Source: Picocystis sp. L7
Lineage: Eukaryota > Chlorophyta > Picocystophyceae > Picocystales > Picocystaceae
Assembly: GCA_020975725.1 (NCBI GenBank)
Contig: QXJR01000009.1
Location: 620,001-684,000 of the forward strand
DNA: 64,000 nucleotides
Reading direction: 5' to 3'
In this document: piece after piece, positions 1 to 64,000 of the stretch
Layout of the letters: each line of letters opens with the position of its first letter
How positions within the stretch are numbered: position 1 is the stretch's first letter
The notes under the pieces: model-generated
Database searches by the model: none
Told to the model about the DNA's origin: nothing
Seen by the model: the letters and a program-made list of their open reading frames with translations, nothing else
Made by a program: the position numbers and the translations under genes

Positions 1-719
1 GTGTTCGTCTTGCTGCTGTCGAAGCAAAACGAAAAGATCTCCATCTCATCAGGAGATGTGTTGGCCTTGGCAGTAGAGATCCCAAAGTTCTCTAGTTTCA
101 AGCGTGACCTCCACTCATCTCCTCGGTTCAAGGCATGCAAGGACCATGCAAAGGCAGCCCTGTGTTGGATGCCTGCTCCTCCCTTGGCCAAGAAGACCTT
201 GTGAAGCTTCCTCTCATCCTCATGCTCGAGCCTACGAGGCCGGAGACTTCCAGCATCACGAATCCTCTTGCCCTTTGCCTTTGTGGCTGCTTGGACGTAA
301 AATTCCAGGACGTCCGTGTGGACATTGTGCCTGGTGTTCCATCCTCTCGTCCGTGCAGTGTGTAGCAAGAGCTCATTGAGTGCACTTCTGGTGGACTTGA
401 GGCTGGACAAGGTAGCCCCTCCCCCGATGGAACGAAAGAATCGGTCCGTCCATTGGAGGAACTCGGTCGGGGATTGGATCCTGCTGAGGACATCATCGCT
501 TTCCAATGGGGCATCGGATTCGATTGGCTGCTTCCCCAACCACTTGAGGAAGGCGGAGACGCGGAGTTCGTACATCCGCCGGGTGCTGGGGGACTGCCTG
601 CCACGTAGACCACGGGCAATGTCCTCGCCAGTAGGTTCCGGAACGACCGCGGCAGCGCACGCGGACGGAGCCAAGTCTTCTGGGGGAGCCGTCGGCACTC
701 CTGCGATGCGCACAACCAC
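1..719 (-). CDS. Crypton-type tyrosine recombinase, 5' part only (window edge)
   Basis: This reads the first 239 or so codons of the recombinase described in full at 3995-6103; the remainder lies outside the window. The part seen holds the N-terminal DNA-binding/SAM-like portion and the start of the catalytic core, including the motif RGDEWRSRLKLENF. It is identical to the three full copies. Confidence 0.75.
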   Translation of the reverse strand, partial: MVVRIAGVPTAPPEDLAPSACAAAVVPEPTGEDIARGLRGRQSPSTRRMYELRVSAFLKWLGKQPIESDAPLESDDVLSRIQSPTEFLQWTDRFFRSIGGGATLSSLKSTRSALNELLLHTARTRGWNTRHNVHTDVLEFYVQAATKAKGKRIRDAGSLRPRRLEHEDERKLHKVFLAKGGAGIQHRAAFAWSLHALNRGDEWRSRLKLENFGISTAKANTSPDEMEIFSFCFDSSKTN

Positions 720-1199
720 GGGTCAGCGACACGAACCCGCCGTCCCTGCCGCGCGCGCGACCAGCCTCCGCCAGTCGGTCCGCCGAGCCAACCGTCGACA
801 TCCTGCGCGAGGTCCAAGCAAGACCTCGACGCAATTCCTTGTATCCGGATCGTCGTTCGGACTGCTTAGGCGGAAGAATTTGGTGGAACGCTCGTTTCGA
901 TCCGCTACGAACTCGTCGACTCCAGTTTCGGTGGCATGTCGGCCGACGAGGTCGGCAGCGCGACTGTGCGAACTCATCGGCACGGCTCAGCATCGATGCG
1001 CACCATCGTTTTCGGGCATGTCGAACCCGTCCTTGCGGTTCGACAGTGTTCTCGAAGCGCTAGAACGCTCCTGTTGTGCGCACTTTCGAATCGGGTTCGA
1101 CGCGACGCATCAGGGACCCCCTCTCGGTGAGGGAGAGGGAGGGAGAGGACCCTGCGCTTGTCCCTTCCTGCAGGGTGATGGGACCGACGCTGTGGTGTG
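720..1199. promoter_or_regulatory. Divergent intergenic region between recombinase and resolvase
   Basis: About 480 bp separates the recombinase reading frame (leftward) from the resolvase ATG (rightward), so it must hold both promoters. It is rich in TCGA and TTCGAA-like words. The recombinase frame opens with GTG and has no in-frame ATG until codon 49, so a short first exon of that gene may also lie here. The same region recurs at 6104-6583, 11488-11967 and 16872-17351. Confidence 0.5.
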
Positions 1200-2027
1200 A
1201 TGGAGACCAGTGCAACCATTCGATTCCACGTCGAAATCGAGTCATTCGACGATCAAAGGACTCTCAATCATCCGTTTCACCCATCCGACTGCGAGCGCAA
1301 TCGACACTCTACTGCCTGGGCAGGCTCTGCAGACGACATGTCCGAACCGATCGCCATCTCTTCCGAGGACGACCTGTTGGAAGAGGTCCCTGCCACCAGA
1401 AAAACGGCAATCCGCACTAGTTCGGAAACTCGTTGCTTGGTGGCGATTGATCCAGACACGCAAGGTGCAGTGGCAATCCATCGAGACGACACCTGGTGTG
1501 TGGTCGACTGCCCGTCCTTCCTGGTGCAAGGAAGACGGTCCTACGATGTCCCAGGAATGGCACGTCTCCTCCGAGAACACAATCTCAGAGATGCGTATGT
1601 GTACATCGAGAAGCAAATTTCCATTCCAGCATCGACCGCATGGTCCATTCACTCCACTGCCTACGGCATGGGACTATGGCATGGAGCATGTGTTGCTGCA
1701 GGGTGTAAGGTGGTCCTGTTGCCACACACCCAGTGGCAAAGGGCTAGAGATGATCAAGTGAGGGAGTGGACTGATGCTGGACTCTGGAGTGAAGAGACAC
1801 AAATGCTGAAGAGGAAGAGCAGAGGGGCTGAGAGACCAAAAAAAGACAAGCATCATTACAACAAGAAAAGAAGTTTCGAAGCTGCCAAAAGGCTCTTTCC
1901 TGAGCTTGCAACCCACCTGGTCCATGTCAGCCATCATCATGGAAGGGCAGAGGCACTGCTGATGGGGTGGTTTGCACTCAAACAGCCCTGCAGCATGGTG
2001 CCTTGGACTTCTGCAAATCGGTCATGA
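1200..2027 (+). CDS. RuvC-fold (MOC1-like) Holliday junction resolvase, copy 1
   Basis: This 275-residue protein is identical to the copy at 6584-7411, where the motifs are described. It lies in the partial leftmost unit and is itself complete. A second in-frame ATG at 1338 would give a 229-residue protein starting MSEPIAISS. Confidence 0.75.
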   Translation: METSATIRFHVEIESFDDQRTLNHPFHPSDCERNRHSTAWAGSADDMSEPIAISSEDDLLEEVPATRKTAIRTSSETRCLVAIDPDTQGAVAIHRDDTWCVVDCPSFLVQGRRSYDVPGMARLLREHNLRDAYVYIEKQISIPASTAWSIHSTAYGMGLWHGACVAAGCKVVLLPHTQWQRARDDQVREWTDAGLWSEETQMLKRKSRGAERPKKDKHHYNKKRSFEAAKRLFPELATHLVHVSHHHGRAEALLMGWFALKQPCSMVPWTSANRS

Positions 2028-2760
2028 AAGTCTTCGAATGTCTTTCCTGCACCAACCCACAAACACACAAAGCAGTCAGCCATTTCTTTTCCAATACACC
2101 CCACGAAGCTCCTTGAGGGTGTGGCCTAGTTTCTCTGCTCATGCACGGCCAACAGCCAGCCAACTTGTGGCTGCAACCTGCGTACTTCCCATGCACCCAT
2201 CTTTCCATCCCACCATGCCCCCAACTGCTCCTGTTTCCCTCCCTACCTTACCTTTGGCTGTTTCCTAAGCATGAGGAGGGAAGTGGGAGTCTTTCCTGCC
2301 CCTCCTGGAAAGGCTTCCACCTCCCTCCAGCAGTGATCAGCTTCCTTCTCCCACTTTGGAAAGCAGCAGCTCCAGCTCCTCTGCACCGTCCAGCTTCCGC
2401 CGCCTCCTTGCTTGCATCCAACCCTCCAGCATCCGGTTGCATTTTTCGACGACGGTGTCCAGGCACCGTTCCATCGCTTCCACCACGCAGCTCGCTATCG
2501 CTTTGCACCAGCACACGCCCTTCTGCAGCGTCGTTCTGTCCTCCCTCTCTCGACGATCGATCCACGCGCCCTTTCGACCGTTGAGAGAGGGAAGGCGCTT
2601 CGCTTCCCCCCCCCTCCTTCCTCTTCTCTTCTTCCCACACGCTCCTGGGCTTCTCTTCCTTCGCCTCCCTTGCGCCTCCGCTCCTTCCATCCACGCGTTC
2701 GTCCGGCTGGGTCCTCCGTTGATCCGTCTCCCTTCGTCTTCTTTTCCTCTCTCTCTGTGT

Positions 2761-2796
2761 GTCTCCTTGGGTTACTTGCGAGTATCCCAAGGAGAC
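2761..2796. repeat. Hairpin in element right end
   Basis: The arms GTCTCCTTGGG (2761-2771) and CCCAAGGAGAC (2786-2796) are perfect reverse complements. The loop side adds four more pairs (TACT/AGTA) after one T-T mismatch, leaving a 4-nt loop TGCG. It recurs at 8145, 13529 and 18913. It could be a protein-binding site, a replication hairpin or a transcript-end structure. Confidence 0.75.
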
Positions 2797-2860
2797 CCCC
2801 TCGGAGAATCTCTCGGAGAGAACCGACCCCCCCCTTCGGGAATGCCGGCTCTCCCGGGCA

Positions 2861-2930
2861 ATCTCCGGGAGATCGACCCAACTTGGGTTATCCCCTCGGT
2901 ATCTCAAGGAGGGGTCGATCTCCCGGAGAT
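2861..2930. repeat. Candidate recombinase site: 19-bp inverted repeat, 32-bp spacer
   Basis: The left arm ATCTCCGGGAGATCGACCC (2861-2879) is the exact reverse complement of the right arm GGGTCGATCTCCCGGAGAT (2912-2930). The unit boundary (2900/2901) lies in the spacer. This geometry, two inverted binding arms around a crossover region, is typical of tyrosine recombinase sites. Here the site joins the partial unit to the first full unit. Confidence 0.7.
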
Positions 2931-3154
2931 CGGGGGGGTCCGGTCCCGGGTCCCTCTCCTTGGGTTTTGAGGGGCGGGGAGAGGGAATATCTGAGTCGAA
3001 GGGATATCGATGCCTCGACCGAAAAGTCTCCGGGAGATCGCCCCGGAGATCGATCGCGGTTAACTTTCGTCCAAAACACGAATATCTTCCAAGGAGGGAT
3101 TTCGATGGCGGGGATCGACATCTCGAGGGATTCGACCGAAGAACACAGATCGTC

Positions 3155-3196
3155 ATCAAAATATCATCCAGGGACTTCCTTGGGTGATATTTTGAT
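3155..3196. repeat. Hairpin in element left end
   Basis: The arms ATCAAAATATCA (3155-3166) and TGATATTTTGAT (3185-3196) are perfect inverted repeats. The pairing extends inward by four positions with one mismatch (TCCA against TGGG). It recurs at 8539 and 13923 and is absent after the array's right end, as expected for a left-end feature. Confidence 0.75.
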
Positions 3197-3994
3197 CTCA
3201 ATGGAAGCGAGGTATCGATGAGCCTCGATCCGTCCCAGACGAGGTGGATCCTCGGAAGAGCCGACTCCGAGACCGGGATGCCTCCTGCGAACCCGGCAGA
3301 AGGGTGGCAAAATCCCACTGGTGGTGAAAACCCACACCAGATCGACGAAGACAAGAAGACGACGACGACGCTTGCGGGCTCCATCGCAGGCCACAAGGAG
3401 CACGCAGGCGCCGTCGTCGAAGGAAGAAGATGAAGGAAAAGAAGAAGAAGAAGAAGAGCGGGTGGGGGGAGGTTGGAGCGCGCGTGCGAAAAGAGGAGGG
3501 AAGCGGCGAGGAAGGAAGGACGTTGCTGGACGAATGGACTGGACAGCCGGTGCCAAGGGGCACCCACGACGGGTGGAAACGGCTGGAGGCAGAAGCGGGA
3601 GGGGCTTCTCCTGTGCGCGGGAGGTGGCGTTCGCGACGCAGGTGCTTCGTGGCATCCACGAGCACCTGCCAGCGACGACCCACGCACAGGAGAAGAACCT
3701 CGAAACGAAGATGCGAGCGTGGGAAAGGAAAGGCGTGGGAAGATGCGTCTGCAGCCGTGCAGGCATACCTCGTGGGGAAGGTGGTGGGTCGAGGGGGTTG
3801 GGGTCGAAGGGCAGCCACGCTGCACCGTGACGACGGTGAAGGGCGAGGGAGCTGTCGAACGTGCGAGCGACTGCGAAAGGATGTGGGATGCGTTCGAAAA
3901 AGCAACAAGGCAATTACAATGGCTGACTGTGTGTGCTTGATCAGTCATGCCCAAAATGGACCCAAAGGAGCCCAAGGTCCATGGGGAGGCCTTT

Positions 3995-6103
3995 TCAGTG
4001 CTGCTCGAGCATGGCAAAGGCAGAGTCCACCCAACTTTTGTCTGGAAGCTTGCCAAGCAAGGTCCCAAGTCTCCAGGAAGGCTGGTTGCGCAAAAGCCGA
4101 GCGAGCTTCAGCAAGCAGTCCATGGGGCCTTGGGGGTGTCCTTCCACCAGCTTCACAAATGTTGTAATTTTATACCAGGTCTGCTGGTTCTTCTTCCTCC
4201 TTTCACTTGTTTCTGCATCCCTCCACTTCTTCTTTGTCTTTTCCTCAGCCTCCTTGTAGCTGAGATGAATGTCAGAACCAGTAGCATAGGCCTCCCACAA
4301 CTCCAAGGGGCCCGAGAATACTGCAAATTCTTGGGGGAGGATGGGCAATTCTCTCAACTGAGAAGGCATTGAGGCTGTGGCACCAGGTGCTTCAGGAGTA
4401 GTGCCAGGGTGGTCTTCACTCAATGGGGGGCTGACTGCCACTTGCTTGCATTTGATGCACAGCCCATGGGATGGCACAACCTGTCCCATCGGCTGTTGTT
4501 TGGAGCTGTTGGCTGTGGAAAGGCTGTCCAGTTTGCCCATAATGCTGTGGGCTACCCCATGAACAGCCATCTTCAGCTCCATCATATCATTTGCCTGCTC
4601 AAGCTTCACAAGGGAGTCATCAGTGGCTTGCACATGCAAAATTCTTTGCTGAAACTCCTTCCACATGGGATGCTTGAACACGGGATGCCTCCAAAGGGCA
4701 CATGAAGGCAGCTCTTCCATGAGCACAGCACAGTCTTGTAATAGAATGTCCCTTCCTCTGAGCATGGCCTCCAAGAAAAAAGCAATGGCTGTATCCTTGT
4801 CCCTTGCTTCCATGGGGAGTGCTGAATATGCATCCACCACAGCATCCATCTCTGGCCATATCATCCTTGAGAGCTCCACGGGCGGAGTGATTCTGCCTCT
4901 TGGCAAGCAATAGGAGTGCAAGTCAGGAGCTCCTGATGCTGCCAACACATTGGACACACTCACATCATTCAAGTAGTGCTTGTCCATCCTGTTTTGGGAC
5001 CACCTTCCAGCAGCTTGGACATCATATCGTGTGGTGCACTGGTGGTCATCCAGTTGTCGTGCACCAAGTGTCCTGAGGTGGGTGGTCTTGGACTGAAGCA
5101 CCTTCTTGCCCACTCCTGCTTCTGCCATAACCTCTTTAAAGAAAGACCTCTGACCTTCATAGCCCATCTCCTTTCCATACTTGTTCACATAGACAGGGTG
5201 CCCATACCATGGGAAGTCGTACCCGTCTCTCTTCAAGCTTTCCACCATATCCACCGAGATGGGAAACGTCATCCCACCCAACTGTGGTGTGAACCTCCAC
5301 ATCATAGACATGAAGAAGGAAGAAACGGGGCAGAGCAAGGCATCCAAGTGCCTTGCTGCCCCAATAGTTTCAATGTGCCCTTCTGTGTTCGTCTTGCTGC
5401 TGTCGAAGCAAAACGAAAAGATCTCCATCTCATCAGGAGATGTGTTGGCCTTGGCAGTAGAGATCCCAAAGTTCTCTAGTTTCAAGCGTGACCTCCACTC
5501 ATCTCCTCGGTTCAAGGCATGCAAGGACCATGCAAAGGCAGCCCTGTGTTGGATGCCTGCTCCTCCCTTGGCCAAGAAGACCTTGTGAAGCTTCCTCTCA
5601 TCCTCATGCTCGAGCCTACGAGGCCGGAGACTTCCAGCATCACGAATCCTCTTGCCCTTTGCCTTTGTGGCTGCTTGGACGTAAAATTCCAGGACGTCCG
5701 TGTGGACATTGTGCCTGGTGTTCCATCCTCTCGTCCGTGCAGTGTGTAGCAAGAGCTCATTGAGTGCACTTCTGGTGGACTTGAGGCTGGACAAGGTAGC
5801 CCCTCCCCCGATGGAACGAAAGAATCGGTCCGTCCATTGGAGGAACTCGGTCGGGGATTGGATCCTGCTGAGGACATCATCGCTTTCCAATGGGGCATCG
5901 GATTCGATTGGCTGCTTCCCCAACCACTTGAGGAAGGCGGAGACGCGGAGTTCGTACATCCGCCGGGTGCTGGGGGACTGCCTGCCACGTAGACCACGGG
6001 CAATGTCCTCGCCAGTAGGTTCCGGAACGACCGCGGCAGCGCACGCGGACGGAGCCAAGTCTTCTGGGGGAGCCGTCGGCACTCCTGCGATGCGCACAAC
6101 CAC
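3995..6103 (-). CDS. Crypton-type tyrosine recombinase with GCR1_C-like tail (unit A)
   Basis: A 702-residue frame resembling Crypton recombinases. Residues about 40-130 form a SAM-like DNA-binding domain. Residues about 160-380 form an Ndc10/CBF3-like catalytic core: arginine-rich box RGDEWRSRLKLENF (199-212), CPVSSFFMSM (258-267), THLRTLGARQL with candidate H342/R344, AAGRW (364-368), and MDKHYL with the likely nucleophile Y377. Residues about 585-690 (LELWEAY, WRDAETSERRKKNQ, TWYKITTFVK) resemble the GCR1_C DNA-binding domain found at the end of fungal-type Cryptons. Its predicted job is to recombine the element's end site with a target. The frame starts with GTG; the first ATG is codon 49 (5959), so the true start is either that ATG or a spliced upstream exon. 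It looks intact. Confidence 0.85.
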   Translation of the reverse strand: MVVRIAGVPTAPPEDLAPSACAAAVVPEPTGEDIARGLRGRQSPSTRRMYELRVSAFLKWLGKQPIESDAPLESDDVLSRIQSPTEFLQWTDRFFRSIGGGATLSSLKSTRSALNELLLHTARTRGWNTRHNVHTDVLEFYVQAATKAKGKRIRDAGSLRPRRLEHEDERKLHKVFLAKGGAGIQHRAAFAWSLHALNRGDEWRSRLKLENFGISTAKANTSPDEMEIFSFCFDSSKTNTEGHIETIGAARHLDALLCPVSSFFMSMMWRFTPQLGGMTFPISVDMVESLKRDGYDFPWYGHPVYVNKYGKEMGYEGQRSFFKEVMAEAGVGKKVLQSKTTHLRTLGARQLDDHQCTTRYDVQAAGRWSQNRMDKHYLNDVSVSNVLAASGAPDLHSYCLPRGRITPPVELSRMIWPEMDAVVDAYSALPMEARDKDTAIAFFLEAMLRGRDILLQDCAVLMEELPSCALWRHPVFKHPMWKEFQQRILHVQATDDSLVKLEQANDMMELKMAVHGVAHSIMGKLDSLSTANSSKQQPMGQVVPSHGLCIKCKQVAVSPPLSEDHPGTTPEAPGATASMPSQLRELPILPQEFAVFSGPLELWEAYATGSDIHLSYKEAEEKTKKKWRDAETSERRKKNQQTWYKITTFVKLVEGHPQGPMDCLLKLARLLRNQPSWRLGTLLGKLPDKSWVDSAFAMLEQH

Positions 6104-6583
6104 GGGTCAGCGACACGAACCCGCCGTCCCTGCCGCGCGCGCGACCAGCCTCCGCCAGTCGGTCCGCCGAGCCAACCGTCGACATCCTGCGCGAGGTCCA
6201 AGCAAGACCTCGACGCAATTCCTTGTATCCGGATCGTCGTTCGGACTGCTTAGGCGGAAGAATTTGGTGGAACGCTCGTTTCGATCCGCTACGAACTCGT
6301 CGACTCCAGTTTCGGTGGCATGTCGGCCGACGAGGTCGGCAGCGCGACTGTGCGAACTCATCGGCACGGCTCAGCATCGATGCGCACCATCGTTTTCGGG
6401 CATGTCGAACCCGTCCTTGCGGTTCGACAGTGTTCTCGAAGCGCTAGAACGCTCCTGTTGTGCGCACTTTCGAATCGGGTTCGACGCGACGCATCAGGGA
6501 CCCCCTCTCGGTGAGGGAGAGGGAGGGAGAGGACCCTGCGCTTGTCCCTTCCTGCAGGGTGATGGGACCGACGCTGTGGTGTG

Positions 6584-7411
6584 ATGGAGACCAGTGCAAC
6601 CATTCGATTCCACGTCGAAATCGAGTCATTCGACGATCAAAGGACTCTCAATCATCCGTTTCACCCATCCGACTGCGAGCGCAATCGACACTCTACTGCC
6701 TGGGCAGGCTCTGCAGACGACATGTCCGAACCGATCGCCATCTCTTCCGAGGACGACCTGTTGGAAGAGGTCCCTGCCACCAGAAAAACGGCAATCCGCA
6801 CTAGTTCGGAAACTCGTTGCTTGGTGGCGATTGATCCAGACACGCAAGGTGCAGTGGCAATCCATCGAGACGACACCTGGTGTGTGGTCGACTGCCCGTC
6901 CTTCCTGGTGCAAGGAAGACGGTCCTACGATGTCCCAGGAATGGCACGTCTCCTCCGAGAACACAATCTCAGAGATGCGTATGTGTACATCGAGAAGCAA
7001 ATTTCCATTCCAGCATCGACCGCATGGTCCATTCACTCCACTGCCTACGGCATGGGACTATGGCATGGAGCATGTGTTGCTGCAGGGTGTAAGGTGGTCC
7101 TGTTGCCACACACCCAGTGGCAAAGGGCTAGAGATGATCAAGTGAGGGAGTGGACTGATGCTGGACTCTGGAGTGAAGAGACACAAATGCTGAAGAGGAA
7201 GAGCAGAGGGGCTGAGAGACCAAAAAAAGACAAGCATCATTACAACAAGAAAAGAAGTTTCGAAGCTGCCAAAAGGCTCTTTCCTGAGCTTGCAACCCAC
7301 CTGGTCCATGTCAGCCATCATCATGGAAGGGCAGAGGCACTGCTGATGGGGTGGTTTGCACTCAAACAGCCCTGCAGCATGGTGCCTTGGACTTCTGCAA
7401 ATCGGTCATGA
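6584..7411 (+). CDS. RuvC-fold (MOC1-like) Holliday junction resolvase (unit A)
   Basis: A 275-residue protein starting at ATG 6584. The RuvC-type core begins at residue 80 with LVAIDPDTQGAVAI (catalytic D84 candidate). YIEKQ supplies E137, and the C-terminal motif HHHGRAEALL (245-254) supplies E251. The middle part RSFEAAKRLFPELA also matches the plant chloroplast resolvase MOC1, which cleaves four-way DNA junctions. In MOC1-type proteins I recall an Asp just before GRAEALL; here it is His247. The first 75 or so residues are acidic and low in structure. Its divergent partner is the recombinase, so it probably resolves recombination or replication intermediates of the element. A later ATG at 6722 is possible. 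Host-like origin by capture is an inference. Confidence 0.82.
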   Translation: METSATIRFHVEIESFDDQRTLNHPFHPSDCERNRHSTAWAGSADDMSEPIAISSEDDLLEEVPATRKTAIRTSSETRCLVAIDPDTQGAVAIHRDDTWCVVDCPSFLVQGRRSYDVPGMARLLREHNLRDAYVYIEKQISIPASTAWSIHSTAYGMGLWHGACVAAGCKVVLLPHTQWQRARDDQVREWTDAGLWSEETQMLKRKSRGAERPKKDKHHYNKKRSFEAAKRLFPELATHLVHVSHHHGRAEALLMGWFALKQPCSMVPWTSANRS

Positions 7412-8244
7412 AAGTCTTCGAATGTCTTTCCTGCACCAACCCACAAACACACAAAGCAGTCAGCCATTTCTTTTCCAATACACCCCACGAAGCTCCTTGA
7501 GGGTGTGGCCTAGTTTCTCTGCTCATGCACGGCCAACAGCCAGCCAACTTGTGGCTGCAACCTGCGTACTTCCCATGCACCCATCTTTCCATCCCACCAT
7601 GCCCCCAACTGCTCCTGTTTCCCTCCCTACCTTACCTTTGGCTGTTTCCTAAGCATGAGGAGGGAAGTGGGAGTCTTTCCTGCCCCTCCTGGAAAGGCTT
7701 CCACCTCCCTCCAGCAGTGATCAGCTTCCTTCTCCCACTTTGGAAAGCAGCAGCTCCAGCTCCTCTGCACCGTCCAGCTTCCGCCGCCTCCTTGCTTGCA
7801 TCCAACCCTCCAGCATCCGGTTGCATTTTTCGACGACGGTGTCCAGGCACCGTTCCATCGCTTCCACCACGCAGCTCGCTATCGCTTTGCACCAGCACAC
7901 GCCCTTCTGCAGCGTCGTTCTGTCCTCCCTCTCTCGACGATCGATCCACGCGCCCTTTCGACCGTTGAGAGAGGGAAGGCGCTTCGCTTCCCCCCCCCTC
8001 CTTCCTCTTCTCTTCTTCCCACACGCTCCTGGGCTTCTCTTCCTTCGCCTCCCTTGCGCCTCCGCTCCTTCCATCCACGCGTTCGTCCGGCTGGGTCCTC
8101 CGTTGATCCGTCTCCCTTCGTCTTCTTTTCCTCTCTCTCTGTGTGTCTCCTTGGGTTACTTGCGAGTATCCCAAGGAGACCCCCTCGGAGAATCTCTCGG
8201 AGAGAACCGACCCCCCCCTTCGGGAATGCCGGCTCTCCCGGGCA

Positions 8245-8314
8245 ATCTCCGGGAGATCGACCCAACTTGGGTTATCCCCTCGGTATCTCAAGGAGGGGTC
8301 GATCTCCCGGAGAT
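8245..8314. repeat. Candidate recombinase site between units A and B
   Basis: Exact copy of the 19-bp inverted repeat with 32-bp spacer (arms 8245-8263 and 8296-8314). The unit boundary 8284/8285 lies in the spacer. Confidence 0.7.
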
Positions 8315-9378
8315 CGGGGGGGTCCGGTCCCGGGTCCCTCTCCTTGGGTTTTGAGGGGCGGGGAGAGGGAATATCTGAGTCGAAGGGATATCGATGCCTC
8401 GACCGAAAAGTCTCCGGGAGATCGCCCCGGAGATCGATCGCGGTTAACTTTCGTCCAAAACACGAATATCTTCCAAGGAGGGATTTCGATGGCGGGGATC
8501 GACATCTCGAGGGATTCGACCGAAGAACACAGATCGTCATCAAAATATCATCCAGGGACTTCCTTGGGTGATATTTTGATCTCAATGGAAGCGAGGTATC
8601 GATGAGCCTCGATCCGTCCCAGACGAGGTGGATCCTCGGAAGAGCCGACTCCGAGACCGGGATGCCTCCTGCGAACCCGGCAGAAGGGTGGCAAAATCCC
8701 ACTGGTGGTGAAAACCCACACCAGATCGACGAAGACAAGAAGACGACGACGACGCTTGCGGGCTCCATCGCAGGCCACAAGGAGCACGCAGGCGCCGTCG
8801 TCGAAGGAAGAAGATGAAGGAAAAGAAGAAGAAGAAGAAGAGCGGGTGGGGGGAGGTTGGAGCGCGCGTGCGAAAAGAGGAGGGAAGCGGCGAGGAAGGA
8901 AGGACGTTGCTGGACGAATGGACTGGACAGCCGGTGCCAAGGGGCACCCACGACGGGTGGAAACGGCTGGAGGCAGAAGCGGGAGGGGCTTCTCCTGTGC
9001 GCGGGAGGTGGCGTTCGCGACGCAGGTGCTTCGTGGCATCCACGAGCACCTGCCAGCGACGACCCACGCACAGGAGAAGAACCTCGAAACGAAGATGCGA
9101 GCGTGGGAAAGGAAAGGCGTGGGAAGATGCGTCTGCAGCCGTGCAGGCATACCTCGTGGGGAAGGTGGTGGGTCGAGGGGGTTGGGGTCGAAGGGCAGCC
9201 ACGCTGCACCGTGACGACGGTGAAGGGCGAGGGAGCTGTCGAACGTGCGAGCGACTGCGAAAGGATGTGGGATGCGTTCGAAAAAGCAACAAGGCAATTA
9301 CAATGGCTGACTGTGTGTGCTTGATCAGTCATGCCCAAAATGGACCCAAAGGAGCCCAAGGTCCATGGGGAGGCCTTT

Positions 9379-11487
9379 TCAGTGCTGCTCGAGCATGGCA
9401 AAGGCAGAGTCCACCCAACTTTTGTCTGGAAGCTTGCCAAGCAAGGTCCCAAGTCTCCAGGAAGGCTGGTTGCGCAAAAGCCGAGCGAGCTTCAGCAAGC
9501 AGTCCATGGGGCCTTGGGGGTGTCCTTCCACCAGCTTCACAAATGTTGTAATTTTATACCAGGTCTGCTGGTTCTTCTTCCTCCTTTCACTTGTTTCTGC
9601 ATCCCTCCACTTCTTCTTTGTCTTTTCCTCAGCCTCCTTGTAGCTGAGATGAATGTCAGAACCAGTAGCATAGGCCTCCCACAACTCCAAGGGGCCCGAG
9701 AATACTGCAAATTCTTGGGGGAGGATGGGCAATTCTCTCAACTGAGAAGGCATTGAGGCTGTGGCACCAGGTGCTTCAGGAGTAGTGCCAGGGTGGTCTT
9801 CACTCAATGGGGGGCTGACTGCCACTTGCTTGCATTTGATGCACAGCCCATGGGATGGCACAACCTGTCCCATCGGCTGTTGTTTGGAGCTGTTGGCTGT
9901 GGAAAGGCTGTCCAGTTTGCCCATAATGCTGTGGGCTACCCCATGAACAGCCATCTTCAGCTCCATCATATCATTTGCCTGCTCAAGCTTCACAAGGGAG
10001 TCATCAGTGGCTTGCACATGCAAAATTCTTTGCTGAAACTCCTTCCACATGGGATGCTTGAACACGGGATGCCTCCAAAGGGCACATGAAGGCAGCTCTT
10101 CCATGAGCACAGCACAGTCTTGTAATAGAATGTCCCTTCCTCTGAGCATGGCCTCCAAGAAAAAAGCAATGGCTGTATCCTTGTCCCTTGCTTCCATGGG
10201 GAGTGCTGAATATGCATCCACCACAGCATCCATCTCTGGCCATATCATCCTTGAGAGCTCCACGGGCGGAGTGATTCTGCCTCTTGGCAAGCAATAGGAG
10301 TGCAAGTCAGGAGCTCCTGATGCTGCCAACACATTGGACACACTCACATCATTCAAGTAGTGCTTGTCCATCCTGTTTTGGGACCACCTTCCAGCAGCTT
10401 GGACATCATATCGTGTGGTGCACTGGTGGTCATCCAGTTGTCGTGCACCAAGTGTCCTGAGGTGGGTGGTCTTGGACTGAAGCACCTTCTTGCCCACTCC
10501 TGCTTCTGCCATAACCTCTTTAAAGAAAGACCTCTGACCTTCATAGCCCATCTCCTTTCCATACTTGTTCACATAGACAGGGTGCCCATACCATGGGAAG
10601 TCGTACCCGTCTCTCTTCAAGCTTTCCACCATATCCACCGAGATGGGAAACGTCATCCCACCCAACTGTGGTGTGAACCTCCACATCATAGACATGAAGA
10701 AGGAAGAAACGGGGCAGAGCAAGGCATCCAAGTGCCTTGCTGCCCCAATAGTTTCAATGTGCCCTTCTGTGTTCGTCTTGCTGCTGTCGAAGCAAAACGA
10801 AAAGATCTCCATCTCATCAGGAGATGTGTTGGCCTTGGCAGTAGAGATCCCAAAGTTCTCTAGTTTCAAGCGTGACCTCCACTCATCTCCTCGGTTCAAG
10901 GCATGCAAGGACCATGCAAAGGCAGCCCTGTGTTGGATGCCTGCTCCTCCCTTGGCCAAGAAGACCTTGTGAAGCTTCCTCTCATCCTCATGCTCGAGCC
11001 TACGAGGCCGGAGACTTCCAGCATCACGAATCCTCTTGCCCTTTGCCTTTGTGGCTGCTTGGACGTAAAATTCCAGGACGTCCGTGTGGACATTGTGCCT
11101 GGTGTTCCATCCTCTCGTCCGTGCAGTGTGTAGCAAGAGCTCATTGAGTGCACTTCTGGTGGACTTGAGGCTGGACAAGGTAGCCCCTCCCCCGATGGAA
11201 CGAAAGAATCGGTCCGTCCATTGGAGGAACTCGGTCGGGGATTGGATCCTGCTGAGGACATCATCGCTTTCCAATGGGGCATCGGATTCGATTGGCTGCT
11301 TCCCCAACCACTTGAGGAAGGCGGAGACGCGGAGTTCGTACATCCGCCGGGTGCTGGGGGACTGCCTGCCACGTAGACCACGGGCAATGTCCTCGCCAGT
11401 AGGTTCCGGAACGACCGCGGCAGCGCACGCGGACGGAGCCAAGTCTTCTGGGGGAGCCGTCGGCACTCCTGCGATGCGCACAACCAC
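9379..11487 (-). CDS. Crypton-type tyrosine recombinase (unit B)
   Basis: 702-residue frame identical to the one at 3995-6103, with the same uncertain start (GTG at 11487, first ATG at 11343). Intact. Confidence 0.85.
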   Translation of the reverse strand: MVVRIAGVPTAPPEDLAPSACAAAVVPEPTGEDIARGLRGRQSPSTRRMYELRVSAFLKWLGKQPIESDAPLESDDVLSRIQSPTEFLQWTDRFFRSIGGGATLSSLKSTRSALNELLLHTARTRGWNTRHNVHTDVLEFYVQAATKAKGKRIRDAGSLRPRRLEHEDERKLHKVFLAKGGAGIQHRAAFAWSLHALNRGDEWRSRLKLENFGISTAKANTSPDEMEIFSFCFDSSKTNTEGHIETIGAARHLDALLCPVSSFFMSMMWRFTPQLGGMTFPISVDMVESLKRDGYDFPWYGHPVYVNKYGKEMGYEGQRSFFKEVMAEAGVGKKVLQSKTTHLRTLGARQLDDHQCTTRYDVQAAGRWSQNRMDKHYLNDVSVSNVLAASGAPDLHSYCLPRGRITPPVELSRMIWPEMDAVVDAYSALPMEARDKDTAIAFFLEAMLRGRDILLQDCAVLMEELPSCALWRHPVFKHPMWKEFQQRILHVQATDDSLVKLEQANDMMELKMAVHGVAHSIMGKLDSLSTANSSKQQPMGQVVPSHGLCIKCKQVAVSPPLSEDHPGTTPEAPGATASMPSQLRELPILPQEFAVFSGPLELWEAYATGSDIHLSYKEAEEKTKKKWRDAETSERRKKNQQTWYKITTFVKLVEGHPQGPMDCLLKLARLLRNQPSWRLGTLLGKLPDKSWVDSAFAMLEQH

Positions 11488-11967
11488 GGGTCAGCGACAC
11501 GAACCCGCCGTCCCTGCCGCGCGCGCGACCAGCCTCCGCCAGTCGGTCCGCCGAGCCAACCGTCGACATCCTGCGCGAGGTCCAAGCAAGACCTCGACGC
11601 AATTCCTTGTATCCGGATCGTCGTTCGGACTGCTTAGGCGGAAGAATTTGGTGGAACGCTCGTTTCGATCCGCTACGAACTCGTCGACTCCAGTTTCGGT
11701 GGCATGTCGGCCGACGAGGTCGGCAGCGCGACTGTGCGAACTCATCGGCACGGCTCAGCATCGATGCGCACCATCGTTTTCGGGCATGTCGAACCCGTCC
11801 TTGCGGTTCGACAGTGTTCTCGAAGCGCTAGAACGCTCCTGTTGTGCGCACTTTCGAATCGGGTTCGACGCGACGCATCAGGGACCCCCTCTCGGTGAGG
11901 GAGAGGGAGGGAGAGGACCCTGCGCTTGTCCCTTCCTGCAGGGTGATGGGACCGACGCTGTGGTGTG

Positions 11968-12795
11968 ATGGAGACCAGTGCAACCATTCGATTCCACGTC
12001 GAAATCGAGTCATTCGACGATCAAAGGACTCTCAATCATCCGTTTCACCCATCCGACTGCGAGCGCAATCGACACTCTACTGCCTGGGCAGGCTCTGCAG
12101 ACGACATGTCCGAACCGATCGCCATCTCTTCCGAGGACGACCTGTTGGAAGAGGTCCCTGCCACCAGAAAAACGGCAATCCGCACTAGTTCGGAAACTCG
12201 TTGCTTGGTGGCGATTGATCCAGACACGCAAGGTGCAGTGGCAATCCATCGAGACGACACCTGGTGTGTGGTCGACTGCCCGTCCTTCCTGGTGCAAGGA
12301 AGACGGTCCTACGATGTCCCAGGAATGGCACGTCTCCTCCGAGAACACAATCTCAGAGATGCGTATGTGTACATCGAGAAGCAAATTTCCATTCCAGCAT
12401 CGACCGCATGGTCCATTCACTCCACTGCCTACGGCATGGGACTATGGCATGGAGCATGTGTTGCTGCAGGGTGTAAGGTGGTCCTGTTGCCACACACCCA
12501 GTGGCAAAGGGCTAGAGATGATCAAGTGAGGGAGTGGACTGATGCTGGACTCTGGAGTGAAGAGACACAAATGCTGAAGAGGAAGAGCAGAGGGGCTGAG
12601 AGACCAAAAAAAGACAAGCATCATTACAACAAGAAAAGAAGTTTCGAAGCTGCCAAAAGGCTCTTTCCTGAGCTTGCAACCCACCTGGTCCATGTCAGCC
12701 ATCATCATGGAAGGGCAGAGGCACTGCTGATGGGGTGGTTTGCACTCAAACAGCCCTGCAGCATGGTGCCTTGGACTTCTGCAAATCGGTCATGA
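11968..12795 (+). CDS. RuvC-fold (MOC1-like) resolvase (unit B)
   Basis: 275 residues, identical to the copy at 6584-7411. Intact. Confidence 0.82.
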   Translation: METSATIRFHVEIESFDDQRTLNHPFHPSDCERNRHSTAWAGSADDMSEPIAISSEDDLLEEVPATRKTAIRTSSETRCLVAIDPDTQGAVAIHRDDTWCVVDCPSFLVQGRRSYDVPGMARLLREHNLRDAYVYIEKQISIPASTAWSIHSTAYGMGLWHGACVAAGCKVVLLPHTQWQRARDDQVREWTDAGLWSEETQMLKRKSRGAERPKKDKHHYNKKRSFEAAKRLFPELATHLVHVSHHHGRAEALLMGWFALKQPCSMVPWTSANRS

Positions 12796-13628
12796 AAGTC
12801 TTCGAATGTCTTTCCTGCACCAACCCACAAACACACAAAGCAGTCAGCCATTTCTTTTCCAATACACCCCACGAAGCTCCTTGAGGGTGTGGCCTAGTTT
12901 CTCTGCTCATGCACGGCCAACAGCCAGCCAACTTGTGGCTGCAACCTGCGTACTTCCCATGCACCCATCTTTCCATCCCACCATGCCCCCAACTGCTCCT
13001 GTTTCCCTCCCTACCTTACCTTTGGCTGTTTCCTAAGCATGAGGAGGGAAGTGGGAGTCTTTCCTGCCCCTCCTGGAAAGGCTTCCACCTCCCTCCAGCA
13101 GTGATCAGCTTCCTTCTCCCACTTTGGAAAGCAGCAGCTCCAGCTCCTCTGCACCGTCCAGCTTCCGCCGCCTCCTTGCTTGCATCCAACCCTCCAGCAT
13201 CCGGTTGCATTTTTCGACGACGGTGTCCAGGCACCGTTCCATCGCTTCCACCACGCAGCTCGCTATCGCTTTGCACCAGCACACGCCCTTCTGCAGCGTC
13301 GTTCTGTCCTCCCTCTCTCGACGATCGATCCACGCGCCCTTTCGACCGTTGAGAGAGGGAAGGCGCTTCGCTTCCCCCCCCCTCCTTCCTCTTCTCTTCT
13401 TCCCACACGCTCCTGGGCTTCTCTTCCTTCGCCTCCCTTGCGCCTCCGCTCCTTCCATCCACGCGTTCGTCCGGCTGGGTCCTCCGTTGATCCGTCTCCC
13501 TTCGTCTTCTTTTCCTCTCTCTCTGTGTGTCTCCTTGGGTTACTTGCGAGTATCCCAAGGAGACCCCCTCGGAGAATCTCTCGGAGAGAACCGACCCCCC
13601 CCTTCGGGAATGCCGGCTCTCCCGGGCA

Positions 13629-13698
13629 ATCTCCGGGAGATCGACCCAACTTGGGTTATCCCCTCGGTATCTCAAGGAGGGGTCGATCTCCCGGAGAT
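13629..13698. repeat. Candidate recombinase site between units B and C
   Basis: Exact copy of the 19-bp inverted repeat (arms 13629-13647 and 13680-13698) around the unit boundary 13668/13669. Confidence 0.7.
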
Positions 13699-14762
13699 CG
13701 GGGGGGTCCGGTCCCGGGTCCCTCTCCTTGGGTTTTGAGGGGCGGGGAGAGGGAATATCTGAGTCGAAGGGATATCGATGCCTCGACCGAAAAGTCTCCG
13801 GGAGATCGCCCCGGAGATCGATCGCGGTTAACTTTCGTCCAAAACACGAATATCTTCCAAGGAGGGATTTCGATGGCGGGGATCGACATCTCGAGGGATT
13901 CGACCGAAGAACACAGATCGTCATCAAAATATCATCCAGGGACTTCCTTGGGTGATATTTTGATCTCAATGGAAGCGAGGTATCGATGAGCCTCGATCCG
14001 TCCCAGACGAGGTGGATCCTCGGAAGAGCCGACTCCGAGACCGGGATGCCTCCTGCGAACCCGGCAGAAGGGTGGCAAAATCCCACTGGTGGTGAAAACC
14101 CACACCAGATCGACGAAGACAAGAAGACGACGACGACGCTTGCGGGCTCCATCGCAGGCCACAAGGAGCACGCAGGCGCCGTCGTCGAAGGAAGAAGATG
14201 AAGGAAAAGAAGAAGAAGAAGAAGAGCGGGTGGGGGGAGGTTGGAGCGCGCGTGCGAAAAGAGGAGGGAAGCGGCGAGGAAGGAAGGACGTTGCTGGACG
14301 AATGGACTGGACAGCCGGTGCCAAGGGGCACCCACGACGGGTGGAAACGGCTGGAGGCAGAAGCGGGAGGGGCTTCTCCTGTGCGCGGGAGGTGGCGTTC
14401 GCGACGCAGGTGCTTCGTGGCATCCACGAGCACCTGCCAGCGACGACCCACGCACAGGAGAAGAACCTCGAAACGAAGATGCGAGCGTGGGAAAGGAAAG
14501 GCGTGGGAAGATGCGTCTGCAGCCGTGCAGGCATACCTCGTGGGGAAGGTGGTGGGTCGAGGGGGTTGGGGTCGAAGGGCAGCCACGCTGCACCGTGACG
14601 ACGGTGAAGGGCGAGGGAGCTGTCGAACGTGCGAGCGACTGCGAAAGGATGTGGGATGCGTTCGAAAAAGCAACAAGGCAATTACAATGGCTGACTGTGT
14701 GTGCTTGATCAGTCATGCCCAAAATGGACCCAAAGGAGCCCAAGGTCCATGGGGAGGCCTTT

Positions 14763-16871
14763 TCAGTGCTGCTCGAGCATGGCAAAGGCAGAGTCCACCC
14801 AACTTTTGTCTGGAAGCTTGCCAAGCAAGGTCCCAAGTCTCCAGGAAGGCTGGTTGCGCAAAAGCCGAGCGAGCTTCAGCAAGCAGTCCATGGGGCCTTG
14901 GGGGTGTCCTTCCACCAGCTTCACAAATGTTGTAATTTTATACCAGGTCTGCTGGTTCTTCTTCCTCCTTTCACTTGTTTCTGCATCCCTCCACTTCTTC
15001 TTTGTCTTTTCCTCAGCCTCCTTGTAGCTGAGATGAATGTCAGAACCAGTAGCATAGGCCTCCCACAACTCCAAGGGGCCCGAGAATACTGCAAATTCTT
15101 GGGGGAGGATGGGCAATTCTCTCAACTGAGAAGGCATTGAGGCTGTGGCACCAGGTGCTTCAGGAGTAGTGCCAGGGTGGTCTTCACTCAATGGGGGGCT
15201 GACTGCCACTTGCTTGCATTTGATGCACAGCCCATGGGATGGCACAACCTGTCCCATCGGCTGTTGTTTGGAGCTGTTGGCTGTGGAAAGGCTGTCCAGT
15301 TTGCCCATAATGCTGTGGGCTACCCCATGAACAGCCATCTTCAGCTCCATCATATCATTTGCCTGCTCAAGCTTCACAAGGGAGTCATCAGTGGCTTGCA
15401 CATGCAAAATTCTTTGCTGAAACTCCTTCCACATGGGATGCTTGAACACGGGATGCCTCCAAAGGGCACATGAAGGCAGCTCTTCCATGAGCACAGCACA
15501 GTCTTGTAATAGAATGTCCCTTCCTCTGAGCATGGCCTCCAAGAAAAAAGCAATGGCTGTATCCTTGTCCCTTGCTTCCATGGGGAGTGCTGAATATGCA
15601 TCCACCACAGCATCCATCTCTGGCCATATCATCCTTGAGAGCTCCACGGGCGGAGTGATTCTGCCTCTTGGCAAGCAATAGGAGTGCAAGTCAGGAGCTC
15701 CTGATGCTGCCAACACATTGGACACACTCACATCATTCAAGTAGTGCTTGTCCATCCTGTTTTGGGACCACCTTCCAGCAGCTTGGACATCATATCGTGT
15801 GGTGCACTGGTGGTCATCCAGTTGTCGTGCACCAAGTGTCCTGAGGTGGGTGGTCTTGGACTGAAGCACCTTCTTGCCCACTCCTGCTTCTGCCATAACC
15901 TCTTTAAAGAAAGACCTCTGACCTTCATAGCCCATCTCCTTTCCATACTTGTTCACATAGACAGGGTGCCCATACCATGGGAAGTCGTACCCGTCTCTCT
16001 TCAAGCTTTCCACCATATCCACCGAGATGGGAAACGTCATCCCACCCAACTGTGGTGTGAACCTCCACATCATAGACATGAAGAAGGAAGAAACGGGGCA
16101 GAGCAAGGCATCCAAGTGCCTTGCTGCCCCAATAGTTTCAATGTGCCCTTCTGTGTTCGTCTTGCTGCTGTCGAAGCAAAACGAAAAGATCTCCATCTCA
16201 TCAGGAGATGTGTTGGCCTTGGCAGTAGAGATCCCAAAGTTCTCTAGTTTCAAGCGTGACCTCCACTCATCTCCTCGGTTCAAGGCATGCAAGGACCATG
16301 CAAAGGCAGCCCTGTGTTGGATGCCTGCTCCTCCCTTGGCCAAGAAGACCTTGTGAAGCTTCCTCTCATCCTCATGCTCGAGCCTACGAGGCCGGAGACT
16401 TCCAGCATCACGAATCCTCTTGCCCTTTGCCTTTGTGGCTGCTTGGACGTAAAATTCCAGGACGTCCGTGTGGACATTGTGCCTGGTGTTCCATCCTCTC
16501 GTCCGTGCAGTGTGTAGCAAGAGCTCATTGAGTGCACTTCTGGTGGACTTGAGGCTGGACAAGGTAGCCCCTCCCCCGATGGAACGAAAGAATCGGTCCG
16601 TCCATTGGAGGAACTCGGTCGGGGATTGGATCCTGCTGAGGACATCATCGCTTTCCAATGGGGCATCGGATTCGATTGGCTGCTTCCCCAACCACTTGAG
16701 GAAGGCGGAGACGCGGAGTTCGTACATCCGCCGGGTGCTGGGGGACTGCCTGCCACGTAGACCACGGGCAATGTCCTCGCCAGTAGGTTCCGGAACGACC
16801 GCGGCAGCGCACGCGGACGGAGCCAAGTCTTCTGGGGGAGCCGTCGGCACTCCTGCGATGCGCACAACCAC
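14763..16871 (-). CDS. Crypton-type tyrosine recombinase (unit C)
   Basis: 702-residue frame identical to that at 3995-6103, same start uncertainty (GTG 16871, first ATG 16727). Intact. Confidence 0.85.
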   Translation of the reverse strand: MVVRIAGVPTAPPEDLAPSACAAAVVPEPTGEDIARGLRGRQSPSTRRMYELRVSAFLKWLGKQPIESDAPLESDDVLSRIQSPTEFLQWTDRFFRSIGGGATLSSLKSTRSALNELLLHTARTRGWNTRHNVHTDVLEFYVQAATKAKGKRIRDAGSLRPRRLEHEDERKLHKVFLAKGGAGIQHRAAFAWSLHALNRGDEWRSRLKLENFGISTAKANTSPDEMEIFSFCFDSSKTNTEGHIETIGAARHLDALLCPVSSFFMSMMWRFTPQLGGMTFPISVDMVESLKRDGYDFPWYGHPVYVNKYGKEMGYEGQRSFFKEVMAEAGVGKKVLQSKTTHLRTLGARQLDDHQCTTRYDVQAAGRWSQNRMDKHYLNDVSVSNVLAASGAPDLHSYCLPRGRITPPVELSRMIWPEMDAVVDAYSALPMEARDKDTAIAFFLEAMLRGRDILLQDCAVLMEELPSCALWRHPVFKHPMWKEFQQRILHVQATDDSLVKLEQANDMMELKMAVHGVAHSIMGKLDSLSTANSSKQQPMGQVVPSHGLCIKCKQVAVSPPLSEDHPGTTPEAPGATASMPSQLRELPILPQEFAVFSGPLELWEAYATGSDIHLSYKEAEEKTKKKWRDAETSERRKKNQQTWYKITTFVKLVEGHPQGPMDCLLKLARLLRNQPSWRLGTLLGKLPDKSWVDSAFAMLEQH

Positions 16872-17351
16872 GGGTCAGCGACACGAACCCGCCGTCCCTG
16901 CCGCGCGCGCGACCAGCCTCCGCCAGTCGGTCCGCCGAGCCAACCGTCGACATCCTGCGCGAGGTCCAAGCAAGACCTCGACGCAATTCCTTGTATCCGG
17001 ATCGTCGTTCGGACTGCTTAGGCGGAAGAATTTGGTGGAACGCTCGTTTCGATCCGCTACGAACTCGTCGACTCCAGTTTCGGTGGCATGTCGGCCGACG
17101 AGGTCGGCAGCGCGACTGTGCGAACTCATCGGCACGGCTCAGCATCGATGCGCACCATCGTTTTCGGGCATGTCGAACCCGTCCTTGCGGTTCGACAGTG
17201 TTCTCGAAGCGCTAGAACGCTCCTGTTGTGCGCACTTTCGAATCGGGTTCGACGCGACGCATCAGGGACCCCCTCTCGGTGAGGGAGAGGGAGGGAGAGG
17301 ACCCTGCGCTTGTCCCTTCCTGCAGGGTGATGGGACCGACGCTGTGGTGTG

Positions 17352-18179
17352 ATGGAGACCAGTGCAACCATTCGATTCCACGTCGAAATCGAGTCATTCG
17401 ACGATCAAAGGACTCTCAATCATCCGTTTCACCCATCCGACTGCGAGCGCAATCGACACTCTACTGCCTGGGCAGGCTCTGCAGACGACATGTCCGAACC
17501 GATCGCCATCTCTTCCGAGGACGACCTGTTGGAAGAGGTCCCTGCCACCAGAAAAACGGCAATCCGCACTAGTTCGGAAACTCGTTGCTTGGTGGCGATT
17601 GATCCAGACACGCAAGGTGCAGTGGCAATCCATCGAGACGACACCTGGTGTGTGGTCGACTGCCCGTCCTTCCTGGTGCAAGGAAGACGGTCCTACGATG
17701 TCCCAGGAATGGCACGTCTCCTCCGAGAACACAATCTCAGAGATGCGTATGTGTACATCGAGAAGCAAATTTCCATTCCAGCATCGACCGCATGGTCCAT
17801 TCACTCCACTGCCTACGGCATGGGACTATGGCATGGAGCATGTGTTGCTGCAGGGTGTAAGGTGGTCCTGTTGCCACACACCCAGTGGCAAAGGGCTAGA
17901 GATGATCAAGTGAGGGAGTGGACTGATGCTGGACTCTGGAGTGAAGAGACACAAATGCTGAAGAGGAAGAGCAGAGGGGCTGAGAGACCAAAAAAAGACA
18001 AGCATCATTACAACAAGAAAAGAAGTTTCGAAGCTGCCAAAAGGCTCTTTCCTGAGCTTGCAACCCACCTGGTCCATGTCAGCCATCATCATGGAAGGGC
18101 AGAGGCACTGCTGATGGGGTGGTTTGCACTCAAACAGCCCTGCAGCATGGTGCCTTGGACTTCTGCAAATCGGTCATGA
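17352..18179 (+). CDS. RuvC-fold (MOC1-like) resolvase (unit C)
   Basis: 275 residues, identical to the copy at 6584-7411. This is the copy nearest to host DNA. Intact. Confidence 0.82.
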   Translation: METSATIRFHVEIESFDDQRTLNHPFHPSDCERNRHSTAWAGSADDMSEPIAISSEDDLLEEVPATRKTAIRTSSETRCLVAIDPDTQGAVAIHRDDTWCVVDCPSFLVQGRRSYDVPGMARLLREHNLRDAYVYIEKQISIPASTAWSIHSTAYGMGLWHGACVAAGCKVVLLPHTQWQRARDDQVREWTDAGLWSEETQMLKRKSRGAERPKKDKHHYNKKRSFEAAKRLFPELATHLVHVSHHHGRAEALLMGWFALKQPCSMVPWTSANRS

Positions 18180-19012
18180 AAGTCTTCGAATGTCTTTCCT
18201 GCACCAACCCACAAACACACAAAGCAGTCAGCCATTTCTTTTCCAATACACCCCACGAAGCTCCTTGAGGGTGTGGCCTAGTTTCTCTGCTCATGCACGG
18301 CCAACAGCCAGCCAACTTGTGGCTGCAACCTGCGTACTTCCCATGCACCCATCTTTCCATCCCACCATGCCCCCAACTGCTCCTGTTTCCCTCCCTACCT
18401 TACCTTTGGCTGTTTCCTAAGCATGAGGAGGGAAGTGGGAGTCTTTCCTGCCCCTCCTGGAAAGGCTTCCACCTCCCTCCAGCAGTGATCAGCTTCCTTC
18501 TCCCACTTTGGAAAGCAGCAGCTCCAGCTCCTCTGCACCGTCCAGCTTCCGCCGCCTCCTTGCTTGCATCCAACCCTCCAGCATCCGGTTGCATTTTTCG
18601 ACGACGGTGTCCAGGCACCGTTCCATCGCTTCCACCACGCAGCTCGCTATCGCTTTGCACCAGCACACGCCCTTCTGCAGCGTCGTTCTGTCCTCCCTCT
18701 CTCGACGATCGATCCACGCGCCCTTTCGACCGTTGAGAGAGGGAAGGCGCTTCGCTTCCCCCCCCCTCCTTCCTCTTCTCTTCTTCCCACACGCTCCTGG
18801 GCTTCTCTTCCTTCGCCTCCCTTGCGCCTCCGCTCCTTCCATCCACGCGTTCGTCCGGCTGGGTCCTCCGTTGATCCGTCTCCCTTCGTCTTCTTTTCCT
18901 CTCTCTCTGTGTGTCTCCTTGGGTTACTTGCGAGTATCCCAAGGAGACCCCCTCGGAGAATCTCTCGGAGAGAACCGACCCCCCCCTTCGGGAATGCCGG
19001 CTCTCCCGGGCA

Positions 19013-19052
19013 ATCTCCGGGAGATCGACCCAACTTGGGTTATCCCCTCGGT
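19013..19052. repeat. Half recombinase site at the right array end
   Basis: The left 19-bp arm (19013-19031) and the first 21 bp of the spacer are kept, then the sequence switches to host DNA. The right arm (GGGTCGATCTCCCGGAGAT) is not found just downstream. This is the expected product when a circle recombines into a target that lacks the second arm. Confidence 0.7.
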
Positions 19053-19691
19053 GCTGCATGTTGACCCCCCCTGGTTTCACACCCCCGTTCGAAGATACAC
19101 CCCTGTTTCGAAAGAAGCCGAGGTGGACCACAACCAAGACCTCCGGGCGATGGAAATGGGAAAAGAGTCGGAGATGGACCTAGTTTCTCTTTGCCAACCT
19201 CACATCGAGCGGGGAAATGGTAGGGGACGGGTGATCCTTCGATCCGGACGACGAAGAAGGAAATCGTGAAGCACGAAGCATCGAATGCAGTCATGCAAAC
19301 TACACCTTCCCTCAATAGGGTGGAGAGAGGAGGATATGGCCTTCCTCATAAGTCTTTGCACTGCTTTCCACGTGATACTACTATGGCCTATCAAGCCATT
19401 GAACATTTGCTCTTGTCTTTCTCATTACCTTGGCAACGTGAATGATGTGCGGTTCGAACCGAACAAAATTCCTCACGAGGTAGGGGAGGTTTGTCTCACA
19501 ACTCGACGGAATTCCGTCGCTGGTCGATTCAAGGTATCCAAGTGGGTGAACAAGGTCCATCTCTTTCAACTCTTTCCTTTTGCAATTTCCGCCGAACCGA
19601 TGGTCTTGGTTTTGGCGCATCCCTCTTTTTTCGAAACAGGTTGTATCTTCGAATGGAGGTGTGTGACCATGGGGTGTCGAAGTGAAGCACC
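19050..19691. repeat. Imperfect inverted-repeat element interrupted by the array
   Basis: Sequence 19050-19180 is an imperfect inverted match of 19554-19691. Shared words include TTCGAAGATACA, CTGTTTCGAAA, ACCAAGACC and GAGATGGACC. The outer tips also align (GGTGCTGCATGTTGAC against, reversed, GGTGCTTCACTTCGAC). The central 370 bp holds no recognisable gene. It looks like a small foldback/MITE-type element or the remains of a larger one. The alignment of the tips continues right up to the array junction, so the array seems to sit within the left arm. Confidence 0.5.
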
Positions 19692-20197
19692 AGATTGGAG
19701 GGCTGCAGAGGGTAGGACACCGTCACGGACCGTCCTTGGATGGTGATAATCTTGCTCCTTCTCGGCCTCTTGAGGGAACTGGGATGGGGGCCTTCTGGGA
19801 AGCGAGCTGAACTAGCATGCGTTTCTAACGAAGCGACAGGGTGGACCAGGCACAGCAAGTCTCATGTAAGCAGCAATCGAATCAAGTAACGGTGAGGGCT
19901 GCAGTGGATGAAATGCAGTGCCAGGCATAGAATGTATGTTCAACGTTACAGTTGCGGGTTGGGAGGACAGGAGGGTCACAGGTGTCTAAAATCCACAGTC
20001 GAGAGTGCTCCAATATTGAAAGAAGGAAGTGTTGGTCACACAGCACACGTGCAGGGTCTTGCGGCCAAAACCAAGTGAGATGTGAAAGGACCTTAGCACC
20101 CTAACGTTTTCGCAAGCATACTATCAAGTCAAAGCATAGCGATCAGCCAAGCTGGGAGTCCACAAGCAAGATGATACTTATTAGTGCATTATTTCAA
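19692..20197. other. Intergenic, nothing recognised
   Basis: This lies between the inverted-repeat element and the stop of the CHMP5 gene. No reading frame here resembles a known family and I see no RNA gene. Confidence 0.5.
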
Positions 20198-20943
20198 TCA
20201 TCTGGCTATGGCTGGTTCTCTGACACCTTCTTCAACGGGCTCGCTTGTCTCCCCTACGGGTGCTTCAGGGTAACTTGGCTCCTCCATCTGAAGGTAGGAT
20301 GGTGTCTCCCGTTCTGGTTCAGCCAAAATATCTTCCTCCAATGCATCCAATTCTCCCATGAGGTCTTCTTCGTCCACTTCTGCATCGATGTTATAGTTCC
20401 GACCCAGAGCCTCCTGAATTTCATTCGAGGCTTCCATCAAATCAGCCATGTCATCCGTCATCTTGTCGATCCTGTCGATGTCCAAGTGCTTGGACTTCAT
20501 CTGCTTCTTCATATCCTTAGCTGCACTCTTCATGGCGATCACAGTATCCACGTTGCTCTTCATCGATTCTGCCGTGAATGCGGTCTGCTCTAGGTTGAAT
20601 TGCTGGTCATATAGCTGAGACCTTTGGCCCTCGTACAATCGTTTCTGTTTCAGAACCTGCAGCGCCCTTCTTTTAGCTGCTTCTTGCGCTGGTCCCTTGG
20701 ACCTCCTGATCTGATCCCGGTGCTTCGCCAGCTGTTCGTCGAGCCTCCTGATTTTCTGGTCCAGCCTGTAGTCCTCCCACGCGTCCAGGTCAGCGTCCAA
20801 CCTCCTCCCATGTGTTCGGAACGCTGGTTTCGCATCCTTCGACACGCCACGTACGTTTCCCCGCGCTGGTCCAGGCGCTCGTTCGCCTCTCCTAGCGTGG
20901 GAGGGGGTGGCACGTCCTTTTTTCCTCCGAAAAGACGGCGCAT
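20198..20943 (-). CDS. CHMP5: ESCRT-III subunit CHMP5/Vps60
   Basis: Exons are complement 20855-20943 and 20198-20765 (218 residues), with an 89-nt intron starting GTACGTGG and ending TACAG. The protein begins MRRLFGGKKDVPPPP and reads across the splice as RLDQRGE-T-LDQKIRRLDEQL. It continues with the CHMP5 signature ALQVLKQKRLYEGQR, the central helices (DKMTDDMADLMEASNEIQEALGR) and an acidic C-terminal helix with DELDAL-like EEDLMGELDALEEDIL. Length matches human CHMP5. It polymerises on endosomal membranes and in other species works with LIP5/Vta1 to regulate Vps4. The C-terminal tail is longer in Pro and Glu than usual. Confidence 0.93.
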
Positions 20944-21443
20944 GGCGCTTCGATCGTTGCGCACGACCACACGGAGCACCGTGCGACGAAGTCGAAAACT
21001 GTTGCGTGGGTCGAGGACCCGCCTGGAATCCCTTTCATCGACACCTCTCTCCATTCAATCGATAGCTTCGTCCCATAATCGATATCTGACCCGGACGTAT
21101 CGATGAGGGAGCATTCGGGGCTCGTTCAGCCGCCTTGCGCACCCCCTTCGGTTCGCCGGGACCGAAAACGATTAGTTGGGAGAGCGGTTCGGTTCGAAAG
21201 GGGGAACTGGCCTTGGAAACCAGAGTGACGAAGAACGAGACGTGCAGTTGGATGTGGCCCACCGGCACGATGCGCTTGGCACATGTGACCACAGCACGCG
21301 CACCTTGGACGCGAGGCACGAGAAGATCAGGGTGGAAGCATGCACGTCGATCGAGTAGGGATACGGTGCGTGAGAACGCGTGGTCAATTGGGCGGGCATG
21401 GCCTACGGAGGCGCGTACTTCGGCCAGCTTGGAAACGAGGAGT
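20944..21443. other. Divergent intergenic region CHMP5/Ycf66
   Basis: This should hold the promoters of both flanking genes. Frames here have no recognisable product. It is rich in CGA/TCG words like other 5' regions in the window. Confidence 0.5.
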
Positions 21444-22233
21444 ATGGTTGCGAGCACGAGTCTGACTTTGCTTATGTACCGTCTGCATCAAGTCACGCGT
21501 TGGTCTGGTGTCGAGAACGAGCCTCGGTCTTCGTTCGAGGGGCCTGAAAGAGCTACGTAGACGGGTGGACGCAGCTCCGACTGCCACTGCTAGACGAGGA
21601 GGTGCGCTGTGCACCAAATCGCTGGTGAACGTGGACGTCAGCCCTTCGGTCATCCTAGGGGTGACGTTCCTCGTCGGTGGCGTAGGTCTCATCCAGCTTC
21701 GAGCTGTGCGTCCACAGATTTCCAAGGACACAGACATCGTGTTTTCCTCGGTGGCATTGCTTTGTGGCGGGATCTTGGTGTTTCAAGGATGGAGACTAGA
21801 TCCTCTCTTGTTGTTTGGACAACTTCTCACTGCAGGCGTTGCGGCTTCATTTGCACTCGAAGCACTTAGTTTACGTAGCCGCTACGAGGGCGACGCGGCT
21901 GAAGAGTTGAGGGAGCAGCTTCGCAGCCGCAGAGGACCTTCATCTCGACCGCAACCTCTCCCTCCACCCACCTCTAGATCCTTTGAAGAATGGGACGATA
22001 GGTATCCAGAGGAATTTGATGATGAAGATGCAGCTTATTATGCTGGAGGTTCATCCAGTTACGATGCAGGGTACGGGATGGAATATGAGGACGAAGATGA
22101 GGATGAGTATCGTTACCCGGGGGATAGCGATTCTAGGTACAGCGATGGAGATTGGGGAAGGCCCTCCGTGCAGAAACCTCGGAAGAAGGGGGAAGCCAAC
22201 ATCGTGGAATTGGTGGATGACTGGGAACTTTGA
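21444..22233 (+). CDS. ycf66: Ycf66-family thylakoid/plastid membrane protein
   Basis: The main frame matches cyanobacterial and plastid Ycf66: VNVDVSPSVILGV, then LRAVRPQISKDTDIVFSS, then LLCGGILVFQGWRLDPLLL and FGQLL. It has two to three hydrophobic segments, followed by a hydrophilic tail rich in Tyr, Asp and Glu. No ATG opens the main frame. My model is exon 21444-21507 (starting MVASTSLTLLMYRL, transit-like), a 67-nt intron (GTGTCG...CGCAG) and exon 21575-22233, giving 240 residues. The family call is firm; the splice model is moderate because another acceptor at 21601 also keeps frame. Ycf66 is plastid-encoded in some algae; here it is nuclear. Its function is not well known. Confidence 0.85.
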
Positions 22234-22266
22234 TTGTCTGTACAGTATTTGTCATCTAATCGGCAA

Positions 22267-22881
22267 TCACTTTGTCTTCTTCAGCGAAGTGTTCTTTTTC
22301 TCGAACTCCTTCAGCAAATCCCTAACCTCGCCTTTGAACTTGTCCTCTGCAAGTTCTCCGTCTTCGTAGAACCATCGATTGATTTTCCGCTTGAAGGAGA
22401 CAGGCGTGCACCCATCCTTGCCGTCCATGCTTTCAATCTTTAAGGTGAACTCATCACCGTAGTTTTCCCTGAAGGACGAGACCCTGATGCCAGACGTGAG
22501 CGCTACGTGTGTCGGTTTCGTGGTGCAGAGGACTGCACCTTTTTCCAGTTTGGCTAAAACGTAGGTGAGCGCGGCCTGGCACATGCCGTAAGCCGCAACA
22601 CACACAAGGACGACCCACCAACTGCCAGGAAAATCCCCGGCGAGGAAATGCGCGTACGCAGCGCATCCAATCGCTCCGATCCCAAACAGGATCTTGAGGT
22701 TGCTGAAGGTGTTGCGCTCGGCATATCCTTCGTCCAACACCACCTGCAAGTTCGTCGACGGTCAGCAGCTCGCTCCATCACGTGTGAAGCATCGAAACAG
22801 ATACATGCCACCACTCACCTGACTCGCAGCTTCGTCCAGCATGCGTCGGAGGCGCTGTCCATCCAGCAGCAACGCAGCCAT
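22267..22881 (-). CDS. SPCS2: Signal peptidase complex subunit 2 (SPC25)
   Basis: Exons are complement 22819-22881 and 22267-22743 (179 residues), with a 75-nt intron beginning GTGAGTGG and ending TTGCAG. The join reads LRRMLDEAASQ-VVLDEGYAERNTFSNLK, matching the start of SPC25 (LDD...KKVL...Y.E). Two membrane helices follow (KILFGIGAIGCAAYA and WWVVLVCVAAYG), then the cytosolic domain with FTLKI and WFYEDGEL. It is an accessory subunit of the ER signal peptidase that contacts the translocon. It converges on Ycf66 with only 33 bp between the stops. Confidence 0.9.
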
Positions 22882-25800
22882 CGAGACCGAATATCTGAAA
22901 TCAATGATCGATCGATCAACCAAAGGAAGCGAGTGCTGGTCCTCAGACCCTTCAGGGGGGTGTTATTCACAGCGTTTTGTGTGTGGAAGGGGCACTGGCC
23001 ACGACCGAAAGCGAGAGAAGACGTGTTGACAACGATCGGAGGTGGGAAACGGAGTATTTGCCTCGTGGAACGGGTGGCCACTACGATGTCCATCTAGTGC
23101 GCGAAAGACGGTAGACGATTCTTGTCCTCCGATCCGAAGACGGGGGCGCGAAGGCATCGAAGCGATCACCATTCCCACGAAACAAAGGCCTAAGTATGGG
23201 TTGGCCCTTCTCCAACACCTTGTCTACCAATGGTGCTTTGTAGGCTCACTTGAAAGTTTGGGATTCTTGATGAATTCCTCGCCGTACTAGACTTGAGCAC
23301 TGTTACCGTCGGAATCGGCAAGGGACTGGCGCGAGGTTCATAGTTGTGAAGCTTTCAAAAAGCATGGCTTTCTTCATGTAGCTCAACCAAGCAATGTAAA
23401 CACAACACGAGCATCGTTTTGGGTAATCAAAAGATGTCACAAGCACTACGAAGGAGACTTCGTTGCATGGAAATGATTAAGAAATGTCCAATTTTATTGT
23501 AAGAATAGACGAAGAAGCTTCCCTTGGAACCAAATATATCGAGATTGAGACGCACAATCGATGCTATGATGAATAATAGGACCGGCGAACTAAGTTCAAA
23601 GATCTTCGAAGTGCGAAGAGTGTTGAGAACGGATGTAAACGATTCAATTGCGAACCGGCCAACTTCGATACAAGATAGCCAGGTGTTTATGGGCATGAAG
23701 GGAGGATGATTTCCCATACTTGTTTCCAAAAATCGATTTTGTTGCTAAAGGCGATACAACTCCACGTGGATCCCTACCGAAAAAAGGAAGAACTCGCATG
23801 TCAATCTTGCCATTCTACCTTATCTCCTTGTTGGACATGAATGTCTTCCTCCATCTAGAGAAGATCCTTTAAGCAACCATTACGCCATCATGTGGCACAA
23901 ACACACGCAAGAAGAGTGGTATTATTACAAGATTTGGTTGCTTCTTGCCGAATTCGATTTGTACGTCAATTTACATGCACAACGAACAACTCGATTTCGT
24001 ACATGCCTACCTTTTCTCATCTCACTTTAAATTAAGAAGTGGATTGTCAAGGTTTGCATACATCTAGTCTAGAATAAGGCGATACGCTTATTTGCTTACC
24101 TACAGATGTTTGCTAGGACGAGGATTGATGTCTTTTGCGTGCGTAGTGGATCTAGCACTTGTTTTCCGATAGCTCAAGTCGAAGCGTCCGTGGAGAAAAT
24201 CAAGCTTTACACGAACTTGGGGCATGTTGCCAAAGGCGGTTGTCCAGAGTCATTACCTCCGCTTGGTCAGAGATGATAGTGTATGAAGCAAATTTCATTG
24301 ATTTGTGCGTCACTATTCCCGCATCCCTTGCAAGGGTTGGCTAATCATCGATAAGTGATACATAAGCATGATGACGGAAAATGTTTTGTGGAGACGTAGG
24401 AGTCATACTCTGTGAAGTCTCTTGTTGCTAGCAGAAACAAGGAGAAGTACGTTCGGATTTTATTATTTCATACTTCCTTCATGATTGTTTGCAAGATGCA
24501 TACACCAATTGAACTTCTACAAACTAAAACCATGCGTATTCAAGACATAACAACCATGTTTATTTTTTCGAGACGAGGCAAAAACATTAACATGTGTGTC
24601 CCAAGTACTTTTGTAGGCTTCTTGGAGAATGCATGACTAAATTGATCAAAGTTGCGACGATGAAACAATACACTTGCTTGTACCCTGACCTCCTCCTTTT
24701 CTGTTCTCGGTTCACGCGGTTTGATAAGATCCAACTTACTCGAATGGTTGGAATTGACTATGTTGGCTGGTCCACGCATCTGTCAAGCGGACAAGTTTCG
24801 AGGAATTCTCATTATGATTATACCAAAGTAGAAATCGAAGGGTTGGGTATGATCTCTCTCAAGAAGTATGGACACTATTTCAAAAGTAGCTTAGAGGAAT
24901 CCTCCATGTTCAAGTGGGAGATTGGCAAGTATGCATCGGAGGAGGAAGAACTCATGGGGTAGGATGATGCTAGTTCTTGCCCTCTCCTTACTTGTGTAGT
25001 TGTCATGGATTGGGACAGGATTGCAGTCATTGCTTCTGTGAAGGACACTAGCGACAAGATGAACAAACGCCGGCCTACTTCAACCGAGTAATGTCAAGTG
25101 GTGGGCACCGAGCGCATTGATCAAGCAAGCTATGGCGACGCTTGCCATAATTGGGGATCGAGATGGAAGAACTCGTGACCAATTGATTAGTGGTCGAGGC
25201 CAAGGAAACAACCCAATTATGCGTAGTGTTTTTCCAAGCACGTTGTGTTGGATTGAGATTCAACGACAAGAACATGTGGGGGGCGAACAAGCATTGATAT
25301 GTGCAACATTTGTAGCTTCGTGGTAGAATGGCTCGCATCTTCTTTGCCCGCTCAAAGGCAGGAGCTATCATAGACGGTAATAAAAAACAGTAACTTGCTT
25401 TACTAAGAGCGGTGATCCAAAATAGGCAAGTAGAATGGAGTGGCTCCATGTTTTGTGTCTACTGTCGTGGTAGGATGGTAAACGGGCTCTTGCCATATAA
25501 AAACGTACATTCGATTTCGAGAAAGGGCGTGGTATGCTCGTGATGAGAGTGGCCAAGTCCTTTTTCCTACGAGGCGAGGGATTTTCGGTCGAGTCTCGCA
25601 GTAGAGTGAAGAACATTTCACATCAAAGACTTCCACTACGCAACCGAACCTCGTTTTCTACACCCCAATGAGAAAGAGCAATTACACTTGGGAGGGATGC
25701 ATTTGTACACCTCACGATGGAAAGGTTAACCGCGACCATCTCATACGTAAACAACGTCTCTTGCTATGGCATTAACCAACGTACTTTCTTGTCTACCAAA

Positions 25801-26782
25801 TTATACATGTTGTTAGGGCGTGAAGGACCATACGGCTTGACCTTGCTTTAAGTTGATCGTATATACGATGTGAGGATACCTAAAAGCACATGCACGAATA
25901 ATCGACAATGTGAGACTTGATTCCGTGTAAATCTGCCAAGAATGTGATGCGCATTCTCCTTGTTGTATAAAGCAATCATGCTTCGAGGTCGACTTATCAC
26001 ACTTACCTAAGAGGTGTAAATTATTTCTCCAATAGTGAAGCATACAATTAATGACCTAGTGCCCAAGCAAATCTTTGTAAGTGTACCGCCAAATGCAAAT
26101 TATCAATGCAGACGTGGCGAAGGGATACAAGTTGGAACATTTGCACGCAAACGTTGTTTTAAAGCACTCTCATAAGGCAATTGTAGATCCAAAAGATGAT
26201 TGCAAGCTAATCCTTGTCTGGCGCACACTCCCTTGCACGATTTGAACGTGCTTCGACCTTCACACCCCCTTTTCCGGTAGCAAGAGAACCATATTATTAT
26301 TGGATCGCGGTCGAATGGCCTTTTCAATCAGGTAACAAAAGTAACCTTAGATCTGTGAAAGACTCTATGTGCCAAACTTTCTCTTGAAGGGAGCTTGCAC
26401 CTTAGTCTCCCATTCATAAATGTGTGGTGCATCCGAAACTCCGGCCACAAATTCTTCCCATTCGCCCGTGCATTGGTAAGATAGGAAGAACAACATGCTT
26501 GTTCGCATGGTGGTGACGATGGGACGTTCGATCCATGCATTGCTTTAACCATTTGAACCACTTGTACAAGTCCTCTCAACACCGACCTTATAGCACACAC
26601 AGCCGGTTGCATGGACCGTCCATCGCCGTCATATCCTTATGCATCGTAACGTTTCTTCCACGATGGATCTACGTTGTTTGCTTTTCCACTGCATGCATGG
26701 AAGAGTTGAACTCAATTAAGTGTTATCACTTCGTGACCGTGTACGGTTCGAGTTCGTACGCTACGGTTCTTCGACGAAGGCG
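22882..26782. other. 3.9-kb gene-poor, AT-rich block
   Basis: Only short frames, interrupted on both strands. None matches a family I know. The last 80 bp probably hold the promoter of the TPR gene. The base composition is more AT-rich than in flanking gene islands, which fits decayed repeats, but I cannot name any element here. Confidence 0.55.
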
Positions 26783-27397
26783 ATGGCGTCCTTGACGCGC
26801 GTGTGCGCGAGTTTTTCACCTTCCTCGCGTCTCGTGCGGCGTGGAATGACCCGCTTCGTGCGTGGAGAGGTCGGGGAAGCGCGACAGGACTTCGATGCGG
26901 CGATGGCGATGGATGCCAGCATCAGGCCCAGGTTGTGGCAACGTGGGCTGGCTCTGTACTATTTGGAGGAGTTCGAGGAAGGCGCGAAACAGTTTCGAGT
27001 CGATGTAGATGCTAACCCGAACGATACAGAAGAAGCAATATGGACCTTTCTGTGTGAATCAAGGTTGTTGGGCACAGACGAAGCGCGACGGAACTTCCTA
27101 CAAGTCGGCGAGGATCCGAGACGAGTGATGCGCGCAGCTCAAGCTCTCTTCAAGACAGGAAGGGGAGTGGAAGCCCTTCGTAAGGCGGGTGAAATGGAAG
27201 CACAAGGACACGACGACTTCTATGCCAAGTTATACGAAGGGCTCTTCTACGAATCCGAAGGGGATGAGGACAAGGCCAAGGAGGCCATTGTGGCCTCCCT
27301 GAACACCAACTATGCCCTGCGGTCTGGGGACTACATGGCTGGGCTCGCTCGCGTTCATGCGAAGCTGAGGGGATGGGTTCACGAAGAAAGCCAATAA
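26783..27397 (+). CDS. TPR-like protein of unknown role, probably organelle-targeted
   Basis: 204 residues from ATG 26783. The basic, Ser/Arg-rich start (MASLTRVCASFSPSSRLVRR) looks like a plastid or mitochondrial presequence. The body has two tetratricopeptide-like helical hairpins: FVRGEVGEARQDFDAAMAMD followed by PRLWQRGLALYYLEEFEEG and DVDANPNDTEEAIWTFLCES. I recall similar uncharacterised TPR proteins in algae and plants with the same LWQRGLALYYL and NPNDTEE words. The C-terminal part YEGLFYESEGDEDKAKEAI is a further TPR-like unit. The stop codon lies inside an AATAAA hexamer (27393-27398), so the 3' UTR is probably very short. Confidence 0.75.
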   Translation: MASLTRVCASFSPSSRLVRRGMTRFVRGEVGEARQDFDAAMAMDASIRPRLWQRGLALYYLEEFEEGAKQFRVDVDANPNDTEEAIWTFLCESRLLGTDEARRNFLQVGEDPRRVMRAAQALFKTGRGVEALRKAGEMEAQGHDDFYAKLYEGLFYESEGDEDKAKEAIVASLNTNYALRSGDYMAGLARVHAKLRGWVHEESQ

Positions 27398-27585
27398 AAT
27401 GGTGTGCAGGTAAAACATGAAACACTGTAAAGCAACTCCAGCTGTGCTGTTCCAAGTAAAAAAGCTGAAAAATTCCAAAGTCTCACAATCTGGACCATCA
27501 AGGTGGTCTCACTTTGGACAAATAGAAGCCTACAAGCCTAATTTTCTGATCTGCAACGTCTTCAATAGTTTGCAAATAGTGGCAA

Positions 27586-28751
27586 CTAACAAGTGCTTTC
27601 CAATTTCCTATCTCTTTGTTTTAGCATCTCTTGAAGTTTACACAGTAGAGCATCTGTTTCCGGAACCTCAAAGCCTTGATCTTCGGCAAGCTGCTTCACA
27701 TAACCGTTGAGCGAGTCTATCTCAATCTGGCATCCTGCCTTGAAATCATGCCAAGACGAGGGATGATGTTCGCTGTAGCTAGCCAGACCATCAAATACAA
27801 TGCTGTAAAAGTTGTCAGGCATCAACTTAAACGCATCTGCATGTGGCTTCTGTAGCACCTTGAAAATCTCATTGTAAAGGTTGTCCATGGTTTTTCGATG
27901 GTTCTGGAGTAACCCATTGCAATTGGTGTCTGCAACAATGGACAGTAGGTTTGCCACGCCATTGATGAAAAATTTCCTGATCATGAGGTAGGAAAAGTGA
28001 GGGTGCGCACAAGACGGCATGTTGCATTTGCTAAGTAGAGCTTCCACCTTTCTTGCTGCTTCAGTGTTGGGCATGATCCATGGTTTATCCTCATTCTTCA
28101 CCAAAATTTTGACGCCACAACCCTTCCCAGGCGTCTCCACAAAATCGTAGCCCTGTGGTACCACGACACGCACAGTTGGGCAATCAAAAGGGTCTTTGAT
28201 GATTCCATTGTGGATCAACACTACCACTTTCGGTCTCACGTTGTTCTCCTTCAACTCCTCCTGCACTCCGAGAATATCGTAGGTCTTGGTTGCTATGAAC
28301 ACGAAATCCACTTCCTGATTTCTCAAGGTCTCATAACTGTGCAATATCATGGATACCATAGCGATATGCACCGTCAGCTCCGGTACCAGGCCTTGGCGTT
28401 CTCCCGCTTCGTGACTGATCCAGAATCCACACTCACCTCGTGATCTGTTCAACACCAGCATCTTCGCACAAGGTGTCGACGTATCCCTGTGTCAAACATT
28501 CCGTCACCGTCCCGGTCAGTTCGAGCCCTCCGAAAGTGCAGTGCTCGCGCGCAAGCTCTCCTCACCTGCAAAGCGTAGCTTTCTTTCCCTTTTTTTCTCC
28601 CGGAGCCCTTCAGTAGGACACGTGCCCTCGCTTGGCGCATTTTGCAGGCCAGGTACGTGCCCACGCGTCCACCGCCGACCACGACGATGCAAGGATCCAT
28701 CGCCATCAGCGGTCCAAATGCACGTGGTTTCGCCTCAGAAGCACCGCTCAT
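27586..28751 (-). CDS. Ketopantoate reductase-like oxidoreductase
   Basis: Exons are complement 28566-28751, 28437-28486 and 27586-28336 (328 residues). Intron 1 is 79 nt (GTGAGG...ACACAG) and intron 2 is 100 nt (GTGAGT...GCACAG). The spliced N-terminus has a Rossmann nucleotide site IVVVGGGRVGTYLA, then GYVDTLCEDAG, then VDFVFIATKTYDI and VVLIHNGI. This is the layout of ApbA/PanE ketopantoate reductases. The C-terminal helical domain contains RKFFINGVANLLSIV (Lys/Asn of the family) and a late SYSEHHPSSWHDF segment (the usual S.. SM..D region). True PanE activity is not assured because many eukaryotic relatives have unknown substrates. An upstream in-frame ATG at 28799 is possible. Confidence 0.85.
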
Positions 28752-29198
28752 CTCGTGGCTATCCTTGCACGTGGGGAAAAGCAGAGGAAGACCGCTCATG
28801 GACCGTTCATGGACCTCTCATGGACCGAATAAGGACGGTCTTTCGAGATCGATAGAAAATAGATCGTCACTCCGATCCTCGGACGGTCCACCGTCCAAAA
28901 GGCCTGCTTGAAAGGAACACAGTCTGGCTCGATCGGGGAGCGAATCCTTTGGAAAGCGACACGAACCGGGTCTAGTTCGATGTATGTGTGGAGGGGAAGG
29001 TTCGCATGCTCAAGCGACCCACTGGCTGTGCGCGGGAATCTATTGAGGAAGCAAACAAGACCTCAGCGCAGTTCGAGGAGGAAAGGAACTCTTCAATTTG
29101 CATCGAAGATCGAGCCGAGCGTGAAAGAGGTAAATCGGCACCTAGCACTGGAGGCGCGGCCATCGAATCACGGTGGACGAACTCGCCGAACCAGAACG
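28752..29198. other. Divergent region, KPR-like / cyclin-like
   Basis: It holds the 11-bp repeats and, from 28980 on, a possible extended N-terminus of the cyclin-like gene in the same frame. That extension is basic and of low complexity, so it may be untranslated. Confidence 0.45.
28796..28828. repeat. Three 11-bp direct repeats upstream of the KPR-like gene
   Basis: TCATGGACC occurs at 28796, 28807 and 28818, giving an 11-bp period. It lies about 45 bp upstream of the chosen ATG of the leftward gene and inside the divergent region shared with the cyclin-like gene. It could bind a regulator, but that is only an inference. Confidence 0.6.
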
Positions 29199-30080
29199 AT
29201 GCTGAGTTCGGAACAAGGAGACAGCGAGTCGAACCCGTCACATTTTCTTACGAGATCCGGCACAGGGAGAAACACGCCGCCGAATACAGGTGAATTAGAT
29301 GGTACCGCACCAGAATGTTCGAAGTCGCAGAGCGCGTCCACCACGAAGGCCGAGCTCGACCATCGCTGGCGTGTGGATGCCGTGTGCTTCCTCCTCCATC
29401 TCTGTCACAAAACCAGTGTTCACTTCCAAGTGAAGTTCCTCTCACTACAAATTTACAACGAGCAGCTGCTTCCGTATTTGGAACAAAGCTCTAGCACCAC
29501 GGTCGCATCGCTGCGGATGCAATCGCCGATTCTTCTGTCCACTGCATGCTGCCTTGTGGCTTCGAAACTGCTCGAGGGAACTAATCATCGGCATATCCAG
29601 GAACTCTGGCGTGTAGTTGCAGACGATGCTTGCCAGCAGGATATCCAAGGCCACCACCAAGAAGATATCAAGCAAGTGGAATTGTACTTGATGGAGGTAC
29701 TTGTGCACTCAGACATTGGCACTTGCATCAAGCTCACATCCGATCACATTTTCGAAATTTTCGGAATATGTCAAGCTTCCATGATTGTGTGCGAAAAGTT
29801 TCTCCACCTGAGCACATGCTTTAGATTGCTTGAGTCTCTTCACATTGGGGGCTTTCAGTCGACCCAGCTTCTGTCGAGTGGTGGTGCGAAGCTTGCTGCA
29901 GCGATCATCCTTGTCACCATGGTCCTTACAATCCCGGAGACTTGGAAAAGTCCAGTTCCGCTGCTGAGTTTTCTATCTGCCGTTACAGACCAAGGTAAGG
30001 AAGAAATCCGAGGGAAAGCAGTTGATATCCTTCAGCATGTTGGCAAGCACGGCAAATTACTCTTATCGCCCAGAAAGTGA
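29199..30080 (+). CDS. Cyclin-fold protein
   Basis: 293 residues from ATG 29199; an in-frame ATG at 28980 would give 366. After a Ser/Thr-rich linker, HRWRVDAVCFLLHLCHKTSV starts a cyclin box. ILLSTACCLVASKLLEGTNH is the typical helix 3 (A.. .LASK.EE) and DIKQVELYLMEVLVHSD the helix before the second fold. The remainder (AKLAAAIILVTM) fits a weak second cyclin fold. The kinase partner is unknown; C-type or cell-cycle type cannot be told by eye. Its stop lies 5 bp from the stop of the convergent PREY-like gene. Confidence 0.72.
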   Translation: MLSSEQGDSESNPSHFLTRSGTGRNTPPNTGELDGTAPECSKSQSASTTKAELDHRWRVDAVCFLLHLCHKTSVHFQVKFLSLQIYNEQLLPYLEQSSSTTVASLRMQSPILLSTACCLVASKLLEGTNHRHIQELWRVVADDACQQDIQGHHQEDIKQVELYLMEVLVHSDIGTCIKLTSDHIFEIFGICQASMIVCEKFLHLSTCFRLLESLHIGGFQSTQLLSSGGAKLAAAIILVTMVLTIPETWKSPVPLLSFLSAVTDQGKEEIRGKAVDILQHVGKHGKLLLSPRK

Positions 30081-30085
30081 GTGGT

Positions 30086-30415
30086 TCAACTACTCTCGTC
30101 TGGCTCAGCGGAAACGATCCTACCAAGGAGAGGTACGAGACAAGGCGTTCCGTCCTTCACTGGAAACGCAGCACCAATGCTCTCACTGAGCAGTTCTTTT
30201 CCATCTTGAAACATCTTCAAAGGTTCCTTCGTCAAAGGGCAAACAATGACGTCCAAGTACTCACCCAACGTCGCATCCCCTCCCTGCAACTTTGCTGAAG
30301 ATTTTTCTCCTCCATCGGTGGCACTAGCGGAGAATTGGCACACGCTGGTGCGGTATCTGGTAGGAAGTGCTCCGGGTTTGAGAACCTTTTCCAAGAGCTC
30401 CGTGCCCTTGCGCAT
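30086..30415 (-). CDS. YcaR/PREY-family (Trm112-like) mitochondrial protein
   Basis: 109 residues from ATG 30415. The C-terminal half, LDVIVCPLTKEPLKMF ... SESIGAAFPVKDGTPCLVP, matches the bacterial YcaR/UPF0434 family and animal PREY. The family normally has a Cys-x2-Cys pair; here it is CPLT, as in PREY. In animals PREY supports mitochondrial methyltransferases of the coenzyme Q and complex I assembly routes. The basic N-terminus (MRKGTELLEKVLKP) is compatible with import. The stop is almost touching that of the cyclin-like gene. Confidence 0.8.
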   Translation of the reverse strand: MRKGTELLEKVLKPGALPTRYRTSVCQFSASATDGGEKSSAKLQGGDATLGEYLDVIVCPLTKEPLKMFQDGKELLSESIGAAFPVKDGTPCLVPLLGRIVSAEPDESS

Positions 30416-30767
30416 CGTCCAACCGCGCCCCTCTTCTGCCAAGGATCGTATGCAGGCGTTGCGAATCCAATGGACGTGCCCTCTTGATCGCACTTTCGCG
30501 TAAGATGGTTCCGATGGTGCGATTGGAGACGGTGCAGTTTGGCCACTTCGCGGACGTGTGCACCTTGGTCTTTTCCTTCACGAGTGCTTCAGTCCGACTC
30601 CGACGTGATCGGACGGATTTCACGGGCATTCTCCCGTTTCAAAATCCCCGTCGAAACCGAGGGTAGTCCCACGTGGATCTCCCTTTCGAAAACCAGGTTT
30701 GATACGGAATTCGGCATTTCGGAAGCAAGTTCCCACGGACGCAGATGAGCCAGGCCCGTCGAGGACC

Positions 30768-31786
30768 ATGAGGCAGTACGCATCGCCTCGTCGGGGAATG
30801 TCGGATAGGGTGCACCGAACACGGATGGCTGATCTTGCACCAAGCATCCCACACTCTCAGAACCCAAGGTCGACAGTGGTCGCAAGGATGAGAGCCCTCC
30901 AGCGCACCTCACTCGTAAAGAGAAGCGATTTGACTGGTCCCAGGAGGTGAGTGCTTGCTGCAGAGGATGTGCAGGATTGGGCGGATCCGCTCGACGTGGT
31001 AGGAAGGAGGAATCTGTGCGACGGGGAGTGCGTACCGCCGGTCTGGTCGAGCGACTGACGGAAAGCTGCTGCCCCGTGCACTGATGAATCTGGACGCGGA
31101 ACACTGTAAGGAATGGAGTGACTGCAAGAGCTTCCGATAAAAAGGACGTGTACATTGGCAACGGCAAGTTCGTGAAGGACGATCCTGCGAAGTACCCGGA
31201 CAAGGATCTCAATGGTCTTACAGGAGGATGGCCGGGTGGACAAGTAGGCCTTCTTAAGTACTTGGAGGAGGCAGAAAAGAAAAGTGGACCTCCCAAATTC
31301 CCTGCGAAAGCAGCAAAGAAGAACGCTGGAGCAAAGGGATCCAATCTTGACCTTTCTAAGGATTTTGGGGGCTTGGCTGGGGGGTTCCCGGGGGGTGAGA
31401 AGGGCGTGAAAATGTATGTGGATACAGGGAAACCACCTGAGAAAGCAAGGCCTACCATTGGCCCTGTGGTCACATCGCTTCTTGTACTAGGTGGGTTATA
31501 CAGCCTCGGAAAGTGGTCGGAATCATCCTACGGTCAAGTGATCGTACAGAAGCTGGTGGATAGTACCTACAACGAGGATGGGAGCCTGGCAATTCTTGAT
31601 CCGGAGAATGCAGAAACGCTCAGGCTTGCCCTCTACGCTTCCCTTGCTGTCATTTTACCGCTTAGCGTATTCCAAGGGGCAAAACTAGTGCTGAATTCTG
31701 CAAAAGCAGCCCTGAGCGAGGCCTTGGTGACGTCATTATTTGCGGCAGGGACTGCCTTTGCCTTCTACTTTGTGGCCACGCACTGA
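30768..31786 (+). CDS. Putative plastid membrane protein with duplicated GG(W/F)PGG motif
   Basis: My model is exon 30768-30946, a 182-nt intron (GTGAGTGC...GCAAG) and exon 31129-31786 (278 residues). The first exon is basic and Ser/Arg-rich like a transit peptide; a start at ATG 30825 is also possible. The mature part has two similar repeats, DLNGLTGGWPGGQVGLLKY and DFGGLAGGFPGGEKGVKMY, then three hydrophobic segments (VVTSLLVLGGLYSLG, LALYASLAVILPL, LVTSLFAAGTAFAFYF). I do not recognise a characterised family. Length, targeting and membrane spans suggest a thylakoid or envelope protein. The function is unknown. Confidence 0.65.
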
Positions 31787-34700
31787 GTTTGGAGGTCTGA
31801 TGGGTCCGTAGTTGTGGAACCTATGCGCCCAATACAGTTGGCTGAGTGAATAATGCGACACTTCTCTACAATGGCCAATTGTGTGTGGAACGAGGTGGGG
31901 GCAATCGTACGAACCTGAGCCTTTCTACCACTGCCTCGATGCTCCTTTGTTATGGAATTTGCACTCGCAGAGCCTTCCTTGCTTCCACCTGGACCCATGA
32001 TATTTGTTTCATCCGCAGGTCGAACGTCGGACCATTCTTTTGACTACTTCATCATCCATGAGCTTAATGATGCAAGGGTGCTTTACAAAGCACATTGCTC
32101 AAGTTATTGGTTGTGGCGATGTGGTCTCGATCCGCAAAGTTGAATTTTGTTATGATGGTGGAACTACACAATTGTAAGCCTTGGATTGTCATGTTCATAT
32201 CTTCCATCCTCAATCTTTTCATGGGCATCAGTGTTTCTCGACGTACGACCGTCATCCAAAGCGTACTTTTTACTTGTTTGCCATGTCGGCATCAAAATTC
32301 GTTGCATGCATGACTCGTTGCTGCAACTCCCCCTTTTGCCGCCACGCGTGAACTTTTCGACAGTGCATGATATTTTCAATGATTTTTCCTTTCCAATATC
32401 CATTTTGCCAGCGATTTTAGCAGTATGCGAAAACTTGTTTCGTTCCACATTATCGATGTGAGAGCTGATTGGCCATCTCTTTTGGATGTATATAGTGCAC
32501 ACGCACCAATGCGTGTTTTTCATCGCTAGCAATTTTGAGAGAAAGTGCGAGAAATCCACTTTTTTCGAAAAGGTAGGATCGAAATTGTAGTAGGTTTTTG
32601 ATATAGTGCTAGTTTTACCACAATGCCATCCTTTGTTCGCCTTTGGGGAGCTTGGTTTCATCATATGATTGACTTTTTCACGAACCAAAAATCGTTGCGT
32701 CACCATCGTTGTCTACACAATTTATGACGGTTACTCTCTAGGGTTAATGCCCACGTTTGCGCAAGCCATTCCCAATTTCATGAGTGTGGTGGTCGGTAAA
32801 GTGGAGAGTGAAGTTTTCTGAGGTCGCTTGAAATGAATGCGATTGGATATCTGTAGCGTTTGCTCTATCTTGGTGAGTTGCATGCCTTCGTAACATGACT
32901 TGTCTGCCCCAAGAAAATGACCAATATATTTGAATCATCGTCGCAAAGGAATTGTGCTCCATTATTGTCAATTCAGACTCTATCACGCTTCCGTAACAGG
33001 TGCTCCTTAAGTGATTTCTAGTGCAACAGATCGATGCCATCTTAAAGAGCTTTCTATACCAATGTCGCGATGCCAAATGATTGATCAAAGTTGCCTACTT
33101 GACCATCTTATAGAGCGATTTCGGAACTTTGAACCATTTCTTGTCCAAGGGTGGCTTACTACCTTGAATTCGTTCGTGGATTTCGATGCTCGGGAGGAGC
33201 TGAGGAAGTGGATCATGCTAGAAGACTCCGGTACCATCCAGTAGGGTCCTCCTATGTGGATGGTAAATCTATGCCTTGCTCGCTTCCTTTTACCCCAACA
33301 TAGGTATTGCAAGCTGTAGCTGTAGTCATGGTTGTGAAAGTACACCCATTCCTCAATCCACTATGCCGACCTCTTGATCTTGTGACTATCAAGATCCATC
33401 AAGTACTATATTGCATCGAAAATCGAATACGTTGTTGCCTTCGTAGTATCGATCACATGTGTTGCGTCTCGTTGTAGACGTCTTGAGGGTATGCTCCCTC
33501 GAGCTTGGCCAATGTCATGCGAAACAACGTGAGGAGCGGTGGGCAACAAGGCAAGGACAACCGTGAATTACAAGAAAGTTGGTTTAAAAGGTGCTCCGGT
33601 CTCATACTGCCCGAAAGGACCAACCCAAAGGCTTAGATTGGCGATTGGGAGGGCGCATGGTGGCGGCCACACGACCACCTAGCCCTGGTTGGATCACGTG
33701 AACTGGGTGCGACAAGTCCACGTAGTCGCCAATTTCTCAGCCGTTTTGGAATCCATCAGCGATGTGGCAGCCGTATGAGAGCTGTCTCTTCACTTGGTAG
33801 CCAACCCTGAACCGGGTAAGTATTGTTTCTCTTGGGTCCGCACCATAATGGGAATTAAGGGGGGCGTCCACCAAGTTGACCGTCCCCTTAGTCTCAAGAT
33901 CTCAAAGGGGGCATGCTTGGGAGGCTCCTCGGGACCTATGCATGCAATGATCATGTTCTAGAGGTTGGGGTGCCTACCTTGAAAAGAAACGATATCCTTG
34001 CATAAATAAGGTATACTGTTTGTCCTTGCTATCAATTTATGTATAGATCTCGGACTCTAGGTGTGTCTTGCTTCCATGTTGCGTTGATTGCTACTTTCGA
34101 AACCATGAAAGCTCCCTTGATACAATAGGCGTCTATTCACACTCGTCAAAGGACAATGCTTGGAGTATGCCAAAATGCGGTCTTGGATCCCAACTTTGAT
34201 GTCGTGGTCAATTTGACCACTGCCGCACACATATGGGTTCACCGCACATTTTGCAATCGTACCTTGCACGGGCTCGGATCTCTACTTCGGTCCCGCCCGT
34301 TTTGTAGCAATTTGCTCTTGTGTCCGACTAATTGGTTCGGTCTTCGTATGTTCGCTCGGCGTGAATGTGCATACAAGATTGATATAGGCAAAGCCATCTT
34401 CAAGGGTAAGAGACTTTAGTCAAAGAGAGCACTCGGATGTCTCTTTTCCACGCATTGAAGAGGCGCTTTGCCATCCTACGACGCATCGCAACGCCTCTGT
34501 GAAATTGATAATACTCCTTCCACAACATTGAATGAAGGGGAGTAAGGAGGAGTTAACAAGAACTTCGAGCCTTTCTTGAATGGGATGAAATGCGCAAGCT
34601 TCGTATGATGGAACTTGTCATTGCCGAGCCGTGCAATGGTGCCTCTTGCCAATGGAAAGTTTTCTCGAAATCTTGCATGATGAATTAGAGTCATACAAAC

Positions 34701-35522
34701 CCGACTTAGTTCGTGTTGAATGGTGCGATCAAAGGATACGATTACTTTTGGCTTACAATGTGATCGAATCCGGATGACATCTTTGTGAGAGAAGTCTAGT
34801 TCCGAAAGGGATGTAACCCCTCTTGGTTGTTGTATTCCTTCCAAAGAGTTTTCGTGCAGGGAGCGGGAAGGGCTTCTTTGCCTTAAAGCTCCTACATGCG
34901 TCCTAGAAACTCTTTTCTTGTGACACTTAGATTGTATGGAGAGGAGAGAACATTTGCTTTTTCCTTTGTTGCACCTCTTGAATCAATGGCAATCCGGGCA
35001 AGCTTGTGAGACACGACGAGCCCAACACCAGCGAAATTGGGATTCTACATTTCTTACAAATACGGTAGAGTCATTCGAGTTCAATGTGCGAATAGTATCG
35101 TCAAGCATAGAGTAGTGTGAGGGGTGCAAACATTGTTGCAGTTGGCCATTGAGAATGCGCGCCCATCTCAATACAAGGGATGAGCACACGAGGAGAATGG
35201 TTGCGGAACGGTTGGTAGGAAAGAAATAGCAAGAATGTTGTGCAAACTTTCTTCTGTCTACGGGAGACATTCAATCAAGGAAGTGCTTGATCACGAGAGC
35301 TTTCCATTCTTCACTTGCCATTGGCAAGTAACACAGCCGATCGGCCCTTTCGCTTGCTCGTACCGCAGAGGACGCTCGTGCCTTTTGCATCCTTGAAAGA
35401 CTGTCCTCTGCGCGTTTGCACTACGTCGCCTCATTGATATCGTTGGTCCCCGTCGAGGATGGCCTTTCCCCTCTCTGGCGCTTCCACTGCTCCTCTGCGC
35501 GGTTCGTCCATTGTGTCCGCGG
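31787..35522. other. 3.7-kb gene-poor block with transposon debris
   Basis: AT-rich with short broken frames. A less AT-rich island at about 33480-33970 holds no recognisable frame. The only identifiable coding remnant is the transposase fragment at 34476-34844. The last 200 bp upstream of 35523 should hold the promoter of the next gene. Confidence 0.55.
34476..34844 (-). pseudogene. Decayed Tc1/IS630-type DDE transposase fragment
   Basis: The C-terminal part of the frame reads NDKFHHTKLAHF, then KFLLTPPYSPSFNVVEGVLS. This matches the end of Tc1/mariner/IS630 DDE-3 transposases (DN..HH...., then LPPYSPDLNPIE). The usual Pro-Ile before the catalytic Glu reads Val-Val here (FNVVEG). Only about the C-terminal third is present, no start codon region matches, and no terminal inverted repeats were seen. 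It is a DNA transposon relic. Confidence 0.55.
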
Positions 35523-36410
35523 ATGCCGGATCGGTTCGGTTGTGACGTCAAACGTGCAATGCCGTTGGAGCCGACACGACACATCGCACCTTTCCAACGA
35601 ACTTGGGAACGAAGGCGGCGGAAGAAGCACCCAAAAGATCTGAAGAAGAGATTCCGAGAGGCACGGGAACGATGGGTGGTGGCTGTGGGATTGGACGCAT
35701 GCGCTGCCACAGCGGCTGCAGCACTCGTGTCGCCGTTTATCGCCGTGATCGACATCGCTGTGGTGGAGAATGCTAGTGGATTGCGCAAGCTCGGAGATGG
35801 AATGAAGCACCATGGAAGGAAGGTTCTGCAGAGCCCCTCAAAATTCTTCAAGTCCAGAGAATTCCAAGCCGTCTGGGCATTGTATGCAGCCACGTACGCA
35901 GCTGCGAACTGGGTAGACACCTACTGTCGCCATAAACATGCGGATCCACACCTAGCCAAGTTTGTGAGTACCACCTTGGTCAACATGAAGATGGGGATAT
36001 CCAAAGACCATGCGTATACACAGATGTTTAGTGTAGTGGCACCGCATCCCTTCCCCTTGAAATGTTACGCATTGTTCACTTTGAGGGACTGTATCACGAT
36101 GGGGGCGTCTTTCAGTTGGACGCAGGACGCATCAGAATGGTTGCAAAACGTGTTGCACATGGATGTGACAAAGGCAGATTTGACCTCACAGCTTGGATGT
36201 CCTTCAATAAGTCAACTACTGACAACGCCAATGCACCTACTTGCGGTCGACATATACAACCGACCAAAGGTATCCACCAATGGCAGACTTTTGTTTGTTG
36301 CGAAGGAGTATGCAGGCACAACACTTGCACGGATAGGAAGAGTTGGCACTGCATTCGGAATCGGTGGGGTGGCAAATAAGATGCTTGTGAAAGGGTACCG
36401 AAGTATTTAA
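35523..36410 (+). CDS. Conserved-looking membrane protein, unknown function
   Basis: 295 residues from ATG 35523. The N-terminus is strongly basic (WERRRRKKHPKDLKKR), which may aid mitochondrial import. Several hydrophobic helices follow: DACAATAAAALVSPFIAVI, VWALYAATYAAANWVDTY, and YALFTLRDCITMGASFSW. The words WVDTYCRHK, STTLVNMKMGISKDHAYT and LRDCITMGASF look conserved and remind me of an uncharacterised fungal/protist mitochondrial family, but I cannot name it. Upstream Met at codon -4 is GTG, so 35523 is the first ATG. It converges on the E-Syt gene, with 95 bp between stops. Confidence 0.65.
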   Translation: MPDRFGCDVKRAMPLEPTRHIAPFQRTWERRRRKKHPKDLKKRFREARERWVVAVGLDACAATAAAALVSPFIAVIDIAVVENASGLRKLGDGMKHHGRKVLQSPSKFFKSREFQAVWALYAATYAAANWVDTYCRHKHADPHLAKFVSTTLVNMKMGISKDHAYTQMFSVVAPHPFPLKCYALFTLRDCITMGASFSWTQDASEWLQNVLHMDVTKADLTSQLGCPSISQLLTTPMHLLAVDIYNRPKVSTNGRLLFVAKEYAGTTLARIGRVGTAFGIGGVANKMLVKGYRSI

Positions 36411-36505
36411 TTCCCTTCTCTCAAGACTGGAATTGGGAAAACTCACCTCTCTTGATAAACACGTGGCATATCCACCATACACTTAGAGATCGCCGTCCCC
36501 ATTGG

Positions 36506-38824
36506 CTATGTTGGATTATAAGCGGAGTCGTTATTTAAGCTTGGGCTCAAGCACTCCGTCCTATTCTGTCTCATCAGCTCCAACTTGCTGCTTTGGTTTA
36601 AGAAAGATCTCTTCGAGGGCCCTGGAGAGTCAACCGTGGCACCAAACCATCCAAATTCCATTTCCAACTTCCCCATGGAAACTTTTTCTAACTCCCAGAT
36701 AACATGGCTGGATTTCGCACATTCAACCTCCCCATCGTTGATATACGCTACTGGGCATTGAATTTCTCCAACATACTCTTTGCGAGTGATCTGCCTGTCC
36801 CATACAACAATATGTATGTGGGCCGTGTTGGGGCTTGCGACTAAAATCTCAAATTTCTCATTCCACATTGGATCCTTTTTGGAACGAACAGTGCCAGTTT
36901 TATACTTCACAAGACGGCCCTGATCTTTCACAAAAATCTGGCAGTAAGCATTCATACTGTCGTTCCGAAAAAGCAGGTTGTGGCCCTTGATTATGTTCAC
37001 TACCAACAGCCCAGCCATGGTTATACTTGACAAGTTTCTTTGCATAAGCTTGTCTATCCTGTTCCTGCTATCTACACTCATGGCTTCATTTGGAGTTTGC
37101 CCAGCAAAGGCACTGCCTAACTTTCCTACAGTTCGAATGACAGGCATAGGGCTCATCATCTTCATCTTGCTTTTTGCCTTCTTTCGTTTGAGTGGGACAT
37201 ACTCGCTATTGATTCGGCTCAAATTTTTGATTGCTTCATCATCGATTGGACTGCCTTCGCTTTTTCTTGTGAATTTGGCGGGAGTCTCAAAATTTCTTGA
37301 GTACCATTCATTGCTCACAAGCCAGCGCTTGGGCTCTACACTGCTGCAGAGATTCTGGTCTTCATGTAAGCCTTCTTTGCCACTGGCTTCATGGAACGGC
37401 TTCCACTTCAGGCGAAGGTGGATCTGCACGCTTGGAGTATCGTAGAGATCCACCCACCGGTCCAACCATTGATTGCTAGGTAAGGTTGCAACAGGGATGG
37501 ACGCCGAGCCCATGTACGTATCATTTTGTGACAGCAGGCTGTCTCCGGTCTTGTCCTTCCATTCCTTGTACTTCTGGACTTGCCTTTTCTCACGCCTAAG
37601 TAAATTTGCCGGCGTCCAAAACTGACATTCGTCAAAGACAGCAAGTTGTAGTTCCTGATATATACTTTCAACGACAATGTGATGTCTCTCGTTCCACGAG
37701 GGATCCACAGTGTGGCTCAGGGTTTCGCTTCGAATTTTCTCCGAGTCCCTTACTCGAAACAGGACAAACGGGTTGGGTTTCCTGAAAGAGTACTTCTTCA
37801 ATCCAACTGCCTGAAGTACATGAACAACAAGTATGCCAGCCAAGTTGTTTTTGTGCGCCCCTTGCTGGTCCACTTCTGCCCAGTGCAAGTTGTACCTTTT
37901 TCGTAATTCCTCACTATCGGCTACCCTGTGCACAACGTCACCTGTTTTGGGATCTCGCTCTTCCAACTCCCATGTCAACGGGAAGTAGTAAGCCTGTGGA
38001 AACACCATAGTCTCGTTGACAGTGTTTCGGACTGTACTTTGCAGCCAGGAAGATAACCCTGGTATGGATGAAATTTCTAATGGGACTTTCTCTATCCCGG
38101 TGCGTAAGTTAAGACTAAAGTCCACCACTGGCTTTCGCAAGAAACTCAACGAGAAAGCACCAAAAAAAGGCATCCTGCTTCGCACCGGCTTGATTCTCAA
38201 ACGGCAAGATCCATGTAGCTGCAAATCGTCAATGCCGAACTCCAGAAAGGTCCTGTGAGTGGATCGCATGTGCAGTCCTATGCAAATGTCGGCATTGTGG
38301 GACGTCCAGGTCACTCCAAATTCTAGGACTATTTCATCGATGTCAGAGGTAGGAAGATAATGGACACCCGTAATCACTGGTGCAACATCTCCCAGGGTGA
38401 GTTTCCTAAATCCTACACTCTTTACCCCTCTGGGCTTGTACTTTTCGAGCACGGGCTCGAATGTCTGTCTTATTTGGAAGCAGATTAAGTCCTGCAGGTG
38501 GGGCCACCACTTCAGTTGAAGAGCGTTGTTCAGCCAGTCCACCCTCTGGATGTTTGGGGAAGTAAGCCAGTTCGGAATCTCTCCTAGGAGCTCAAGAATA
38601 CACTCCCTGTCCGATTTCTGTGTGGTCTCCTGGGCGTTTTCCTGGCACAGGTAGCACTCCAGAAAGCGGCTACACATTTTTGTCCCACAAAGCCTCGCAA
38701 TTTGTTTTCGAGAACACCTGATGATTTCTTTCCTGTGGCTTTCTTTCCCGGTGAGGAGTCCGATAACGAATCCAAAGAGGGCAGCAACGAGTATCCCAAT
38801 CAGGTAGGCGCTCGCAAAGATCAT
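36506..38824 (-). CDS. Extended synaptotagmin/tricalbin-like ER-plasma membrane tether
   Basis: 772 residues from ATG 38824. A hydrophobic hairpin at the very start (MIFASAYLIGILVAALFGFV) anchors it in the ER. An SMP lipid-transfer domain follows (about residues 89-285; IQRVDWLNNALQLKWWPHL, then DVAPVITGVHYL). Next come a C2 domain at about 328-475 (LVVHVLQAVGLKKY, DPSWNE, LAVFDECQFW), a basic linker (KRKKAKSKMKMM) and a second C2 at about 605-730 (LVVNIIKGHNLL, DPMWNEKFE). The family moves glycerolipids at membrane contact sites. The first calcium loops lack the usual Asp residues (YSFRKPNPF), so calcium binding is doubtful for the first C2. Single exon. Confidence 0.88.
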   Translation of the reverse strand: MIFASAYLIGILVAALFGFVIGLLTGKESHRKEIIRCSRKQIARLCGTKMCSRFLECYLCQENAQETTQKSDRECILELLGEIPNWLTSPNIQRVDWLNNALQLKWWPHLQDLICFQIRQTFEPVLEKYKPRGVKSVGFRKLTLGDVAPVITGVHYLPTSDIDEIVLEFGVTWTSHNADICIGLHMRSTHRTFLEFGIDDLQLHGSCRLRIKPVRSRMPFFGAFSLSFLRKPVVDFSLNLRTGIEKVPLEISSIPGLSSWLQSTVRNTVNETMVFPQAYYFPLTWELEERDPKTGDVVHRVADSEELRKRYNLHWAEVDQQGAHKNNLAGILVVHVLQAVGLKKYSFRKPNPFVLFRVRDSEKIRSETLSHTVDPSWNERHHIVVESIYQELQLAVFDECQFWTPANLLRREKRQVQKYKEWKDKTGDSLLSQNDTYMGSASIPVATLPSNQWLDRWVDLYDTPSVQIHLRLKWKPFHEASGKEGLHEDQNLCSSVEPKRWLVSNEWYSRNFETPAKFTRKSEGSPIDDEAIKNLSRINSEYVPLKRKKAKSKMKMMSPMPVIRTVGKLGSAFAGQTPNEAMSVDSRNRIDKLMQRNLSSITMAGLLVVNIIKGHNLLFRNDSMNAYCQIFVKDQGRLVKYKTGTVRSKKDPMWNEKFEILVASPNTAHIHIVVWDRQITRKEYVGEIQCPVAYINDGEVECAKSSHVIWELEKVSMGKLEMEFGWFGATVDSPGPSKRSFLNQSSKLELMRQNRTECLSPSLNNDSAYNPT

Positions 38825-40137
38825 GATTGCTGCCGCCACTTCCACCCTCTTTCCTTCCAGACCTGTGTCGACGCACTACACACTTCCTCTCGTTGCCTCT
38901 CCCTTTGACCCAGCACCTCTGCGCTTGGTCCTTCAGCTCCTTCCCCTCGTTCAAACTGCCTTGTGCTTCAGTAGGTGCCAATTGCGGACGTTCCTTTGCG
39001 ACCCTTTGGTCGAAGGACCATGCCGCACTTGGTCCGTTTCCTGTCCTTCACGCGTGACGTGCTCGGTCTCGCGTCGTGTCTGTCCAAACTGACCAGGGTC
39101 GCCCCACTGTCCGACCCCACCACCACGTCCGGGGCGACCCCGTCTTTGGCGGGAGGAAGCAGGAGGGACAGAAGGCAGGGAGGGACCCTTTCTCCTAGCG
39201 GACCGAAATAAAGCAAGTGGAATGCCCTTGAGTGTGGGAAAGGACGTCCAAAACCACACGACTGGATACCGAAACGAGGGAGAAGGGAATGCTACGCACA
39301 TGCAAGTCGGATCCACGTACGAAGCAAAACGATCCGTCGGGAATGTGTGAAAAGCCTCGTCCTAGGGAGAATGGGGACCAAGAAGATGGGCAAAATTCCC
39401 AACCGAAACGATGCGAGTTGGGTTTCCCACCGGCCAATCGACGATGTGCCCCTATCTAGTTTGCTCCCATGTTCCCGCACATTGCTTTTTAGAACTCAAG
39501 ATCGAATGCAAGGCAGGATTATCAAGACCCAACAGGCGTTGACCGCTGAAAAGTTACCCTTGCACGATGAAAGACGAGATGAATTCAATAGTACATGACT
39601 ATTTGGGCCAACAATCGCTTGGAACCTTCCCGCGTCCAACCTAGCTCGCTAGCATTGAGAGAGTCCATTGTTCCACACCAAAATCTGTAAAACTTTGTGG
39701 ATCAGGAACCGTCTCAAGACGGGTCGTACCAGTACAACGATTTCTTCGCGGAGCGAGAACGCACCATCTTCCATCCATCGATCCCTACGTGAAGGATCCT
39801 TGTCGCTTCGTCTGACATCTCGAGCTTCCTAGCTTGAACTAATGCAACCTTCCCCTTCTTTCTCGCATCTGATTATGGCGCCTGTGGCTATCCCGGACGT
39901 ACCTGTGTACCGACCTTACGAGCTGCAATCTCCAAGGTGTTTCCCTTCCGGTTGTTCTACGTTGTCGCCGGGACCGTGTGCCCCTCACGTCCGACGTGTC
40001 GGGATGCCTTATCGAACACGTCTCCCTAGAGACGAAGCCACTACCCGGGTAACCCCGGTCTAAACACCTGTTTCCATCGACTTTCCATTGGGGTTCGAAC
40101 CTGGAACGGTTCGGGTCTATGCTGATCACTTCATTGG
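38825..40137. other. Divergent intergenic region E-Syt/amylase (1.3 kb)
   Basis: Upstream DNA of both flanking genes. Frames within are short and unrelated to known families. TATA-like or other core promoter words are not distinct. Confidence 0.5.
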
Positions 40138-41568
40138 ATGAAACCGTCGACAGTTGATCCAGACCGACACGGGAGACGTCTCCGGAAGATGTTGAATGCG
40201 GGAAAGCCGCGATGGATTCGAAACTGCAGAGGAACGACGCACATGCGTCGTGTGATGCACCGAAAAGGCGGGAAAAAACCTCTGGATGTCAGAGTGCGCT
40301 CCCAGGAGATGCCGTGTTGCGCACCAAAGGCAGTGGAGTCGGAGGAATACCTAAACACTGTACTGCTGCAGGGATTCCACTGGACATCTCATCGACATGA
40401 GTGGTACAATATTCTGCAAGAAAAGGCACAGGAAATAGCCCAAGCTGGGTACACGCACGTTTGGTTGCCGCCTCCCAGCCATTCGGTATCGCCCGAAGGG
40501 TACCTGCCTGGCCACCTCTACGACCTAAACACCAAATATGGTTCGAAACAGGAACTGCTTGATGCCATCGAGGCACTGAACAAGTTCGGGGTCAAAGTTG
40601 TCGCAGATGTCGTCATCAATCACAGATGTGCACAGATGCAGGATGAAAACGGCATCTGGAATACATATACAGATGACATCGACCACGAGGGGAACAAAGT
40701 GAACTGGGGCAAGTGGGCTATTGTGGAAGGTGATTTTGGAGGAACAGGTAACAAAGACTCGGGTGAGGATTTTCATGCTGCACCGGACTTAGACCACGAG
40801 AACCCGGAACTACGGAGTGCGCTCATATCATGGCTGTGTTTTTTGAAGAATCAGGTTGGATTCTCTGGCTGGCGATTTGATTTTGCCAAGGGTTTTGCTG
40901 CCAGATTTACTGCGGAGTACATTGAGAACACTGTGGGAAAAGGAAGTTTCTGCGTGGGAGAGTATTGGAACGATTCTGTGTATGACGAGTATGGCTTGGC
41001 ATACGACCAAGACGCAGCCAGGCAACAGCTTTGTGACTGGATCGACGAGTGTCAGGCGTGTTCAGCTGCATTCGACTATACTACGAAGGGTATTTTGCAG
41101 GAGGCAGTCAACAATCAGTACTGGCGCCTGAAGGACCGGGAGGGGAAAGCTACTGGGCTTACCGGATGGTGGCCAGATCGAGCAGTGACCTTTATTGACA
41201 ACCATGATACAGGCGGGGAACAAAGTCAGTGGCCATTCCCCAGTGAAAAGGTTGCGTTAGGTTATGTCTACATTCTTACCCATCCTGGAATTCCCAGTGT
41301 CTTTTGGAGTCACCACTTTGATTGGGATCTGGCCCAGGATTTGAAGGAACTCATCGCGCTACGCAAGAGGAATAGCATCACTTCAACAAGCAAGTTGCAT
41401 ATCTCCATGGCTGACCCTGATTGCTATGTCGCTGAAATTGGTGAAAGTGTGTTGGTCAAGCTTGGTTCCCGGTATGATCTGGGGAAAGGCTTCCCAGGGT
41501 CCCAATGGAAGTTGGTCACCTGTGGCATGGACTATGCAGTGTGGGAGAAGAAAGGAACAGCTTCTTGA
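40138..41568 (+). CDS. Alpha-amylase (GH13, plant-type)
   Basis: 476 residues from ATG 40138. It hydrolyses internal alpha-1,4 bonds of starch. The (beta/alpha)8 barrel starts at LLQGFHWTSHRHEWYN. Conserved region I is DVVINH (157-162), and region II is GWRFDFAKG with nucleophile D248. The acid/base is E275 in CVGEYW, and FIDNHDTGG supplies D357. The C-terminal beta domain is short (LKHIS-like KLHISMADPDCYVAEI). The first 58 residues are basic and not needed for the fold; starts at 40243, 40255 or 40309 (MPCCAPK) are possible. If the host is a red alga, whose starch is cytosolic, this would act in the cytosol, but a targeting role for the extension cannot be excluded. Confidence 0.92.
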   Translation: MKPSTVDPDRHGRRLRKMLNAGKPRWIRNCRGTTHMRRVMHRKGGKKPLDVRVRSQEMPCCAPKAVESEEYLNTVLLQGFHWTSHRHEWYNILQEKAQEIAQAGYTHVWLPPPSHSVSPEGYLPGHLYDLNTKYGSKQELLDAIEALNKFGVKVVADVVINHRCAQMQDENGIWNTYTDDIDHEGNKVNWGKWAIVEGDFGGTGNKDSGEDFHAAPDLDHENPELRSALISWLCFLKNQVGFSGWRFDFAKGFAARFTAEYIENTVGKGSFCVGEYWNDSVYDEYGLAYDQDAARQQLCDWIDECQACSAAFDYTTKGILQEAVNNQYWRLKDREGKATGLTGWWPDRAVTFIDNHDTGGEQSQWPFPSEKVALGYVYILTHPGIPSVFWSHHFDWDLAQDLKELIALRKRNSITSTSKLHISMADPDCYVAEIGESVLVKLGSRYDLGKGFPGSQWKLVTCGMDYAVWEKKGTAS

Positions 41569-41621
41569 AAAAGTAGCATTGTATCCCCTGCAATATGTGG
41601 CATGCTCAAGTGTGCATTGTC

Positions 41622-42683
41622 TCAAAGCTTGCTGCAGGGTGTGACATCTGCTATTTTGACAACCAGCTTTCCATTGTTTTCACCTCTGAAAAGCTTTTGA
41701 AGAGCACGAGGCAGTAATTCCAACGACCCATCAATGACATCTTCCTGCATTTTGACTTTCCCTTGTTCTTCCCATGTCTCCAGGTCTCGCATGGCTACGG
41801 GAAATTCCTCCTCAAAATCGAGGACAACGAATCCTTCCATCTTGGCACGTTTGACGAGTAAGTTCATGTAGTACCTGGGTCCTGGAGGAGGCACTTTCTC
41901 GTTGTATCTAGATATCGCACCGCATATGACTACCCTTGCGTTGCGGTTGAGTATTCGCAAGGCTCCATCGAGCACTTCTCCACCAACGTTGTCGAAGAAA
42001 ACGTCCACACCATTAGGACAAGCATCAGCAATGTCCTGCATCAGATGCTTTCCTCCTTCTCTTTTGTAATCCACACATGCGTCTGCTCCCACCTGCATCA
42101 CCTTTCTCACCTTTTCTTCTCCTCCTGCAACGCCTACGACGCGACATCCGCACACGTGTTTGGCGATTTGCACGGCCACTATCCCTGTGGCGCCGGCCGC
42201 TGCCGAGACGAGCACGCATTCTCCTGCTTGCGGCTTTCCCACGTGCAACAGACCAAAGTAGGCGGCTAATCCTGACCATCCGAGCAGCGAGAGCGCACGT
42301 GTGGGACGTTTGGGATCCACGAGTCGGCAGTGCTTCGCCGCCATCACTCGCCACGTGCACCAACCGAACGCACCGCTCACGAAATCTCCGGCTGCGATGC
42401 CGTTTTCTTGGGAGGCGAGCACCTGTCCGACGCCAGATCCACGCATGATTTCTCCCACGCGCATCGGGACTGCATAGCTTCCTCCTGCGTCCATCCATCC
42501 TCGCATGGCCGGTTCCATCGCCAGCCACACCACGCGCACCAGCACCTCTCCTTTTCGCAGCTGGACGTCCACAGGCGCATCTTCTCCTTCCACCGTCCTG
42601 AACTGCACGTCTGGTTCGTACTCTCCCCTCGGTCGCTTCGCGAACACCACCGCTGAGGCGCGCGTTGTGTGGTGATTCGCCAT
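41622..42683 (-). CDS. NADP-dependent medium-chain oxidoreductase (CurA/alkenal reductase type)
   Basis: 353 residues from ATG 42683. This is the zinc-free MDR branch that includes CurA, plant 2-alkenal reductases and prostaglandin reductase. Evidence: the N-terminal LVRVVWLAMEPAMRGWM, the cofactor motif SAAAGATGIVAVQIAK, DVFFDNVGGEVLDGAL, and the C-terminal PPPGPRYYMNLLVKRAKMEGFVVLD. No zinc-binding Cys cluster is visible. It likely reduces reactive enals or quinones with NADPH in the cytosol. It converges on the amylase gene (53 bp between stops). A long CT-rich tract lies about 60 bp upstream. Confidence 0.9.
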   Translation of the reverse strand: MANHHTTRASAVVFAKRPRGEYEPDVQFRTVEGEDAPVDVQLRKGEVLVRVVWLAMEPAMRGWMDAGGSYAVPMRVGEIMRGSGVGQVLASQENGIAAGDFVSGAFGWCTWRVMAAKHCRLVDPKRPTRALSLLGWSGLAAYFGLLHVGKPQAGECVLVSAAAGATGIVAVQIAKHVCGCRVVGVAGGEEKVRKVMQVGADACVDYKREGGKHLMQDIADACPNGVDVFFDNVGGEVLDGALRILNRNARVVICGAISRYNEKVPPPGPRYYMNLLVKRAKMEGFVVLDFEEEFPVAMRDLETWEEQGKVKMQEDVIDGSLELLPRALQKLFRGENNGKLVVKIADVTPCSKL

Positions 42684-42743
42684 CCCAGGTGCGTTCGAGC
42701 TTCAATCCTCTTCCGACACGTCGGTTCGCTTCTGTGGCCTTGC

Positions 42744-43041
42744 GCCCCTCCCCCACCCTCTCCCACCCTCTCCCTCTCTCATCCTCCCTCCCCCACCCTC
42801 TCCCCCTCTCCCTCCCTCTCCCTCCCTCTCCCCCTCTCCCTCTCACCCTCTCCCTCCCTCTCCCCCTCTCCCCCTCTCCCCCTCTCCCTACCTCATCCTC
42901 CCTCTCTCCTCCCACCATCTCCCTCTCTCCCCCAACCACCCACTGCTCCCCTCTCCTCCTCCCTCTCTCCTCCTCTCTCCCCCCACCACCCCCTGCTCCC
43001 CTCACCCTCTCCCTGGGCTGACCTCTCACCCTCACCCTCTG
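42744..43041. repeat. Homopyrimidine (CT-rich) tract, about 300 bp
   Basis: Nearly unbroken runs of CCCTCTCCC/CTCTCC type on the plus strand (GA-rich on the minus strand). It is immediately upstream of the MDR gene. Such tracts can form triplex (H-) DNA and are often nucleosome-poor. Frames across it are repeats of Pro/Ser/Leu and are not genes. Confidence 0.85.
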
Positions 43042-43748
43042 GCTCGGGCATGGGTGGAAGCCTCCCATCAAGTGGACGTTGGCTGGACAGGGATGCCGCC
43101 TGCAGGCGCGCCTTGTGGACCGCGACACATGCGAACGCCAGGACGGTCGAAGGGAGGGCAGGGAAGACCGCGAAGGACGTCCTCGACGGTTGGTAGGAGG
43201 GAACCTGGGCACACCATGGAAGAGGTACGTCTCCTCGAGCACAGACGGACGAGGAAGCACTCCCGATGCAGAATACGAACGCTTGCGTCCTGCATTTCGA
43301 ACCCAAAAAGACGATGCGCACGAGCCCGGTGCACGCCAGAGAAATGGCCTCTCCTGTATGCCGACGGATCCACGCGCCTCCCACCACCTCCAACGGGTCA
43401 AAGAGCGCCCGTTTCGCCCACGCGAAAAGGCACAACGCAACGGTGGAGCACGTGAACCGCCGTTGCCAAGCCGAGGCACCGGTCGGTTCGAACCAGCGCA
43501 CTACCATCTCCTGCCTGCTCGCCTGATCGCCATTTGTTGCTGCCATCCCTGTTTGGTGCGTCTTTCCTCGCCACTCGCACGAAATTCGCTTTCCCTCCGG
43601 ACCAGAGCTGGTTTCGTTGGATCAGAAACGCCTTCGTGGTGGCACAAGCGCCAACGTCGCACGTGGAAGCCGCTTGGTGGCGGCTCGGCCGCGTGGGAGG
43701 CGGAGGTCCATGCTTCGTGCGGAGGTGGAACGCACGCCACGATGCGCC
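43042..43748. other. Intergenic region upstream of 2H-like gene
   Basis: Together with the CT tract, this is the divergent region between the MDR gene and the gene at 43749. It has several overlapping GC-rich frames without recognisable domains. Confidence 0.45.
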
Positions 43749-44381
43749 ATGCGTGCGCATCGGTACGTGGTGGCTTGGAACGGCGTCCTGGCGCTCGCCT
43801 ACGAAGGATTGCCGCGTCCGCTGGTGGATCTCAAGGCGCGTCTGCAAGCGGCCAGTCAAGCTTTTCCGGCGGAGAATCCAGGCAGTCTGTGGCCCAAGAC
43901 CACGGTGGCAGCACTGCAGGACGGCGTGCGTCTCACGCCGGCGCAACTGGAGAAGCTCCTGGACGTCTGCGATCAGGTGTCGCACGATTTGGAGGAGAGA
44001 GAAGATGCAATCGACGTGAAGGACCTGGATCTGGTGGTCTACGAGTGCAGATCGTTGGAGAAGCGGATCAGCCAAGACACCATGCCACTCGATGACAGCC
44101 AAGGCCTGCACGAGCACGTCGACACGGACGAGAAAAACAAGGTGCAGCGCGTGGTGGACGAAGCCAAGGATCCCCATTACTGGTTCCACGCCTCCAAGGA
44201 CGGAAGTCGCGCCTCCCACTACCGCAGCTGCGCACCCGGTGCGACCCTCGTCCACTCGCTCAAGGTGCCGCCCAAGACGCTGGAAGAGTTCCAGAGACGC
44301 GTCGAACAAGCCATGCCTGGGCTGTACACTTGGTTCGATCCGAATTCGTTGCACATCACGTTGCGAGCGATCCTCGGCTGA
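43749..44381 (+). CDS. Uncharacterised protein with C-terminal H-x-T motif
   Basis: 210 residues from ATG 43749 (MRAHRYVVAWNGVLAL); ATG 43710 is also in frame. Recognisable words are YVVAWNGVLALAYEGLP, NPGSLWPKTTVAAL, a Glu/Asp-rich middle, and the end LYTWFDPNSLHITLRAIL. The last motif resembles one His-x-Thr half of 2H phosphoesterases, but no second half is visible, so I make no functional claim. I recall similar algal and bacterial proteins of unknown function. It converges on the bS15 gene with 101 bp between stops. Confidence 0.6.
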   Translation: MRAHRYVVAWNGVLALAYEGLPRPLVDLKARLQAASQAFPAENPGSLWPKTTVAALQDGVRLTPAQLEKLLDVCDQVSHDLEEREDAIDVKDLDLVVYECRSLEKRISQDTMPLDDSQGLHEHVDTDEKNKVQRVVDEAKDPHYWFHASKDGSRASHYRSCAPGATLVHSLKVPPKTLEEFQRRVEQAMPGLYTWFDPNSLHITLRAILG

Positions 44382-44482
44382 CTTCTGGCGAGGCCAGGCG
44401 AAGCTGGCTCATGGGCAACCACAGGTACATATATGCAGTACGGATCGCATCCGTTTCCAGCGCGTCAGCGCCAAACGTGTCT

Positions 44483-45056
44483 TTATTTCTTGCTGGGATA
44501 CTTGGGCTCCGAAAACGGCCGGTCCTTGAGTCCCAGCTTCGCGATGGTGGTGAAGTACTTTTCGGGATCCTTCCGTCTAAGGTACTTGAGCAGCTTGGTC
44601 CGCTGGGAAAGCATCACGTGAATGGCGCGTTTCCCGTGCACGTCCTTCCTGAACTTCTGCAGGTGGGACGAAAGCGTGTGGATGCGTTCGCTCAAGCGGG
44701 CCACCTGCACCTCCGAGCTGCCGGTGTCTTGATCATGTCTTTGGTACGCCTCGGTCACCTTCTGTAGCCTCCGCTTGTTCTTCTCTTCTCCGTCCATCAG
44801 TGCATCCGAAAGGTACCTTTCCACCAGCTCCGGCTGAGGGTCTCCTAGCAGTTGCTCTTCCCCTGCGTCGAATGGATCGGTCAGCCACGTCTGGCCGTAA
44901 CCTCAGCTGCAGTTGCGACATACACCCTCCGCTGGTCGTCGTCCACGTACCCTGTCCTCCGCGCCTCCCTGGCGAGCCGAACGTGCTCAAGGACGCCTCC
45001 AGGCAACTCCCACGCCTCATCCATGCCACGGCACCTCCGCAGGCCGCGCGAAGCAT
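44483..45056 (-). CDS. rps15: Bacterial-type ribosomal protein S15 (organellar)
   Basis: Exons are complement 44951-45056 and 44483-44901 (174 residues), with a 49-nt intron starting GTACGTGG. The C-terminal 85 residues are a clear bS15/uS15 domain: DTGSSEVQVARLSERIHTL, LSSHLQKFRKDVHGKRA, and LLKYLRRKDPEKYF. It binds the central domain of small-subunit rRNA early in assembly. The first exon (MLRAACGGAVAWMRRGS) is basic and Ala/Arg-rich, typical of a mitochondrial or plastid presequence. The acceptor GCTGAG is weak, so the join needs proof. The stop codon overlaps an AATAAA hexamer on the minus strand. Confidence 0.85.
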
Positions 45057-45633
45057 CGCGAAAGCGAAGCACGTCCACCGCAAACCCTAAGCTCACGTCC
45101 TCGTCGGACGAGACCTTCTGCTAAATGACAACTGGTGGACCCTCGGAGGAAGGGCCACAGCCATCGACAGATGCGCACAGTTGTGAAGAGGTTGTGAAGA
45201 CCAGAGGGAGGACAAGACCTCGGCGTTGAGGTTCGTTGGCTGGAGTCCTTGGGTAGAAGGAAGAGGTGCACGGATTCCAAGGTGTTTTGCACTCGAGAAT
45301 CACTCGCCACAGGGTCAGAACCCGCATTAGCCAGCGCTGGGATTCGGCCTGATGGCAGGCCAAGAAAATCACCAGGGCCGCTTTTCGCATCGATGAACAA
45401 GCTCTGAATCAGGCAGAGTGGTGGATAGCCAAGCATAGGTTTCCGGGGCTGAATGTGGGAAAGCAAGGGTGGAGTTCCAATGGCAGTTGTGAAGGATCGA
45501 TGCGAGATCTACATCATACGTAACAATGCTTGCCCAGAAAAGCGCGATAGATGGCATTCCAAAGTACGAGGAAAAGTTCAAATCTATCACCGTCCCGAGC
45601 AAGACACCTGGGTTTGCGGTGCACACCTCTGTT
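45057..45633. other. Intergenic, nothing recognised
   Basis: Between the S15 first exon and the stop of the coiled-coil gene. Frames here have no family signature. Confidence 0.45.
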
Positions 45634-46509
45634 TTATTTTCTGGTGGCTAAATAAGACAAGAATGGCAAGCATAGGAAAACGCATGGGCCGAAGGATGCT
45701 GCCGTGTGTTTCAAACCTTTCCAGGTACTGATGTCTTCAACCAGGATCCGAACGAACCTTGCTTGTTTCCAATCACTTTCCTGGCTCTCTTGTCCTGCCG
45801 TATGGGTGCTGTCATTCCTATTCGAAGTGCTCTCCCACTCGTTCTGGCATTCGTTCTCGTTCGTGCAATAGCTTTGACTGATGGATCGGGCGATGCGTGG
45901 TATGCTGGCTTCCAACACTTGCCTGCCGCTCTCGGACACGGCAAGTCTCACTTGGAGGTCCTTCAGTTCGGCGAGCAAAGCGCCCAGAGTCTCCTCCGAT
46001 TTCTCCTGGTACAGCTCGTGCAGAGAGAGCGTCTTTTCCACGCGTTGTCCCAAGGCGACGAGCCTCGACTTCCAATCGTTGACGTGCGTGCCGGCCACTT
46101 TCGAGCCCTCCTCGACCAGGTGCGTGAGGACGGCCGCGAATCCATGCCGATTCGCTTGCGTTCTGCGCCCATCATCGGAGGCATACGAATCTGCACAGCT
46201 CGGTTTCATGTTCGTTCTCCCTGGCCACGTCCTGGAGGCAGCTTCGACCTCCGCCACCATTTCTCCGCGAGCTCGTTCGATCCGATGGGCGATCCGATCC
46301 AGTCCTTCCAGCAGGCCTGCGATTCCTTCGTCTTCCACTTCTTCCGCGTCGGCGAACACCTCCGTTGGTTCCCATCCGTCGGCCATGTCCGAGGCATGGC
46401 CTTCTTCGGCGCTTCCCACCAGGCTGTCCTGCGTCCACTTTTGCGCGAGCTGCGATCCGGGATGGTCCCACAGGAGCAAGTCGGAGGCTTCGGACGCGCT
46501 CCACTCCAT
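45634..46509 (-). CDS. Coiled-coil protein, possible tail anchor, unknown function
   Basis: 291 residues from ATG 46509. The N-terminus is acidic (EVFADAEEVEDEGIAGLLEG). Several helical, heptad-like stretches follow (LDRIAHRIERARGEM, LVALGQRVEKTLSLHELY, EETLGALLAELKDLQVRL). The last 20 residues are hydrophobic (FGPCVFLCLPFLSYL) with a short basic end, as in tail-anchored membrane proteins. I do not recognise the family. A SNARE-associated or tethering role would be a guess. Confidence 0.6.
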   Translation of the reverse strand: MEWSASEASDLLLWDHPGSQLAQKWTQDSLVGSAEEGHASDMADGWEPTEVFADAEEVEDEGIAGLLEGLDRIAHRIERARGEMVAEVEAASRTWPGRTNMKPSCADSYASDDGRRTQANRHGFAAVLTHLVEEGSKVAGTHVNDWKSRLVALGQRVEKTLSLHELYQEKSEETLGALLAELKDLQVRLAVSESGRQVLEASIPRIARSISQSYCTNENECQNEWESTSNRNDSTHTAGQESQESDWKQARFVRILVEDISTWKGLKHTAASFGPCVFLCLPFLSYLATRK

Positions 46510-47281
46510 GTAAAGGCCTACGTATGTCGCGCGCCGTCGTCGGAAACGCGCTTACACGAGCGATCTCGCGTCGTCGGGAGTGAGCTGCATCACCTGGAGG
46601 ACGTGATTATGACCCCTGGCGACGGGGACGCGCCGTGCTCTGGTGATGACACGTGGAGGAGGACGTCACGTACGCGTAGAGGAACCTTGTTCGAGGGAAG
46701 GAGCGTTGCGGCGTCGGTTTTGTGGCCGAGGGAGGCGACGCACGTCGACGGGATGGTTCGTCTCGGAACCGCACAGAGGGCCATCGAATCCGCGTGCGTT
46801 CTTCGTGACGCACGCGTTCGCGTTCGTCCACGCATGGCAACGTGCGAAGGAGCACCGCCACGCAAACCGCGGACGGCTGTGCGTCGCGAGACTTCGTCGC
46901 GAGGTCGTCGTGAACGTCCGTTTCGACGTTGGCGCCTGGCGGAGGTTTCCTTCCTCTTCCATCCACGACGCACCCGTCCAGGCACGGACGGACCTCCGAA
47001 GGATCCGCACGAAGCTTCCTGCGTCCCTTCGTCTCCCACACGCGCTCCATCTCCCACCTTGGTCGTGCGCACGTCCATCCCGCGTCGGAATGGCTCCCAA
47101 ATCCCTTCCCCTCCAGCTTCACAACCCTGTTCACAACGATCTTCACAACGATCTTCACAACCGTGGGTGGGGGTGGGTGGACAGTGGCCTTGCCTGGCCG
47201 TGTCCCTGCCCGTCCCACCGTGGGAGGAACCCGGGGGGAGCTCGATGGGGGAGCCACGTGGCACACGAGAGGCGTGCGACG
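46510..47281. other. Divergent intergenic region coiled-coil/AKR
   Basis: 772 bp of upstream DNA for both genes. It contains four copies of a 12-bp repeat (47118-47165). Open frames run through but are Arg/Pro-rich and lack any domain. Confidence 0.5.
47118..47165. repeat. Four 12-bp tandem repeats upstream of the AKR gene
   Basis: Units start TTCACAAC and end CCTG, GATC, GATC and CGTG. The array sits 117 bp before the AKR ATG. It may be a minisatellite or a set of regulator sites. Confidence 0.8.
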
Positions 47282-48385
47282 ATGATGGCACGAGTGGCGT
47301 CCACGAGGAGCGCGCCCAGAAGCGCGTGGAAACGAAGCGATGGAAGGTCCCTGCGCGTGAAGGCGTCCTCCACGCCGGCAGACGGAGCCAAGACGCGTGT
47401 GAAGGACGCGGTGGAGCTGGGAGCCTCCGGGGTGCACGTGAGTGCAGTCGGTGCAGGTGCGTGGAGCTGGGGAGATCGCTCGGGATACTGGGGATATGGA
47501 AAAGAATACGGCAAAGATGCCTCGAAAGACGCCTACCAAGCCCTGATGGAAGGTGGCGTCAATTTCATCGACACTGCTGAAGTATACGGGTTCGGAATGA
47601 GCGAAGAGTTCTTGGGGGAGTTCATGAAGGAAACCAAAGGAAAGTACGACCAGGAACCAGCAGTAGCCACCAAGTTTGCACCGCTGCCGTGGAGGTTCAC
47701 GGAAGATTCGGTGGTAGACGCGCTCAAAGACAGCTTGAAGAGGTTGGGAAGGGAAAAAGTGGAATTGTACATGCAGCATTGGCCAGGCTTCTTCCTCAAT
47801 GCATTCAGCAACGATGCCTACCTGAATGGACTGGCGAAGTGCAAGGATATGGGATTGGCAGACGCAATCGGTGTGTCCAACTTCAACAAGAGCAGGCTGA
47901 GGGAGGCTCATGAGAAGCTCGCCGGAAAGGGCGTTGTCTTGGCCTCCAATCAAGTTCAGTACAGCCTCATCTACAGGGCACCAGAAAGCAACGGGGTGAT
48001 GGACACTTGCAAAGAACTGGGCATCACTCTTGTTGCCTATTCCCCCCTTGCGCAAGGCCTCTTGACTGGTAAGTACTCCTTAAACAACAAGCCGACCGGA
48101 CCCAGGAAAGGCTTCTTCACGGACGAGAAGCTCAGGCAGGTGGAACCGTTGGTGGGCCTGATGAAAGAAGTTGGTCAAGGCCACGGCAATAAAACCCCTG
48201 CACAGGTGGCTATCAACTGGACCATTTGTAAAGGGGCACTGCCTATTCCGGGTGTCAAGACGGTTGGCCAAGCTGAAGAAGTCATTGGTTCCATTGGATG
48301 GCGCCTCAACGAGGATGAAATTGCATCTTTGGAGAAGACCGCACAAGGAATTACAAGTTTGGGTGCACCATTTGAAAACTGGTGA
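47282..48385 (+). CDS. Plastid aldo/keto reductase
   Basis: 367 residues from ATG 47282 (a second ATG follows directly at 47285). The first 35 or so residues (ARVASTRSAPRSAWKRSDG) look like a transit peptide. The AKR catalytic tetrad is present: D97 and Y102 in NFIDTAEVYG, K131 in VATKFAP, H166 in YMQHWPG. The NADPH site SNQVQYSLI ... YSPLAQGLLTGKY and PIPGVKTVGQAEE is typical. Similar plant proteins occur in plastoglobules and reduce reactive carbonyls. Single exon. Confidence 0.9.
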   Translation: MMARVASTRSAPRSAWKRSDGRSLRVKASSTPADGAKTRVKDAVELGASGVHVSAVGAGAWSWGDRSGYWGYGKEYGKDASKDAYQALMEGGVNFIDTAEVYGFGMSEEFLGEFMKETKGKYDQEPAVATKFAPLPWRFTEDSVVDALKDSLKRLGREKVELYMQHWPGFFLNAFSNDAYLNGLAKCKDMGLADAIGVSNFNKSRLREAHEKLAGKGVVLASNQVQYSLIYRAPESNGVMDTCKELGITLVAYSPLAQGLLTGKYSLNNKPTGPRKGFFTDEKLRQVEPLVGLMKEVGQGHGNKTPAQVAINWTICKGALPIPGVKTVGQAEEVIGSIGWRLNEDEIASLEKTAQGITSLGAPFENW

Positions 48386-48743
48386 GCGGCCCCGGTGTTG
48401 TGTTTAAAAAACCTTTTCCATGCTAGGGATCTCCTGCATATTGGCCATGGAGCTGGCCAATGAGTCTCGTTGAATAGCATCGTTTTCGGGATGAATGCAT
48501 AACACCCAACCCGATTCCTTGAAATTCCTGCCACTTTCCGTCCCAACTGGCTACCGAAGTTCCCGAAGGTACCACTCGTACGACCAATTTCGCGTGGTTG
48601 ACAGGGAGAAGACCTTTTCCTTCGCCACGTACGGTTGGTAGCTCTCGCCACACACATAAATCGAGGTGTCTTAATCGCTGCTGGCAGATAACGCGCTCCG
48701 AACAAGCCTGCGGTCGCTTGCCTTTCATGCGTCCAAAAGCACA
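48386..48743. other. Intergenic AKR/JmjC
   Basis: 358 bp between two genes read in the same direction; 3' end of one and promoter of the next. Nothing else seen. Confidence 0.45.
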
Positions 48744-49550
48744 ATGAAGGGCATCCTTACGAAGGTGCGCAGGTCTTTTAGTGCGCACGGCGTGCCGATT
48801 GCACAGGCGATTCCGAGAATTCCATTCGAAGAGGTTCGGACTGCTGGCACCGGCGAACGGCCGTGCATACTTTTGGACGGGATGGAAGGCTGGCCTGCAC
48901 TTCAATGGAACGTGGAATACCTTCGAGAACGTTTCGGACACATGGACGTGCCCGTCGAAATTTCAGAAGGCAAAGCTGATTACAGGTCCATGTTTGATGC
49001 GTCTTTCGAAGCAAAAAGAGGCAAATTTGAAGCAGGCTGCCTCATGAAATTGGATGAATACTTGCACTGGTTCTTGATTGGCAAGGATGCCCAAAAGATG
49101 AACGTCCGTGGCTACATTGCACAGTGCAGGCTTGGCGATTACCTACCAGAGCTTCTTGAAGGAGTGCAAACACCCTCCATCGACGAAGTTAAGACACGAT
49201 TGCACGAGATCAACTTCTGGTTAGGTCCACAGGGTACCGAAACTCCACTGCACAGAGATCCATACTTGAATTTGCTGTGTCAGATATTTGGAGAGAAGTA
49301 TGTGAGATTGTATGATTCAAAATATTCGATGGAAATGTATCCATTTCAAAATGGTTTATTGCGAAATACTTCCCAGGTGGACGTGGAAAATCCCGACAAG
49401 CATCTGCATCCCCAGTTTGAGCTGAATCCTTACTGGGAGGGCATCATTGGGCCGGGAGAAATGCTGTACATCCCCCAGCGATGGTGGCACTATGTGCAAT
49501 CACGTACTGTGAGCTTCTCGGTGAACTTTTGGTGGAATAAATCAACGTGA
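48744..49550 (+). CDS. JmjC-domain 2-oxoglutarate dioxygenase (JMJD5/FIH-like)
   Basis: 268 residues from ATG 48744. The start RIPFEEV...ERPCILLDGMEGWPALQWN matches the N-terminal part of small JmjC hydroxylases. The iron site is H170 and D172 in TPLHRDPYLN with H249 in RWWHYV. The late IIGPGEMLYIPQRWWHYV and FSVNFWWN are classic for the KDM8/JMJD5 and HIF-hydroxylase group. It probably hydroxylates a protein side chain; the substrate is unknown. It converges on mS33 with 27 bp between stops. Confidence 0.9.
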   Translation: MKGILTKVRRSFSAHGVPIAQAIPRIPFEEVRTAGTGERPCILLDGMEGWPALQWNVEYLRERFGHMDVPVEISEGKADYRSMFDASFEAKRGKFEAGCLMKLDEYLHWFLIGKDAQKMNVRGYIAQCRLGDYLPELLEGVQTPSIDEVKTRLHEINFWLGPQGTETPLHRDPYLNLLCQIFGEKYVRLYDSKYSMEMYPFQNGLLRNTSQVDVENPDKHLHPQFELNPYWEGIIGPGEMLYIPQRWWHYVQSRTVSFSVNFWWNKST

Positions 49551-49577
49551 GAGTGCACCCACTGGCTGATGGACTGT

Positions 49578-50093
49578 TCATTTCTTCGAGCGCTTTCCCT
49601 CTCCCTTTTTGGGCGCTGCTTTTCCCCGCCTCTTCATCCTTTCCAGCTTAATCTTTCGTCTCTTTTGCACAGGATCGTCGAAAAGAGGATCGAGCTTCGA
49701 AATCGGTTCCATGTAATAATTATCCACCTTCTCACCGATCAGCTTCTTGCTCAACATCTTCCTCCCCGAGCGTCTCCCATCCCCAATGTGATAGTCGAAG
49801 ATCTCGGCCTGGATCTCTCGAAAGTTTTCAGGAGGAAGGTACGTGGGGTCGAACGTACGTGCTACACGCACATAGAACTCTTCCATCCCACGATGCGTCG
49901 GAAGAGGTGGCAAGGATTCCTCCGGCGGCTCTGGCTTCACGAACGGTGCAGGCAGTGGTTCGCCTTCTTCTGCGCCCTCTGAGGCGAACATCCTCCTTCC
50001 CGAGGCCTTGAACCACCATTTCGCAGTCGACGCATGTCCAGATCGATGCGAAAGCAACTGATAGGCACGGTGCAAGCCACGTGCCATCGCCAT
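49578..50093 (-). CDS. MRPS33: Mitochondrial ribosomal protein mS33
   Basis: 171 residues from ATG 50093. The C-terminal half matches plant-type mS33: EIFDYHIGDGRRSGRKMLSK, KLIGEKVDNYYMEPI, and the ending RMKRRGKAAPKKGEGKRSKK. The basic N-terminus (MARGLHRAYQLLSHRSG) fits a mitochondrial presequence. The linker is Pro/Glu-rich. It is a small-subunit head protein without a bacterial homologue. Confidence 0.85.
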   Translation of the reverse strand: MAMARGLHRAYQLLSHRSGHASTAKWWFKASGRRMFASEGAEEGEPLPAPFVKPEPPEESLPPLPTHRGMEEFYVRVARTFDPTYLPPENFREIQAEIFDYHIGDGRRSGRKMLSKKLIGEKVDNYYMEPISKLDPLFDDPVQKRRKIKLERMKRRGKAAPKKGEGKRSKK

Positions 50094-51234
50094 TTACTTC
50101 GCCTGTCGATGCTTCGCAGTGTGCCACGTGAACCCTGCCACGGAGTTAAACCCTACCTCCTCCCTTTCCGGTCACGACCTCGTCCCATGAGGACAGGGGT
50201 GGATGAACCCCAACAAAGGGGCCGGATAGAAGGGGGTCCTCTCGGGTCGGATCGGACACGCAGGGCGGTTTCGAAGCGGGTGGGAACCTCAAGCTTCGTG
50301 CCGTTGGGCGCTCAATACGTAGTAGCAACGATACGGGAGTGCAGTTGGAGTGAATCACGCCTACCGTGTGAATCTGTCGTTGGACCGAAACGGGTGGGAT
50401 CGATTCGGAGACACCTCCATGGCGAAGGATGCTTCCTCGAACTTGTGGCCCCCGACATCGATGCCTAATCTTCCGAGTGCGAAAATGGCCGTTTACGGCC
50501 CCTCGACGCACGAGCCCCTTCGCAATCGTCATTGATGTAGATACGTTATGGCACATCCTTACCGACCTTGGAATGAGTCACGTCGAATAAAGTGCTCGAC
50601 TTGAATCTAGCTCCTAGAGAAGCAACACAAGAGATTCCTTTGGCTCGGAGGGACCATTGGTCGTTTCAATCGACCATCTTGGTACTGCGGTTGGACACTT
50701 CTGGAGCTCGCCATCGAAGGAATGCATTTATTGGGAGAGTTGTTAGCAAGCGAAGCTACGGAGAATCTTCAATGAGTAGTCAAAGAATTGAAGGGGGCGT
50801 TCGAACATGCAATTCCACGACTCTCGCACTTGAATGTGACCCTCAAATTGCGTGTAAAAGCGAGTATCGTACCGTTTGGAATGCGAATGTGGAGCATTTT
50901 TTTCAAGGAGCTCCACACGACTATGCATACATTCATTGTACGCAACTTGTAGCACTTTGGAATTCCTCTGCCTCGTGCGTCGTTTCTTCCTTTTTCTCTT
51001 TGGAAGGCGAGTGGCCTTCGTCCCCGCCTCCATCTTGAGCCTGACCAGGCTCCCGCGTCCGTTGCATTCCATCCGTTGCCTTGTCCTATGCGTTGGCATG
51101 TGTATTGCACGAGTCCACACTCGACCTTCCTTCGACCGTCGTCCTTCCCATCCCTGAGTTAAGTCGCGTGTTTAACCTGCAGTTCGCGAAGGAGGGACAG
51201 TTTCGTTCAAATTCGACGCACTTCGACCGACGCG
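50094..51234. other. Intergenic, nothing recognised (1.1 kb)
   Basis: Divergent upstream DNA of mS33 and the gene at 51235. Frames are short and unlike known families. Confidence 0.45.
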
Positions 51235-51687
51235 ATGGCGGACACGTCCGACGACGAAAGCAGCTCCTTCGCGGTGGGAGCGGCCGTGATTTCAGTGCTG
51301 GTAGTCGTGTGCGTGTCTGGAGTGGCGGCAGGGTGCTATTGTGCCTGCAGGAGAGCCAGGGCCAAGGCCGAAAAGGTCGTTTCCAGGTGCTCCCTGCCAG
51401 AAGTGTCGGCACCGAACAGTCCAACTGGTTCCAGACAAACATCCAGGACTTCGTTCCCGCTCGTCACGTCGCCAAACTCTCCAGGAAACAATGGAGGAAG
51501 GCTCTACGTTTCATCGGCCAGAAGGATTTCCTCCGGAAACCTGCCTTATACCTCCACATCCAACAAGAGCTTGCCCGCCATCCGAAGCCCACACTCGCCT
51601 GCCTCCCTATCTCCAAGTGCCGTGAGAGAACGAGCGGTTGGTGATGATCGGCGCATGGAAATGGAAAATGCACCTTTCAACGTTTGA
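51235..51687 (+). CDS. Small single-pass membrane protein with Ser/Pro-rich tail
   Basis: 150 residues from ATG 51235. A short acidic N-terminus is followed by one membrane helix (VISVLVVVCVSGVAAGCY) and a Cys/Arg-rich stop-transfer segment (CACRRARAKAE). The rest is a Ser/Asn/Pro-rich tail with repeated SP and NSP motifs, likely phosphorylated and cytosolic. No family is recognised. It might be only part of a spliced gene. Coding status rests on the ATG, the clear topology and the open frame. Confidence 0.5.
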   Translation: MADTSDDESSSFAVGAAVISVLVVVCVSGVAAGCYCACRRARAKAEKVVSRCSLPEVSAPNSPTGSRQTSRTSFPLVTSPNSPGNNGGRLYVSSARRISSGNLPYTSTSNKSLPAIRSPHSPASLSPSAVRERAVGDDRRMEMENAPFNV

Positions 51688-52207
51688 AATCGCGTTTGAT
51701 AACGTTGTTTCTCAAGAGTTATGCGGTTGCTGCGAAACAAAGTTCCGAACGCCAAGCAGTAGGCAACTGCATTGATGCGACTTCAGTAGAAGATCACCCG
51801 AATCCAACAGAAAAGACCGACCGAAACCTGCAAGGTACATCAATTTGACGGCCTCTGTCTGCTAGGCATGATGCAACATGCACACGGAACGAAACAGGAA
51901 AATTTCTTGTAATGATTCTGTCTCCTTCCGCAACAAACCATGCGAAGAATGGTGGGGTACGTTTCAGTGGAATAACTCTGACAATGCTGAAGGATACAAA
52001 TTGAATTGAATTTATCTCATCGTGATTCTTAGGTGTTTCAGGTTGCTGCACAGCTTAGTGACATTTACCAAAGGGCAACTTGGATGACCTGAGATGAAGC
52101 ATGCGAGAGAAAAAAGATTGTCCTGGCCACATGCATTGTTGCCTTTTTATCAATGGGATCTTGTTTGGCTTGAGCAGCTTGCATTGTTTTTTAGGATAAA
52201 AGTTCAC
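51688..52207. other. Intergenic between convergent genes
   Basis: 520 bp that should contain both 3' UTRs. AT-rich toward the VPS10 end. Nothing recognised. Confidence 0.45.
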
Positions 52208-55014
52208 CTAAGTCAAAGGGCGCGCTGATTGAATGTCGTGATAGTCAACCAAAAATTCATCCCCACCTGACAGTGGTTCGAAGCTGCTTCCTCCCGAGTA
52301 CCTACCACGCGTCATCAGATCTTTCATGAAATAGAAAGCATTCTTGAACACAGCAGCTATGTACTCCAATCCACGCCCAAGCACATCATTGACAGGCTCT
52401 GGTAAAATATTCAAACACGTTTCCTTATTTCCATCAGGCAAGAATGTCCAGATGATACCAACAGTGAACACCAACAACAGTATGACAAAAAGGAAAGATG
52501 CAAAGTGCCCAAGCCAAGTACCGCTTGATTTGTCACTCCCCCTATTTCCCGAGCCTTGGTCACTGTCTTTGGTATCTGGGATGACGTCCGATTTGTGCAC
52601 ACAGTTGTCATTGGATATGAATCGAGAATCTGTCGTTGAGAGCTTGTATTCCCCACTTTGTATTGCTGGGCAAGTATCCTTCAACAGCTCAAAATCCGGA
52701 AGATGTGTGCACTCTCGTTTCATGGAGTCGTAGAAAGACCCAAAGTCGCATTCAGTATCCTTCTCTGTGCAATCGCACGGGGTTCGTTGAACTGACCTCA
52801 TAAATTCCAGACCATTGAAGCATTCGGAAGTTCTCTTCCTTTGCGTGATCGTAATGTTCTCCCCCAATATACAGTTGTCCAAAGTGGGGGACCATTGTGT
52901 GAAGTCTGCCTCTGTACATGTTGACAAACTTGGCAACACTTTCTCAACATCAAAAGCCATGACAACCCCTTTAACACTATTGGGTGAATCGGCGGTACAT
53001 CCTGCAGCTGATGATTTGAGGCAAGTGCTCCCATGAAGCATGAACAAGTGAGAAGCCCCTCTTGGTTCCACCCGTATATTCTGCAGATTGATGGTATACT
53101 GGAACTTCACTGGACCCTCCCAGCATTCACCTTCATCCAGAGAAAACCACAAATGGTCCGTTGGTCCATCTGTTGCATGTCTCGCCATCACAATGACTCC
53201 CCCGTGATCACCAAACTCATATATGTGAGACCCTTTGCATATTTCATCCCAATTTTGTCCTGCATCGACTGAAATGTATGTGTTGACAAAGTCCTTGTCG
53301 TATGTGAGACGATCCCCGACGTTTCCCACTCCCATGATGATGCCTGGGGCAGAGCGATGACTGTAGAGAGGCGACAACCCATCTGTGTATGTCCAGCTTG
53401 AAATTCCGTGCAAATGAAGGCTGCATCCGTTGCAAGTATACTGTTTCGAGTCTGCTCCAACCGAGGGGCGGTCCAAGTACATCCATTCTGAACCACCGTC
53501 TCGTGATATTCTGGTTATTAAATAGTCCTCCCACTTCGATTTACCATTCACAATATCAGGATCCCTGAAAGCTGAGGGATCAATTTGGTTGGCAATAAAT
53601 ATTCCATTGATCCCACCCACGTGGTGAAAATCCACACTGTACCTGGTCGTGTATACATCCGGCAAACTGAGTGTGAATACTGTTGATTCTGAATCCGAAT
53701 TGTACAAACTATCCGTGGGTGACACTGCTTTCGGGAAGTCAACATCGTCGTGGTCAATAAGGATGAATGTCTGTCGCTCCATCTCGACCAGAAAGTATCC
53801 ATTGTCCTTCAACGGCACCGGGAAGCAGGCTTCTTGGAAGGACTTCCCCAAATCACTGCTTATGTGCATCTCCACGGTGGAAAGACCAGCATGAGCAGCT
53901 TGCCCTTTGCCATTCTTAGAGCCATCACCATCCTCGCATGCGCTGGTCTTTGCCAAGAAAATCTTTCCTTGGGCATACTGGAATTGGTTCCCGCATTGCA
54001 CCACGGTCTCATGCTTGGATTGAAACATGTCTTTACTGACAATAAATGCTGCCTTGTTGTCCCAGCCTGTTTCGTGCAGTTGAAAATCTTTAATACTTTC
54101 AAAAGCGGTGGCAAGAATGGTCTCCTTGGGCATTGCATCAGAAGCCTTCTCACCAATTCGCCATCCCCAATCTGCTGTAATAAAGCTTGCCACCCGGCCA
54201 GCGGCATTGGCTGTCAAGTTTTTCCAAGACTGACCGAAGTCATTGCTGAAGAAGAGGTCATTGGTGCATTTTGCCCATTGTGTTTGAGAGGCTTCAAAAC
54301 AGTTGCTACCCTTGACGAGGGCAAGAAGCCACTCTGGTTCTGTCTCATGGGGCTTTATCCAGTACGTGTGGCTTCCGATTGTGTCTCCCGGGGTCTTTAC
54401 TGCCAGGTAGGAACTTCCAAGGTCGCGGGTGATCCAGTTGACTCTCTCTAGACCCCTGACGAGAATATGATGAGCATTGACTGGATTCCGTACGATTTCC
54501 AGCACTGAGATGTCACCATACAGCGTGAGGTTGGCGTCTTCTGCAGCACCCTGGAGTAACGAGTCCATCTTTGCCCAACCAAGTTTCTGGCCCTTTTTGT
54601 CGTTTCTCCACAAACTTCCTCCTCCCTGACCATAGATGTTCCCTGTTCGCACGAACAATACTTCGTCACCTCTTCCTGCGAATTCCAAGTCCAGAATAGC
54701 ACCGTCCATCTCTTGGATATCCAAGGAGACGCTTGGCAATGGCTCCGGGGTTTTCTTGCAACGTGGCGTTGTTGGTTGGCATCCTATGAGATCCTTCTCC
54801 GCAAAGATTTCAACCATGCTGCTTGTGGCACATCAAACGGCGTCGTTCCCAGTCAGCTGTCTTGCATTCGCCTGCTCTTCTTACGTCGTCGCTCTGCCCA
54901 GGAAATGCACTTTTCGCTTGTGGTTCGATGCTGCACAATCAGCTCCAGCGTTTCGGGCGCCACGTACTTCAATAAAAGCCCCAGAAGGCACAGCAAGGGT
55001 GTGTTGACACGCAT
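52208..55014 (-). CDS. VPS10: VPS10/sortilin-family sorting receptor
   Basis: Exons are complement 54968-55014 and 52208-54818 (885 residues), with a 149-nt intron (GTACGTGG...AAGCAG). The first exon encodes a signal peptide, MRVNTPLLCLLGLLL. The luminal part is a VPS10 ten-bladed propeller with Asp-box repeats: FSNDFGQSWKNL, ISSDLGKSFQEA, ISRDGGSEWMYL, ISVDAGQNWDEI, and FSLDEGECWEG. A Cys-rich 10CC module follows (CTEADFTQWSP ... CDCTEKDTECDFGSF). One membrane span lies at about 785-809. The 76-residue cytosolic tail ends in aromatic and acidic motifs (FEPLSGGDEFLVDYHDI) suited to adaptor binding. It would carry hydrolases from the Golgi to vacuole or endosomes. Confidence 0.92.
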
Positions 55015-56630
55015 GTTCTCAGTGGTGCTCCCTTCCTCTTTCGCGGGATTTCCCTTCGTCTTTCGCTGCCTTGTGCGCCACGAGACGAGGTTCACAGCCG
55101 CTTGTTTTCCGTTCGAGGTGTTCGTCGGAATCCAACGCTCCACCTCTTGCTCCTTCGACCTTGTCTTTTCACGCACAGGGTCGGTATTCGCGACGGCAAG
55201 AAGGCCTCCTTTCTTCGTGCACCGCGGTTGTCTTCCCAGGCCGCCTCGAAACTCGCAACTTCAGCACCCTTTCTTCTCTCCACACTTCACAGTATGGGGC
55301 GACCCCAGTACGTCACCGATGGATGGATCCCCCCCCTTACAAGTACTCCCGAGAAGAGGGATGGAGATGGGGTGAAACCAGTCGAGTCGTCGTCAAACCA
55401 TCCCCAGGGATGGACAGCTACACGCGGCCATCCTTCGCTCAACCGTCGAAGGGGCTGCCCGATCGGAGCAGAGATTCAAGGCCAAAGGAAGAGGAGAGAC
55501 ATGGCGACAAAGGTGCAATCGCCTTTGCAAAGTTTGACGGAATATCTCTTCTCGCGACATGCCTACTCCGCGAAAGGATAACCGATGCATGCGTGGTAGC
55601 AAAGGTTGGGTCAGACGTCCAACGAAGTTTAATGGCCTCTCCGTGGTTGATGCCAAACATCGAACTCTTGCTTGCTTACCCACTCCAACCAACAAGGGTT
55701 GTTTTTTCCACATTCATATCCTGGAAAATTGTGAGGATCACCCTCGAATTCAAGCGAGACCGTTCAAGTTCGTTCAATAGCCCAACATTGCCCCGAAAAG
55801 TCACAAGACTAGTATCCTACGGGTCAATGACAACGACACATGTTCTCCTATTCCCTTATCATGTGGAAAGTAGCTGCTGAAACGTTGGGCATGCTGGTCC
55901 GAAAGCGTTCCCAAAAAGATGCACTTTCATTCGAATGCAAACATGTCCGTTGGCCACCCCTTCAAAGATTTCCAATAAAACTTGCATTTGTCTTGGGTAC
56001 GGAGCATTGCAACTTTATCGTTCTTGTGCATACGCACAAGTTTCATAGCTATGAAGTTGCCACGGGCTTCTCTTGCGCATCCGTGAATCACGTACATTCA
56101 CAGAACGATTGGGTTAGTAAACGAGAATGAGCGTTGGTTTTTCAATGCGTGCTAGCGTTTCTGGAAGAACATGTCGATGTGCGGGAATGATCTTGCATGT
56201 ACACTCGTTGATGCTTCCCCTGTTACATGGACTCACGTGCACGATCAATACATGCCTTAACGAGGTGTTAGACTCCTCCTCCTTCCCAAAGTCCGGTATG
56301 CGTCGGCACACCGTTCCTCTGCACGGTACGTGAAACCTCGTCTTTCATTGGTGCATTGCCGTTTCTTCGGCACAACTTTCGTCCAGTCCTCCACCATTCT
56401 CATCCTATATTGTTCCACTCTTGATTCTTTCGAGTTCACATCCTACACGCGGTCCCGATCGACCCATTCCCTACGTTTTTAACCGGAGCGATCCTTCCCA
56501 ATCAGTCCCGATCGTCTCCAGTTCTATTTCAGGTTCGAACCCGATCGATAGGGGCTAGCTTCGTCCACCTCGCATCGAGCGGCATTTGTCGTCGCATCAC
56601 GTGGCTTGTTGCGCGTCGCAGAGCTCAAGG
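55015..56630. other. Divergent region VPS10/golgin (1.6 kb)
   Basis: Upstream DNA of both genes. Short frames only; the longest overlap each other and carry no domain. The part at 55800-56450 is more AT-rich. Confidence 0.5.
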
Positions 56631-58574
56631 ATGTTCAAGGGGTTCAAGCTGAGCGGTCTGGGAGACATCAGCGATCGATTGGAGGTTTTTGGACGCACCT
56701 TGCGCGAAGAAGTGGAGTCTAGCGTCGACTCGGCCCTCGGCATCCCCGACGAAACCAAGAGCAAGGTTGCTGATGCGAAGCTCGAAAAGGAGAAGCTCGA
56801 AGATGTGGCCGAGCAAGTGGTAGAAAAGGAGGCAGAACCGGAAGAGAAAGTCGTCGCAAAGGACGAAAAGGTGGCCTCGCCCAAGAAACCGCTGCGGTCG
56901 CCGACCAAGGAGAAGCGGAAACTCAAAGCAGTGCGTGTCCCACCTGGTCCAAGTCAGACCAATGAGGTGCCAAACAAGCAAGAAGAGATCGAGAAGATGA
57001 ACATGGAACTGGTGAAAGAACTCGAAAAGGTGCAGAAAGAGCTAATCTCCATGCAAAACGTCACTGAAAAACTCCAAGAGAAGGAAGAGATCATCCGACA
57101 GGTGATGGAGGAAGGGGAAACTCTGTCGAAGAAGCAAGCAGTCTATGAATCCACTATCAAGAAGCTGCGAACAAACCTCAAATCTGTACAGGAAGAAAAA
57201 GACAAGATGGCACGTAAGGTGGTGGCCGAAGAGGCCCGGGTCGAAAGCATGCGCAAAGACAAGGAGAAGACCGAAGCAGAGCTGTCGTCAGTCCTGTCAA
57301 AGTCTGCCGCAGAGCTGGCAGAAGTGAAGAAGTACTACGAAGATGTGCTGGCAAAGGAACGGGAGAAGAACAGCAGCCTGATCAAGGAAGGTAGCGCTCA
57401 TGCCAGTGCACTGGAAGGACTTAAAGAGGCCAAGGCCAGGGAGGAACTCTTGGCTGCACAAGTTTCCGAGTTCAAGTCCTCGTTGGCGCAAGCATCTGAA
57501 TCAGCCAACAGAAGAGAGCAAGCCTTGCGCAGAGAAATCAAGGAAGCAGAAGGTAGAGCACAGCAAGCAGAGCAGAGGCACGAAGAGCTAGCTTCTCGTA
57601 TGCCCGAGTCCACTAGACCGCTACTGAGGCAAATCGAAGCGATGCAAGAGCAGATGAATTCCCAAGCCGAATCGTGGACAGCAATTGAGGCAAGCCTACA
57701 AAATCGTGCCTCTGCTGCAGATGCCAAGGCTGCAGAGTCAGCGGTGAAGTTGAAGGCCATGAGTGAAAAACTCTCTCAGTCACACATTAGTGAAGCCACC
57801 ATGCGCGCGCAGCTGAAGAATGCGAACGCTGAAGCAGCCGAGACAGCACGGACTTTAGAAGAATACAAAAGCAAAGTTGATACCCTTGAGGCAAAACTTT
57901 TGGATTCTGAACGTCTGATCAAAGAAGCAAAAGATCAAATACAGAGATTGATTGGGGAAGTGCAGGAGAAGCAGGCCGAAGTGGATAAAGTGAAGGGAGA
58001 GACTGAGAAGAAAGTGGAGCAGATTGCTTTGAAAGTGGAGGAATTAGAGGATGCCCTCCAAGAGAAGAAAAACATCATAGACCGTTTGGAGAAGGAAGGC
58101 GATAGAAGTCTAGAGCTGCGTGATAGCTTACCACTCGATACGCAAGGAAATGAGGAAGCATCTGAGAATGGCCACTCTTCAGTTCCAGTCTGGTCGATGG
58201 TCGACGAGCAGCATGGAGAGTCCAACCGATCGTTTCGCCTGAAGAGCCTGCTTCGTATGCGCACCAAGGAGCTGGAAGCTGCTGAAGAGCGTTGTTCTAA
58301 CTTGGAACGTACACGCGATGTGTTGGCTGATGAGTTGGTCCTTCTTACAACTGCTGTGGACAACGCTCAGCAAGCTCAGGAACGCGCCTCTTTACTGCAG
58401 TCGGACTTTGAGCAGCTTCAGTGCCGTCACATCACGGCCCTAGAACTGATGGGGGAGAAAGAGGAGATGCTGGAGGAACTATTAGCGGACTTGGAGGACA
58501 TCAAGTCTTTGTATCGCGACCATATAGAACTGTTGATCAACCAGCTAGCACAGGCTAAGGCTACTTCCGACTGA
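56631..58574 (+). CDS. TMF/golgin candidate 5-type coiled-coil protein
   Basis: 647 residues from ATG 56631. The N-terminus (MFKGFKLSGLGDISDRLEVF) is short and amphipathic, like that of plant GC5. A Lys/Glu/Pro-rich stretch precedes a long coiled coil (about residues 120-490) dominated by Glu, Lys and Leu heptads. The last 110 residues match the TMF (TATA element modulatory factor) C-terminal domain: RCSNLERTRDVLADELVLL and ITALELMGEKEEMLEELLAD then LEDIKSLYRDHIELL. In plants and animals TMF binds Rab6-type GTPases at the trans-Golgi. Single exon. The next gene follows in the same direction after 197 bp. Confidence 0.88.
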   Translation: MFKGFKLSGLGDISDRLEVFGRTLREEVESSVDSALGIPDETKSKVADAKLEKEKLEDVAEQVVEKEAEPEEKVVAKDEKVASPKKPLRSPTKEKRKLKAVRVPPGPSQTNEVPNKQEEIEKMNMELVKELEKVQKELISMQNVTEKLQEKEEIIRQVMEEGETLSKKQAVYESTIKKLRTNLKSVQEEKDKMARKVVAEEARVESMRKDKEKTEAELSSVLSKSAAELAEVKKYYEDVLAKEREKNSSLIKEGSAHASALEGLKEAKAREELLAAQVSEFKSSLAQASESANRREQALRREIKEAEGRAQQAEQRHEELASRMPESTRPLLRQIEAMQEQMNSQAESWTAIEASLQNRASAADAKAAESAVKLKAMSEKLSQSHISEATMRAQLKNANAEAAETARTLEEYKSKVDTLEAKLLDSERLIKEAKDQIQRLIGEVQEKQAEVDKVKGETEKKVEQIALKVEELEDALQEKKNIIDRLEKEGDRSLELRDSLPLDTQGNEEASENGHSSVPVWSMVDEQHGESNRSFRLKSLLRMRTKELEAAEERCSNLERTRDVLADELVLLTTAVDNAQQAQERASLLQSDFEQLQCRHITALELMGEKEEMLEELLADLEDIKSLYRDHIELLINQLAQAKATSD

Positions 58575-58771
58575 GACACCTGTCCCTTTCCATCATCCAG
58601 GGAAAGGGAAGAGCAAGGCAATCGATTCTATGCTGTGCACAGCACATTCCGCCATTTCGCGATCAAGATCATGCTCTTGGATTGTCTGCGGTTTCACAGG
58701 CTCGTGACTCTCGGACAGTTGTGTTGTGTCAGTTCTGACTGAAGTGTCATTCGGTCCAGTGCAGCGCCGGC

Positions 58772-59674
58772 ATGGCGTCCTGCTCCTCGTCCGGGAGCGG
58801 GATGCGTGCCTCGGACACGCGCGCTCTTCTTCGACGTCGCGGTTTCGTGGCGAAGAAGTCCATGGGTCAGAACTTCGTCGTAGACGACGCGCTTCTGCGT
58901 CGTGTGGCGCAAGGGATGCGGCTGGACGGCGACACGTCGGTGTTGGAGATCGGACCCGGAACAGGAAACTTGACGCGCCATCTGCTGCAAGCAGGAGCTC
59001 GCGTGCTTGCCGTGGAAAAGGACGATCGCCTCGTGGCCTCTCTGGCCGAAGACTTCGCGTCCGAAGTGGCGGAGGAGCGGCTGGAGCTGGTGCACGCCGA
59101 CGTGTTGCGTTGGTTGGCAGATTGCGACGCACAAGTGGCTTCACATGCACGTGGACGTTGTCGAGTGGTGGCCAACTTGCCTTACAATGTCACCAGCGAT
59201 GTGTTGAAGAAGGTGTTGCCGCGTGGAGACCTCTTCGAGGACCTTCACTTGATGCTGCAAGAAGAGGCAGGAAAGCGGCTGGTGCAGGCACGTCCTGGTG
59301 ACAAGGACTACCGAGCCATGAGCGTGCGTGTGGGCTACTACTGTTCGCGGGCAGACTACTTGTTCCGCGTGGGACGGGAGAAGTACTTCCCGCAGCCTCA
59401 CGTGGACTCGTGCGTCGTGGCGATGGCGCTGCGGACGCCGGAGGAGCGACTCGAGCTGTGCGACGGGAACGTGCAGGCTTACTTCCAGCTGGTCCAGCGT
59501 GCTTTTCTGGCGCGCAGGAAGGCCTTGCGCAACGCTTTGGCGCCTGCACATCCTCCCAAGGACGTCGCAGACGCCGTGGCAGAGCTCGGATGGCCGGTAG
59601 ACGTCCGTCCGCAGTCGCTTTCGGCGTCGGATTACGTCCATTTGTACAACATTCTACGTGGTGGACGTCCTTGA
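58772..59674 (+). CDS. ksgA: rRNA adenine dimethyltransferase (KsgA/PFC1 type)
   Basis: 300 residues from ATG 58772. It transfers methyl groups from SAM to two adjacent adenines in small-subunit rRNA. It shows the family start KKSMGQNFVVDD, SAM motif I VLEIGPGTGNLT (58-69), motif II VLAVEKDDRL, and the catalytic NLPYNV (135-140). The C-terminal domain starts at YFPQPHVDS and contains RRKALRNAL. It is closer to the bacterial/plastid KsgA type than to cytosolic Dim1. The N-terminus (MASCSSSGSGMRASDTR) is short for a transit peptide, so the organelle is not certain. Confidence 0.92.
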   Translation: MASCSSSGSGMRASDTRALLRRRGFVAKKSMGQNFVVDDALLRRVAQGMRLDGDTSVLEIGPGTGNLTRHLLQAGARVLAVEKDDRLVASLAEDFASEVAEERLELVHADVLRWLADCDAQVASHARGRCRVVANLPYNVTSDVLKKVLPRGDLFEDLHLMLQEEAGKRLVQARPGDKDYRAMSVRVGYYCSRADYLFRVGREKYFPQPHVDSCVVAMALRTPEERLELCDGNVQAYFQLVQRAFLARRKALRNALAPAHPPKDVADAVAELGWPVDVRPQSLSASDYVHLYNILRGGRP

Positions 59675-59964
59675 CCAGGACTTTCTGAAAGGACTCCTAG
59701 ACCCGACCGTCCCTCCAATCGATCGGACAGGACGTTCCTTGGAGTTGGGAAGGACACGTCCTTTGGCGACGAGGACTTGTCCCCCCACCTCGGATCGATG
59801 GGAGAGGATCCTTCCCTTGGAAGAAAGGAGGATCGATCGGGGTCACCCAAAGGGGAGTCCGATGGAGCGAACCCAGGAGTAAGGAAACAGACCCGAAGCT
59901 GGGACCACCACGTGGCGGATTTGGCGGGAAGGAGAAGCCTGCGCACCAGAAGACGCGTGAGGAG

Positions 59965-60864
59965 ATGGCGAGGCCCGTTTGCGTGGCAGCGACGCAGTTC
60001 CGATGCGAAGGTGGCGTGTCGGAAGAGAGCCAAAGGATCAACGTGGAGCGTGCCAAGGAAATGGTGAGGAAAGCTGCAAGACGAGGAGCACACGTGGTGC
60101 TCCTGCAGGAACTCTTCGCCAGCGTGTACTTCCCGCAGACGCAGCATCCAGACCTGTTTCAGCTCGCACATCCCGTTGATGGACATCCCTTCCTGCACGA
60201 ATTCGCCGAGCTAGCTCAACAATTGCAGGTGGTGCTGCCCATCAGCTTCTTCGAGAAGGCTGGACAGGCACACTTCAATAGCGTGGTTGTGTTTGATGCG
60301 GATGGTACGAATTTGGGCATATATCGAAAGTCACACATTCCGGACGGGCCAGGTTACCAGGAGAAATTCTACTTCAACCCTGGAGACACTGGATTCAAGG
60401 TGTTCAGTACCAAAGTTGGAAAAATTGGGGTAGGAATATGCTGGGATCAATGGTTCCCGGAAGCGGCGAGGGCGCTGGTATTGCAAGGTGCGGAAATGCT
60501 GTTCTATCCTACAGCCATTGGAAGTGAACCGACCGATCCCAGTTACGATTCGAGCAAGCACTGGAGACGGGTCATGCAAGGACATGCTGGAGCCAACATG
60601 GTGCCTGTCATTGCCAGCAACCGCATCGGCTTGGAGAAGGTTGAAGAAAAGTACCGCACCGTAGGATATGATGGGAATATCTTGTTCTACGGGACTTCCT
60701 TCATTGCGGGTCCTGATGGGGCCATTGTGGGAGAACTAGTGAACGAAGACGAAGCCGTTATCACCGCCACTTTTGATCTGATCGAAGCAGCAAACCTGCG
60801 AACTGGGTGGGGTCTCTTTCGAGACCGCAGGCCGGATCTGTACAAACCTTTGCTAGGATTCTGA
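59965..60864 (+). CDS. CPA: N-carbamoylputrescine amidohydrolase
   Basis: 299 residues from ATG 59965. A nitrilase-fold enzyme of the plant/bacterial AguB family, which splits N-carbamoylputrescine to putrescine, CO2 and ammonia in the arginine-decarboxylase route. The catalytic triad is E49 in VVLLQELF, K122 in YRKSHIPDGPGY and C159 in GICWDQWFPEAAR. The words YQEKFYFNPGDTGF and FYPTAIGSEP are specific to this subfamily. Its length is normal. Single exon. A polyadenylation hexamer lies 36 bp after the stop. Confidence 0.94.
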   Translation: MARPVCVAATQFRCEGGVSEESQRINVERAKEMVRKAARRGAHVVLLQELFASVYFPQTQHPDLFQLAHPVDGHPFLHEFAELAQQLQVVLPISFFEKAGQAHFNSVVVFDADGTNLGIYRKSHIPDGPGYQEKFYFNPGDTGFKVFSTKVGKIGVGICWDQWFPEAARALVLQGAEMLFYPTAIGSEPTDPSYDSSKHWRRVMQGHAGANMVPVIASNRIGLEKVEEKYRTVGYDGNILFYGTSFIAGPDGAIVGELVNEDEAVITATFDLIEAANLRTGWGLFRDRRPDLYKPLLGF

Positions 60865-60899
60865 TCAACGATTGCGACAGTATCGACCTATTTTACCAA

Positions 60900-60905
60900 A
60901 ATAAA
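60900..60905 (+). terminator. AATAAA polyadenylation hexamer of CPA gene
   Basis: AATAAA lies 36 bp downstream of the CPA stop codon and before the convergent translocator gene ends (stop at 61038). Confidence 0.55.
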
Positions 60906-61037
60906 CCTTGAGGGAGAGTAAAAGAAGTTATTCGATTACACACAAATGCCTTTCAACATGCCCGTACGCAATTTCCTGATACCCCTGCTAGATCATGGAC
61001 AATCCCTACCTGAAACTTGTCTATCCAACAGAGCCTC

Positions 61038-62189
61038 CTAGACGCCCTTTGCTTTCTTTCTGGCCTCCATTTCTTTGGCCTGGGAATACAGAAAGGTCCC
61101 AATAATGGCAATGATTGACCCAATCGCATTCAGCGGGGAAACTGGGTTCTTGAAGAAGGCGATGCTCGACCCAATGACCGCCACCCTCTTCATTGTGTTT
61201 CCAACGCTAAATGTGACAGGAGAAATGCCTGTCAATGCCTGGTATGAAACCTGGTTGTAAAGATGGTAAAACAGCCCGCTAGCAAAGATAAGACCCAACG
61301 ACTTGCTCAGCCCCGTGCTTGCAGTCGCCGCCGCCCATCCAGCAGACCATTGGGCTCCCTCAACAAAAAAAGCCACAGGCGTCAGGTAGATCAGGCTGAC
61401 TATGCTGATAAGAGCATACAGATTGATCCCATCGATTTCCTTGAAATCGTTGAGGGACTTCTTGCTGAAAATATTGCGCAAGACCATCCCTACGTTGGAA
61501 ATAAGTGCACTATTCAAACCTGCCATGTCAAAATTCAGTTCTTTGATGGCTGCCAGCGAGCATCCAGTAACAATAGGAACCAGAGAGAGCCAAACTGGCA
61601 GCGAGAACTTGTCGCCTACCAGCAATCCCGAGAGAACGACGGAGAAGACTGGTTCTGAAGACTTGATAACGTGGGTAAAAGACACAGCCACCTTGCTGAA
61701 GCTGACACAAGCAGACACATGGCCCACCGTGTGAAACAAGGCCACCGGTGCCAGAGCAAAGAGGAACGGTTTGCTGATCTTCGGGACAGGATGAAGTTTC
61801 AGTGTCCACAAGCCAAGCATCCATACCACTCCGCAGGCCAGCTGCACGGTGGACATGAACCACGGAAACGGGAAGACGTTCAACGTGCTCTTGTTCAAGA
61901 TGTTGAACACGATGTTGAATGCGTACCAAAGTGCAAAATAGACCGTGATTTCCGTCTTGGACTTCGTCGGTGGCGTCGCCTTTTCGATCGCTCCGGAGCT
62001 TCCTTCGCTTTGCTCTGCGAAGACACGTATCGTTCGTCGTTTCGTGGTCGGTGCCAAGGCACAGCTTTCACGTCGCCATCGCGTCTGCTTCGCGTCTGCC
62101 ACCTTCTTCCCTCCGTCTAGTCTTCCTGTGCACTTGCACGGCAGCAGGCGTCCCGTGGGACGCGCCATGGCCGTCGCCATCGCGCTCAT
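61038..62189 (-). CDS. Plastid triose-phosphate/phosphate translocator family carrier
   Basis: 383 residues from ATG 62189, which opens MSAMATAMARPTGRLL, a transit peptide rich in Ala, Arg and Ser up to about residue 75. The mature part has about eight membrane helices and the TPT signatures WYAFNIVFNILNKSTLNVFP, VSFTHVIKSSEPVFSVVLSG, and the C-terminal VSYQALTGISPVTFSVGNT with MKRVAVI. These proteins exchange phosphorylated sugars for inorganic phosphate across the plastid envelope. Whether it prefers triose phosphate, PEP or hexose/pentose phosphate cannot be decided by eye. Upstream in-frame codons lack conserved sequence. Confidence 0.9.
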   Translation of the reverse strand: MSAMATAMARPTGRLLPCKCTGRLDGGKKVADAKQTRWRRESCALAPTTKRRTIRVFAEQSEGSSGAIEKATPPTKSKTEITVYFALWYAFNIVFNILNKSTLNVFPFPWFMSTVQLACGVVWMLGLWTLKLHPVPKISKPFLFALAPVALFHTVGHVSACVSFSKVAVSFTHVIKSSEPVFSVVLSGLLVGDKFSLPVWLSLVPIVTGCSLAAIKELNFDMAGLNSALISNVGMVLRNIFSKKSLNDFKEIDGINLYALISIVSLIYLTPVAFFVEGAQWSAGWAAATASTGLSKSLGLIFASGLFYHLYNQVSYQALTGISPVTFSVGNTMKRVAVIGSSIAFFKNPVSPLNAIGSIIAIIGTFLYSQAKEMEARKKAKGV

Positions 62190-62823
62190 CGCGAAGTGCG
62201 TTTCGATGTCGAAGCAAACACCAAAATGCCTTTGGCCGACTTCGCCTCGAGAGTGCCGATGGACATAAACCCTACTGGTGTTTCGGACCCAGGACCACTC
62301 CAGGTGCAATGCAGTGGTGGAAGCCTGTCCAACACCTGGAGGAGGAGCTGGGGGTGGTGTGTAAATGAAGGGGAATAGAAGGGATGGACCATGAAAGGCC
62401 TGATCATGGACGGATGAATGGGCGCGGACATTCAAATGGTGTGAGGGGGCAAAGGAGGTTGGCGCTGGAAGCATATCAGAATCCACCTGTGCACGTGACA
62501 AGATCAATAGGCACCAGCGCTACATTGGACGGTTGAGACGAATGGATCGATGGCTTCCCTGATGCAACCCATGATTCCTGTGGATTGGCATTCGACCCTC
62601 ACCTGAATGAAGCGAAAAAAAAAGTGTGGTGGATGACTAAGTATGCCCCTTCCCACCGCAGCAATGTATCCACAGACCAAAAAAATGTGACTGCCAAGTG
62701 AGGCCCTGGGTGGTGATGGGCGTTGTGGACTTCATCAAATTCATGTGCTGATGGCTTGAGGATAGAAACGCCCTTTCTTGGAATGCCCCTCCGCTCGCTT
62801 TTCTTCAAGCTACACGTGAGCAT
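62190..62823. other. Intergenic translocator promoter / P4H 3' end
   Basis: 634 bp between two leftward genes. The open frame continues upstream of the translocator ATG but without any recognisable motif, so I read it as 5' UTR and promoter. Confidence 0.45.
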
Positions 62824-63804
62824 CTATTTTCCAAATCCTTTCTTCTTACTTGGCTTGGTTTTCTGGCCTAGATCAACCTTCATCTTCTGCTCCTTCCTTG
62901 TAGGACTGGATAAACCACTGCTGATCCAGAGCTGAAAGACGAATTTTTCCTCAATAGCATCGCAAGCAGTGTGTACAGTGCGGACATCTGGTACACCGTT
63001 CGAGAAGGAAGGAAAGAAAACAAGTGCCATGCCCTTCTCTGGATTGACAGCTAGGTCCAGGGCATCAAAGCGCGTCTCTCCACCTTCTTGAACGTCGTTG
63101 AGATAGACCAACACGGTCGCTCGTCGTTGGTACCCCTTGCGAAGTGCAACCTGATATGGAAAGGCATCTTCATGCATGAGAAAGTGCTGTCCTTTCTCAT
63201 ACCGGGCGATCTGAGGAAGCTCAAAAGTCACTTTGTTCGGCTGGGGATGCTTGAACTTGCCAAAGTTCGGATCTTTGTCCGAATCCACCAGATCCAACAT
63301 GCTTTCGATGCATTCGAGGAGCATTTGCACCTTTTCCTTCAGCTTGGGTTGCGAGGCTAGGAGTGCCGTGTCGATTGCAAGGCTCGTCGACGTTCGGATG
63401 CCTTCGTCTTTTTCCTCATTACCACCGATACGTGATCGTTGGAGTTTTTTCGTGTCGAGTGCGAGTTGGACGAGACGATCGCACTCTTTTTTGTCGAAGA
63501 ATTCCCTGCACGTCAGCACAGGCGGTTCCACGTTCACGACGGACATGTGTTGGAGGTGGGACACGCCATTGCCGGTTTTCAAAGGGAAGAAATCCTGCTT
63601 CAGCAGAGCTGCGAACTGCTCTCTTCGTTCCGAAGGTTCGTCGGCGAGGCGCACACCGCCACGCTCCACGAGCCCAGGTTCGAGCCGCACCAGCGGCCTC
63701 TGTTCCTTTGCGGCTCTGACCGTCCCCTTGGACGCCTGCCCACGTCCCGTCGACCGCCAGCACGTCCTGCTAGGCGCCAAGATGCGCGGCACGCCTGCAG
63801 CCAT
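62824..63804 (-). CDS. Prolyl 4-hydroxylase-like 2-oxoglutarate/Fe(II) dioxygenase
   Basis: 326 residues from ATG 63804. The basic N-terminus (APSRTCWRSTGRGQASKG) could be an organelle presequence. The catalytic domain begins at VLTCREFFDKKECDRLVQLA. The iron ligands are H211 and D213 in FLMHEDAFPYQ and H278 in RTVHTACDA; K287 binds 2-oxoglutarate. ATVLVYLNDVQEGGETRF is the core beta motif of P4H alpha-type enzymes. The C-terminus is Lys-rich. Substrate unknown; there is no obvious ER signal peptide, so collagen-like wall proteins are not an assured target. Confidence 0.88.
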   Translation of the reverse strand: MAAGVPRILAPSRTCWRSTGRGQASKGTVRAAKEQRPLVRLEPGLVERGGVRLADEPSERREQFAALLKQDFFPLKTGNGVSHLQHMSVVNVEPPVLTCREFFDKKECDRLVQLALDTKKLQRSRIGGNEEKDEGIRTSTSLAIDTALLASQPKLKEKVQMLLECIESMLDLVDSDKDPNFGKFKHPQPNKVTFELPQIARYEKGQHFLMHEDAFPYQVALRKGYQRRATVLVYLNDVQEGGETRFDALDLAVNPEKGMALVFFPSFSNGVPDVRTVHTACDAIEEKFVFQLWISSGLSSPTRKEQKMKVDLGQKTKPSKKKGFGK

Positions 63805-64000
63805 CCTTCGTCTTCAACACCTTGCTTCTCTTTCCCTTTCCCTTGTCTCAAGTGGATGAGTTCCATTGACACGTGGCAGGGAGGATCAGCCCCATTCGAT
63901 GCCACGTGGATCCACGTGAAGCGGTCGGGGCGCACGGATGCACGGTCGAGGTATGCGGTGGTTGCACTTAGGAAAAGAAGCGAAACTGTTGGCAAGGGCG
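63805..64000. other. Right window edge, upstream of P4H-like gene
   Basis: 196 bp of probable promoter DNA containing three CACGTG-like words (ACACGTGGCA, CCACGTGGAT, CCACGTGAAG). Nothing else seen. Confidence 0.4.

Follow-up and report, generated by a model that had tools for sequence, protein, structure and literature searches.

A tandem array of a two-gene unit

The window, a stretch of 64,000 nucleotides (C7:620001-684000) from a genome with 20.5 Mb in 30 contigs, opens inside a tandem array that occupies its positions 1..19052 and repeats every 5384 bases exactly, with zero mismatches. The whole array (C7:601360-639052) lies between unique flanks and contains seven letter-identical units, its length being 7 x 5384 + 5, although the copy number of seven is that of a single assembly, as assembled, and could still be an artefact. 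The array length and edges place a core, TCGGT, at the unit junction (2896..2900, plus strand), with period copies at 8280-8284, 13664-13668, and 19048-19052. A single unit, with limits set by the array edges and closing with its own core, spans 2901..8284 (5384 bp). The first-pass annotation had placed a two-gene unit on this very interval, and indeed both genes are present, they are divergent, and the limits are those of one repeat unit. Six of the seven flanking open frames that were tested matched Pfam families, namely an ABC transporter to the left of the array and ketopantoate reductase, SMP/C2, sortilin, TMF1-like, and rRNA dimethylase to its right; therefore, the array sits in a eukaryotic chromosome. 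An Rfam search of the window gave no match. Related units elsewhere in the genome fall into two lineages, A, which includes the array in the window, and B.

A Crypton-type recombinase and a MOC1-type resolvase

The minus-strand protein matches Pfam NDC10_II (E 1.6e-22 for the C7 copy of lineage A), as does its counterpart in lineage B (E 1.9e-17), and its identification as a Crypton-type tyrosine recombinase is well supported by these profile matches. The open frame at 3995-6103 (702 aa) is devoid of an early ATG. In the predicted gene model, a 16-base exon 1 starting with the ATG at 6403 (6388..6403, minus strand; read 6403-6388) is joined, across a 303-base intron, to exon 2 (3995..6084, minus strand), which bears the NDC10_II match, to yield a recombinase of 701 aa. 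Exon 1 and the splice sites are kept in a related contig from a separate dataset (L072, see below), where the intron has 331 bases. Six residues (R199, K237, H342, R344, W368, and Y377) are invariant across five aligned recombinases, and we take them to be the candidate catalytic residues. The Ndc10-like core announced by the first-pass annotation is recovered, whereas its GCR1_C-like tail is marginal, with matches (E 0.21 in the C7 recombinase and 0.074 in its L072 sister) that both fall below the Pfam cut-off; no Pfam match to GCR1_C was obtained for the recombinases of lineage B or of the C22 locus. A profile search of the PDB with the recombinase alignment returned nothing at E up to 1, and an NCBIfam search returned nothing relevant.

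The plus-strand gene (6584..7411, with further copies in the window at 1200-2027, 11968-12795, and 17352-18179) encodes a protein of 275 aa, for which the ATG at 6584 is the probable start codon, as in the database protein P0001. It resembles Holliday-junction resolvases in three comparisons: with NtMOC1 (phmmer, E 5.8e-12, C7 copy), with the ZmMOC1 structure when a four-sequence profile of lineage A is used (E 8.7e-22), and with PHROG_1770, annotated as “Holliday junction resolvase” (E 8e-13, lineage A). It matches no Pfam family at E up to 5. The active site of MOC1 is described as D115, D117, E174, K229, H253, and E257 in the available text of PMC11183143, and all six residues are kept in the lineage A protein. 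By contrast, the positions of the base-recognition residues F179 and D182, as given in the available text of PMC7078210, carry I and S in lineage A, and L and N in the MOC1 of the host. The lineage B protein is shorter (~210 aa), likewise divergent to its recombinase, and more weakly similar to MOC1 structures (1.4e-3 alone, 3.9e-4 as a profile), with a match to PHROG_1770 at 9.1e-9. It keeps D115, D117, and K229, E257 is replaced by D and H253 by T, and the E174 column holds V as aligned, with a conserved HIE at least one column out of register in both alignments. These similarities provide good support for regarding the plus-strand protein as a RuvC-fold Holliday-junction resolvase of MOC1 type, the identity originally proposed for the 275-residue protein; a lack of RuvC-fold similarity in profile searches, which was to count against that proposal, was not what we found.

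Distribution of the pair in the genome

Lineage A has an array of seven units at C7 and another of three at C12, as well as one unit at C20 that is interrupted by 3.25 kb close to its right end; in addition, C11 retains a decayed pair and C24 fragments of the resolvase. For lineage B, C14 has five units and C27 has two. The recombinases of the two lineages are only ~24% identical. Scanning the whole genome with PHROG_1770 (hits at E up to 5.5e-7) yielded 19 hits, one being the host MOC1 and the other 18 lying at five loci that belong to the two lineages; the same scan also found hits in 7 of the 14 control genomes, which is to be expected of a family of resolvases. All 18 hits other than MOC1 adjoin one of the 31 NDC10_II hits of the genome. 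Among the 13 NDC10_II hits that remain, six are broken or partial, including C11 with its decayed resolvase, and seven are open frames (545-692 aa) with no resolvase detected, in a scan that did not pick up the decayed relatives located at C11, C24, and C23 and that a very divergent resolvase could escape likewise. Three of these seven loci were inspected at the sequence level (the surroundings of C22 and C4:1128k, and the upstream side of C1), and no resolvase was found beside the C22 and C4:1128k recombinases (46% and 36% identical, respectively, to that of lineage B) in the stretches inspected. Since seven open-frame NDC10_II loci show none, the resolvase is not required by all such recombinases in this genome. 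A third, decayed resolvase relative occurs apart from any recombinase in a 1.96-kb repeat shared by C20 and C23 (97% alike), and a further protein hit lies at C19.

Taken together, the co-location at the scale of the genome and the evolutionary constraint described below (dN/dS 0.39 against L072) argue that the resolvase is a real gene and not a chance reading frame. The pairing itself is well supported and has the look of a genuine two-gene machine; it recurs with two recombinase lineages and on a contig from another organism, contrary to the prospect, raised at first pass, that it might never be seen again. Lineages A and B may have acquired the resolvase independently, or a single ancient pairing may have been lost in other lineages.

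Relatives in other organisms and selection

A scan of genome contigs with P0005, a 50% relative of the recombinase, confirmed one locus among 37 pattern matches. This locus, L072, is a contig of 5300 bases assigned to a Rhodobacteraceae metagenome-assembled genome (MAG), and we take it as misbinned eukaryotic DNA because its recombinase has a predicted intron. It carries the same divergent pair (protein identity of 88.9% for the recombinase and 76% for the resolvase; 84-88% for pieces of DNA), and its left end starts at the same place as that of the lineage A element. The MAG has one NDC10_II hit, and the lineage B resolvase was not found in it; the protein databases hold a 66-70% relative of the latter. 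A scan of viral contigs with the alignment of the lineage A resolvase recovered 24 loci, and scans of the viral contigs with both single proteins, with the lineage B resolvase alignment, and with the recombinase alignment confirmed no relative.

Between C7 and L072, the resolvase has a dN of 0.136 and a dS of 0.347 (ratio 0.39), and the recombinase a dN/dS of 0.19; by this codon measure, the comparison shows purifying selection on the lineage A resolvase. Recent copies give no sign of resolvase constraint, with small numbers of changes (two synonymous and six non-synonymous between C7 and C12, zero and six between C14 and C27); the corresponding recombinase counts are 11 and 6, and 8 and 6.

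The host also encodes its own MOC1, at C4:318970, with 29% identity to the element resolvase; the presence of this gene suggests that the organism, probably an alga, has plastids. In a tree of plant MOC1, host MOC1, the element resolvases, and 13 of the 24 viral loci, with partial MOC1 sequences, host and plant MOC1 group together (94% bootstrap), lineage A falls outside this group (next node 67%), and lineage B is unplaced. The element resolvases did not arise by recent copying of the host gene.

Element ends and growth of the arrays

Lineage A elements are bounded by the cores TCGGT at C7 and CGGT at C20 and by an imperfect version at C12; in lineage B they are GGAACCG (C27) and AGGAACCG (left edge and first junction of C14). 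The elements therefore show the short end direct repeats without terminal inverted repeats that characterize Cryptons, lineage A having in addition a subterminal inverted repeat. Comparison of the ends and the DNA fold of 2850-2950 show the core to be flanked by a perfect inverted repeat of 19 bp, whose left arm lies at 2861..2879 (plus strand) and whose right arm lies at 2912..2930 (minus strand). In lineage A, this perfect repeat is formed only when a right end is joined to a left end. As single-stranded DNA, the stretch 2850-2950 folds better than 200 of 200 shuffles (z -5.78). The lineage B junction has inverted matches of 7-9 bp only.

Units are nearly invariant within arrays (no substitutions among the units of C7 or among those of C12, a single one between the two of C27, and none over the 2.49 kb examined at C14), whereas those of C7 and C12 differ from each other at 69 sites. 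Being homogeneous inside and different between loci, the arrays must have grown locally, by insertion of a multimeric circle, by repeated insertion from one source, or by unequal exchange. The cores and the tandem stacking fit excision of the element as a circle followed by its re-integration. Tandem arrays occur at four of the five resolvase-bearing loci, and there is no clear array at any of the seven open-frame loci in which no resolvase was detected, a count whose certainty does not extend to two unread recombinase hits at C4 lying 7.1 kb apart. This association between arrays and resolvase comes from two lineages and is a lead only.

A proposed dedicated resolvase for the junctions of the element

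We lean slightly towards a two-gene Crypton with intact frames, whose dedicated RuvC/MOC1-type resolvase would cut four-way junctions arising in the element’s own cycle. The first-pass annotation had suggested that such an enzyme might bias the way in which junctions are resolved, a putative role. The tyrosine recombinase would cut and rejoin DNA at the short CGGT-containing core and thereby move the element, probably as a circle, and stack its copies at one site. Since tyrosine recombinases both form four-way junctions and resolve them by themselves, a second cutter is not needed for integration alone. The resolvase would presumably act where the recombinase does not, on junctions left by replication or homologous recombination or on stalled ones. 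Its likeliest substrates would be junctions between identical units formed during head-to-tail concatemer or array amplification, or recombinase-made junctions stalled at the core. A more elaborate version, in which the transposon multiplies through head-to-tail concatemers or tandem arrays and its own resolvase cuts a four-way or cruciform junction at the inverted repeat, controls array size, and releases circles, is conceivable and we offer it tentatively.

Several other explanations have to be weighed against such a dedicated function. The resolvase may be a captured passenger gene that helps the element indirectly, for instance through an effect on host repair, without taking part in its movement or copying. 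The seven open-frame recombinase loci that do without it and the invisibility of constraint among recent copies speak in favor of this possibility, but the same kind of protein occupies the same divergent position beside two very distant recombinases, it is constrained in comparison with L072, and a gene picked up at random would hardly turn out to be a junction cutter on two occasions; we judge the passenger reading unlikely. We find it more doubtful still that the enzyme is specialized, recognizing the inverted-repeat junction between units (as a cruciform or as made by the recombinase) and not junctions generally. That the 19-bp repeat is perfect only at the end-to-end meeting, where it outfolds all 200 shuffles, and that I and S replace the MOC1 base-recognition residues F179 and D182 would agree with such a cutter. 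Yet these two positions differ in the host MOC1 as well, the lineage B junction has only its short inverted matches, and the 19-bp repeat may be no more than a recombinase binding site.

Two further readings can be set aside. The first-pass annotation had itself considered that the resolvase might be just the host MOC1 caught in one array, and an assembly artefact belongs to the same class of explanation. The element protein is after all a relative of MOC1, and seven identical units are hard to assemble; nevertheless, the separate gene at C4:318970 and its grouping with plant MOC1 to the exclusion of the element protein contradict a captured host gene, and the pair occurs as a single copy at C20 and on the L072 contig of a separate dataset, which rules out an assembly artefact as its origin. 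We consider this explanation very improbable. Even less probable, in our view, is that the protein is an RNA-guided nuclease of Fanzor/TnpB type. It has a RuvC-type fold, and Fanzor1 has been reported with Crypton recombinases in the available text of PMC10711439 and PMC3627910, but its matches go to MOC1 and the Holliday-junction resolvase family (PHROG_1770), and these matches, the absence of a Pfam match at E up to 5, and a size of only 208-275 aa led us to reject this candidate.

Comparison with known systems

CryptonF and CryptonS elements are described from fungi, oomycetes, and a diatom, with 4-6-bp direct repeats at their ends and no terminal inverted repeats, and some Cryptons carry a second gene that encodes a C48 (Ulp1-like) peptidase, according to the available part of PMC3212892. 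The present element resembles them in its tyrosine recombinase, in its short end direct repeats, and in having a second gene, as some of them do. It differs in the nature of that gene, a RuvC/MOC1-type resolvase in place of the C48 peptidase, in its marginal GCR1_C, a domain present in CryptonF, and in its homogeneous tandem arrays, of which there are none in the portion of the CryptonF/CryptonS account available to us (PMC3212892). As for the statement made at first pass that no described Crypton with a resolvase was known to it, the open-access literature searched, as far as its text was available, likewise yielded no Crypton with a Holliday-junction resolvase.

The element resolvases match chloroplast MOC1 over the fold, lineage A with its complete active site (PMC11183143, available text), and are set apart from it by being element-encoded, by not being orthologues according to the tree, by an N-terminal extension, and by other base-recognition residues (PMC7078210, available text). 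Both also match phage resolvases of PHROG_1770, and lineage A has its 24 relatives in viral contigs; in the phage proteins, however, G stands at the position of the second D of DPD, a residue shared by MOC1 and the element proteins, and identity to them is 22-29%. Fanzor1 offers a parallel in that a RuvC-fold nuclease is paired with a Crypton recombinase (available text of PMC10711439 and PMC3627910), but it belongs to an RNA-guided nuclease family whereas the present enzyme is of Holliday-junction resolvase type. A functional analogy, compared by description only, is the poxvirus A22 protein, likewise a RuvC-type resolvase of a replicating element, which is said to cut concatemer intermediates; it serves a virus without a recombinase partner of this type (available text of PMC13236599).

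How Cryptons increase their copy number is, to our knowledge, an open question, as cut-and-paste through a circle does not multiply the element. A junction resolvase of its own, together with homogeneous arrays, points to a step of replication or recombination that is biochemically testable. A kind of transposon usually deemed to consist of a recombinase only is able to bring along a second, matched enzyme, as two distant lineages do here. If the more elaborate version outlined above is true, an element that resolves its own arrays would be the transposon counterpart of viral concatemer resolution.

Altered copies and a possible decayed relative

Lineage A, the elements on contigs C7, C12 and C20 of Picocystis sp. 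L7 (genome G000), is also represented by altered copies. At C3:883416-884862, three consecutive pieces of its left end, 92-100% identical, possibly constitute a deletion derivative of the element, and in the copy at C20 (slice L017-L018) 3.25 kb of another element lie 70 bp short of the right end, a nested insertion with a 6-bp overlap within a C-rich run. A 1.96-kb repeat, present at C20:211940-213896 (L045) and C23:197183-199138 (L046) in copies 97% alike, lacks a recombinase and carries as its sole gene a third RuvC-like gene with a broken frame, which has a further match at C19:169625; this repeat is perhaps a decayed, non-autonomous relative. The eukaryote-like Crypton contig PUNI01000478.1 (L072) is assigned to a Rhodobacteraceae MAG, probably through a binning error.

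Four separate recombinase loci each adjoin a minisatellite-like stretch, recognised from repetitive translations (L041:5226-6428, L043:2137-3070, L044:7850-9000 and L047:1605-2346). The polypyrimidine minisatellite of CCCTCTCC-type units at window positions 42745-43014 has no relation to the Crypton-type element.

Possible N-terminal motif of the resolvases

Both the window resolvase (6722-6769, MSEPIAISSEDD) and that of locus L041 (4637-4680, MHHEVVSVSEGSS) have hydrophobic residues near the N-terminus followed by Ser and acidic ones, a stretch that by resemblance is a candidate SUMO-interacting motif. This likeness is noteworthy because a Ulp1-like peptidase is encoded by some Cryptons, as described in PMC3212892.
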